Shown piece after piece: positions 1 to 64,000 of a stretch of 64,000 nt of DNA. Under the pieces are notes generated by a model, which was given only the letters and a program-made list of their open reading frames with translations, did not search any database and was not told where the DNA came from. The position numbers and the translations under genes are program-made. The stretch comes from Panulirus ornatus (Eukaryota; Arthropoda; Malacostraca; Decapoda; Palinuridae). The DNA lies in contig NC_092225.1 in assembly GCF_036320965.1 (NCBI RefSeq), positions 8,187,002 through 8,251,001 on the forward strand, written 5' to 3'. Each line of letters begins with the position of its first letter. Positions within the stretch are counted from its first letter, which is position 1.

Positions 1-1524
1 TATGTTGGGGATAATTTCTCGTTTCCATTATGAACGTGTTTTTCATATGTTTCATCCTTGATTCCTCTTTGGTGAAGCCTCAGTATGAACACCTTCCCTT
101 GACCTGAGAGACGTGATGGAATATCCATCCCCTCACTCCTGTCCTGCACGGCAATGGAAATGCCCTGAGAATCCTGGCAAGGCCAGACGAATGAGAAGGG
201 GTGACCATGAACTCATTCAGAATGTTGAAGATGTTCACGGTCCACCAAGTGACAAAACTCCTCTTATATGTCTTTAGTACCACGAAGATTCGGCGGAACG
301 ATATCAGACAAGCGACATAATGTTCGAAGTGATGTATCTACCAGGGTGATGTCTTAAACCCTAACTTTTGTAGAAACGAATCCTATGAAATCCAAAGAAA
401 GTTAGAAGAGAGTGTGAGGAAAAGCATCATAAATGCTGTGAACGTAAAGAAACGTCGGATTGCAAGCTTATCCTCGCAAGAGATACAAACAAGCAATAGT
501 TATGCGAGACCCAAGTTTGTATTAACTGTATCACAAGTGAGACAACGAGACTAGAAGATGATTCTGTCCTGTTTAGGGACTGCTGCACCTTGGGTCACAT
601 CCACACTGACTAAACCATTGAGGGAACTGGATCAGTCATATCTACTACGCTACCTTGCTTAGCAACCCACTGGAAGCATAGGTAAGTGTAGCGTTAGGAG
701 ATAACTAAGGCGAGGAACCTGAACAGGAATATTCAGTGAATTTCATGACACATTTGCGGTTAAAGGTGACAAAACTGTCTGAGATAAGGGCAAGGAAAGA
801 CAAAGAACTGAAGACTTGAGGTACTTGCCCAAGGCTACAGATAAGACCACTACGCAGCACTTACTGCGTCCCTTGCTTGTAGTGGATGCGTCCGTAAAAC
901 TACCTTGGGAGGTAATGAAAATGTGGTGATACCACTTAAACCCAAAGACTCAGGAAGGACTGTATTGCTAACCCAGCCAATATAGTAACCTGGCGGTCAT
1001 ATTGATTATCAGATCGCCATGAAACCTTATGAAAGACCTTCCATCAATCATATCTGCTTAACTTTTAGATTTCCGCCAATAAGAGACCATTTCCTCATAT
1101 GGCATCAATATGAGACCCTGGAACATCATTAACCTATGGAACGATACGTGACCATATACATCCTATTTCTGCAGTTTCCGTTCAACTGAACCTGTAGCTT
1201 GAGAAGAGAATTATGTGAAAAGATTACAGACGACGATAATAAACGCAAAATCATCACATGAGCTCACCAGATGCGTAGATAGAAAGACAAATTTCATCCT
1301 GTACTGCCTATCTATTGCTAATCCCGAGAATGCACCGCCGGATCTTGTTACAGCACCTAACAAATATACGTTCTCTCAGGAGGGCCATGGGTGAAAAAAA
1401 AAAAAATGTCTTTAGACACTAAACGATTGATTAAGGAAGGTGTGGGATTGACCTGTGTCATGAAAGCATGCATAATCTTATGATTTATTGCCACTGTATA
1501 ACCTAATGACCATTCCAACGGCAG
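1..1524. other. no gene seen (probable intron of the surface-protein gene)
   Basis: I see no coding-like open frame and no obvious repeat beyond a short poly-A run near 1396. Exon A has an acceptor, so this is probably intron, with earlier exons outside the window. Confidence 0.5.
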
Positions 1525-1620
1525 CACTGGGAGCGCGGCATGGAGACGGACGTGTGGGCCGGCATCAAGACCAACAAACTTACAGGCCTTAACGAGACGA
1601 TCGTTTGGTACTTCGCCTCG
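1525..1620 (+). CDS. coding exon A (first visible exon of the surface-protein gene)
   Basis: There are 32 codons, phase 0 at both ends. The acceptor is ...acggcag before 1525 and the donor is GTAAGC at 1621. The peptide starts HWERGMETDVW and ends TIVWYFAS, and it contains a sequon, NET. It has no initiating methionine context, and its acceptor implies at least one more exon upstream. The pyrimidine tract is modest, so the acceptor is slightly less certain than the others. Confidence 0.75.
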
Positions 1621-2974
1621 GTAAGCACCATCCTGGTTACAGATGTTAAGCTGTCATTTCTCACGTCTTGTTTCTGCCTGATGTATGTCTCTAACTGTGA
1701 GGCTTAAATGATTTCATTCATACTTTAACGAAAATCATAACTTGTATAGTCAAATTGCTATAGATACCCTTATATTTTTTGTTTTCTGTGAGAACTCCTT
1801 TACCTAACCGTTTTCTTTTATTTTCTCAGCCGATGACTAATGAAATATTGGGGCGTCTGAATATCCAAACTACTGACAAAGTTCCTATCAAACAGGAGAA
1901 ATATTTAACCAAGGTAAGGAAGAGAAATATTCACTGTCCTTAAAGTTTTGTCCTGTACTTGTCTATAAATCGTACTATCATGCTATCCTCCGTGAAATTA
2001 AAAATCTTACCAAACTCGAACTCAATACATTCAATCCCTACGGAATGTGTACGATGAATTTATACACATCCCCACGCCGACTGTCATAAAAACTCACTGC
2101 GGTTATAGTTGAAATCCTATTTCTTCCTGTTCATCAATACGCAATTCACAGTTTTATAGATTTCAGTATATCAATCATAAAATCTCTTTCTATAATTCCC
2201 CGTAAAGCACATTTTACATACAATGTATACTAAATTCAAACGCGATCTTTCCTGTGTTAGGAAAGATCCTACAACTTACATCGGCTTTGTGCCGGTAATG
2301 GCACACCGATCACACACACCCAACCTGTGTGTCATGAGCATATACAGTGCCGGGTTTTCTTTTAGAGAATTCATACCAGATTCTTCATTTTTGACTTCCT
2401 CTGTCCAGGAAGAGGGCTTGCCCCACGTGATCTACAACATCTACGGCTACGACAGCAAGGTCCCCACCACCCACAAGCACGACATCTCCCTGTGCTACGG
2501 CCAGAACCAGATGCGGCACTTCGTGTTCGACCTGCCGGCAAACGCCTTCAACAAGACGTTCAACATGCGTGAGAACCTCAAGTACGCCGTGGTGGAGGCG
2601 CTGAGCGAGGCGGGCAAGGTCTCCCCGCTGAGAATCAACAGGATAGAGGTACGTGGGGGCTTGTGCATGGTTACCGCGTAGCGTTCACCGCAAGAAAATC
2701 TGGAGTTACGAAGAACGAGTCATGGGAGTTAGGCGTTGTCAAATGTTGTGTGTGAGATGGAAAGATTGCATGTTTGTGGAATGACATCCAGCAACCTGTT
2801 TCTCATGAGGCAGAGAGGAAAGACAGTAACTTGGGCCAAAAGGGTGAAAGTAACAGCCACTGAAGTGTTGGCTCACTGCGTAGCCGTCAGTAACCTCTCC
2901 CTATACTAAGGCGGTTAATAGTGGCTGAACCTCCCTGGTCGATTACTACCCGCTGCCTTCCAGCCTTCCACAGA

Positions 2975-3030
<56 letters not shown>

Positions 3031-3106
3031 GAGAGGAGAGGAGAGGAGAGGAGAGGAGAGGAGAGGAGAGGAGAGAAGAGAAGAGAAGAGAAGAGAAGAG
3101 AAGAGA

Positions 3107-3184
<78 letters not shown>

Positions 3185-6100
3185 CCGATGGCTTTCATCA
3201 AAGTTATCAGCTAAGAGAAAAACTAGCGTTTCTGTACGAGTTCACTGATTCCGCATTCATGGTAGCAGAAGGCTACTTAATCCAACAGTCAATTAGCCCT
3301 AAGTGTATCGTAGTAATTTTCTCCATATTTCACTTCATTACGTCTGGCTACTTAATGTTCCCTGAGTGTCTTGGACGGTGACAAAAGCAATCTTTTGGTA
3401 AGTTATTCATGAAAATAAGTCCCAGTGCCCAGCACCCTTGGATGAGACACCACACACCCAATCTCCCTCGTAAGTCTCTGAGAGTCTGTGCATGACTCTG
3501 GCTGCCCTCTGTCAAGTGCCTGAGATACCGAGTCACAAGCCACAATTTGTCAGATTTCAATCCCATCGTGGACGCAATGATCTCATCTGCCATCGGCCGA
3601 AGCTTCAATAGTCTGTACACACTATCCCAGCAACAACAAACCGCAGTAAAATGCAAGACTTCTGGTCAAAAAGAAAGGAAAACAAAAGCATGTAGACAGA
3701 ACAGAAGTAACATGCATCCACCTAATGACTTGTCAGATCTGTGGTTTACCTGAGTGTGGTGGATTAATAGTGCCCAGATGTTTCCTAGACCTTATCGGGT
3801 ACACGGATATGTGTCAAGCACAAGTGGTACACATGGAGGCTGCTCAAACTTTTAATTACGAACTTTAAAAATCATGTAGAATTTATAATCATATACATCA
3901 ATCATATCATAATGAATATAACATATACCTTATAATTTTTATAAAGATAAAGCCTCTCTTTCCTTCCATACGATATCTCATGGAAATGTCCAATATTGTC
4001 CTACTTGGCGTAATTTGCCCAAGGTTGTGAACTCCTGACTTAAAAGATTCTTGTAAACTTTATATGTAATTGAACGCGTGTGTACCGTCGCTTTCAGCCG
4101 CTCTCGAAATAATTCCAATAATCAACAACCCTGTTGAAGAAAAAGTACTTTGCCTCATTCAAAGTAAAACGTTTGTCTACCAGTTTGTATCGCGACTGAA
4201 ATACCACAGATATATCTTTACGTAGCTGATCAGATTAAGGTTATCAGAGCCTTTGGTAATTCTGGATAATAGGTCATCTTTCTCTAATTCTTCCAGGGAA
4301 TATAAGTTTCTGTCGTTTAGTTGGCTCTCGTAGGATTTGTTTCTCAGTCCGGGAATCATCTTGGTAGCTCGCTGCTGTACCCTCTCTGTTATGTTTATTT
4401 CTTGTTTTTTCAAGCAAGGTGATAAAAACGAACACAATATTTACGGTGGTGACGCATCATTGAATTTCAGAAAGTGAGGATCAGTTCTTTAAGACTTGAG
4501 TTCGACTGTCTTACATGTGAGTTCCAAAATTTTGTTCGCTATTTTACTACTTCTATGCATTACTTACATATAGGCTAACGTGACCAGAAATGATCTATTT
4601 TTTTTTTCCCTGGCATACGCTTTATAGCTCACCGGAATTCATACTGCAGCTTGCCTTCTCGTACGTCATACTGATGTGTAAATTTTTGAACTGATCGATG
4701 ATGAAAATCATCTCCCACATGCGAGTCGAGGCCATCAAGCTGTCCATATCAGCTTGAAGCTGAAGGTGTTTAAATTTCTGTCGTACTGCATCACAAGTTC
4801 GCACCTCAATATCGTCTGCAAATTTTGAAGATAACTAACAAGGCAGCCCATTATGAATGTGGTTAAGATAAATGATTGTGGTGTCACTTTTTATTTACGG
4901 TCAGTCAACCAATTGTCTAACTACCGAAGTACGATCCTATGAATATGTGGCATTTGACTTAAATTTTGCTGTAGATGGCAAACCGCATTATCACTATCAT
5001 ACATACTTATTGTGTCATAGAAGCAATCAAAAATTTTTTTTTTGGACATTATCTATTTCGTCAAAAACTCTGCTGAAAATCTTATATTAAGTGGTGATCC
5101 ACTGAATGGTTTACAGTCTTGTTTCTAATGATGGTTTGCATAACCTAACCAACAACGGACTGAATGTTAACTGGGAGATGATAATCCGGGTAGAGACTTA
5201 ACATCTCTTTGTAATATCGGGGTTATACTGGAAAACTTCCAGTCAGAGGGAAACTTTCCTTCTCGCAAGTGACTTGCTGGAAAAAAATAAGGTCAAAAAC
5301 TTAACTTCCTCATTTTTAGCTTTTTTTCGTAAGTCTTGGATAAAACGTATACCCATTATACCCCGAATCACTTTACCAACGTCCATGGTGTTCATGGAAT
5401 AAATACGGTAACCACAGCTACATTAACAACCTACTCAGTGATCAATGACCATGAAATAAATACGGTTGCCCCCGTCACTTCGTTACTGTCGCTTTGAGTT
5501 CATGAACTAAATGCGGTAGCCCCGGTTACTTCAATAACGCACTCAGTAATCTTGAACCATGAAATAAGTACGGTAATCCCAGTTACTTCAGTAACGCACC
5601 CAGTCATTTTGAAGCATGATATGAATACGTAAACCCAATCACTTCAACAACATCTCCAGTGATCATTAATCGCAAAATATATATATATACCATAAAATGA
5701 ATATGGTATCCCGAGCCACTTCGTCAACGTACCAGCCGACCTTCGAACCATTTTAAAAGTACATCAAAAGGAGCAACTTCCTCAACGTCTCCAGCGTCCA
5801 TGAAGCAAGCACAGGAAAGCACAACTTCAGCCAGTAAGTAAAGTGTTCTCACGTCCCGGCAGGTCAGGAAGGCGACCTCAGCAGTGGAGGTCCTGTTTAC
5901 GCTGCTGGAGAAGTCGTCGGAGGTGAGCGACCTGCCCAACAACCTGATTGAGAACAGCATGCACAAAGCGGCCGCCGAGATACGCAAGACCATCGACGCC
6001 TCGCAGCTTGTGATCCTCGTCCGTATAGGAGGCAACCACACCCCGGTGAGTGTGTGGATGTGTCATTTTAGTCACCTCAGGACAGGGAAGGGCGTTCTCC

Positions 6101-9100
6101 TACATTCGTGGGGGATCTCATCTCTTGAACTTTACTATCATTCAACTTTTTCAAACTTCTGTATGTTATCAACTGTCACAGACTTCATCATTTAAGTTAT
6201 TCATTCTTTCCACTGCTCGTGTATAGAGAAATAATTTCTTTATACCATATCTATAACTTTTTTGTTTGATTTTACGTTATGGCCTCAGGCTCTTCAATCT
6301 ATACCATATCTATAACTTTTTTGTTTAATTTCACGTTATGGCCTTAGGCTCTTCAATCTATGCGTCTTTCGAAAATTTGTTCACCACTACATCATCAAAC
6401 TAGCTCAGGAAAACTTTAAGATTGTGATCAAGTCACCCCTTATTCTTCTCTCCTCCAAGATAGACAAATTTATGGCCTCTATTTCCTCTTAACTCAACCT
6501 CTCTTGATTATGGCAATATCTTTGTTGCCCACCTCTATCAGTTCCTTGTGCTTCAAAGCGCGGTCACCAAACTTAAGGATCATAAGTTAGCTTTGGTCTA
6601 AAACACGTTGTGGAGAGCTTGTTCAATATGCATTAAGTAAATGCGGTTCTGTCATTTGCCAGAAGACGTTTCTTTCTCTTTTACAATAATCAACCGAAGC
6701 GTGGCTCTGGCGACAGTTTCCGCAGCTTATTTCCTGGTAGACAACATCTACATTATTACTTTGCATTTACTGCCCTTAGACAGAATTTCATCAAGCATCT
6801 ATCAGGCTGACACTGAGTTTGTCGAGGTTCTCTCGTAAACCGATTGAATCCTTATCAACCTTTCTCTTCTTCATGACAACGGCAACATCCGCAAACATAT
6901 TTGGGTACGAGTTCAGTCCTTCCGGCAAGATACTTACAGAGATCAAGATGATCAGTGGTCAAAGGACCGAGCCATTTGGCAGGCTAGTGATAACACAAAT
7001 CCATATCTGGAGGGCTCCTCTGCTACGCGTTCTCTCTTCTCTTCCACTAGGACCATCTTCTCTCCTGCTCAAGGATCCAGCAGTTTAGAAAATTAACAAG
7101 ACACAACACTCCTCGATGTTGTTAAAATCTGCTCGTTTCTATGGCAGCAACAACTTCTCGTCCTAGAATTAAAACGCTTTTTCTGGTACTACGATACTAT
7201 TCCTCCTAGATTTAAAAAGCTTCTCTCTGGTACCAAAACCTGTTCTTCCTAGTATTAGAACCCTTCTCTAGTATTGAAATCTATTCGTCGTAGAATTAAC
7301 ATGCTTCTCTCTGGTCTTAACATCGTCTCTCCTCCCAGAATTACATTTTTCCGCCCCCCCCCCCCCCCAGTCAGCACTAGCGTCTTCCCTTCTTCCAACC
7401 TTATCATCCCTTCCCTTGGAAGGTTTATCAATATACTTTATCAATTCAGTAATAAAGATCACGTTCCTACCAGAATATGTTATTCATATCAGCTCTCTAC
7501 TAAAAACATGCTTCTCGTGTTCCTAACATTAACAGCTGTCCCTCACCTTGTCATGATAATCATCCGCCATTACCCCTCTGTCTCTACAACCCCGCAACAA
7601 TATTCCACCCCCGCCCTCCACAATTAGCATCTGTCCCTTTCTAACGAGAAAATATACATCAACACCTGTTTCCTCATTACTACCACGTATCCCACTAACA
7701 GTACCACTCTTGCCCGTCCCTCCCCCTAAACTTGGTGCAAGAACACATGTCCTCACTGCCAGGGTTCATATAAATCTTCTTGCAAACATGATCTAACATC
7801 TTTCCCCAAAGACGTCTTTTCTCCTTCCAGCATCAACACCCGACATCTTTTAACGCCTTTCCTCCAGCCATTAATATCTCTCCTTAGCCATAAGAAGAAA
7901 TTCACAAGGCCTTAATATCTTCCCATTCCCAACATTAACATCGTCTCAAACAATTCAAAGTAAGTCTGTCATTAATACTTGTCTTCCTAGTCAGTACCAC
8001 GTATTCTTCCAGCATTGGCATCTGCCCTTACGTTATCAACATCCGTGTTTCTTCCAGCATTAGCTATGCTCATACCGGCGCTAACACAGGTTCTCCTCCT
8101 CCACAATTCTTCCTCAGGATCCCAAGTTAACGATCACTCGCAAACTGGTGGCGCTGCCGGGCACGGTGAGAGAGGTCACGCGGGACGACGGATCCACACG
8201 CGGCACCCATCACCTCACCGGATACTCCTCAGGTAGGTGGGCACTCAGCTTCTCACCAGGTAGGTGGGCACTCAGTTCCACACCAGGTAGGTGGGCACTC
8301 AGTTCCACACCAGGTAGGTGGGTACTCAGTTCCACACCAGGTAGGTGGGCACTCAGTTCCACACCAGGTAGGTGGGCACTCAACTCCTCACCAGGTAGGT
8401 GGGCACTCAACTCCTCACCAGGTAGGTGGGCACTCAGTTCCACACCAGGTTGGTGGGCACGCTGTTCCACACCAGGTAGGTGGGCATTCAGTTCCACACC
8501 AGGTAGGTGGGCACTCAGTTCCACACCAGGTAGATGGGCCCACTGTTCCACACCAGGTTGGCGTGCTTTCAGTTCCACAACAGGTAAGTGGGCATCTCGT
8601 TACCCTTGCCCTAATATACCGGTGTCTTTACAACTGCGCAACACACCTACTTTGATTTAAATGTATGTTCACATTTAGCTTTATTATCAGCTGTCTTCAT
8701 AATTTCCCTGGTTCCTACTTGCCTTTACGCTTCCCCAGGTCACCAAGTACTTTTACACCTGCATTAAGCCCTATCTACCAGCTGCCTTCCAGTCGCCTCT
8801 GGTTACTGTTCTCAAATCTGCTCTAGATACTAGATGCAATCATACCTGCACTAGTTACTGAATATCTTTATCCCTGCCCTAGTGACTCTTACCTTCACAT
8901 CTGCTCTAGCTACAGACTGTCTTCATAACCGCCCTTGGTAGCGGCTGGCATAATACCTAACCTAGTTGCTAATTACTTTCATAACTGACCAAACTACTTA
9001 TTGTCTTTGTATCTGATGTAATTACTAGTTACCTTCTTATCTGCCTTAGCTACCGGCTGTAGTATATTACGCCTGCCCTAGCTACTAACTGTACTCTATC

Positions 9101-9199
9101 ATTACATGAATTATTTTCAACGCTATAGTTAAAACCTGCCCGATCCTGGGAACCCGATGAAACGAGTATCAGAAAAGTGCAACTTTTAACATCTAATGC

Positions 9200-9291
<92 letters not shown>

Positions 9292-9400
9292 TCAGTTTAC
9301 TTTTCCCACTGCAGGTGATATGGCAGGTCTTGCGTTCGGAATGCTGCTCGTCGGTGGCCTGGCGGGCTACGGCGCCCTCTACTACTCCAGCAGGAAGTAG
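1525..9400 (+). CDS. 3' part of a multi-exon gene for a single-pass (or GPI-anchored) surface protein, family not recognised
   Basis: Six exons with GT/AG borders join in one frame and give about 267 visible residues, or about 384 if the fifth exon runs to 8583. The beginning is left of the window. The product looks extracellular. It has N-glycosylation sequons NET in the first visible exon, NKT in the third and NHT in the fourth, and few cysteines. It ends with a hydrophobic segment (MAGLAFGMLLVGGLAGYGAL) and a tail of about six residues ending SSRK. A GPI signal is an alternative, because small residues (SSGGD) precede the hydrophobic stretch, but the basic tail favours a true membrane span. 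The segment with FDLPANAF, then RENLKYAVVEAL and RINRIEV, looks like a folded ectodomain module. It faintly recalls the membrane-proximal region of fibrocystin/PKHD1-like proteins, but I could not verify this. Coding exons are GC-richer than the flanks. All internal junctions are phase 0 except the last, which is phase 1. I am confident it is a gene and unsure of its function. Confidence 0.8.
1830..1913 (+). CDS. coding exon B
   Basis: There are 28 codons, phase 0 at both ends. A strong pyrimidine tract and CAG end at 1829, and the donor GTAAGG begins at 1914. The peptide runs from PMTNEILGRL to EKYLTK. It is separated from exon A by an intron of only 209 bp. Confidence 0.8.
2244..2268. repeat. 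perfect 10-bp inverted repeat with 5-nt loop
   Basis: gatctttcct and aggaaagatc flank gtgtt. It lies in the intron before exon C. No function is implied. Confidence 0.7.
2409..2648 (+). CDS. coding exon C, ectodomain core
   Basis: There are 80 codons, phase 0 at both ends, with acceptor ...cctctgtccag before 2409 and donor GTACGT at 2649. The open frame continues upstream to 2223, but the good acceptor, the rise in GC and the sharp change to high GC at the third codon position mark the exon start at 2409. The peptide starts EEGLPHVIYNIYGY. It has one cysteine (SLCYG), a sequon (NKT) and the alternating hydrophobic stretch RENLKYAVVEAL, and it ends RINRIE. This is the longest and most protein-like exon of the gene. 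Confidence 0.85.
2700..2885. repeat. dispersed repeat, copy 1 (second copy near 57015-57175)
   Basis: Blocks shared with 57015-57175 include a gttgtcaa-tgttgt stretch and a cagccactgaagtg-tggct stretch, in the same order and spacing. Both copies are followed on the right by a (GA)n tract. It could be a short interspersed element with a GA-rich tail, but I see no internal promoter boxes I trust. Confidence 0.5.
2972..3182. repeat. compound GA / GGAGA / GAAGA microsatellite
   Basis: (GA)n passes into about ten GGAGA pentamers, then about ten AGAGA-type pentamers with a single A shift, and back to (GA)n. It is purine-only on the + strand for about 210 bp. The Arg/Glu and Ser/Leu open frames across it are artefacts of the repeat. 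It lies in intron 3. Confidence 0.95.
4030..5095 (-). mobile_element. decayed LINE reverse-transcriptase fragment (CR1/jockey-like), in intron 3
   Basis: Reading the minus strand from about 5095 down, I see in changing frames: a DFSRVFDE-like block (reverse-transcriptase motif near DFSKAFDKV), WLTDRK, LNHIHNGLP, and then FADD at about 4815-4830, the catalytic motif. These are followed by an LQADMDSL block, by ATKMIPGLRNKSYESQL with NLYSLEE (the conserved thumb region), and by NEAKYFFFNRVVDYWN near 4100-4150. Stops and frameshifts are frequent and the part between WLTDRK and FADD is deleted. It is a dead, 5'-truncated copy. Its orientation is opposite to the host gene. Confidence 0.8.
5355..5806. 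repeat. degenerate ~57-bp tandem array just upstream of exon D
   Basis: About eight diverged units share the blocks catgaaataaatacggta, a pyrimidine-rich cacttc stretch, aacg and cagt. One unit is expanded by a short TA run near 5676. The last units lie within 60 bp of the exon D acceptor. Confidence 0.7.
5863..6045 (+). CDS. coding exon D
   Basis: There are 61 codons, phase 0 at both ends, with acceptor ...cgtcccggcag before 5863 and donor GTGAGT at 6047 minus one (exon ends at 6045 in CCG). The peptide runs from VRKATSAVEVLFTLLEK through a helical-looking middle (ENSMHKAAAEIRKTID) to a short beta-like end with the sequon NHT. A degenerate 57-bp tandem array ends only about 55 bp before the exon. 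Confidence 0.82.
6241..6366. repeat. 59-bp tandem duplication
   Basis: tataccatatctataac begins at 6241 and again at 6300. The two copies differ at only a few bases. It lies in intron 4. Confidence 0.85.
7130..8110. repeat. pyrimidine-rich degenerate tandem region of intron 4
   Basis: Motifs like cttcctagaattaaaac and ccagcattaacatc recur about every 28-60 bp, with strong C/T bias on the + strand. A poly-C run lies at 7351-7368. Units are too diverged for exact borders. No coding is seen. Confidence 0.55.
8118..8232 (+). CDS. coding exon E, with a repeated donor site (exon may extend to 8583)
   Basis: The acceptor is ...cttcctcag before 8118. The shortest form has 38 codons plus one base and uses donor GTAGGT at 8233, ending in phase 1, which matches exon F. 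The peptide starts DPKLTITRKLVALPG and ends LTGYSS. The frame stays open to 8660 through thirteen 9-residue repeats. The strongest donor match (CAG followed by GTAAGTG) is at 8584, in the same phase. A 466-bp exon that includes the repeats is therefore at least as plausible as the short one. The sequence alone cannot say which donor is used, or whether several are. Confidence 0.75.
8233..8583 (+). repeat. 27-bp minisatellite at the exon E donor, 13 copies, possibly coding
   Basis: The consensus unit is about ggtaggtgggcactcagttc plus ccacacca. Units begin at 8233 and follow every 27 bp without a length change up to 8584, where the array ends in ggtaagt. In the exon frame each unit reads GRWALSSTP with small changes (GRWALNSSP, GRWVLSSTP, GWWARCSTP, GRWAFSSTP). 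Each unit starts with a donor-like GT. If translated it would be a Ser/Thr/Pro-rich, tryptophan-containing stalk right before the membrane segment. The minus strand is also open, as expected for a unit length divisible by three, so openness alone is weak evidence for coding. Confidence 0.95.
8690..9110. repeat. degenerate ~28-bp tandem array of intron 5
   Basis: The recurring unit is close to ctgccctagctactaact plus gtcttcataa, seen at least ten times with substitutions and small indels. It may be the same ancestral repeat as the array in intron 4. Confidence 0.65.
9204..9286. repeat. (GA)n microsatellite
   Basis: A pure GA dinucleotide run directly upstream of the last coding exon's pyrimidine tract. 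Confidence 0.98.
9315..9400 (+). CDS. last coding exon F: membrane segment and stop
   Basis: The acceptor is ...ttttcccactgcag before 9315, with an excellent pyrimidine tract. The first two bases complete a glycine codon split with exon E. Then come D, M and the hydrophobic stretch AGLAFGMLLVGGLAGYGALYY, the tail SSRK and stop TAG at 9398-9400. Glycines recur every three or four residues in the segment, as in helix-packing membrane spans. A (GA)n tract ends at 9286, only 28 bp upstream of the exon. Confidence 0.85.
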
Positions 9401-10020
9401 AAGTTCGAACCCAGGGTGTGTGTTGGGGGGAGGGGAGGGTGGTCTCCCTCGCCGGACCATCACCCTCCACAGAGACCCAGGTCTTGGATCTGTAAACTTT
9501 CCCATTACTGTCACTCGTAAATTAAGATGCAGAACCATAGTGATGTCGAACATATGTTGTAGATATGACAATTTTCGCTTATTTTTGTAGGTCAAGTGAG
9601 AGAGATCTGAAATTGTTTATTCGTTGTATAATTGTGTGATATAATTATAGGATTAATTGTTCTAGTATTAAAAGGGATTAGTTATAAGAATATAGGATTA
9701 ATCAAACATTCTGACTAACTCGATGTGTAAAAAACTATTCAATTTGTCTTTTAAGTATGTCTGTGTCTAAACTCCACACAATGTCTTTCATTTATCAGAC
9801 AAAATTATGCTGTGCAAGGATATTCACAGGAGAGAATTACTGTTCAAAAATGTGCGTTTCACTCTTCACAATCAAGAGAACTGGGATAAGAATGTTGATT
9901 ATATTCATCATGTGTCTGTATCCTGCATTACGCTGTCTGACTGTTATAACGTCGAGTTAGGTCCCACAGACTGACGGAGGTAACCCATGAATAATAGCAC
10001 AAATAAAACAGCTTAATAAC
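9401..10020 (+). other. probable 3' untranslated region
   Basis: This sequence follows the stop codon, has no further coding frame and turns AT-rich after about 9600. AATAAA at 10002-10007 is the first full polyadenylation hexamer. A second one at 10147-10152 is an alternative. The transcript end is inferred, not seen. Confidence 0.55.
10002..10007 (+). promoter_or_regulatory. candidate polyadenylation signal AATAAA
   Basis: This is the first canonical hexamer downstream of the stop at 9400, about 600 bp away. Another AATAAA lies at 10147-10152. Confidence 0.45.
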
Positions 10021-11441
<1,421 letters not shown>

Positions 11442-12473
11442 TAACCTGAGCCAGGTACTTGATCTTTCGATCAAGCCGGGTGGAAGGATGAAGAGCTGGG
11501 TGAACTGCAGATCGACTAAAATGACTAGGATTCGAGCTCATGAAAGACGAAATATCATTCAACATACATATCTTCAATTTCTCCACACTGAAAGTCATAT
11601 CATGATTTGCATGTACTTACACAACCAAACAATTTGTTGCATATCTATCAGAGTTCAACTTCCACGTCCCTGCTGTATGGGACGTGGTGCCATGACGTTC
11701 ACAACATACTCAAACACAATAACCTCTGCTCTCGTTAATCATATCCTGTGCATACTGCGAGATCGCACCCTTCTGAAAAGTATTGATATCAGTAATTCTT
11801 AACTCACTTGTGCTTACTTAGAGACATTCACATCAGCCACTGCGCTCCGTTCCTCTTCATCAGAACTTATCTGCCAAATTTATATCTTAAACATGTTATT
11901 GATGATATAAGGACTATAAACGTTGTCGGAGAGCTTTAAGTAAAGTTGGTGCTCAGAATTTATAGTGTCGCCTTCATAGCGCGGCGGACACTTAGGTGTC
12001 TCTGTATCCAACGTCATCGTGTATCTGGCCATCGTCTTCGTGTGTCCATCGTCAGGTGTCACACTTTCAAACCCGCGAGTTAATCCTGGTTATCATCACC
12101 TAAAGAGTTTAAAGTGCACAAGACCCAGGCATTTCGATTTTACCAGTTATGCCCCTTGTAAAAATGTCTTCCCTGGAATTTAACCAGGCTCGAAACTTAA
12201 AGAAATTTCCAACTTTTGATATTTACCAAGCAATACTCCACTTCATTCTTATTTCACTTTTATTAACTATGATGTACTGCAGGCGACACAATACTTCCAC
12301 GGAACACGCTTCAAGTTTTCTACATGGCGTAATTTCATTTTCTTTCAGGTGTGAAATAGTCTCTGACCTGTGTGAATGTGTTCTTGACTACAATTTGTGT
12401 GTTATGGGGATAAAGTTTTACACTCGTATTGCCCTGTCTCTTAACCATGTAGAAATGTTACCGTGTCTTAATC

Positions 12474-12474
<1 letters not shown>

Positions 12475-12520
<46 letters not shown>
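12475..12520. repeat. (TG)n microsatellite
   Basis: A pure dinucleotide run of about 46 bp. Confidence 0.97.
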
Positions 12521-12521
<1 letters not shown>

Positions 12522-12734
12522 ATCACAAACTTACGCATTTGCGTAGAAAGAAGAAGAGTGATTCAAGGAACACCTTTGTCACCAGCAATACAGTATAGCC
12601 ATCGGAAAATATATAAGGAGGGGCGGAAACACTGTTTGGAAACATCAGAAAAGAAATCTATATCAAGCTCCATTGTCAAAGGTTAATTTCCCTCAAGCCA
12701 AGAACCACGTTAGTTCTAGTTTAAATCACTCAGT

Positions 12735-12780
12735 AAGAGGCGTAACTCAGGCAAAATCCAAACCAGCATTATGGATCCTT
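12735..12780. repeat. short dispersed repeat, copy 1
   Basis: cataactcaggcaaaatcc-type sequence followed by a ttatggatcc block. It matches 28022-28065 over about 45 bp with a few differences. Confidence 0.6.
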
Positions 12781-13005
12781 AAATTCTTATTTACTGAGAA
12801 ACAACTGCGTAAAAGATGCTCTTCGATGCTTCTGACTTGATCAGTACGAGATTCGTTAGACGCATCTTCTTCACCCAGCCAAGGTGAGGCTCCTGTGGAC
12901 GGACGGATGAACAACAGCAACGGAGGGACGAGTGATGCTTAACTGTTTGTTACGGTACGTCAGCCACACAGGAGGAGTTATCAGGGAATGAGTAAATATG
13001 GTTAT

Positions 13006-13007
<2 letters not shown>

Positions 13008-13093
<86 letters not shown>
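13008..13093. repeat. (GA)n microsatellite
   Basis: A pure GA run of about 85 bp. Confidence 0.98.
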
Positions 13094-13097
<4 letters not shown>

Positions 13098-14749
13098 AGT
13101 CCATCAGCAATTACGGAAACACATGGTCTAAAGAGAAGGCTGGATATAGGAGGACAGAGTTGGGTGAGAGAAAGGAAAGGGACGAGGTCTTGGTGTTCAC
13201 ACCCGATACCCAACACCCCATCAAATGCTTTAGATGGACTACAACAGAGATTCCATTCCATAAGTCTCTCAGAGTGGATGACTCAACATTTGTAAAGCAA
13301 AACCAGATATCTCCAGGGGACTTTGCTTCGCGATAACCATACTGGCGATGTGAGACGACAGAGTCAATGCGCTTCACGAGATGGGAAATGAGGAGATAAT
13401 CTCCCGCCATAGTGAGATTTCTCAAGCAGGTTTTCTTCGCGGAGCCCAAACTACCGTGTGTCCGTTTTCATCAATATAACTTGCATATAACATCTTTTGG
13501 AAAGCTCATCGCTGTAACGTTCTTCGATTATCCCTCCTTCTGCTGTCAAAAGGCATTGATAGCTTTTCATCACCTTACTAAACTATGGATGAAAACAACT
13601 TCGCTGGCCTACGTAAGACCCAACAAACAACAACTAATTAGACGTCCCACTTGGGTTTCCGATCGTCATAACCAAAGCTTTAACGCACTCCGTCACTTTT
13701 TCATCTCTACCCTTGTCCGATATTGTACGATATTGTTTCATTCTGTGGGACGACAATATAATTTTTGTGATAATCGCGTTTGTTCCGACACCCACTCTTC
13801 CCATTAATCCCTCGAAACATGAACCATGACACTTGAAAAAGATTTCATGATATTCTCTGAGGATTTCTTTGCCGATTTTCCCGAGGATTAGCATCCCTTC
13901 TAATCCTTTAATCCTATAATGCTTCTGTGTTGAGCGGGCAATGTATGTCACTGTTCTCACAAAGACTGTCACCTTCCAATCCAGTCTACGATCACATTTG
14001 TTCTCAGTCCTAAACGAACCCGAGAGTAGGCGCATCGCAAGTATAAAGAAGACACTTTCCCTCCATCTGCCTCTCACTCAAACCTTCATTTACACAGAGA
14101 ATCTCATTAGAGCTACTAATTTTGACGAGGTGAAACACACCTTCTTAACGAACGAAGGAAGTAAACCTACGTCTCCATTCTACACGCCATATGCTTCTGG
14201 TAATTAGATAAGAATATTGAGTTATTAGAAAGAAATATCGAAAAAAAACCTTCTGCAATTTCATCTTTCCTAATTTTCATTTTCTAAAGTTGTTCTTCCG
14301 GATGACAGACCCAGACTTTCTTGTTCCCTGTCTTACGTCCACATATCCGCAGGTGAGCAGGTACCTATGCACCAGCGTAATTATGAAGTCTTCATTTTCT
14401 ACGTTTCATTGTTCCCACTGCTGCCCTCCCAGGGTAAAATCTAATGAAGCAACATCTTTTACTTAAAGTCAGACAAAAATTCCCTTCTATTGCATTTTAA
14501 TGTCTGCATTATGTCATATATCATATGTGCAGCAAATGTCACTGAACCTGTTGACATAAGTCGTTGTTTCTGATGTACTGCGCTGAACCACTGAAGGATA
14601 TCTAATTTCTTGAGGCCCCGGGGATATGTATTGTGTGGAATGTAACCGACGCACACCATCAGTTTGCCAAGTGTTTACGATTTACCTTAACTGAGCAGTC
14701 AAAATGTAATGTTTTGTCCTAGATCTGATGATTCGAGTACGTCGAAGAT

Positions 14750-14764
14750 CTCTGTCTCTGTCTT

Positions 14765-14846
<82 letters not shown>
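14750..14846. repeat. (TCTG)n-(TC)n microsatellite
   Basis: A few TCTG units lead into about 67 bp of pure TC. Confidence 0.97.
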
Positions 14847-14848
<2 letters not shown>

Positions 14849-14869
14849 GCCGCATCAGACGATGAGAAA

Positions 14870-17060
14870 GATCAGGAGGATGGAGGTGGTGTGAGTGAAC
14901 CAGATGGCGTGAGTGAACCCAGAGGACAAAGGGAGTGGAAGAGGTTCAGATGAGGAGGAGACAAATGGTAAATGACTCAACTGGTTTCCACATTGGGAGA
15001 TAATGATATAAAGTAATACAACTATGAACAGTGAGCTGCAGCACCTTAAACATACCTCTGGAGTTAAGCAAAAACTACTTCGACGCATTCATAGATGACT
15101 AAACATAAGTGAACAGTAAGATAGGTTAATTCGACTAAGATGTCTCAGGTTAAATAAAAAGGTAAACAAGTGAAAATCTGTACACAGAATACATAGTTAG
15201 GTATAAGGAAAGAGGAAAGAAAAACTGGATGTTATGGTAGGGACTATGAAGGGGTATTCAAATGGTGGTCGAAGATGGGAGGGGGGGGGGGGGAATTCAA
15301 AGAAATAGGTAATGGGAAGGAACAGAATCTCAAAGGGTATGGGAAGGAGGGCTTAGAATATGGGATGTGAGAGAAACTGCAACGATGGAGTTAGTGGGAA
15401 GAACACGGAACACCGCGTCGGCGGGAGGAATTAAGAATATGGAGGTGTAAGGAATACTGAAAATGGATAATGGTCGAGATCCACCAGACAAGGTAGCGGG
15501 CACGTTGAAGAAAATACAGATGATGGAAGAGGTCCAGATAATATGGCTGATGGAGTGGACTAGGTGGTGGGAAGAATGATCACTGGGGTGGCTGGCGAAG
15601 TCTTCAGATGGAACAGTGTCAATTCAGAAGATAAGGAAGAGGAGCGAGTTGGCATGATGGAGTCGGTGGAAACCATGTAGAAAATGGACATTGTGCGAAG
15701 CAATCACAGCAATGTCGGGGATTCAGAGAATGGATTTAGTTGGGAGAAACTGTAGAGGAATCATATCTGAGCGATGAAAATTATGGAAGTGGAAAGAATG
15801 CGTTCGGAAAAAAGGAGATAATGGGAAGGAATCTAGAGACGGAGGAGGTTGGAGAGGTTCTAGTCGTGGTGGTGGTGGAGGTTCAGAATATTTAGGTGGT
15901 GGACGGAGACCCAAGATGGACTATGGAGTGCTAGCAGATTTTTAAAGACGGTGGGGAAAGGGTATTCAACTGATCACTGTGGTAAGAAGGAGATGGGAAC
16001 AAGAAGTGGCATTCCGGAGATGGAAGTGTTGGGAGGGATTGAGATGGGGAGTAATGGGAAGGTTTAAGATGATGGAGCGAGTCTGGGATCACGAGGAAAT
16101 CAGAACAAAAAGTCGTGGAGCGATTCAGGAAGCTGCTGGGGAGAATATGATGATGGAAGCAGTAGATGGAAGTAATAAGGTAAGGAAGACGAAGGGAATC
16201 ATAATATGTAGGTGGTGGAAAGGGCTCAAAAGATGGAGAAATATGTGGGGATGAGAGCTGCGTGGAGAGAAGGACAAGATTCTACAGTGGGGGAGGTTCA
16301 GACGATGTACGTAGTGAAAAAATGATGAAAGGATTGAAAGGGTTCAAGAGATGCCCCAGTACAGTGATGAGAAGTACATTGGCTTTGGAAAAAAAAGGAA
16401 AAACAATAATTCCTGAGGAGAATTTTTGATTTTACTGAGTACATCAGTCTAAACGCTATCATAACCCATATCACCCACCACTCAGCACTAGCCTTGTTAC
16501 ATGACTTAAAATATATATAGATGTGGGAAACGAAAAGAAGTTCATTAAACATCGCGTGAAAAATGTTAACTCGCAAATACACGAATGTGAAGGGAGCGAT
16601 TCAGTTTCTCCAGAAAGTGAGAATGTTTCAGTAAATGGGTGTGGTGGTGACGAAGAGGGATATGAAGATGGAGATGATGAGGAAGGACTTGCATCATATG
16701 GACAGTAGGACTCATATGAAAGAGGCGATGGGAGAAATTAGAGTGAGTTAAGGGGGAGGGATTTACATGACTGTATTTGAGAGATTCAAAGAATAGGATG
16801 ATGAGAAGGTTTAAAAGAAGAGTGATGAGAGGTAGTAGAGGGATTCAGGTTATCATGGTAGTGAGAGGGATTCAAAAGATGGAGGCATTGGGGGAGGGAT
16901 ACAGATGGAAGTAACGAGAGCAGTTCAGATGATGAAAGAGTTATGTGACTTAGAAGATGGAGATCTGGGGAGAGTATCAGACGATGATGGGTAGATGAAA
17001 GTTGATGTAGTTGATGGGTGGGTATTAGATAATGATGGGGAGATGGGAGAACTTCCTTTT
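14870..17060. repeat. G/A-rich degenerate array, about 2.2 kb
   Basis: The + strand is strongly purine-rich, and motifs such as gatggaggtggtgg, gggattcagatgatgg and ggttcagaagatgg recur irregularly every 25-60 bp. It looks like a very old minisatellite. Scattered open frames rich in Gly, Arg, Glu and Trp are a product of this composition. No coding evidence. Confidence 0.65.
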
Positions 17061-20000
17061 TTGGGTTGCGTCGTGAGAGTACCTAATGCATGTCGACCAA
17101 AAGGGTGGGGCCTTCACCTGGGGTACGGTGTGTGGTGCAGAGCTACCACTGCTCCGTCACTGGAGTCTGTCTGTACAGCCGGAGTGGAGTGGACGTGGCA
17201 ACATCTTCGCTCTAATGAGCTCCGCACCACTTGAGCTGACGGGGTCACTCATCTCTGACCTTTCCTCAAGGCTGCTGTGGTTAACACATTCCAGAACTAT
17301 TTTTTAAAGATCTCGCAGAAGTGGGAATCCCAAGTTCTGAGGAAAGTTTTTTCTAAGCTACTGACCTAATTGTTCACAGTTCTTAAACATCTTAGCTCTA
17401 CATTGATATATCCAAAAGCCTGAATGTTGTTTCTGGTTTTTCTCTTCGAAACCAAAAATTAACTGTCGTAGTTAAGGGGAATGTTGCCCTTTGGACTGAC
17501 CCGAAATTCCTATAACATACACCTTTCTTCCTTGCTGTACCACCGACAGAAGCGGGGGTACAGTATCCTGATGTACCGAAGACACACGGACGACAACAGT
17601 AAATTGTAAGCAGACATCAGGTTGCGAGGACAATGAGGAAGCGACAGAACTCTTGTGGAAACTTTGTGTTGCATGGGTGATTGTGACGTTAGTGATCACG
17701 ATTTGCATCACCTTACAACTGGATCTAAACAAACTCCAGTGTAGGTCAAAGACATGGCTGACGAATTTACCCCAGGCATATACAAATAGACGAATGTATG
17801 ACACAGTGACAGGAGGCCACAATCAACTGTGTGTGACAGGACCTTCAAGGGTCAACACGTTTCTGAGCCTATCACCAGATGTCCACACAAGAAGAATTCT
17901 TAATGAGGCAACTAATCTGTTGGTCCACATTATGACATCATTTACGTGAAAGGATGAGGTAATGTTCAATGAACTATTTACAGAATATATTACATCTAGA
18001 ATTACATTGCGTGTCTCCAGTTCGGTCACCATATTTGAAGAAACATAACCAGGAAGAGGTGAACTAAGATGTTTCCTGAAATAAAGGATATAAGTTACGA
18101 GGGGAGGTTACAGGATGATATATTTGCTCAAAATAGTAGAAAAAATTATAAAGGGAAACACAATTACAGCTTTTAGTTTTCTGAATCAAACCGACAATGT
18201 CAACGGTGAACAGTGTTTTTAAATCAGTAGAAATAAATCAGTAAAAATGAGAGACCAAAGCAAGAAAATTCGTGTTTTTAAACAGAGATGACGTAGCTTA
18301 GCAAGGATATTAACCAGCTCAGAGGCATACTTCCTTAGGGCTCTAAGCCTTGCCTACTTGGAGCTGACAAAGTACTCGAAAGACATCGTGCGAGTTTGAT
18401 ACAGATGGAATTACTAAGTCTGTAACCAGTTTCTGCATTTAGTCGTTAAACTTCCCATATGAAAGTAAGTAAAGTATGTAATGAAATACCTGTCATGAAT
18501 GGTAACATCCCAAGCAATATTAACCCACTGAGGTCTGATTAAGACCCTTTATGACCTCTGTAATCCTTTAGCGCTACCGCTCACTATATGAACACGGGAT
18601 GCACAATAAATGTGCCGAGGTTACCGGCACAAATTAATCAAATCAGTAGGACGAGATGGGAGAGGATGATTAAACAGGAAAACAAGGTGCCAAGAGAAGG
18701 CAGATATATCAGTTAAAGAGCTAGCCACAGATTGGTCAGTTCGGAAGAGAGGAGTCAAGACTGAATTACAGAAGTTATTGGAGATGTTGTTGGCTAGGGA
18801 ACAGAAAGGTTTGTCAGGAGGAGGTCAAGTCAAGGGTGTGCTTAACTTTCAAAGGAATAGCAGATAAAAAAGGAGTGCGATTCAGGAGAAGGGAAGAGTT
18901 TCATGGACTGATACGCTCTGTCCCTGATGTGACAGGCATCAGAGAAAAAGGAAATTAAATAGAAGAGATGTATGACCCTAGACCAGCCATGATAATCTCT
19001 GCTATACTATCAACGCCACGCGAGGCATCCCGGCCAGAGAAGCAGTACCAGACCCACAGAAAGTCAGTAAAGGTGGCGCTCCCTCATGATCGGTGGGTTC
19101 TCCCAAAGTGACAAGTTACGTTTCGAGGTTGAGGGAATAGAAGATGGGAGTTCCCGATCAGAAATGATGGGAATAAGTTCGTGGTCAGAAGACTCTTAAG
19201 TGGGAAGAAATAGTCTTATGCATAGTGCGATGGCTTGGAGGGGGAAAAAAAAAGAGGTATGAGGAGAGTGGTGGTGATGGTGGCCGTAATGACTGAGAAC
19301 ATGGCTTTGGGTGTTGGATTGTCTCTGGAGGTGGTACCTATGATGTCAGTCTATCAAGTTTCTATTATCGTATATTGTTTGCGAGTTATTGTGTTAAAAG
19401 CAACGTGTCCGCGGACAGACAGTGGGAAACGCACGTAGAGGTGACGACTCGATGTCCCGGCTGCACTTCTGTAGTGTAGGGACGTCACAAGATCTTCAGA
19501 TTCTCATTCCCTCCCACAAAATTAGGGGTTTAAAAAGATGCAGTTAAACTTTTTTTTCTTACCCAAATTTTGAAGAATCTTTGGACTCATTGCTTCTAAA
19601 TCGTCAGAAATCCAACGTATAACACATTTTCATATGGTATCCCTCAACAAAGCTCTCCCTCCAGATACTGTGTTTACTTTATTCCCTGATCTACACTAAT
19701 CTAAACTGCGTACTAGGATCCACCTCATTCCATATGACGCCATTGCCTGTGTGCTGTTGTCATTGGTCATTACTTAGATGAAAAAATATATATGAAAATC
19801 CGCAGTGTATGGTCAATAGTAATTACTAACTTAGGGTAAGACGAGAGAGTTCTATTCTCATAGGCCGACCTCCTGTTAAGTTAGATCTTACTGGACAGAA
19901 ACAAAATGGAACTGCTCAACTTCATATCTTTATTGTCCGATATGTACAGTAAGAATTACAGGAAAGCTGCTTACCAATAACATTAACAAAATAACAACAC

Positions 20001-23000
20001 CAACCATGTACAAAATTTTGCGCAAGTTGAGCATCAATGTCTTGATATTCCTCATTCACAACCTAACCTAACCAATCAAGTTGGACCAATTTTGTTTTAC
20101 AACGTCTCGGCTGTGGCACAAACAACGGGACAGATGTTGTTGACATAGCAGACAACGATGCAAAAGTAAGGAGCTGCCAACGAGAACTAGGAGATGTAGA
20201 CTGAAACGAGGGTTCCTGGGGCGCTGAACGTAGTCCGTGAACGTCGAACGTATGTACCTGATGGTGCTGAAGATGGGGGAGACACTGTGGCTCACGAACG
20301 GTAAAGGTACCTCAAACGTTCTCCTGAATTACAGCTCCGTCTCAGTCACGTCTTCTGAAAGATCAGGAGGGATTATTTGTCTCTATCGTACATGATGAAC
20401 ATTATGTATAACAATTCCCCCCATCCAACGGTAGCACGGCGCAAGACGGGCTTTGACATGAAGGCACAGCTAACAGCTATGAATTAAATCTGTTTTGTTA
20501 TTGTAATACACTTTAGGTAAATACAGACTGGTCCACTCACCTTAAATGAATATTGTTGACTATACGGATCATACCACGCCTTCAGTGTTGGTGGAAAGTT
20601 CACCCAAACTCTTCTTAAGTTTCTCTCCAACAGGTCCAAAAGCCTCTGTAGCGAACGTAGAGTTTTGTCACACTCTGCGGCACTGCACGCACCATCAGGG
20701 AACTAGAACGACACCCGTGTCTATAAACCTCCTTCTTTGTGCAACTTTAACTCTTGCTTAATCACCTGCACATCCTTCTCTACTAATCCAAAAGTTACAT
20801 GATTTCTGTATCTCGTTTCCTAAATGCAACTGTGGGTGGTGAGTGGCAATTGAAGGTATAATTTCGGGACATGGGGTTCCCTATGTCAATGTGATTTGGA
20901 AAAAGCTTGTCCAGTTGAGTGCCAATCGGGAATGCGTGGTTTGATAAAGAATACTTAAATGAGTAGAGCGGGGAAGTAGAGGTGGGGATCATTGGATGTT
21001 ATTGGAATATATGCTGACTGACAGGCAGGCGAAAGGAGAGATTGTTAGATGTGAAAGTACTTAGAAAGGTACCATATGGAATGTCTGATCATGTCTTGGT
21101 AAATGAAAGGGTGGAAGTTTTGGTAGGTTTAAGAAGAAAGATGATGATGTATATGTGAAAAAAGGTGGTAAGAGTGAGTGAGCTTAGAAAAGTGCCCTGT
21201 GTGCCAAGATAGAAATAGAGGTTGAGTGAAGAATGGCAGTGATAGTGAAAGAAACCTAGAATGGAAGAAGAGTAGAAGTGTGTGTGGTGGGCGAACGATG
21301 GGATGTGGAAGTATGAGAAAGGGCAGTAAGTGGTGGAATGAGAGCGTTAGATCGCCTGTTAAAGAGAAAAGGGAGGTGTAGGAAAGGTATTGGCAGGAGA
21401 ATGCAAGTGATACGGAGGAGTACAAGGGAAAGCGGCAGGTCAAGATAAAGGTATTAGAGCTGAAAATGAGGGTAACCAAGAAACGGGCTTAGAAACTAAT
21501 AGAGAACTTTAGAGAGAATAAGAAAATGTTTCGAACGAAAATGAAAAGTCTGTAGAAAACAGAAGAAATGGGGGCGACAGTAAGAGGAACGCGAATGTGG
21601 AAGTGGTAACAGGGAGTCAAATGTGAAGAAAAGAGATAACCTTTGTGCAGTCAATAATAAAATTCAAAGGCCTGTTGACAGAACCTGATCTAACAATGGA
21701 AAAAGCAGTGGAGTTAGTTATTGCCATAAAACAGCAGAATACAATGCTCAGTAACTGAAGCAGCCACAACAGTCCACTTCAAAAACCACAAGTAGAGAGT
21801 TCGCGTGGAATAAAGTTCTACCCAGAGCTCATGTTCTCCAAGGTTTAAACCTGAAGTGCAGCCTTTTTCTCGGGGTTTATTTTGTTTAAGTATATAGCAT
21901 GTAGGCAGAAATTTTCCCTTCAGGGAGAATATATGCTTTGAATGCTTGCAAGGTAGTCAATAGAATTCCACACACACCTGGCACACTAACTAATGCTGAT
22001 GACGAGGAATTTACCTCTGCAGCTTCAGTTTATTAAGTTCAAATCACGACGATGATAATTGATGCAAAGCGCATCTTATTCCTTATTGCCTGAGCTAACC
22101 AGGTGATGGACCAGAGCCTTTCACCTAGAGGTAGAGGTGAGGCTCAATGGATGTAAGACACTGTTGGACGCAGAAAAATAAGTACCACCTATCCTGAGGA
22201 GTGACAAGGATTTTGAAACTTCGTAGATGAAAAGCTTCTTAACAGATCTTAACTCGTTGTTTCCCTACTTATAATGGAATGGGATTTTCAGTTAAGGATG
22301 TTGCTGAGGTGGGAGACATAGTGGAGGACCAAGACGCTGTGCACACCACAGGGTGAAGCCCTCTACAGGGAACCACCTGACGAAGGTACCTCCTGTACTA
22401 GGTTACCGAGTATGGTAGGCCAACCGGTCAACAACAATGCTATAAGGTCGACGGCATATTGAAAAAAAAAAAAAGCAAACAAACCCGACAATCATATCTA
22501 GTTAAAAATTCCAAGAATATAACACACAAGATACAATTACTGTATTACATAAACTTACGTGGAAATATAACAGTACGTATTTATAAAACATGTTATGAAA
22601 TATAGTCGTCTGTTGCAGTGATGATATCTAATGAACTTCTGGTTAGCCTAGCTGGCTCATGGGCCAGGATGGGTACCTGTAGAAATGTTGGGTTTCGCCG
22701 AACGAGTATTCATTTGGTCACTTTATTTCATAGATATAAAGAGATCCCCGGGGATCCACGAGAGTACAACTCGATCCTCGTACAGTAAAAATAGGTAATT
22801 ATACAACTAGGTAATTAGCTGGGTTCATATATACTATGGTGGTTGAAGAGGGTGAAAGCCATGCGAATATACTGAGTAAATACTCTAATGGTCACAGGGC
22901 TCTGTCCTGAGGTCAGAAATCAAGGCAGGTCAGGTACATTGCGTGGGTGGGTTGAGAAAATTACATGGACAATGTAAAGGTTCCCCTCTCCTATTTCTTT

Positions 23001-24739
23001 ATCTGACTCTTGTTCCTTCTTCAACTGAATCTTGATTGTACCTGATAAACACAATGTCAGTATAAATTCCTTGAACCAAAAAGCAACCATTATTAGTATG
23101 ACATCAGGTAATTTCAACTAATTCCTTTTATTAACACCTTTGTGAGAATTGATTTCTGGCCGATGTGAAGAATTTCAGTTATCTCTGCTCGTGACTCATG
23201 GTTAAGAAGAATTTCATTCTTTAGGAATCACGTCATTCCCCTGCCACACATTACACACATTCGAGAAGTGACGGATTCTGGCAGCGAGAACCTTCATAAT
23301 GGATTTAAGTCATCAGTCAGAGTAGGTCTGTTTGGAACAAACTTTTGAACTTGCTTCAGCCAAGGTGTTTTGCTTGGGGTAGCTAATTGCAACATTCCAA
23401 TAATTAATTCATAGTATATCTAATATCTATACATACTCTACCCCTCAGCATATCGTGATCTTTTACTGGGTCAATTAGGCCAACTTTATTGATATGTATT
23501 GCCTAAAAATAGAATCGTTTACTATGCTACTCAATCGCCGTAACGTAGCTTGCTATATGCCATTGTTTTTGAAATGACGCAGACCATGACCCGAACACAT
23601 AAAAGCTGAAGCTTTTATACTTATTTTAGTCTAAATCTATCTATGACTTCCTATAACATAAGCCATCCCAAGTGCTCCAGAATCATAGTAATACAACAGT
23701 AATGTTGGGGATGAACAGCTTTGCGGGCCCAAGTGTATCAGAATTCACACGTCAGGTCCCTCCAGTACTTGGACCAGACTGACGTGAGAGCACTTTCTGG
23801 TGATGTACAGATGAGGGTAAGTGACGATAAGAGTCCGACGCAAGATATCTAAAATAGAACAGGGATCTAAAAGAGGACTAGCGATTATATCAGTACCGGC
23901 TTCCCCCAACTACGGTAAATCTTCACGTGTACTCCACAACCATCACCATTGTTTTGTTAGAGAAAAAAAAGAAAGAAGTATGTGATATCTCTCCGAGATT
24001 AGGTAAGCGTACACCAAAGGAAAATCAAAAGGTATTAACGTAGCAAATTACTTTAAATGTACAGTATCCATGATGTTGAAACACATATGAAACATCCTCC
24101 AATCATGTTTCAAAGTAATAAGAGAGCAGTATTTTAAATGTAGGCTATATATAATGTTGAAACACATATGAAACATCTTTCAGTCATGTTTCAAGGCATT
24201 TTTGGCGGATGACTTTGACGTCAATATCACAGGGACGAACGTGACGGTCTGAAGAGACATCTGGTCTGAATACTCAAACGCGGCCACTCGATAGCCAATC
24301 ACATCTCCAATTAAACAATGAAATACAGCGTGCAGCTGTCGTGTCCCGGCTGGGCGCTGACACCACCACCACCGCGCGGAGTCTTGAACACGTCTGTACA
24401 CAGTGTATACCCTTCTACCTCAATGCATAACCCTGAATGACCTAGATTCGCTACAGTAAATAGCTTCAAAATAACCCGGACTCAAGAACAGATAAATCTA
24501 ACACTTCAGTAGCTGACTTAAAGATTTCAGTTCCTTCGGCCGTCTCTTGTGTCTACAACCATTGTTAGGGGTTTTGGTATTCAGGTCATAGTTAGTTCAG
24601 GTCAGTGAAGATGTCACTACCCCATATACAGGGGTCACTTCCTATCACTACAGTGAAGACTCTAACGTCACAGTCAACCCGTCCCTCGAGCAAATGGTTG
24701 CGAGGTGATCGGTTGCATCACGCCAAAAAAAAAACTTGA
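17061..24739. other. long intergenic stretch, no gene recognised
   Basis: The composition is mixed. A slightly GC-richer island lies near 17080-17260 without splice-bounded coding. G/A-rich patches at 18650-19420 and 21000-21650 resemble the 14.9-17.0 kb array in texture. A two-copy repeat around tgttgaaacacatatgaaac lies at about 24070 and 24150. The open frames are short and featureless. Confidence 0.5.
24050..24200. repeat. two-copy tandem repeat, ~83 bp unit
   Basis: The block atgttgaaacacatatgaaa with catc and, further on, catgtttcaa occurs twice. Each copy also has a short inverted relation between gaaac and gtttc. Confidence 0.75.
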
Positions 24740-24900
24740 GATAACCTAGATGATGAGATTAGGTGTGATCATACCTGGATGATGACGGTAGATGATGATA
24801 ATGTCTGAAAGACGAGAGCAGGTGTGATAAAGCCTTGCTAATGAGAGTAGGTGTGATAATGCCTGGATGATAAGAACAGGTGGTGACGATGTTAAAATGA
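24740..24900. repeat. GATGA-rich degenerate minisatellite, copy 1
   Basis: About five units of the type cctggatgatgagagcaggt plus gtgataatg. The part at about 24805-24890 is nearly identical to 28550-28640. Confidence 0.7.
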
Positions 24901-24959
24901 TTACCCAGAGATATATGAATGAATGTAATGACGGACGACCATAGTTTTGGTCGGATTAT

Positions 24960-26045
24960 GAAGGTGATTTGAAAACAAGCGTTACAAATATGCAGTTGGG
25001 TTTACCTTATCAACGATCATCATTATGGTTTTCGACAAAGTCCTGCATGACAGATTATTTTGCTTGATTTCTTTAATGATTTCAAAGCATGATGATGAAG
25101 CACTCAATAAAGTACCTCGTCAAAGATTACCAGCTAAATCACGTCACACAGTACTGATGACTCGTTATGAAATTGTTTGACGGGTTGTAAACAAAGATTA
25201 GCGAATAACAGTCAAGACTCGGAAGTGATTACAAATAATTGGCGAGCCAAAGGGATCAGTCTTAAGACAGGTCCTCTTTTTCGTACACAAATACACTGAT
25301 TAACGACTGCGTTGTAAAACATCAAGATTCGCAAAGGACACAAAGCTGGGATATAAAGCGATAAAAAGCTGAGTGTACCCAGTTGCAAGCTGACACGGAC
25401 AAACCGATAAACAAGGTGACAAATGAAGATCAATATAAGTAAGTACAAAGTTTTAAACACTGGTGGTAAACACGGAAAGAGAAGAGACGGTATGAACTGC
25501 GTTGGGATACTAAAGATAAATGAGGAGAAAGACGAGTTCATAATCTCTCCTTACCTAGAAAAAGAGGTGAACTGAACCGATGGTTAAGGCTTTCGATTCT
25601 TCATGTCTGTTCAGTTCACTGATGTATCTAATGGTAACAATACTTGAAAAAGAAACAGGGGTAGAACAGAGAACAGTGGCGAGCTACCAAGATAATACTC
25701 ATACTGAGAAACAAATTCTATGACAGCCGGCTAGACGACATACACTTATTCTCCTTAAAAAGGAGGCAGTTAGGATCTGGAGCTTTGATAATTTCGACTT
25801 AAATAGCTATCTTAGCTGGGATTTGGGCGACTCTACTCTTGGTAATGATACACAAACGTTTTGATTCGAGTGAGGCAAAGTAATTTTTCCTCACATACGG
25901 TTCAATGGTAAAGAGAAAACAATGCCATTTGCTGCTCTGTGACTTGGCGAGAAAATTATTTGAAAACTACATGGCAATACTGCATAGCACAACCTTCACT
26001 GGACACTCAACAAAAAAGAGTATCGTAACCTTTAGGTAAATGGAA
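24960..26045 (+). mobile_element. decayed LINE reverse-transcriptase fragment (CR1/jockey-like)
   Basis: Reading the + strand in shifting frames, I see VFDKVLHDRLF (near DFSKAFDKVPHDRL) at about 25028. Then come GEPKGSVL (near GVPQGSVLGP) and RFAKDTKLG at about 25325, where the usual FADD has become FAKD. These are followed by ATKIILILRNKFYDSRL with HLFSLKRRQL at about 25690-25780, FDNFDLNSYL, and SSEAK with a degraded FFF block near 25885. It covers most of the RT and thumb domains, with many stops. The FAKD change removes one catalytic aspartate, so it is inactive. It is the same family as the copy at 4030-5095 or a close relative. Confidence 0.82.
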
Positions 26046-28021
26046 TTCGAAATGAGCGATGCTTCTCCACATGTTTCGGAATGTTAGGTACGTTTGATAA
26101 TTTCTGTATATCACTAATTACAAAAACCCATCCTAATGCCATAGTCATCCATTTATAGTGTTGAGATGATATTAGAAAGTCATTTCTTTATTAAAACAAG
26201 ACAAACAAGTCTAACTCACTAGTCTGGTGATACTTTACGAAGTATTTGCACCGTACTTATAGTTGGAACAGAACTTTGGATGGAAAACTAAGAAGAGAGT
26301 TGCCACTCATCGTATATAATAGAGTTATAAAGAAAACGATGAGAAAGTGAAAGAACTGATTCATATCCCAGAAAACCTAAACAAATTTTTGATGAGAAAC
26401 ATTTGAATAGGGAGATGAAAATATATAAATGATCAAGATATCATTATTTTGTTTGAGAGATCATCACACTAACCACTACTAATTTTCCTTTGATTACAGA
26501 ATTTTAGATATAAATGAACATAAATCTTCAAAAGATACAAATCTAGATGGAAACATGAACAACTGAACAGACTCGAAGTCGTATATGGCTGTCGTGACCA
26601 TCTTATTCGACAGATGGCTCCTATATAGAATGCAACATCGAAATAATATCAATGATTCATATCAAACTTGATCGAAAGCCTGTCATTAGGCTGAAGTACA
26701 ACTACAATGTTTTGATTCTGAAATACGAAATTTTGATACTTTGCCAGATTTTCTGAGCATTCTTTCACTGTTTTACAATTTCATCATATTCTAAGTTATA
26801 TATTCCTCTTCGTTTCTACAAATATATCAGATATCAAAGCATATTTTACAAACAAAACACAAGATTTTCAATATAGCAGACAGCAGTCAATAGGAATAAA
26901 AAAGTATCTGGCAATAACACTCTAACTGTACTCAATAACTTTCCTGTCTTGTGTAACGTCGCTGTGAACATGAGAACATCAGTTGTACTAATACATAACC
27001 AGATCCAGGAGAGTATATACCAAACCTCTTCATTCTATGTTACAGAACGTAACGTATGGTAAGTATAACGATACTTTCTGTTGACTGTACTTTCTCGAAC
27101 CTTCCCACAGAGTGCCCGAGCTGTGAGTCAGTAATCTAATGATCAAGAACGGGTATCTTAGAATTTTTCTTACCACTTCAATTCAAACCATTATAAAAGC
27201 TTTGAACAAAGTGGGGGACAAAGTTTCCCTATGTTTGTAAAAGATTTCTCCACATAAGTGAAGCAAAGTTTAAGGAAGGAACTTTTGTTAGTCCTTGAGT
27301 GAGACAACTGGGAGCAGATAAAGTGTTTGGCAGAATCATGGAACCTTATAAGATTCAGACCTTGGTAGTTTTTCAATATGGCTTGCCACAATATTATTGG
27401 CGACTAAAGAGCTGAGAATTTTGCTGAGCTGGTGGAGACTGTAGATCCTACGTATCATGAACTTGGCCCTCATATGTGTCTTACGAATCGTTTACTTCAC
27501 ACCCACTAATGATTCTCTACTGATAACCGAACTGATGTCAGTGATGAACATAATGACAGCTGCCACAGGGATGTTACCTGAATGGGAAAGGAGTAATAAT
27601 TGAGAAATGAAATTCGAGTATGACAGCTGACTGCTGCTGGATGCTTCAACAAGATGATTCCATCGCCAATTACTAGAGACAGCCCAGAAAAAGCCATATC
27701 TATGTACGTTCAGTAAACTTTCCTAAATATCTCGTGCACCTTAGAATATCTCGACCAACTGGGTGATGAATGCAAAATGATATAGAAAATCGGATTTTTT
27801 TTGTTAATCTAATTGTAATATGCTACGTCTCTATCACTAAACGTGTTAAAGCAAAACTAAGGGGGAATCGTACCCGGGATTCTCAGAATCATAAAAGAAA
27901 GTAACACCTACTACCATCCAAGACGAAAATAAAACTTAAAACATTTGACTATTGAAACGGGAGAAAATATTATTTGCAAAATCTTAAACCCATTTAAGTT
28001 CCAGGTTAAGCCTCATTACAA
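26046..28021. other. AT-rich intergenic stretch, nothing recognised
   Basis: I found no coding exon, tandem repeat or mobile-element motif. Confidence 0.5.
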
Positions 28022-28065
28022 AGGGGCATAACTCAGGCAAAATCCAAATCAGAGTTATGGATCCC
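28022..28065. repeat. short dispersed repeat, copy 2
   Basis: ggcataactcaggcaaaatc followed by a gagttatggatcc block, matching 12735-12780. It is followed by a T-run at 28078-28091. Confidence 0.6.
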
Positions 28066-28319
28066 ACGTCATTCAATTTTTTTTTTTTTTATGTTGGGAA
28101 ACATATGTATAAAGTTTAATGAATATCTGATATTGTGGTGTCGAACTGTGGCTCCACGATCGACGGGTAGACAACGACCACGATCCCCAAGTGTCTGTAT
28201 AGCTTCCCTTCAGGCAACACAAACATCATGTTTCTCCTGAATTCAGTCTGGATGTTGACCGCACTCCTTACTACCTACTTGCTCTGTGTAAGGAGGGACG
28301 CTTACTCTCGTGGAACCCC

Positions 28320-28690
28320 ACAATGTCCAGATGATGGCAACAGATGTGATAACGCCTGGATGATGAAAGCAGATATGACAAAGACGTATGATGAGAGTAC
28401 AGATGGTAATCGCTGGATGGTGTGGTAACACCCTGATGATGATAGATGTGAGAATGCCTGGATGATGAGGGTAATAGGTATGATAATGCATGGATAATGA
28501 AAACAGGTGTGATGATGCCTGGACGATGAGAGAAGGTAACATTAATGCTCAGAAGACGAGAGCAGGTGTGATAAAACCTGGCTAATGAGAGTAGGTGTAA
28601 TAATGCCTGGATGATAAGAACAGGTGGTGAAGATGTAAGAATGATGACAGCTCGTGACAACACTGCTTGGATGATGAGAAGCAAGTGGTG
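28320..28690. repeat. GATGA-rich degenerate minisatellite, copy 2 (~29-bp units)
   Basis: About a dozen units built from cctggatgatgagagcaggt with tgtgataatg variants. Positions 28550-28640 match 24805-24890 closely, so the two arrays share a recent ancestor. Minus-strand frames rich in His/Ser/Leu/Ile are repeat artefacts. Confidence 0.8.
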
Positions 28691-29206
28691 GTAGTCAGTC
28701 GTCAGTATTAGACTCATAATGAAATAAGTCAAGTACGAGGCAGAATGGCCATTGAGGTTTGGTTCAGCATAGAGTCCGGGAATACACGTACCCGATCAAC
28801 AGTTGCTCACGGATCACTGATGGTCAAAGATTTTATAGAATTTATAGAGTTTAAGGACGAAGGACAATCTGCCATTAGGATATATGTTAAGTAGAAAAGA
28901 AATAAAGTGAACTCGATGCATATGTGGTTCTGAGGCAAGACAAAGACTGCGTTCGTGGACGGGTATAACTGAGTATTCTCCTTATTTTTCAGCAGTTCCT
29001 GAGGCATTTTTTTTGTTTTACCTCAGGGGTGACGATAATGAGGGTATTATACTGTATCATTACGGAAGTGTCACCTATGGCAGTCGTTTACGAGGCCTCG
29101 AGAAGGGGGATGGGGTGCCTGCTGGCCGAGCTCAGCTTGTATCAGCAGTTTGCATTTTAAGAAGGCAATCCTTGTGTTGTTATCAGCGTGGCCAGCTGGG
29201 CACTAC

Positions 29207-29208
<2 letters not shown>

Positions 29209-29238
<30 letters not shown>
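29209..29238. repeat. (CA)n microsatellite
   Basis: A pure CA run of about 30 bp. A second CA run lies at 29428-29453, at the start of the 29.3-37.1 kb array. Confidence 0.95.
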
Positions 29239-29240
<2 letters not shown>

Positions 29241-29608
29241 GCTCCACCTCGGTGCTCTGGCCGAGGGCGGAGCTGCACACGTACACCACACACACCTGCG
29301 GTAAATTAAATGTAGTACGTAAAAATTGTAAAAGACAAACGATGATATGTAAAATTTGGACACTATGACTGTAAAGTCTTCCTTTCGTACAGTGTCACAC
29401 TGCTCTTTAGAAATACTGTACTTAATTACACACACACACACACACACACACACCACATACACATTGTCTTTAAACCACTTATACGTCGACTATGAATAAT
29501 TTTCTTTACATACAAGGCTTAACATCGAAACCTGCGCACGATTTAAGGGAAAAACAATATCAATTAAATGATACTGAATATTGGAAGGAGACATGATTTT
29601 CAAACTAT

Positions 29609-29630
29609 GCAAGCGCTTGCGCATGCGCAT
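29609..29630. repeat. GC palindrome in unit 1
   Basis: GCAAGCGCTTGC (29609-29620) overlaps TGCGCATGCGCA (29618-29629), each a perfect palindrome. The second matches the known NRF-1 recognition pattern (YGCGCAYGCGCR). The matching site in unit 5 is 35836-35858 and in unit 4 is 34444-34453. Units 2 and 3 carry eroded versions. Confidence 0.85.
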
Positions 29631-29834
29631 TCATTATGATTAACCGCCATGGCTGTATGACAACAATAAACTGAACACTTGCACTCACTTTACATTAATA
29701 TTAAAAAAAAAAAGTCGTCTCTGCTCTGATTACTGTTTCACATTTTCTTGTCATCGTGAAACCTTCCCATCTTCTTGGGTTAAACAACAACAAAAAAACA
29801 CCGGTTACCCCACACCCTATCGTATTGTTTTATT

Positions 29835-30265
29835 CAGTCACTGATGCCAACCCTTCCAAGTTGTCCACTCATTTCTCTCAACCCTTTCCGAGTTATCCAT
29901 ATTCTGCTGCCAACCCTTTGGAGTCATCAAACGCAGGACAGCCAACCCTTCGGAGTTATTAACCCACCTCTCAACCCTACAGAGTTTTTTTTTAATAACT
30001 TCTACAAACCCTTACGAGGTGTCATTCTGCTCTTCGCTTTCTGAATCCAATGCTAGAGAGAAATTTCGAAATACCCATTCCACTGCAGTAAACCTTCTTA
30101 AACTATGCAAGCCCACTGCTGCTTACCTTTTGTGTTGTCATTCCTGTTTTCGATATCTTCACAGAGTCTATCCACTGTTGTCAGCCATTCCGAACTCACT
30201 CTCCACTTCTGCCAATGCTTTAAGCTGTCCATATACACTTGACCCGAAACTATTGCGAGAAAAAT
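29835..30265. repeat. internal minisatellite of macrosatellite unit 1
   Basis: Roughly 27-33 bp degenerate repeats of the type caacccttcggagttatcaa plus acccactgct. Corresponding blocks lie at about 31340-31840, 33000-33470, 34660-35070 and 36030-36480 in the other units. Confidence 0.75.
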
Positions 30266-33200
30266 TCCCATAGCTGTACAATTTAATATTTCATGATTCT
30301 TCTCTAATACACATTTGAAACTTTCAGAGTGGAAAGTATGAACGAGAACGGCTTACGGTGAATAGGCGAGTCACAGCAAATTTTCATATAGTGCCTTCCT
30401 CCATCACCTCCATGGCTTGTTCGTATCATATGAAAAGTTTTTTATTTATAACATTTATTTATAACTTTCATTTTCCGACAAGTCTATAACTTCTCATCAC
30501 TTCTCTGTCTTGGAATGCATTAGCACTAGAGTTTATCACACGCTAGTTCCAGTAGCAAGGTCAGACGTGTGAACTGGTACCGCTGCTCAGCGGAATAAAG
30601 ATAACAACAGGTCATAAAAGGCCCTTTAACAATCGAAATTCTTTCACAATTTTAGTGTTTAAAAGCAACTTATTTAGCTCAGGTTGGCTTGTATCCCTCA
30701 TACAAAGATCACGATATTTCCTTATTAGTTTCCATCAATATAAAAAAATGTCTGGAGCCTCCACGAGCGTAAACACAAGATTCTAGGTACGCATACATAA
30801 ACCTGAACGATATCATTCAGTTGATATGCTTATGTGCGAGAAAATATATGTACGTTAAACGTCAAAACAAACATTGTAAAAGACGAACGATGACATGTAA
30901 GAAACTGGGCATCATGCCTTTTTCTCATACAGTACATACTGCTCTTAAGAAATATTGTACTTAATTACACACTCACACGCACATACACATCGTCTTTAAA
31001 CCATATATACACGTCGACTTTAAAATATTTTCTTCTTTATGTTTAAAGTTTAGCATCGAAACTTGCGCACGATTTTAGGGAGAAAAATATCTATCAAATG
31101 AAACTGAACATCGGAAGGATACGTGATTTTGAAACTGCGAATTCGCATTCATAACTAACCACCAATATGACTACAACAAACTGAACATATAGATTATATC
31201 TATATCAAAGAAAAAATAATGTCTATGCTCTTATTGTTTTTTCACATTTTCTTGCCATCGTGAATCATTCCCATTTTCTTATATTAAACAACAAAACACC
31301 AATTACCCTACTCTGTACCGTATTGTTTTATTTAGCCAATAAAATGTACCCTTCTAAGTTGCCAGCTCATGTCTGCCAACCCTTCCCAGGTATCCATATG
31401 CTGCTGCCAACCCTTCGGAGTTATCAAACCCACTGCTGCTGACCCTTTACAGTTATCAAATCCACGTCAGCCAACCCGTACAAGTAATCAAACTTACGGC
31501 AGCCCACCCTTCAGGGATGTTAATCCACCTCTCTCAACCCTACAGAGTTTTGTAATAACTTCTACAAACCCTTCCGACAGTGTCATTGTACTCACTGTTT
31601 GCGTTCTCAGCCCACTGCTAGAGAAAACTTTCGAAATACCCATTCCTTCTGCAGTAAACCTTTAAAGAATATGGAAACCTACTACTGCTAACCTTTCGAG
31701 CTGTAATTCCATTGTATTCAATCCTTTCACAGCGTCTATCCACTGTTGTCAACCCTTCCGAACTCTCTCTCCACTACTACCATTGCTTTAAGTTGTCCAT
31801 ATACACTTGTCCCGAAAGTATTGCAAGAAAGCTTCTCTCAACTGTAATGCAACGATTTAATTTTTCATGATTGTTTTCTAATGCATATTTGAAGCTTTCA
31901 GGGTAAAAAGTATGAACGAGAATGGCTTAAGGTGAATAAGAGAGTCAACAAATTTTCATACAGTATCTTCCTCCGTCACCTTCTCCATGACTTTTTTGTA
32001 TCATAATATGAAAAGTTTTCCTGCTTATAACTTTCACTCCTTAAGACTGATGACAAACATTTTCCCCACAGGTATTTAATATCTCATCACTTCGCTGTCT
32101 TGCAACGTATGAGCACAACAGTTTATCAGCATGAACGCTCATAATCTATCAGACGGTAGCTCTAATTTAGGGCACGTCTCCTATATCTTACCAGTAGAAA
32201 GTCAGAGGACTGAGGTGTGAATCTGTACCGCTGCTTAGCGGGAAAAGACAACAGTTCATAACCGGACGTTTTACAATCGAAGTTCTCCTTTCACAAGCTC
32301 ACCTGCTTAAAAGTAACTTATCTATCTCGGATTGGCTTGCATCTGTCATGCAAAGATCTCGAAATTTCCTTATTGGTTTCCATCTATATAAACAAATGAC
32401 TGGAACCTCAACGAGCGTAAACACAAGATTTGAAGTACGCATATATACACCTAAACGATGTCACTCAGCTAATATGTTGATGAGCGAAAAAATATGTAAG
32501 AAAACAGTAAAAGAACATTGTACAAGATAAACGATGACGTAAAAGATTGGACACCATGCCTGTAAAATCTTCCTCTCGCACAGTACATACTGATCTTTAG
32601 AAATACTGTACTTAATTACACACAAATACAAATAGTCTTTAAACGTTATATACGTTGACTATGAATAATTTCTTCTTTATGGATAAAGTTTAACATCGAA
32701 ACTTACGAATTTATGGAAAAACAATATCAATTGAATGATGCTGAATATTGGAAGGACCCATTATTTTCAAACTGCACATGCGCTTGAGCATGGTATTGAC
32801 AATAACTAACCGCTCTGACTGTAAGACGACTGCAAACTGAACATTTAAATTTGCTTTACAACAATATTAATGAAAAAAATCATGTTTATGCTCATTTCTT
32901 TTTCACGTTTTTTTTTCATCATTGTGAATCATGCCCATTCTCTTGGGTTAAATAACAAAAATACCAATTACCCCTCACCTTAACGCAGTATTTTATTCAA
33001 TCGCTGATGCCAACCCTTCCAAGTTGTCCACTCGCTTCTGCCACCCATTCCGAGTTATCAATATGCTGCTGCCAACCCTTCGGAGTTATCAAACCCAATG
33101 CTGCTAACCCTTCGGAGTAATCAAATATACGGCAGCCAGCCCTTCGAGGTTGTTAACCCACCTCCGTCAACCCTACAGAGTTTTTTCGCATACCCTTCCG

Positions 33201-35835
33201 AGGTGTCATTCTACCCATTTTTCTTCGCGTTCTGAACCCACAGCTAGAGAAAACTTCCGAAATACCTATTCCACTCTAGTAACTTCTTCAAAACTATGGA
33301 ATCCTAATGCTGCTTTCCTTACGAGCAGTCCGCTTATCTTATGTGCAGTCCATCCACTGTTTTCAATATTTCCACGGCGTCTATTTACTGTCGCCAATCC
33401 TTCCGAGCTCTCTCTTTGCTGCTACCATCAGTTTCAGTTGTCAACATACACTTGCCCCGAAACTATTGCGAGAAAGCTTAACTGTACTGCAATGACATAA
33501 TTTTCCATGATCTTTTTTCAAATATACATTTGAAGCTTTCAGAGTAGAAAGCATGAACGAAAACGGCTTAAGGTGAGTAAGCAAGCCACAACAAGGCTTC
33601 ATACAGTGTCTTCCTCCGTCACCTTCTCCATGACTTTTTCTTATCATTATGTGAAAAGTTTTTCTGTTCATAACATTCACTCCTTAAGACAAATGACCAA
33701 CATTTTCCCACAAGACAATAACTCCTCATCACTTCGTTGTCTACAATGTTAATGCATTAGCACTCGAGTTTATGAGCATGAATGCTCGTAATCACTCTCA
33801 CAGACTAGCTCTAATTTAGTGCGTCTCCTGCCTCTTGCTAGAAGCAAGGTCAGGGAAGGACTGACATGTGAACTTGCACCTCTGCTTAGCGGGAAATGAT
33901 AACAACAGGTCATAACCGGACGTTTGACAATGGAACTTAACCTTTCGCAAAATTACTGTTTAAACGTAAACTTATTTAGCTCGGGTTGGCTTTTATCTGT
34001 CATACCAAGATCACAATATTTCTGTATTGGTTTCCATCTACTCAAACAGATGTCTGGAGTCTTCATGAACGTAAACACAAGATTTTAAGTAAGCATACAT
34101 ACACCTGAACGATGTCACTCAGCTGATACGCTAATGTGCGAAACAAAACAAATACGAAAACATTAAAACGAACGTTGTAAAAGGCAAACGATTACGTAAA
34201 GAATTGGACATCATACATGTAAAATCTTCGTCACGTACAGTACGTACTGCTCTTTAGAAACACTGTACTTGATTACACAATGACATACACATTGACTTTA
34301 AACCATATATACGTCGACTATGAATGATTTTCTTCTTTCTGTACAAAATTTAACATCGAAACTTACGCACGAGTTTATGGAAAAACAATATAAATCAAAT
34401 GAAACTGAATATTGGAAGGAAACATTACTTTCAAACTGCGCAAGCGCATGCGCATTTATAATACCCTGCCGCAATTGTTATATGACGACAGTAAACTGAA
34501 CATTTTAATTCACTTTATATGAATACTAAAGAAAAATCATGTCTATGCCCTTATTACTTTTTCACATTTTCTTATCATCGTGAATCATGCCCATTCTCTT
34601 GGGTTTAACAACAAAAATACCAATTACCCCACACGCTATCGTAACACTTTATTCAGTCCAGGTGCCAACCCATCCAAGTTATCCACTTATTTCAGAAGAT
34701 CCATCCGAGTTATCTATATGCTGCTGCTAACCCTTCGGAGTCATTAAACCCACTACTACTAACTCCTCGGAGTTATCAAAGTCACGGCAGCCAACCCTTC
34801 TGAGTAATGAAACCTAAGGCAGTCGTTAGCCTACCTACCTCTCTCAAACCTACAGAGTATTTCAATAACTACTGCATACCCTTCCCAGGTGTCATTCTAC
34901 TCATTCTTTTCGCGTTCTGAACCCACTGCTAGAGAAAACTTCCGAAATACCCATTCCATTGTAGTATCCCTTTCAAAACTGTGCAATCCCAATGTTGCTT
35001 ACCTTCACAGCTGTCCTTCCACTGTTTCCAATCTTTCCATAGTGTCAATGCACAGGAAAAAGCGTGAACAGAAACTGCTTCAAGAAAAGAAGTGAATCAC
35101 AACCAAGCTTCATAGAGTGCCTTCCTCCGTCACCTTCTCCATGTCCTGTTCGTATCATACTATGAAACGTTTTTCATTTCGCTGTCTTTTAACGCATTAG
35201 CACTAGAGTTTATCTGCATGAATGCTCGTAACCTATCACACACTAGCTCTAACTTAATGCACGTCTCCTGCCTCTTTCCAGAAGCAAGGTCAGAGAAAGA
35301 CTGAGGTGTGAACTGTACAGCTGCGTAGCGGGAAAAGATACCAACAAATCATAACCGGCTGTTTGACAATCGACCTTCTCCTTTCACTCGCTTACTGTTT
35401 AAAAGTAAACTTATTTAGCTTAAGATGGCTAGTTTCTGTCAAACCAAGATTATAATATTTGCTTATTTGTTTCCATCTACATGAACAAATGTCTGAAGCC
35501 CCTGCGAACGTAGACACAATATTTTATGTACTCAGCTGATATGCTTATGTGAGAATAAATGTATACGTAAACATTAAAACGAACATTGTAAAAGACAAAC
35601 GATGACATGGAATACATTGGAAACTATACCTGGAAAACTTTCTGTCGAACAGTACATCCTGCTCTTTTGAAATACTGTATCTAATTACATATACATTGTC
35701 TTTAAACCATTTATACGTCGACTATGAATATTTTTTTTCTTTGTATAAAGTTTTACATCGAAACTTGCGCAGGAGTTTATATGAAAAACAATATAATATA
35801 CATGATACTGAATATTAGGAAACGATTTTCAAACA

Positions 35836-35858
35836 GCGCAAGCGCTTGCGCATGCGCA
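35836..35858. repeat. GC palindrome in unit 5
   Basis: A perfect 16-bp palindrome GCGCAAGCGCTTGCGC (35836-35851) overlaps TGCGCATGCGCA (35847-35858). Confidence 0.88.
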
Positions 35859-37115
35859 TTCACAAAAACTAGCCGCCCTGACAATATGACGACGGCAAAT
35901 TGAACATTGTTTATGCTGCTTCTATTGTTTCACATTTTCTTATCATTGTGAATCATACCTATTTTCTTTTTGGTTAAACAACAGAAATATCAGTTACCCC
36001 ACTTCCTATCATAAAGGTATATTCAGTCACTAATGCCAACCCTTCCAAGTAATCCACTCATTTCTGCCAACCCTTCGGAGTTATCAAACCCAATGCTGCT
36101 AACACTTCGGAGTTATGAAAGCCACGCCATCAACCCTTCGGAGTAATCAAATCTACGGCAGCCAGCTCTTTGGGGTTGTTAACCCACTTCCCTTAACCCT
36201 ACAGAGTTTTTTGATAACTACTGCATACCCTTCCGAGGTGTCATTCTAATTTTTTTTCGCGTTCTGAACCCACTGCTGGAGAAAACTCCCGTAATACCCA
36301 TTCCACTGTAGTAACTCTTTCAAAACTATGCAACCCCAATGCTTCTTACCTTACGAGCAGTCCTTCCACTGTTTCCAATCTTTCCACAGTGTTTATCCAT
36401 CGTTGTCAACTCCTCCGAATTCTCTCTCCACTGCTGCCATCGGTTTCACTTGCCCCGAAACTATTGGGAGAAAGCTTCTCTTAACCGTAGTACAATGACA
36501 TAATTTCTTATGATTTTTTCTAATATTTATTTGAAGCTTTCAGAGTAGAAAGCATGAACGAAAACGGCTTAGTGAGTCACAACAAAGCTTCATATAGTGC
36601 CTTCCTCCGTCACCTTCTCCACGACTTCGTACCATCATATGAAAAGTTTTTCCCCTGATAAGTTTCACTACTTAAGACAAATGATGAACATGTATCACAA
36701 GTATATAACTTATCACTTTACTGTGTTGTAATGCATTAGCACTAGAGTTTATCAGCATGCATGCTCATAATCTATCAGACGGTAGCTCTAATCTAGTGCA
36801 AGTCTCCTGCATCTTGCCTGTGACAAGGTCAGAGAAGGACTGAGGTGTGACCTTGTACCGCTGCTTAGCGGGAAAAGATAACAGGTCATAACCGGCCGTT
36901 TCACAATCGAACTTTTCCTTTCGAAGCTTACTGTTGAAGAGTAACTTATTTAACGTGGGTTGGCTTGTATCTGTCATACAAAGATCACAATATTTCCTTA
37001 TTGGCTTCCATCTATATAGACAAATGTCTGGAGCCTCTACGAACGTAAACACAAGATTTGAAATTCGTGTATATACACCTGAACGATGTCAATCAGCTAA
37101 TATGCTTATATGCGA

Positions 37116-40100
37116 AAAAAAAATCTGTACCTACACACCAACAAAAAGACAATCCTTACAGTCTTGTGTTAACGAAGTGAAGTGACGGATGAACAATTTT
37201 GCTAAACGCACTAAGTGGGTCTTGTCTCACAAGGACAGCCCTGATTTTCTTACATATGTTTCTCTGCGTAAAACAAAAGTATACAATGCATATTCATTTC
37301 TTATTTCGAGAGCAGCTACGATACAGAGCAGCTACCATAACACGAGTCTTATTGGCCATTTGAAACCTACTGAACATATCCGTAAATGTAATGAATTTGT
37401 TGGGTCTACATTCCTTTCTGTGCTAGATATTCTTGTGAAATTACACTCCATGAGCAGAGAACCCCACTCGATCAAGTTATGATATATAATTATCTATTGT
37501 CCGAACCTCATGAACGCTTTCTCTATGTGACTGATAACAAATTAATAATGTTACCATAATTGTTGTACCAAGCTAATACGCTTAATAGCATCCACACATA
37601 CTGTTCGTAACAATAAAGGATTGCAGAATGCATTCATGTTCAACACAGTAACTATCATCAAAGTTCATTTATGTGCCGCTGGAGTGCCACATGTATCTAC
37701 ATCTTCAGTATGTACGTAACGAATCCGTAATGTGTTCGTGTAATCTATAATGAATTGTGAGAAAAACTGAAAACACAAAATAACTCCCATACATAGTAAT
37801 AGACTTTGAAATCATAAGACGTCATTGAACAGATAATACTGTATTTGTAAACAATCATTTGTAGCAAGTGCATCTTCAATATGTATTGTAACCACACCTG
37901 CAATGTTTCAGTTGAACCCATCGACAGCTGCGTGAGGAGACGATTCCACTTTCTCTACAGGATATACGCTGAGTCCTGACGGGTTTGGCTAAGAAATCTC
38001 AAGAAGTGGGAGTGGTGATATCTAGTGATGAAAATAAAGCAATGTCCAGTAGGAAAAAGATGCAACGAGTAATGCTAACGGTTGGTGATTATGAAACAGA
38101 ATGGGTAAAGAGATTTAGGCATTTTGGTTTAGTACAAAACAAATAAACGGACAATGAGTGATGAGGTGAAGCACCGTAAAGGCGGAGTCAGGGAAACACT
38201 GATTCTGTTAGTTATGAGGAACGTACATTCTGTAGGCACTGAATCATTAGTTGGCTACGGTTGTGTAGGACTCACTACAGCTACGAAAACCTTGGGAGAA
38301 TATAATGTTGAAACTGAGGTACTGGGGAATATGACCAGGCAAAGAAATGTAATATTACGATGTACAATCCTTAGTGGTTAGAAGTTTGATACTGCTGTTA
38401 TGATGGATTGATTATTAAACTGAAAATTGGCAGATCCTGGGGAATATGGATCATGGTTGTTGTGTGCCTGAATAAGAAATGTGGTACTGAGAGAGAGGTA
38501 GCCAGACTTATTGAATGTGATGACAAAAGTAGTGTCACTGATCTAAACTCTAATTGTGTAATATCATAAAGTAGGAGAGTGAATGTTGACCGTGAGCAGG
38601 TAAAGGCTCTTGCACTAGTGAAGATTCATACAATTAAGGAAGGTGATGATTATGTTTGAGAAGCTGATGAAGGTGTCCAAAGTGATAGGAACAGAATGAG
38701 ATTTGTGACGAGATGAAATGGATCTTGGAATAATAAATGTGGCAGGCTAAATGATGGAGTCTCCACAACACAGGCAGAACTAATTGCTAATAATTGCCTC
38801 CTATAAGATGAATAAGAGAGGAACTCTGAAAACAATACATTGAAAATGAATGACGCTAAATTTGCTCTTGAGAAACTGAAATGAGAAAACTTTCTTAATG
38901 AAAATGTGATTACGAAATAAATCAGATGTAGTGTTAGGAATTTAGAGAATAGGGAAACGATATCTTACGTTTCTTTAAGTACCTGCACATTTTGGTACTT
39001 ATGCCCAGGATAAATTAGGAGGGATACTCCTATACCTAAAAATATAGGACAATTGAAAAACGCTGTCATAAGAAATTAAGAGCTAATAGAAAAAGAAGGT
39101 ATTAATGAAAACATGCGTAAAATAAAGTGGCATGATGAAATATTTGGAGGTGTAGGACAACATATACAGGGAATATATAGGTTTAAGGTTATCATTGTGA
39201 CACTATGACTAAGATACAAAAGTAGATGGAGAAAATGGAATGACATGAACACGATGATAAATGATATAAGACGTATTTTGAGGTGGAAAAGGGTGCACGA
39301 ACGTTCTATCAAAAGATAAATGATACTGTCTTACTTTAGAATACGAGGAGACATACAAGATAATGCTATAAGATTGATAGAACGGACTAACGAGGGTTAT
39401 AGATTTTGGAAATAATGTAAACATACATTTATGAAGTGATGCCTGCGGGTTTCAAGCCAGCTAAAACCTGGCACTGTATTGTGGATGGTCTTCAGTTTCT
39501 CTGGAGAATAAATCTCTTGGAAACTGAATAGCAACTTGATTACAAATATTTCATGCCCTCAGATGTGAATAACATGCGACACACGCGATCGAACACATGG
39601 ACAGAGAAGTATAAAGCAATAAGCCCTCCCTCCGCTTCTTTCCTAGTAGTGGTATAGTGACCGTCAAACGTAATGTAGAAACTACTTAGGAACATTGAAA
39701 ACTTCAGCTCACAGCATGATCACCTGTCATGTGTGGGCTACAGGATTATAATTGGGATTAACAGAGACCACTTGCAGGCGACCACGTAACCGGCAGCCCC
39801 CAGCAGTATGCAGATATTACCAGGTGCTGCAGCAGCTCCCATACAGGATGTATCAACAACGCTACAAAGACGATGGCTGGTGCCTCCTCCAGGATAAAAT
39901 GGATCTTCTTGCAGGCCAGTAGAAGCAATACCACAAGACGATCAAGAAACAGGAAACCTTTCTCAGACTCCTACTGTGTATGATATAGCAACAGGTATAG
40001 ACATCCACATAACTGGCTCAATTTACAGAAATACAAGATGTCTTTCTCAAGCAAAGACCCATCCTTGTGAGAGCACAATCTGAACAGCTCTTTCCAGCCA

Positions 40101-43100
40101 CTCAACGGCCAAGAACCAGCACCTGCAAGCAACACCATAAACACTGGAATCACCCTAACGCATTAGGTCCTACGTAAACTCCAACAGAAACTTAAAAAGA
40201 CGAGATTACATGACTTTATCCCACCTATGATAGAGGTGAAAGACTGGTTATCATACACGAACGCACTTGCTACTCTACTCGCCCCAACCCTCCCCAAAGG
40301 CCACTTGGGAATAACCCATGCACTCAGTAACCTCTCATCACTACTAGGACGCAAAAACAGCAAAGCCATCTAGGACCTCTTTCCCACAAACATAGTGGAT
40401 TTTGAAGATCTTACAGAAATGCCGGCCAGGCTTCACGAGTGAAGACTTCGACTTAACCCAGACAGACACAGTAAATGTTGCAATAGCTCTCAACATGGAT
40501 GGGAAACAAGGTGTGCAAGTTGTGGCCAGGATAATCATCAGCACAAAAATGATTCCCAAAACTTGCCAAGAACGAGTGGACTCTGGTCGTTGGTGTAATG
40601 ATGAAGTACACCATTACTTTTACTGCTCTCTTTGGAAGTGATAAAAATTAAACTAACTCATACTACCGGACCATTTTTGTACTTTACTGCTTAACTACTT
40701 TGCCCTTTGACTTTAATACTGTAGACGGCTGCAGACTCCTCTAACTTGCATTCTCGACTAACCTATACATAAACTGGATCCCAGGCAATGTCAGTGGGTG
40801 ATATGCACGTCCATTACAAAGCTCAATTTACATCTACAGTATATAAAAAATGTAAATTACCTCCTTAGGTTATATCATATCAAAAGTAAAAACTATCACT
40901 TTTTTCATTCTCGTGGTCAACGAGTGAAGGAAAATGGATATGTCTTTCCCTGGCGTTAGTTAAGAGCCAAAACACCGGCACCATCAGTAATGGAGTTACC
41001 CTCACACACCAGGTGCAACATACACTCCAAGAGAAGCAGACGTAACACTCTGAAAGACGACGGTACACATGGACTCCCTGATGCGTCTATGCCCTATATT
41101 AATCGCCTTAAATTCTAGTAAAGACAAATTGAAAGAATTAGGCCGATGGGTCGAACGTGTTGCCACTCAGCACCAGTCTGCTGAGAGCAATATCACAATT
41201 CATCATTGTCGAAAATATATAAATGCCAAACGTCACACGGATTTATACCTGAAAGGGAATCAGTTCCTTTGACACTAGAAGAGACGACAAAGTCAATCAC
41301 GTTCCGTAAGTAGCAGGTGCTCAATAAAGCTACGTTTTTTCATTGACTGTCACTGTCCAGGTTTCAAGCCCTAAACAAAATATACTGATTGAATAAGAGT
41401 CACATGTACCTTCATGCCGAGGATCTGGTCAACAAGCTCAATGTTTTGAAACAGCGGACACGGTCATCAGTCTAGCGGTGTCTGAATTCTCAAACACCAC
41501 AGAATTCGAGGGGTATAAGATGGTAAGTCTCACGGTCTGTCTAGGGAACGAGGCACAGGAGCGTACAACCATCATCCTTGGCCGTCTACATGATGATATT
41601 ATCTCCCTCACACTTACGGAGGCCAGTGAGCAACCAGAACCAGCAAATGTTCCATGGGTTGATAGGCGACTTAATTCATGAGCTGACGGTATAGTCATGG
41701 TGGAGACCACTGCAGATACTTTACCACTACACCACTGGAGAAAATACTAAGTTATGGCGCAAAGCAAAAGGTCAATTGTTTACCTTCCAGACAGCCGCTG
41801 CGGCAACCATTTGTGCCGAGACAAAAGTCATTTGGGTGGTAATGCGGCGAACGAACCTGTGCACTGACCTTCTGGAACCTGGTAAACATTGGCAGTGAAA
41901 CCTTTACCCAATGACAACTTTCACCGACCAGACTTACCTAGACGCTGAAAATTGAAGATAGCCAAGTACTGCGTTGGAGTACGTAGGAAGGTAAAGCGTC
42001 TCACTGCACTGAAGAAATGGTCTTAGGTCAGATAAAAACCTTGACCAAAACACTGAAATAAAAAGAAAGGGTGAGGATTTGTGGTTCCTTCGTAAGGTGA
42101 GCCAAAACTGATCAGAAAAAATCGATGAGAGGATAATATATGCTTTCCCAAATGATGTTTGCCACTATCTTGCACACCAGGTCGTTATGAAGGCTAATGT
42201 TAAACTTCCATTGCATATTGTATTTAACTCTATAGATAAGAGGGAAGACGGTCCGTCAGTGAATGATTCGTCTATAATTGGATATTCCCTGACTGAAAAA
42301 TGGTGGATGTCCTGTTGATCTTTGTGACAAATAAGTTTGTTAAAAGTGAAGACATTAGTAAAGAAACTCCTTCATGCTGGCTTCCAAGAATGTGACAAGA
42401 GATCTTTCGTGGTTTCTCTGGCGCGATGAACTCTTCTAAGAAAAGAACACCTCTTCACAGCTTGAGATCTCTGCTGTCTGGCCTAACCAGTATTCTACTT
42501 CGCTTGCAACCAACGTTTGACACACGCGTGAGAAAGTCCGACATTACTTATACAGAAAACATATTGCACAATCTTTACGTGATATTATTCAGAAGACAAC
42601 ACCACACCCACAGACTATCCCTTGGAATGCATGAAAATGAATGCCAACGCAGAGCCGTGCAAGCTAACATGTCACAAGGAACGTGGAAGTCCAGAAACTA
42701 AACATTAGATGAGAAAATTAGACAGAACTTTCCTGATCATGAAATTCCTAACATATACCCGAGGTCGACAGTAAACAGTATTAGACCACAAGCCAAGTTT
42801 GAAATCTGTTCTTGTAGTCCATTGTACAGAGATATGAAGCTGCTGTCATTACCTTCAACAGCGTCTGACCCAGTAGGCTTATTGCCACTAAATACAATTC
42901 AAGGCAAAGATCTTTTGAGAAAAGCAGGGGAACTGAAATTAGTTTGGGATGAAATATATACCCCCATCCGTCTTACCTGACAGGCCCGAGCAGGCCAAAG
43001 ACTCAAAAAGTCGGCCCTAAATTGAGTTCCTTAGAAAAATTACTCAAGGAAATCATCAGCTTCATATGTTTTGTGGTCCGTACTTCAGCTCACAAGGCAG

Positions 43101-45870
43101 GTTCTTATCTCACGTCTGACTACAAAAAACTACTTCATCACTTCAAAAGCATTGATGGCATCTAAGACAAACAGCAACCTCCTTCACTTAAAACTTACTG
43201 CGGTTCAAACTGGCATTCATCTAATGTTACATTATAGGGTCACTCGCTTCCATCAAGATATGGGTAATATCTGTGTGGTCAGATAATGAAGTCGTCTCTC
43301 AGTAGGTGAAATATGACACTTGTAAAATATCCTGCGTGAAGTAGAGCTTAGCTGATGTTCATGATGCTTCACGATTCCATCTTTCTCCATATGTCTAGCA
43401 ATTGTGCTGTCTAGGGATACGAATTGGAAGATTCCTTTTTGAATGTGTTATCTCTGGTTCACAGGACACTCCTAGCTGGGCCATCTAAAGGAATGACCCA
43501 TTCACACTTAACAAACTTTTAATCATTACTGTAACATTACATTACTGCACAAGAACATAATAGAGGAGTACGAATTCCTGAAAATAAGAGACAATAAAGT
43601 CCTCCATAAACACTCTTTCTGAACAGAAGTTTTTGATTGGTCTTCCAAATATATACTTAACCTGAAAACAGTTATATTCACTGTAGGTTAAACTACAAAT
43701 TAATGAAAATTGTGAAATGAACACACAAGGCTACATTTCCCATTCTGCTGTCTTATACTGTGGCTCACAATCTTATTTGTCAGGGTATTCTTATCTAAGT
43801 TGTTTTATGGCTCACAACATACCCGACCAAAATGTTCATATAAAAGTAGACGCAGTAATCGCTGGAAATAAAGATTCATGAGCCATCTAGCCATTACAAT
43901 AGAATTACTGGTCATTCATTGTGGTAAGATAGACACCACTGAGTTAACTGAAGTCTGAAATCCTTGACAAGTTGGCATCCACGTTAATGATGTGTCTGAG
44001 GAGGAAACTACTTCAACGAAACCAAAGTAGCAACGACCAGCCTGGAATACGGAGACCGGCCGATGCGAACTTACCATTGCACACTTGTTGTATCCACTGG
44101 CGTACGACACGATGGAGCTTACAAACACTCTGGTCGTACGTAGTGAACCTGATATGCACTTTTGGGTTTCTTCTTCCCTCTCTCCCTCATGAAGGACGTC
44201 AAGAACTGATTTCTGTCTTTAAAATACTGCTGATTTTGTGAGAGTCCTTGAGGTGTACATACTTAAAGTATTACACTATTAGATTCGGCACTGTGGTATC
44301 ACTGCATCATTGTATCTTGAATTACTGCACCACCGTTATTTCATATCACTTATATACCAATTAATCAAAGACAAATTGCAGAAAGTTAAATCATGCTTCA
44401 CTGTATTTCCCAACGATACATGATCTCATATATAATCAGCCTTAACTGTTTAATACAATTGGTAATCCTTCAACGTGACAACTTATTCAGTTTATTTATG
44501 ATCCACTGTATAACCGCATTTATCAAGAGAAACTTAAAAGATAATCAACATGGACGGTTTAGGCATCATTTTCTTTCCCAGTCGCAGATACTCTGAGAGT
44601 GGAAAAGCGCCACAAAAAACACGAAAACAAGATGTACATTTTGTTTGCCTTACTGCCACGTATTCAACACATTTTCAACCCATCCAGGCTTCATGTTTCT
44701 TAAAGACACCACAATAATGGTCTATACAATAGACCCAGAACCCACAGTCAAGGAACACGAAAATGAGTATCTCCTCTGTTATCTATCCGGGCTGGAACCA
44801 ACCTATTTATGAAAATAGATCTTTATGGGGATATCTGAGAACTTTCTGATTATGTTGCTTCTGATGCCACCATAGGAAAATCAAGCTGGACCAGGCTTGT
44901 AACCGAGTTACCCTGGGGACCTGAGATCGAGTGGCAGAAAGCTTTCTTAACTTAAACTACTGTTCACAGGCAATGTAACTCCGTGAATCGTCAAATCTCG
45001 TATCGGGAACCAGCTATGGTTACAAGAACTGCTAGATTCCTGGAATTACCGGCAACAACTAGATGCCCTCAATCTATTTTTTCAAAAGTATTCGCTGTCT
45101 ATTTGTAAGAATTTTCTTGTCACGGAAGGAACTGGAGAGTTTAAGGTTCCGCTCAGACACAGGTCGGGATGAACCCTGGTCTGGCTCTACACGTCTGGTA
45201 CCACTATCACATCTGCAATCGTCAGAATCTATATTATTTGTATATCTAATATAATCTTTGTGTTGGTACAGTCATTTATCATGAGCTTCCAATGTAGCTA
45301 TCCTTTCAAACTATCACCGGTCCGAACCCAAGGATGATCTCTGAGGGTTATAGATGATTGTGGATGGTTTGGATTAGTAAAAGCAGCCTGATTTCCAAGG
45401 TGATTTACAGATCAAGTAAGTAAAAGACGGAGGTATCCCACGTAGAGGGAGTGAACCCCTTATTTTCCACACGATTATTACTTAGTCTGTGAGGATGAGT
45501 ATCCTGGCAATGCTCGACCGTGTGATGGCATACAAGTCGACAGACATTAAGCAAGGTGGTGCAACGCTACGAATCATCACAGAAGGTGAAAAACTTATTG
45601 AAGTTTTCAGTGTGTTCTTTTTAGCTGACAGGAACAACTCGCTCATTATCTGACCTCATTATAATGCATTTTTTTCTTTTTTTTTCACCTTCCATGGAGA
45701 GTATTCCCACACAGGTAATGTGGTGGTGGTGCACTACCAACTTTAGTCTGGGTGAGGCTGCACTCACCGTTTGTGTGTTTAATTCTAGGCTGACGATGTG
45801 TGCAGAATTCTCGGAACGCTGTGAAGACTACACCTTACAAATACCTAGGCTGTTGCTTATATATATATAT
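37116..45870. other. long stretch without recognised genes
   Basis: There are no microsatellites of note and no splice-bounded coding I can support. A short piece at 38738-38790 reads GRLNDGVSTTQAELIA and resembles a LINE RNase H signature. Parts of 39.8-40.7 kb and 42.4-43.2 kb have a coding-like but frame-broken texture and may be very old transposon DNA. I could not identify them. Confidence 0.45.
38738..38790 (+). mobile_element. possible RNase H scrap of a LINE
   Basis: Only about 16 residues (GRLNDGVSTTQAELIA) fit the RLNDG-x-AEL block seen in RNase H domains of I/jockey-type LINEs. Stops follow soon after. The match is short, so chance is possible. Confidence 0.25.
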
Positions 45871-46234
45871 TGGAAAGAATCACAATTTTGCACGTGATCA
45901 AGTATATTCCTATGAGTCCACGGGGAAAATGAAACACGATAAGTTCCCTAGTGCACTTTCGTGAAATAATCACATCATCAGGGGAGATACAAGAAAGGAA
46001 TATAAATCAGCTGATGCACAACGAAGAGATGTAGCTAGGACGCCATTTGGTTTACCAAACGGCGTCCTAGCTTCGTCTCTTCGATGTATATCAAATGACT
46101 GTTATATTTCTCTCTTGTGTCTCCCCTGATGATGTGATTATTACACGAAAGTGCACTTGGGAACTTTTCGTGTTTCATTTTCCCCGTGGACTCATAGGAA
46201 TATCTTGATCACGCGCAAAATTGTGATCCTTTCC
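45871..46234. mobile_element. 364-bp foldback (inverted-repeat) element in a TA tract
   Basis: Two arms of 182 bp, 45871-46052 and 46053-46234, are reverse complements with scattered mismatches. They meet at a centre reading atttggtttaccaaac. Outer ends are tggaaaga-atcacaatttt and its complement. TA dinucleotides flank both sides (short on the left, long on the right), which suggests insertion at TA. It has no coding capacity, so it is a MITE-like or foldback element moved by an outside transposase, or a hairpin that arose by inverted duplication. Confidence 0.85.
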
Positions 46235-46245
46235 TATATATATAT

Positions 46246-46319
<74 letters not shown>
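46235..46319. repeat. (TA)n microsatellite flanking the foldback element
   Basis: An almost pure TA run with two TACA interruptions near the element. Confidence 0.95.
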
Positions 46320-46320
<1 letters not shown>

Positions 46321-46869
46321 GGTATACATAGTAGTAACTCACACACACATACACAAACGTAAAACAATGATATGAAATAACACTGCCAATATGAACACAG
46401 AAGCTTCACGTTATAGTTTGTAATTCAAGCCACGTCAAGGATACGGCGCCGAAGTGAACAAGAGAATATATAGAAAACAGGATTTCAGTTCACCTGCGGA
46501 ACGTGGAGCTGAGGTCAACGACTCCACACATTCCTCTGGTGAAGTGAGTCCTGGTTTTGTGTATATTTCCATTTCATCTTGAATGCATGTTCTCTACAGT
46601 GGGTTGCAATAGAGTCGAAACCTTGGGAGATTCTGTGTTCCATCATATACAATATACAGGTGTGACTGGACTCCGCTTACATAAAGTTACACGGCGAGAA
46701 TGTCACCTTTGGCGAGGCTGACGAGACATAATGATTTCTCTCTAGAGACATTCTCCCTTCCAAGGGGTCCATCCTGTCATTGCAACTTGTCCCTGCTACT
46801 GAGTGTAGCGCAAACCTTGAAGCTGCACCAGCCCCAGGACTCTTTTGTGAACGGAGTCCTGTGATTGCA

Positions 46870-46995
46870 TAATGATAATAATAATGATGATAATAATATT
46901 AATGATAATAATAATCATAATGATGATAATAATAATAATCATGATAATGATAGCAATTATACTAATTATGATTATGATATCAATAATAATAAATC

Positions 46996-47042
<47 letters not shown>

Positions 47043-47087
47043 TAATAATAATAATAGTAATGATAATAATAATAATGATAACAATAA

Positions 47088-47166
<79 letters not shown>
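46870..47166. repeat. ATA/ATG trinucleotide repeat merging into (TA)n
   Basis: Imperfect ATA, ATG and ATC triplets (46870-47085) are followed by about 70 bp of TA. The Asn/Asp-rich and Ile-rich frames are artefacts. Confidence 0.95.
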
Positions 47167-47169
<3 letters not shown>

Positions 47170-48211
47170 ATATTGAAGACTTCCTCTTGTCTTATCTAGT
47201 TTTAAAAACTCTTTCATTTCACTCGTGGTATGAGGTCCACACCTCCTTCTGCAATAGGGTGAAGAACAAGCCTCTGTTCTTGTTAAAATTCTCTTTATTT
47301 CTCAACTGTCCTATCAACAACATTTATATTTGTCCTATGTACAGATCTATATGTACGTACAAAAGAAACGTCGTGGTTATATTACAAGACAAGAGTCAGT
47401 GATGCCGCATTTGGGTCCCGCAGTCTCAGGTAACAGGGGATTAAAAAGGGGGGGAGGGTGGGGGGGTAAGTAACAAGGTAACCGATGTGCCTCCCACGGG
47501 GGTAGTCGAGAAGCCAACAATAAGGTAACCCAGGGGAAGCACCCACCAGGGGGGTGGAGTAAGGGCCGCAAGGCCGTGGGACAAGGGTAAGGGGAGGAGG
47601 ACACGCCACTGGTGGAGCGTTCACCCGACTCAGCAGTACATACACCCACCATCCCTCCCGAGGTTGACCTGGGTTACCTTAACGTGACTATGGGGGTGAT
47701 ACCCACATGGGCACCATCTTAGGGCAGCCTGAGGCCACCACGGGACGGGTCTGGACGACTACCATGATGGCCACAGGCCAGCCAGAGGTTGACCTCAGTT
47801 TAACCAGAGATATAATGTGCGCATTGTGTCATATATTTTTTTTTTTTTGTTTCTCTCAGCAACTAGACAACTCCAGCAAAGGATTAAAGGGTCTGTGAAC
47901 ACAGGAAGTGATTAAATGGATATAAGTGATCTTAGTCAAAAGACATAATAACATTGTTGATTATATGATCTCAGCCTTCACATACATGAGGTATTTTCTT
48001 TATCATACTAAAGAAAGAAATGAACAGAGAATGAGGGACGCTACTCAAATACACGTTCTTTTTTTTTTCCTTTTACTTAAAGGGGACCGTACAATGGGTA
48101 CTTCCTTTGGTGTTGTTGCTACAATGAGTTATCACGACTGAAGGTGACTATGAGGATGACTTCGATTCTAACAAGCGAGGTCGAGAGCTCTGAATCATTC
48201 TGGAGACATCA
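47167..48211. other. stretch without recognised gene, GC-rich patch
   Basis: Positions 47410-47790 are clearly GC-richer, with G runs and ccaccacgg-type words. Both strands have open frames of about 90 codons, but no splice sites or domain features support coding. Confidence 0.45.

Positions 48212-48271
<60 letters not shown>
48212..48271. repeat. (TA)n microsatellite
   Basis: About 60 bp of pure TA. Confidence 0.98.
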
Positions 48272-48274
<3 letters not shown>

Positions 48275-49688
48275 TATACATCCTTAATGAGCGTAATCAT
48301 CATACACACGTCAATTAGCTACGTGTCAAAAAGACCTGGTAATCAAAAGAGTAGATTTTGTAAACCACTGCTGAAGGTTTAAGAGCAGAGGTGGTGACCT
48401 CTGGTGGAAATTAGTTTTATCCTCGAAGGTTCTGAGTCATAGCTCCCGAGACAACGCTCTAGTGAGATTTTAAGTCTGGCGATTTTTTGAGGTGATAATG
48501 TCAGCTGATTTCTTATCAATGTTTTATTTTTTGAATATATAAAATATAGCATCATGAAGCCACTGCTTAAAATAACCGACAAATCTTGCACACATGGATT
48601 CATAAACTCAGACACACTCATATATCATAAGCCTATTTGAATGTTCTTACCCTTTGCGGGCTGGCGATAGTGCCAGTGATAAATATATGTATTCGTCTCT
48701 GTAACCATATATAAACATTTTATTCATATATCAACGAACTGTATAAGGTGATCAGTCACCCCCATAAAATTCTTTATATAAAGGGATTTCATTTAATGGA
48801 TGAATTATGACATGTTACAGGCGAACCAGTCATAGAGTGATAAAGGGTTTAAAGGTTTATATGACAGTCAAGAGATCTTACTGTAAACACAAGTCCTTTA
48901 GGAAGAAGGTAATACAGATATCCCAGAACAGGATGGAATTCAGACCTTATGAGCTAGTAGCTTTGAGTCTATAGTGCGATCCCTTGGTTTCAGTGATGTA
49001 TCTCCACCGTTCATCAAAATACTGGGTGAACCCATTTAATGGAGCCACCAAAGGAACTTGACCCTAATGTGCTAGGTGCATAAGGTCAACATTTACATCC
49101 TTTCTTAATCATGAAGACAGTTCAATCTTCCCCAGCTTTGGTACAAAACCTTTTTCACTATACATACGAATGGTCTGCACGACACAGGCACCGTTTGTCG
49201 GCCTCCACTGGGCTGTGGGGATCACGGATGGCCACTAGCCATTATACGGGATACGATCTTATCCTTTTTTTTCTACGAACATTACGCACCACTCTACGTA
49301 GACATCGCGGTACGTAGGACGCGTTCTTAGTCTACATGACATGTCATCAACACATCGACTGCTCGAGATAAGCACTGACCTGTCGAGGCTGGTCACAAAG
49401 TGTTCATGGTACGCAAAACGGCCACACGCTGTCTATCTTTTTCATATACGATGTCGGTCCTGCAGGAACGGAGAGATTATCCAGTGATGAGGTCTGCACA
49501 GACGGTCTTCCATGCTGTAAGGAAGATCGTCTGTTGCACTCACCGCGACAATGAGGGAGCTCCTGCCGTGATGTACTGATCGTATATGGATGCCCTGCTA
49601 TGGTGGATGAGCAGTCAGCTGTACGCTCAAAGAAAGCTCTCGTCCTGTCTGGATGGTCTACAACACACAAGAACAATCTGAGGGTAGC
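48272..49688. other. intergenic stretch, nothing recognised
   Basis: No coding exon or repeat stands out. Confidence 0.5.
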
Positions 49689-49784
49689 ATACACGATCAG
49701 CCGAGTGTCGTCATACACGATCAGCCGTGTGTCGTCATACACGATCAGCCACGTGTCGTCATACACGATCAGCCGAGTGTCGTC
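49689..49784. repeat. 24-bp minisatellite, four copies
   Basis: The unit is atacacgatcagccgagtgt plus cgtc, with units starting at 49689, 49713, 49737 and 49761. They differ only in three bases after agcc. A (TG)n tract follows at 49862-49907. Confidence 0.95.
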
Positions 49785-49859
49785 AGCAGCACCCGTGACT
49801 GACCTCTGCAATATGAGGGCACACCAGTGGTCCGCGCTGCCATCAGAACGGTTCAGCAG

Positions 49860-49861
<2 letters not shown>

Positions 49862-49907
<46 letters not shown>
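49862..49907. repeat. (TG)n microsatellite
   Basis: A pure TG run of about 46 bp. Confidence 0.97.
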
Positions 49908-49908
<1 letters not shown>

Positions 49909-52339
49909 TTGTGCGTGTGCGTGCAGACAATCCGATATATAGAGAAAAAGGTTCGCAGGAACTGCTTTAATCTTTTTTTTACAGCGCTGCCTGAGTCGAC
50001 CTGCAGCCCCGGTGTAGACAGGATTGATAAGGCACTCACTCAATGAATCAAGAGCCTAAGGGATACCGATTAAAACACTTAAATCTGCCTCTATATCTTT
50101 TTTTTTCTTTTTTTTGCTGTGTTCGTTCTTTTGCGTAGGACACTTCTGACTCGGGGGAAACAAGAGTGTGTTGGTGAAGAGAACTCTTACGCTTCGGGCG
50201 TGGGGATCTGCCAAGCGAGTGCTGGGTCTGGGAGTGTCTGCAGATGACCGGACGGTCTCTGAGCACTGCTCCTTCACAGCAGACACAGCAGAGCTGTGAC
50301 GGACGCTTCACCAAGAGGCTGTTTTATGCAATGAAGTCAGTCAAAAGCCAACTTAAAAAAAAAAACAATCAGTCATTTGAAGGATTCACACGGGTTGCAA
50401 AATTTACCAAAGTCACGCGACCAAACCCACCACGGAGGGTGTCCTTGTGTCGTTACTCTAAACGCTTTCACTTTTTTTTTTTGTTATGGTCTGTCGGACG
50501 GGCTCTAGTTACGCTTTTGATCATGTCTGTGTGTTGCTATAGAAACGATCATCTTTTGCAAGGCGGAATTAGCGCATTCCTATTTTGGTCTTGATTGGTT
50601 GGCTCTGAATTTGATATGCAGTGCAGACGTGAGCAGCAATAACGATTATATCCTAAAAAATCAGGAAAGAGAGTCTTTCCAGATGGAAATCGTATCAAAC
50701 CTACCCCACTTTAACCTCCCATGCTCTTCTAGACCCTAATCGCAATAATTCGCCTACGTTTAACCTTATCAGTTAATAGGGGTACCCCAAGCACTACTGG
50801 ACAATTCCGTGTGGTACCGATTCCCTTCGAAACAGGTAACAATTTGGTTCATCAAGGATGACACAACCAACTTCCCCACCTTCTCTGTCAGGAGGCCTTC
50901 CTGCAGTGATCATGGACCAGCAGTAACACCTTACCCTCGACTTCTTATGCCCACAGTCTACGAGAACAAAATCTCTTCTCCTTTTCTCTTTTGATTTTAA
51001 AATGGATGTGTTGTCATGTTGGCAGGGTGTTGTCATGTTGGCAGGGGGTAAAGGAAACGGTGAAGTCTACCCAGGGGCAAGGTGGAGGTGTGGTCTAACT
51101 GGCCGGGTATGGAGGAGCCGGTGGATGGTGGAAGGACTCTAACCAAGGGAAAGTGAAGGTGTTATCTTACTGGCCAGGTGTATAGTGGAAAAGGTATAGG
51201 GAGTCTACCATGGGGAGAGGTAGGGTGTAGATAGAACCAGAGGAGCGAGGGAAGGACATAGGGACAAAGGTAGTGAAAAATATATATTGTGTCTCTTAGG
51301 ATCTAAGTATTTAGAATATTTTTGAAACCTTCAACAAATATCGGACGAGGATATTCAATACCGTCTACTAAAACCCTAATCAATTATCAAGGACTGTTAT
51401 TTCAGATTTAAAATTTCAAAACGAATGCCTCAGAATTCTGAAAAATAGGAGGCTTGAATTTTTCATGCATACATCTTTTTCTGTTCCAAGTTTGGTTATG
51501 TATTACCTATCCATTGCTTCATAGGCTGAATTCTTGATGTGCCTGAGTGTTAAAGGTATCACATGTTTTTTGTTCTAATTGCCTCCAAATTATAACATTC
51601 ACATGGCTAGTTTGATTGTATTAGCTCTCCAGTGGAGTACTTTATGAAATACTGTACATAACTGAGGCGGTTGGGTAGCAAGGTTCCAGATAATCGATTA
51701 TTAGGCTAACTGGAGGAAAGATGATACGTGTTTGCAGAATGGTCAGCAAGAAAATTCCATCATATATGATCCTTGTAATCTAAACCATCTAAAGCAGTTT
51801 TGTTGCCTGGGTACCAACGAAAACCGACTGAATGGGAAAGTTTCCTTGAATTCAATTTTGACATCACCAATAAATGAAAAATTCCTCTGATCAATCTTTG
51901 GCTTTAGTTATAAATGAGAGCAGTAACTTTACCAGTGTATAAAAGCCATTACTGTAAGGTATCTTACACATTACCAATAAGTTTCTTTTTATAACATCTT
52001 TAGCACAACCAAAGAATGAGAGAAGTTAAGCCGTTGAGCATGATGGCACGACCCTTGAGCAAGATAGTACAACCCCTGGTTACGATGGCCATGATATCTT
52101 CATGTTTTGTTGGAGGGTTAGGGGAGGACTAGGGGGATTCTGGTTAAAGAGGCAGGTTATCACAGCCACGTGCTGTACCGTCGTTGTTCAAGGGGTGAAT
52201 GAATCTACAGCGTGTTCGGCAACACTGATGGACACTCTGGGAGATACGCACGGCCACGCACGCTTTGCTGTGTAAAGTAAACGTAAGCTTATGGTCTAGG
52301 ATTTTGAAATGTGCGATTCATTATCGCGCGCGCTTGTCT

Positions 52340-52341
<2 letters not shown>
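49908..52341. other. intergenic stretch with one degenerate array
   Basis: No gene was recognised. Positions 50985-51250 hold three or four diverged ~65-bp units with actggccaggtgta, gagtctacc and ggtggaggtg blocks. At 52025-52090 there is sequence (ttgagcatgatggcacgacc) shared with 58730-58760 and partly with 10370-10470. Confidence 0.5.

Positions 52342-52409
<68 letters not shown>
52342..52409. repeat. (TC)n microsatellite
   Basis: A pure TC run of about 67 bp. Confidence 0.97.
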
Positions 52410-52412
<3 letters not shown>

Positions 52413-52599
52413 GGCCATGGCGTGAGTATATTACTAGACCTGAGTGCGAGTCCTGCCTTTACCATATGACTTGAGAGTATTGTAACTCTATTACTGACCC
52501 TGAAGGTGCTAATGAACTGAGCCGAACGTGTCCCGAATGTCACACGAAGAGTTTGAGAGTGGGCCGAAAGCAAGCATAGACTCATGTGAGTCTATACCA

Positions 52600-53883
52600 T
52601 CACCTGTGTTGTGTGAGCGCATCATTGGTGTTGTGTGAGTGCATCATTGGTGTTGTGTGAGTGCATGATTGGTGTTGTGTGAGTGCATCATTGATGTTGT
52701 GTGAGTGCATGATTGGTGTTGTGTGAGTAAATCATTGGTGTTGTGTGAGTGCATCATTGGTGTTGCGTGAGTGCATCATTGGTGTTGTGTGACTACATCA
52801 TTGATGTTGTGTGAGTGAATGATTTATGTTGTATGAGTGCATGATTGGTGTTGTGTGAGTGCATCAATGGTGTTGTGTGAGTGCATTATTGGTGTTGTGT
52901 TAGTGCCTCATTGGTGTTGTGTGAGTGCATCATTGGTGTTGTGTGAGTGCATCTTCGGTGTTGTGTGAGTGCATCACTGATGTTGTGTGAGTGTATGATT
53001 GGTGTTGTGTGAGTGCATGATTGATGTTGTGTGAGTACATCAATGGTGTTATGTGAGTGCATGATTGTTGTGTGAGTGCATCATTGGTGTTGTGTGAGTA
53101 CATTGATGGTATTGCGTGAGTGCATGATCGGTGTTGTGTGAGTGTATGATTGGTGGTGTGTGAATGCATGATTGGTGTTGTGTTAGTGCATGATTGGTGT
53201 TGTGTGAGTGCATGATTGGTGCTGTGTGAGTACATCGATGGTGTTGTCTGAGTGCATCATTGGAGTTGTGTGAGTGTATCGATGGCGTTGTGTGAGTACA
53301 TCGATATTGTTGTTTTAGTGCATGACTGGTGTTGTGTAAGTACAACTATGGTGTTGTGTTAGTGCATCATTGGTGTTGTGTGAGTGCAACTATGGTGTTG
53401 TGTGAGTTCATCGATGGTGTTGTGTGAGTGCATCAATGGTGTTGTGTGAGTGCATGATTGGTGTTGTGTAAGTGCATCAATGGTGATGTGTGAGTGCATC
53501 AATGGTGTTGTGTGAGTACACCGATGGTGATGTGTGAGTGCATCGATGGTGTTGTGTGAGTGCATCAATGGTGTTGCGTGAGTGCATCATTGGTGTTGTG
53601 TGAGTACATCGATGGTGATGTGTGAGTGCATCGATGGTGTTGTGTGAGTGCATCGATGGTGTTGAGTGAGTACATCATTGGTGATGTGTGAGTGCATCAT
53701 TTGTGTTGTGTGAGTGCACCACTGGTGTTGTGTGAGTGCATCGATTGTGTTGTGCGAGTGCATCGATGGTGATGTGTGAGTGCATCATTTGTATTGTGTG
53801 AGTGCACCATTGGTGTTGTGCGAGTGCATCGATGGTGTCGTGTGAGTACATCATTGGTGTTGTGTGAGTGAATCAATAGTGTG
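52600..53883. repeat. 22-bp minisatellite, about 58 copies, with 88-bp higher-order period
   Basis: The unit is gtgcatcattggtgttgtgt plus ga. Units vary mainly at atcatt/atgatt/atcgat/atcaat and at gtgc/gtac. Near the right end the variant pattern beginning gtgatgtgtgagtgcatcat recurs at 53681 and 53769, exactly four units apart. A partial unit is lost near 53065. All frames are open on the minus strand (His/Thr/Ser-rich), so the long open frames there are not genes. Confidence 0.95.
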
Positions 53884-53988
53884 TTTTCCCATTCATCTCG
53901 TGAAGGTTGGGTTTAACTCTGATCTAGCTATTCCTAGCTGCTAATTATGTAGTTGGAACGCCTCTGGTTACAGCTATGTACGGCAGGT

Positions 53989-54123
53989 AATCAGAACTAT
54001 ATGACTGATTTTGGACAATACTTTTTGACTAATTTTTCCTGACTGATGTTTGGGAAAACATCTCTTCAGTGACAAAAGTCAGCGGGAATAGTACTTAAAA
54101 ACACTTTTTTCTTTTACGGATTT

Positions 54124-54190
<67 letters not shown>

Positions 54191-54323
54191 CAGAACTATA
54201 TGACTGATTTTGGACAATACTTTTTGACTAATTTTTCCTGACTGATGTTTGGGAAACCATCTCTTCAGTGACAAAAGTCAGCGGGAATAGTACTTAAAAA
54301 ACACTTTTTTCTTTTACGGATTT

Positions 54324-54405
<82 letters not shown>
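53989..54405. repeat. tandem duplication, 199-bp period, including a TA tract
   Basis: A 140-bp non-repetitive block plus a (TA)n run starts at 53989 and again at 54188. The non-repetitive parts differ by about two changes over 140 bp, so the duplication is recent. The TA tracts differ in length (about 60 and 78 bp). Confidence 0.93.
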
Positions 54406-54408
<3 letters not shown>

Positions 54409-54709
54409 TTAAAAAGATTATGCAAAAACAAAATAAACACCTATAGAAATTTAACAATTTGTCCAGATTTTGGCTGCTTTCTACAACAAACAGCAAACTG
54501 TGTTGGTTATTACATAACGTAATATTGGTCACGAATTAATCACACGACGTCTTCAGTCCAACAACAGAAGATGCGGTAGAGAAATGATGGTACCAAACTA
54601 CCGTAATGTAGTGAACATGTTTTAGCTCAGGAGTTGTGTAGCGCAAGATATAAAAGATCCAAGAAGCAGGTGAAACGCGACCTTCTTTTCCTTGCATCAA
54701 GACAATGAA

Positions 54710-55126
54710 ATACCGGCTAAGATTGGTTAGCAGTGATAACAATACCAGCTAAGCTTAGTTAGCAGTGATAACAATACCAGCTAAGCTTAGTTAGCAGTGA
54801 TAACAATACCAGCTAAGCTTAGTTAGCAGTGATAACAATACCAGCTAAGCTTAGTTAGCAGTGATAACAATACCAGCTAAGCTTAGTTAGCAGTGATAGC
54901 AATACCAGCTAAGCTTAGTTAGCAGTGATAACAATACCAGCTAAGCTTAGTTAGCAGTGATAACAATACCAGCTAAGCTTAGTTAGCAGTGATAGCAATA
55001 CCAGCTAAGCTTAGTTAGCAGTGATAACAATACCAGCTAAGCTTAGTTAGCAGTGATAACAATACCAGCTAAGCTTAGTTAGCAGTGATAGCAATACCAG
55101 CTAAGCTTAGTTAGCAGTGATAACAG
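54710..55126. repeat. 32-bp satellite-like array with exact 96-bp higher-order repeat
   Basis: The unit is taccagctaagcttagttag plus cagtgataacaa, about 13 copies. The first copy is the most diverged. Every third unit in the right part has gatagcaa instead of gataacaa, with the variant G at 54899, 54995 and 55091, exactly 96 bp apart. Each unit has the palindrome CTAAGCTTAG. Confidence 0.96.
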
Positions 55127-55414
55127 ACGGTACACAAAATATGGAGGTAAAACGACGAATTTATCCTTCTTATACATAAAGATAATCCTTCTTAAACTGG
55201 CGATTTACTCAAATTACTAATGAGTTATCTTTTTTTATTTTCGTACTGGAGACGATCATACAACAAGTTTATAAAGTATAGTATAACTATAAATTTTATA
55301 TTATATAATCTTATGAAATACATAACAGTTACAATACCAGCTCTACTGACAAGGGACCTGAATTTTTCCATGAGCCGCTTCCGTGAGCCACGGTGCCCAG
55401 TTCGCTTGCCTTTG

Positions 55415-55556
<142 letters not shown>

Positions 55557-55649
55557 CCAACACAACCTCACCCAGGCCGCACTCACACCTTACCTTATCT
55601 AACATCAACCTCCCAGTCCAGGTGCCATTAGTCTGTGAATTGACGTTAA

Positions 55650-55651
<2 letters not shown>

Positions 55652-55736
<85 letters not shown>
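55652..55736. repeat. (TA)n microsatellite
   Basis: About 85 bp of pure TA. Confidence 0.98.
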
Positions 55737-55737
<1 letters not shown>

Positions 55738-55935
55738 CCAATTTGTGTCTGTTGGAAATTTTGAAATGTTATAAGCTTCGGATTGTCATTACCGCCAGCG
55801 ATCGCACAGAGAATGCTGGTCGACCAATGGACCGGCGGGTTCTTACACCAGTTGGCAGGTAGAAAATAATACATATATTCATATATAAGTTAAACTATCT
55901 TTAGTTATAATTTAAGATACTTTCCAAGAGTAAAA

Positions 55936-55939
<4 letters not shown>

Positions 55940-56022
<83 letters not shown>

Positions 56023-56024
56023 TA

Positions 56025-56096
<72 letters not shown>
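55940..56096. repeat. double (TA)n microsatellite
   Basis: Two TA runs are separated by a short attcataatataaat interruption, about 157 bp in all. Self-complementary and able to form cruciforms. Confidence 0.97.
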
Positions 56097-56099
<3 letters not shown>

Positions 56100-56338
56100 T
56101 TCCTTTGACACAGAGCGTGTCAAATTGAGTTTGTGTCGACAAGCTTACATTGGATTATTAAAATGTTGGCTTAAATACATACATTTTGAACAAAAAATCT
56201 TTAAGCATCAATGTTGAGACATCTTACGAAAGCTAAAATATTCAGTTGTAAGAAACACTCATTATAAAAGTTGCATTTTTGTTTTGATGGTCACGTTGCT
56301 ATGTAAGACTTTTTGTTTTTAATTAGATATGCCTTTAT

Positions 56339-56548
56339 ATCATGTCACATGCCTTCCCCAACACATACTGTAACCTCTACATCATGTAACATGCCTTCCC
56401 CAACACATACTGTAACCTCTACATCATGTAACATGCCTTCCCCAACACATACTGTAACCTCTACATCATGTAACATGCCTTCCCCAACACATACTGTAAC
56501 CTCTACATCAGGTAGAGTGCTTTTCCCAAGACATAATGTAGCCCCCCA
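56339..56548. repeat. 42-bp minisatellite, four good copies and one diverged
   Basis: The unit atcatgtaacatgccttccc plus caacacatactgtaacctct ac starts at 56339, 56381, 56423, 56465 and 56507. The middle copies are identical. The unit length is divisible by three, so both strands stay open. Confidence 0.95.
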
Positions 56549-56759
56549 CCCCATATATGTAGAATACCTTTCTTAAGACCATACCCTCTACATATGTAAG
56601 ATACTCCACCTTCATTGAAAGACCCGTTGTGCAGGACATCAAAATCGCGAATTGGCGAAATATGAATAGAGAGATGAATCCTTCATACTACGTATTACGT
56701 GTCCCCTTCGGTGGTCCGGAGAACAGACTGGAGGTATAGAAAAGGAAGAGGAAAGAAAT

Positions 56760-56760
<1 letters not shown>

Positions 56761-56810
<50 letters not shown>

Positions 56811-56879
56811 GGAGGGGAGGACTCTGAATAAAGGGGAAGGACAGGTATAAGGAGTGGAGTATAGGTGTGGAGGAGGGAA

Positions 56880-56961
<82 letters not shown>
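56761..56961. repeat. (TG)n and (GA)n microsatellites
   Basis: TG at about 56761-56810, then a G-rich spacer, then GA at 56881-56961. Confidence 0.97.
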
Positions 56962-56964
<3 letters not shown>

Positions 56965-57014
56965 ATGGGGAGTACTATTGAGCACTTACAAGATTTACCC
57001 ACAAGGGAGGGCTG

Positions 57015-57175
57015 CAGCGTAGGAAATCTAGAGTTATAAGGAACGAGGTGTGTGAGATATGTGTTGTCAAGTGTTGTATGTGAGAAGAAGACTATAATCC
57101 TGGACTGAAGCCAGCTACCTGGGCTATAGAAGCGCAATGTGACAGCCACTGAAGTGCTGGCTGCCTGCGAAAGTG
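57015..57175. repeat. dispersed repeat, copy 2 (first copy 2700-2885)
   Basis: Shares ordered blocks with 2700-2885, including cagccactgaagtgctggct (one change). A (GA)n tract lies on both sides, at 56881-56961 and 57260-57307. Confidence 0.5.
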
Positions 57176-57259
57176 GGAGAGGAGAGAGAAGGGGCGCAAG
57201 AGCGGGTGAGTGAGAAGGGGTGAGGAAGAGCCTCAAGAAAGGGAAAGTAGTGGTAGATG

Positions 57260-57307
<48 letters not shown>
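57260..57307. repeat. (GA)n microsatellite
   Basis: A pure GA run of about 48 bp. Confidence 0.97.
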
Positions 57308-57310
<3 letters not shown>

Positions 57311-57713
57311 CACAGATATGTGAAAAATACAGGTATCCATCCAGTGCGGGGTCAGGACAGGGGTTAGTAAACCACAAGGAACTACAGGTGGGTGTGGAAG
57401 GGAGGTGCTGAGGGCAGGAGACGACCTCTCGGGCTGTTGGTTCGTTTGGTTCTGGACGACTGAGGGAAGAAGGGAAAGATAATATCCCTTATTCATCTTA
57501 CGCACCACTGAATCTGTCCGGCAGATACTTTCCCCTCTCATGAAGGACTGGCCAGCCCCTGCATGACTAGTGGGAATCGCCTGGTCCCAGATTCATTAAC
57601 TTAACATACTTTTGCAGGCGAATTCGGGTGGTAGGAAGGTGAATATTGGAACCCTATTTACTGCCTCTTTGAAGGTTTCTCTTTTGCATCTGACCACATA
57701 GAAAATGTTTCAG

Positions 57714-57714
<1 letters not shown>

Positions 57715-57788
<74 letters not shown>
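57715..57788. repeat. (TA)n microsatellite
   Basis: A pure TA run of about 74 bp. Confidence 0.98.
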
Positions 57789-57792
<4 letters not shown>

Positions 57793-59441
57793 ACTTTTGC
57801 AAGAAGGTACACTTACTACAAATGATTTGTGAATTAATTTCAAATAAATCTGATACCAGTTTTGAAGCACTAAACTCTTCATCATAACATGCTTCTGGGT
57901 TATGTAGTTTCGTGAATGGCGAAAAATTCCAGTGAAGAGAATCAGGCACGAGGAAGGAAAATGACTTCGCTTCTGTAACTTGCAAGCAGCGGGATGCTTG
58001 GCTAGGGAATAAATGCATATGGCAGACCGTTTCTTTACGACTGTGGTGGAGGGTCACTACCACAAATGTGGTGGAGGGTCACTACCACCACAACTGTGGC
58101 ACCTTATACTCGTCAGTAATCACATGTAACTCCACATTTACCGATCCTAACGATTTGGAGATTTACATATGTATATAATTTACGTTGATCCGCGATTACA
58201 GTATTGCTATAAGTCCAGACAGATCTTTTATGTCTATATTAGCCTTAAAAGAAGAAAAAATAGAAAACTAGTAACTAACAGTGCATCAGAGTCTTATTTT
58301 CTTCATTTCACAACGCAAGTCTAATGATGATGTGTTGTTACGAAAGAGTTTTTTTTTTGGTTCGCTTGAATTTGTCGGTCTGGTGTGGAGACATGCCAGC
58401 GCTGACGGTAGAGCACGAACTTTACTGGTTATGACGTCAACGTTACCAAAACGTCACTCATATCCTGACCACCTTTGTGTCGCAACCTTCACAGTTTAGC
58501 TTCACAAATGTTACGAAGCTACTAGTGTTACGCAGCCAGTGTTACAACGTCACAAGACCCGTAACGTCGCCAGTGTTATGGCATCTGCCCTCTTATGACA
58601 ACACGGTCAGCCCCAGCAGCGTATGATGTCATTGGCTCCATACCTTCACAAGTGTTATGCTGTCACTAATAACATCACCGATGTCATACAGTTACTAGAG
58701 TCATAACACTGTCACAACACCCCTTGAGCATGACGGCACGACCCTTAGGTATATGATAGCTTGACCTTTGACCAGACCCTTAAGAGTCCAGTTAAATATC
58801 AGGCCATAAGAACCAGGGGGTTTGTGGTATCGTCTTGCTCAAGCTGGTTAACGCACGACATCACTATAGCATAGTGACATCATTTCACTAACCACGAAAA
58901 TCGCTCGCTGCCGATCTTCTGTAGTACCCCATGATGTCAGGCGAGTTAGAGCCTCACTTCACCAGTCATCGTGACATCACTTGGTCATAACGGCAAACCG
59001 GAAGTGTATTACGAGAGGCGGAGTGCTGGTGGCTGCTTGTTACGGGGCATCTCAACTCCACTGGGGACTTGGCCTTCTTCTTCTGACCCACTCCCTTAAA
59101 ACTGGGGTTCCACTGGGGTGAGGTTCGTCTGCCAATTTATAAGACATCTTATGAAAATGTTTCTCTGTCCGAGGTCTGCGTGTGTGTGTATGGTCAAACT
59201 ACTTTATGACTGTTCGTTTACACATGAACTCTCGCTGCTTGAAGTTTTGGCAAAGGCGGCTTTACAAGCTTTACAGAATTATCTTAACGAAAGAAAGAAG
59301 GAATGCCTACCTAATACCTGATCCCTTTTGTTATCTACTCTACGATGATCTTCATTTTGTCACTTTCACCATTATGAAATACATACATACACTTGTGGTA
59401 AACACACACACATATACATACAGTCGCGAACATACACACAC

Positions 59442-59444
<3 letters not shown>
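57789..59444. other. intergenic stretch with small repeats
   Basis: A two-copy block gtggtggagggtcactacca lies at about 58048 and 58070-58105. Positions 58430-58720 are rich in short acgtcac / agtgtta words that recur irregularly. Positions 58725-58830 match 10375-10475 in part. No coding exon is recognised. Confidence 0.55.

Positions 59445-59519
<75 letters not shown>
59445..59519. repeat. (TA)n microsatellite
   Basis: A pure TA run of about 75 bp. Confidence 0.98.
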
Positions 59520-59520
<1 letters not shown>

Positions 59521-59975
59521 TTGCTTTTACATCTATGTATGTCAACTGTTAAGGATTACGACGAAGGCATAACCAGGCGTGACGTGATGACGACAAAGTC
59601 CAAGTTACAACTGAAGACTTCTGTAACAAGAGTAACAAGAAAGGTACGAAGCTATGCAGTATGGCAACGAGTAAATGAAAAAAAAAAAACATACTGTATT
59701 GACCATTCATCCAGGGAAGGTTGGGAAAAGGGCTTTAGTTAATCATCCGACTGGAAATGCATGTTGTATTAATCAAATGACTGGAAAGCTGGACTTATTA
59801 TCATTACTCTATTTTTTCTTGACTCTAACAGGACCAACCTCACAAGTGACACCCGAATTCGCCCGCGACTTTGGTCTTTCCTTAGGATTACTTAGAGTGA
59901 TTATAAAGTGCCCACCCCAAGGCCATCATCATGGAAGAAGTAGGGAAAACGAGTGATAAATCATAGCATACACAC

Positions 59976-59978
<3 letters not shown>

Positions 59979-60066
<88 letters not shown>
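59979..60066. repeat. (GA)n microsatellite
   Basis: A pure GA run of about 88 bp. Confidence 0.98.
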
Positions 60067-60069
<3 letters not shown>

Positions 60070-60751
60070 AAGTGGGAGGAATAATGAATGGATTGTGGTC
60101 TGGTGACAACGAGGTAGAAGAACAGGGCGATAAACTGGGAAGAAGAAAATGAAGGAATAAGAAGAGAAGAACGAAAGTATCAAACAGTAAGATGAAAATG
60201 TAGGAAAGCCTACACGAAACACACGTTATGTAGATGATGATAAATACACAAGATAGCTAAAGGGTTATATTAGGAACAATGATAACGAAATAACGACTTT
60301 ATGAGTCATCAGAAGAATGAAAGTTTTCCCCTTCTTTGAAATAACATTATATAAATCAACTGCACAGTGAGGCGATATAAGCCTCTTGTAAACATACTGA
60401 TAAAGATCTTAAAACATTTGACAAATTCATAAAAAATAATTTAAGAAAAGCTAAAGAAATACATTGTTTTTTTTTTTCCAGATGCAGATGGGAGGATAGG
60501 TTAAAAACCCTCCGTTTAAATAAAGCCTACGGGATAGTGCAATGACAATAGCTTCTTCCTAGAAGAATCTATCAAAAATATCATATAGCATATACAGTAC
60601 ATCATTTAGGAAAAATAGTTAAATATAAACTGCCACAATTCTATTTCTATTGAAAGATGTAAAGTGTGCGTACATGTGACAAGACCTTTACAACAAGAAC
60701 CTCGTGTGGCCGGTATCAAATTGGTTCCGTCTAATCTGTTTTTAGTAAACC
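60067..60751. other. AT-rich stretch, nothing recognised
   Basis: No coding exon or repeat structure is apparent. Confidence 0.5.
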
Positions 60752-60761
60752 TATATATATA

Positions 60762-60832
<71 letters not shown>
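60752..60832. repeat. (TA)n microsatellite
   Basis: A TA run of about 80 bp with one TTTA interruption near its left end. Confidence 0.97.
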
Positions 60833-60834
<2 letters not shown>

Positions 60835-62476
60835 AGCCTTGTGAAATATTATCATATTTCTCATATAATTATCCAACACTTCTACGATTCTAAAAATATA
60901 TCTGGGAGTATAACAAATATTGGGAGTTAGAGTGAGACTAAATAACAGTTGAGGGCCGACGAAGTGTCCGGGACCATAATTCACAACTTAGCACAGTGAT
61001 TGTCTGTCCGAAGCTGCTGCTCCTGCTGCTGTATTAGTGCCTGCACTTGGCTTGCTTGCTTGTTTGCTTGCAGATTAATAAATTCTTCGTGGTCGCACAA
61101 TAGCCTGCCTCAATTGTGGAACTCTTCTTAGCAGCACCTGAGAAACAGCTTGCATGAAAAAAGAAAAAAAAATATATATATATATATTGGAATAGATGAG
61201 TCACCAGGCACCATCTGTGTGTAACATTCTTGATGTGATGATGCCCAGGTCAAGGACAGTTAAGGTCCAACACCATTCATCCTTTCCCCCCCTTGCGTTG
61301 CCGAGTGTTGCGTTGCAGTCATTTGGTTTCCATTGTATACGTGAGACAGGAGAAGTTTCAACCCATGTAGAGGTCATGGTAAGAAGAGTTTCACGAATTC
61401 CGGCAGAAGACATACTTGCAAGTCAAGGACTTAGAACTTGAGTAGGATATGTTTGATTTTTTTTATTATTTTCCAAAATACGATGACATCTGTTTCCTAA
61501 AATGAATAGTTAATCTTGTTTATGTATATGTATATATATATTTTTCCACACCTTCTACATGGCTGGGGTTTGGACGCACTCACTTATTCTTCTTACTCTT
61601 CTTATTCACTTAATTCATAGTCAAGTTACACCTGGTCACGTGTTCACCCAGCATATACTATCACGCGGGCTGCCCCTGTTAGCTCACTCTGGGCGGGGAG
61701 GAGTGGCCTGGGGTGTGGGTGGGGAGGAAAGAGTGGGGTGGAGGGGAGGGAGGGAGTGGAGGAAGGAAGAGAACTGAAAGCGTTAGAGAAACACTTTAGA
61801 AGTGTAGGTGGGGAGAGAGTGTGTGCGTGAACAGGAAGGATACGTCAGGAGGCAGGGGAAGGAGGCAGGATATCCTGGAGTGCGTGCCAGTGCCGGAGAG
61901 GAAGGGGTGTGGAGTGGCGCCCACAGGAAGTTCCGTCTGTGATGCCCTAAGTTAGGCACCTCGTGGACACACACACGGATGGTGGAGGAAGGCGACAGGG
62001 ATAGGTTAAGACGGGCGGGGCACACGGGAGTGACGGGAGAGGTTCAGAGGCACGCTTGGCAGGCAGATGCCCACGTTGTTGGTACAAAAAGTCAAACAGC
62101 ACAGTATAAAATAACCAATTACAAAAAAAGAAACGAACGAAAGTACCGAATTTAAGTTATGAGTGAGAAGTGAGGATAGTGGTGATGTTTAGTGAGGAAG
62201 GGAGGTATGAGGAGGGAAGTCCACGAAAAGGCTTGGCCAGGCACAGCAGTGGGAAACCCCGCCAGGTGTGGAAGAAGCCCGACCGGTGTTGGAGAAGAAC
62301 CCTGGCTCCTTATTCAGGTGTTGAGTAAGAATGCGGAGGGCAGGGGTGGTGAGGCGTCTGGGACACCGAGGGGAACACCGGCGCACTGAAGGGAACACTG
62401 GTTCAACGGTAACAACTGTGCGGGGGGTGGGGGGAGCGCTCGGCCGCCCACCAACACACAACACGGACGCTAGTCA
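60833..62476. other. no gene seen; right part GC-rich, possible 3' UTR of the minus-strand exon
   Basis: It contains a short GCTT-type run near 61045-61070. From about 61680 to the right the sequence becomes GC- and purine-rich. If the exon at 62477-62928 is the last of its gene, this would be its 3' untranslated region. The first minus-strand AATAAA is at 61462-61467. Confidence 0.4.
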
Positions 62477-62928
62477 CTAGGTGAACCCCCGCGGCAGCAA
62501 CACACGAGTTCGCACTAAACATAACAACAATATATATAAGGCTGTACGAGTCCAACAATGTTTTCTGGATATAACTGGGCAGCTGGCACTGCTTAACGGG
62601 GAAACTGGGCTAGGCTTAGAGTGAAGTAAACAAGAGTCTGTTGCGTCACTGGCTGAAAGACACTGTGAGTGGTCGGCCTCGTGGTCCTGGGGCGGCCGAC
62701 TGCTGCCGTCGCCGCTGGCGGTGGTGATGGTGTTGGTGGTGGTGGAAGTGGAGGTGGTGGAGGTGGTACTGGAGGAGGAGAGGCAGGTGGAGCACAGGCT
62801 GGGATGAGGCTCGTGTTCAGGAATCTCTTTCACATAGCCCATAACGGTGTCGACAGAGCACGTGTGGTAACAACAGGAGTCCGGCCCGTAAGAGGATTCC
62901 TGTTCCTCCAACTCGCCGATATTTGGGT
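62477..62928 (-). CDS. putative coding exon (probably the last) of a minus-strand gene extending right of the window
   Basis: On the minus strand a good acceptor (a pyrimidine-rich tract ending ctttgcag) lies just right of 62928. From there the frame is open for 149 codons to TAG at 62477-62479, entered with two bases of a split codon. The peptide begins PNIGELEEQESSYGPDSCC, then reads YHTCSVDTVMGYVKEI and PEHEPHPSLC. A Ser/Thr-rich low-complexity part follows, then a Ser/Pro-rich part. Third codon positions are GC-rich up to about the middle. The last 20 residues are hydrophobic and less coding-like, so a missed donor is possible, although I found no consensus one. It could be the cytoplasmic tail of a receptor, but no family is recognised. 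The initiating codon reported for this frame is TTG, so it is not a real start. Confidence 0.45.
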
Positions 62929-63489
62929 CTGCAAAGGCAAGAGTGCATTAGGCTTGTCATCCTCGCGCTCAGGACACGCTAGAAGCTAAGCTGACACACA
63001 GCAGCTACTACTCTCCTACAGCAGGACATGGATTAAGGGTATGACAAACGACTTAATTCTAGAGCAAAGCAAAGTAGAAAATAAAAAAGATCGCCAGTAT
63101 TACAATAGTGTTTCTAGTGTCAGCGTTGGGAGGTATTTTTGTTGTATATTCACACCTACAGTCGAAGCTAATGATCAAATCTTTCGGTAAGATAAAGAAG
63201 GACAGTGAGGGATATATTCTGTGCGTGAGTTTTGTCTCAGGTCTCTGGGTACAATTGAGAAGAGCAGTGAAGGAGAATGTCATCTCATTCATGATAAGGA
63301 TGGGAGGTAGAGTTTTAGCACACACAGAAAGATGCTATGATTGTATAAGGCCAACAGCCAGTCAGTGCTCTCTGTTTCTCTGTATGATGTCATTACTAAC
63401 AAACTCCCTGATTGGTCGACTCGATGACGTCGTAAGATGATGTCACAGAGTAATAACGTTCTAACTGGCTGATTTCATGATGTTATTGC
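62929..63489. other. no gene seen (possible intron of the minus-strand gene)
   Basis: AT-rich with no coding features. It would be intronic if the exon to its left is real. Confidence 0.4.
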
Positions 63490-63960
63490 CCCAAAGTAGC
63501 TATCCACTTAGGAATAGATACTGTCGTAGATTTCCACTTCAGAACAGATACTGTAGTAAATTTTCATTTAAGGTAACAACAGATACTGTGGTAAAGCAAA
63601 GTTCATTCCAAAGGCAATAGTGAATATCGTGGCTAATTTTCTCTGCTGTTAAAGCAGGATTGCAATATGTGACAAATTTCTAATGACGTCAGGATACAAA
63701 TCGTGGCAGATGTCTACTTATGCAGGAATACATGTTGTGGCAGCTGTCTACTTACGCTGAAACATGTGTTGTGGCTACTATCACCTTAACGTTGGAGAAC
63801 ATATTGTGGCAGCTGTTAACTTATGTTGAAACATATTGTGGTAGCTGTGGTCTTATGATGGAAGGCATATTGCGGTAGTTGTCTACTTATGTTAAAGTAG
63901 AATTATCCTCTATGACAGATTTCCAGTGATGATAAAGTAGGATTATATATCATGGTTATA
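63490..63960. repeat. degenerate ~31-37 bp tandem array
   Basis: Blocks like cagatactgtggtaaattt and acatattgtggcagctgt with tacttatgttgaaa recur about a dozen times. The left half and right half use related but drifted units. Confidence 0.7.
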
Positions 63961-64000
63961 TCCAAATATACTAAGGTTGGGATAGATAACGAATCAGTCC

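Follow-up and report, generated by a model that had tools for sequence, protein, structure and literature searches.

The host gene and its exons

The window analysed here was a stretch of 64,000 nucleotides from the genome of the lobster Panulirus ornatus. It carried exons A to F of a single gene, together with a tandem array that began at the end of exon E. The exons and the intron between the last two of them were as follows.

1525..1620, plus strand: exon A, upstream, same gene
1830..1913, plus strand: exon B
2409..2648, plus strand: exon C
5863..6045, plus strand: exon D
8118..8232, plus strand: exon E, the last extracellular exon, 115 nt, with ...GYSS and one base of the next codon, for Gly, at its end (phase 1)
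8233..9314, plus strand: intron E-F according to the gene model, within which lie the array and a tract of AG dinucleotides
9315..9400, plus strand: coding part of exon F, with a transmembrane segment (predicted by eye) and the stop codon

A first protein search, in which the 267-residue product of exons A to F served as the query, found four relatives. A profile search built on four sequences, of which the first carried the array, returned 20 proteins at E <= 0.001. The C-terminal 267 residues of P0007, a 750-aa Panulirus ornatus protein from NCBI, corresponded to exons A to F joined at 8233 with no mismatch, and we infer that this protein is the public gene model of the array locus. Its junction (...GYSSG|DMAGLA) led from 8233 to 9315 and included zero array residues. 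This is a positive fact on donor choice, with the limit that gene models can miss minor isoforms. Exon E, identical to the P0007 residues, was placed by tblastn at C2:8195119 (contig C2, on which the window lies), and the host gene spanned C2:8163949-8196398. The phase 1 left by the 115-nt exon E was continued by exon F at 9315. Exons E and F were genuine, and the array repeated a genuine 5' splice site, as the original prediction had proposed.

The precomputed domains of P0007 placed the host in a crustacean family, DUF7959 / PF25898-PF25899, where the name DUF7959 is the database label of P0020. The window product was 33-63% identical to the other listed members and contained the C-terminal G-D-M-(A/G)-G-L membrane segment of the family. 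The host product resembles a type I membrane protein. In Pfam scans of P0003, P0006, and P0007, neither PF25898 nor PF25899 came up; a Pfam scan of the partial protein gave only a sub-threshold DbpA hit (E 0.069), and a PDB search gave no match. The AG dinucleotide tract (9203-9286, 42.5 copies) stopped 27 nt short of the acceptor AG of exon F (9313-9314), a position that left little space for the branch point and the pyrimidine tract of this acceptor.

Structure of the donor-bearing minisatellite

Tandem Repeats Finder described positions 8230-8594 as an array of period 27 with 13.5 copies, 89% match, and 0% indels. The array started within exon E, of which it took in the final three bases. 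Its features were as follows.

8230..8594, plus strand: 27-bp minisatellite, consensus CAGGTAGGTGGGCACTCAGTTCCACAC (Tandem Repeats Finder)
8233..8234, plus strand: first donor GT, used in the gene model (P0007 junction YSSG|DMAGLA)
8260..8558, plus strand: twelve inner donor-like GTs (8260 to 8557), nine of them with the 9-mer of the first donor and three weakened
8584..8585, plus strand: fourteenth GT, consensus CAGGTAAGT; the last copy, to which it belongs, is partial (15/27 bases match the unit)

The GT dinucleotide recurred every 27 nt from 8233 through 8260 to 8584 without drift, as had been claimed, and was preceded by CAG in 14/14 cases. Ten of the 14 donors had the identical 9-mer CAGGTAGGT, including all of donors 1-8, and the weakened donors were those at 8449, 8530, and 8557. 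The fourteenth donor was indeed the best match to the consensus and the strongest of all (12.6 bits and -13.2 kcal/mol of U1 pairing vs 10.0 bits and -12.9 kcal/mol), where the bit scores came from a donor matrix and the pairing energies were computed. By the same matrix, 11/14 donors scored at least 10 bits, and 12 sites of at least 8 bits fell within the 365-nt array vs 4 in the next densest plus-strand stretch of equal length in the window. The clustering of donors in the array is not due to chance. A donor-like GT was also present within exon E at 8166 (ACGGTGAGA, 8.5 bits).

Just after the donor start, GGTGGG was found in 11 of the 13 full units, ten times as GTAGGTGGG and once as GTTGGTGGG. 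With respect to the minisatellite core, GGGCAGGANG, the unit carried GGGCACTCAG, which was a partial match only.

All 14 donors left phase 1, and the frame continuing exon E was open across the whole array. Any of these donors would accordingly preserve the reading frame up to exon F, and the original prediction was right on each of these points. In the background, the mean number of matches to the unit was 6.5 and the 99th percentile was 12. The 27 nt after the last donor exceeded this percentile with 15 matches, and the final 27 bases of exon E, CAG included, stayed near the mean with 8. Hence the unit consists of intron sequence save the exonic CAG before the donor; it is not duplicated coding sequence.

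The exon E-F junction in related proteins and in a paralog

According to the original prediction, the full array could be coding and could add a variable stalk next to the membrane segment. On this reading, the last or several of the donors are used, up to 13 GRWALSSTP blocks (117 residues) stand by the membrane, and the copy number sets the length. The uniform phase, the open frame, and the strength of the last donor all fit such a stalk, but the gene model used 8233 only and most of the relatives lacked it as well. In 16 of the 19 related crustacean proteins, G-D-M-(A/G)-G-L came straight after the exon E motif. Two others, P0004 and P0015, departed from the family sequence before the exon E-F junction. 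P0020 (Penaeus vannamei) departed exactly at the junction and had other residues after the Gly; in its model, the tail appears to run on through the intron and then into a shifted frame. The motifs GRWA, RWALS, and LSSTPG, which would mark repeat-encoded residues, were found in none of the 19 other family proteins, P0020 included.

The 19 relatives were not independent, as several came from Penaeus and five (P0005, P0012, and P0019-P0021) resembled the paralog described below and had a longer tail. They were compared as proteins, which makes the junction visible and not the content of the intron, be it an array or none. Four of them (P0006, P0011, P0013, and P0014) were proteins of 708-735 aa located on contigs of 2.3-2.6 kb, which suggests that they derive from transcripts.

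The paralog was located outside the window, on the minus strand, in pieces from C2:8139000 to 8113015 that were 32-48% identical to P0007, with 70% in the short last piece. It stood head to head with the host gene, and approximately 25 kb separated the first host exon from the nearest detected exon of the paralog. An intron of about 227 nt occupied the matching place, also in phase 1, and had a single donor (...GYQSG|GTGAGT, then CAG|GTGACATG), where the paralogous exon E was chosen by eye among the translated frames. Tandem Repeats Finder reported no tandem array in the E-F intron of the paralog.

Tests for coding within the array

To look at selection on the copies, we compared the 13 full units with the consensus unit and found 24 changes, 16 of them distinct. 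In the stalk frame, 4/16 distinct changes were synonymous, with 5.1 expected (P of at least this many, 0.88), and each of the other two array frames had 5 synonymous changes among the 16. When all 24 changes were counted, the three frames had 6, 10, and 6. Since synonymous changes were at the random level, there was no sign of protein-level selection on the copies. No stop codon arose among the changes, and random placement avoided stops in 54% of trials.

Several properties that made the array look special were commonplace in the window. The open frame was rejected as evidence of coding: 61% of the 27-mers sampled from the window were stop-free in a fixed frame, and two of the three array frames were open. 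The absence of length drift was likewise rejected as a sign of selection, as 0% indels was also found in 4 of the 9 other window arrays with at least 4 copies. By simple reckoning, one period in three is divisible by three. An open frame and in-phase donors are by themselves no proof of coding.

A search for a stalk-bearing protein with exon E, the array, and exon F as the query (183 aa) considered only proteins of approximately 101-320 aa and gave P0022 as its sole match (E 0.39). We rejected P0022 as a stalk protein: its short TPGRWAN-type repeat covered 23% of the query at 55% identity, and the remainder looked unrelated by eye. Both this search and the profile search scored only the 7995 candidates that shared most words. 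The longest protein returned by the profile search had 775 aa, and the full-array isoform, with 867 aa, may lie beyond the lengths covered by both searches, so its absence from the candidates scored is weak evidence.

RNA folding, predicted in one setting, gave an accessibility of 0.0022 for the first donor and 0.0025 for the last one, with a median of 0.00014 for the inner donors and 0.012 for the inner site 8530. The higher values of the first and last donors compared to most of the inner ones would be in line with a coding stalk. We rejected RNA accessibility as the cause of first-donor use, since the site at 8530 was higher, the inner median was equally low in 11/100 spacer shuffles, and the z value of the array fold was only -1.56. 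Given the gene model, the junction of the relatives, the random level of synonymous changes, and an intron-derived unit, we consider it very improbable that a stalk is built through use of the last donor or of several donors. In general, a coding or variable stalk was unsupported and is improbable.

A bolder form of this idea would make the array a live in-frame length module. In this case, some tissues or individuals would use the later donors, and the stalk would grow by 9 residues per step according to allele length and donor choice, with the relatives being stalkless. We regard this as improbable.

The CAG|GT core was unchanged in 13/13 full units and received none of the 16 distinct changes, against an expectation of 2.9 (P 0.022, uncorrected, this being one test among several). 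Constancy of this kind may reflect maintenance of the donors. It would fit a regulatory role of the array as a donor cluster, in which 13 spare donors draw U1 snRNP and G-run factors, strengthen exon E or guard the pre-mRNA, and the array length tunes the mRNA. The GGTGGG runs of most units would also suit this role. However, three inner donors were decayed, the paralog intron had no array, and the wider donor window (-3..+6) was not significantly protected, with 3/16 changes against 5.3 expected (P 0.12). A regulatory function is therefore unlikely in our opinion.

Proposed origin and comparison with known systems

We consider it highly probable that the array is a local, intron-born minisatellite that was seeded at a real donor and is normally spliced out, perhaps with rare retention of one unit. 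In this scheme, a tandem duplication at the 5' splice site of exon E would have given rise to the minisatellite. The spliceosome would normally pick the first, exon-defining donor at 8233, the array would leave with the intron, and the protein would be unchanged. Were splicing to slip now and then to one of the later donors, the protein would gain 9-residue blocks with no frame break. Since all the copies are in phase and free of stops, such slips would keep the frame, and there would be little selection against the array. The strength of the last donor, the constant CAG|GT core, and the departure of P0020 at the junction speak against this scheme. Presumably, the RNA follows the gene model, slips are rare, and the array is of recent origin.

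The human IFI6 gene (also 6-16) carries a 12-bp repeat unit that is in frame. Two of its downstream repeat units act as splice donors (PMC4526556, citing Turri et al. 1995, Nucleic Acids Res 23:1854). In IFI6 as in the lobster, a minisatellite supplies several donors, there with protein isoforms as a result; the use of downstream donors was reported for IFI6, whereas the lobster gene model used the first donor only.

Among the closest counterparts were the amphioxus mirages, which are minisatellite-like duplications of exon-intron boundaries in Adh3 (units of 10-72 bp) and two globin genes (PMC3087553). In the globin genes BflGb6 and BflGb9 the mirage units were 150-160 bp, and the original Adh3 reports are cited in the same paper. 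The units often carried AG/GT, RT-PCR indicated regular splicing, the lengths were unstable, and the units at the edges escaped homogenisation (PMC3087553). The lobster array was similar in its tandem copies at a boundary, its AG/GT units, and its divergent last units, and its gene model predicts regular splicing as well. In contrast, length and somatic instability were measured for the mirages, the BflGb6 units copy the 3' intron side, and the lobster unit has three exonic bases with all copies in frame.

In intron 18 of human ABCA7, the first GT of a 25-bp VNTR is the canonical donor of exon 18 (PMC5954066). One-unit retention was 2 +/- 1%, and longer arrays led to more skipping of exon 19 (PMC5954066). 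As this retention was measured on transcripts subject to decay, the true rate of slips may be higher. The lobster array was similar in unit length, in the role of its first GT, and, going by the gene model, in first-donor splicing. However, 25 is not divisible by three, and a retained ABCA7 unit causes a frameshift; the polymorphism of the VNTR and its effects on expression were measured as well. The 31-bp VNTR of human CBS is numbered c.1444_1467+7 (PMC2630376), which implies that its unit spans an exon-intron boundary, so the location was apparently alike and the unit length different. Earthworm metallothionein genes have intronic minisatellites that were not placed at a donor in the passages available (PMC12783039). 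A table in PMC2408603 names GTAAGT as a hotspot of indels, which might explain why duplications are seeded at donors.

A low level of modular slippage in the lobster, in which the first donor is dominant and the next few account for a few per cent of transcripts and add 9 or 18 residues, would be compatible with the splicing-out of the array described above. The identical 9-mers of donors 1-8, the retention in ABCA7, and the two downstream donors of IFI6 point in this direction. On the other side, no isoform with 9 or 18 additional residues was found among the proteins searched (7995 candidates scored), and the amphioxus mirages were spliced regularly. Most of the inner lobster donors were also predicted to be less accessible than the first, but the spacer-shuffled control differed weakly from them. 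We consider such slippage quite possible, with the balance tipped slightly against it.

The published boundary duplications of amphioxus, ABCA7, and IFI6 show that the array was overstated as an unusual route to protein length variation. It was also not the first invertebrate case, as the mirages precede it (PMC3087553). A narrow literature search found no crustacean case of a donor-repeating minisatellite, which is a weak statement. The lobster array extends the mirage and ABCA7/IFI6 kind of repeat to a decapod in which every copy is in frame. Unlike in ABCA7, slips would be expected to escape nonsense-mediated decay, and therefore the error rate of donor choice among near-identical sites would be readable directly from RNA. 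New introns have been suggested to arise from mirages (PMC3087553), and the array locus could be followed in this light.

Genomic setting

A search of the lobster's own 2.65-Gb genome located the array once, where counts are lower bounds. Two other matches with 71% identity belonged to different minisatellites, with units of 31 and 23 bp. Genome-wide, tandem triplets of CAGGTRRGT numbered 10,830 vs 2,114 for the reversed pattern, and single words numbered 92,621 vs 49,869, so that the in-array share was 2.8 times that of the reversed word; as the matches overlap, these figures do not give the number of arrays. Arrays of donor-like words are thus common, and their frequency is somewhat higher than would be predicted from the reversed word. 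At 9 loci from 8 non-randomly chosen neighbourhoods, inspection by eye of the 120 nt that precede the first word revealed no exon; at some loci this stretch still lay inside the array, which makes it a weak test of whether minisatellites are seeded at donors throughout the genome. Given how many arrays and exon ends there are, it would be expected that some arrays begin at a genuine donor.

Within the window, minisatellites with a period of at least 10 accounted for 26 rows and 6.7% of the length. One of the arrays, at 52606-53882, had 58 copies of a 22-bp unit (GTGTTGTGTGAGTGCATCATTG) that contained GTGAGT. The window also contained many long dinucleotide microsatellites of the AT, TG, and GA types.
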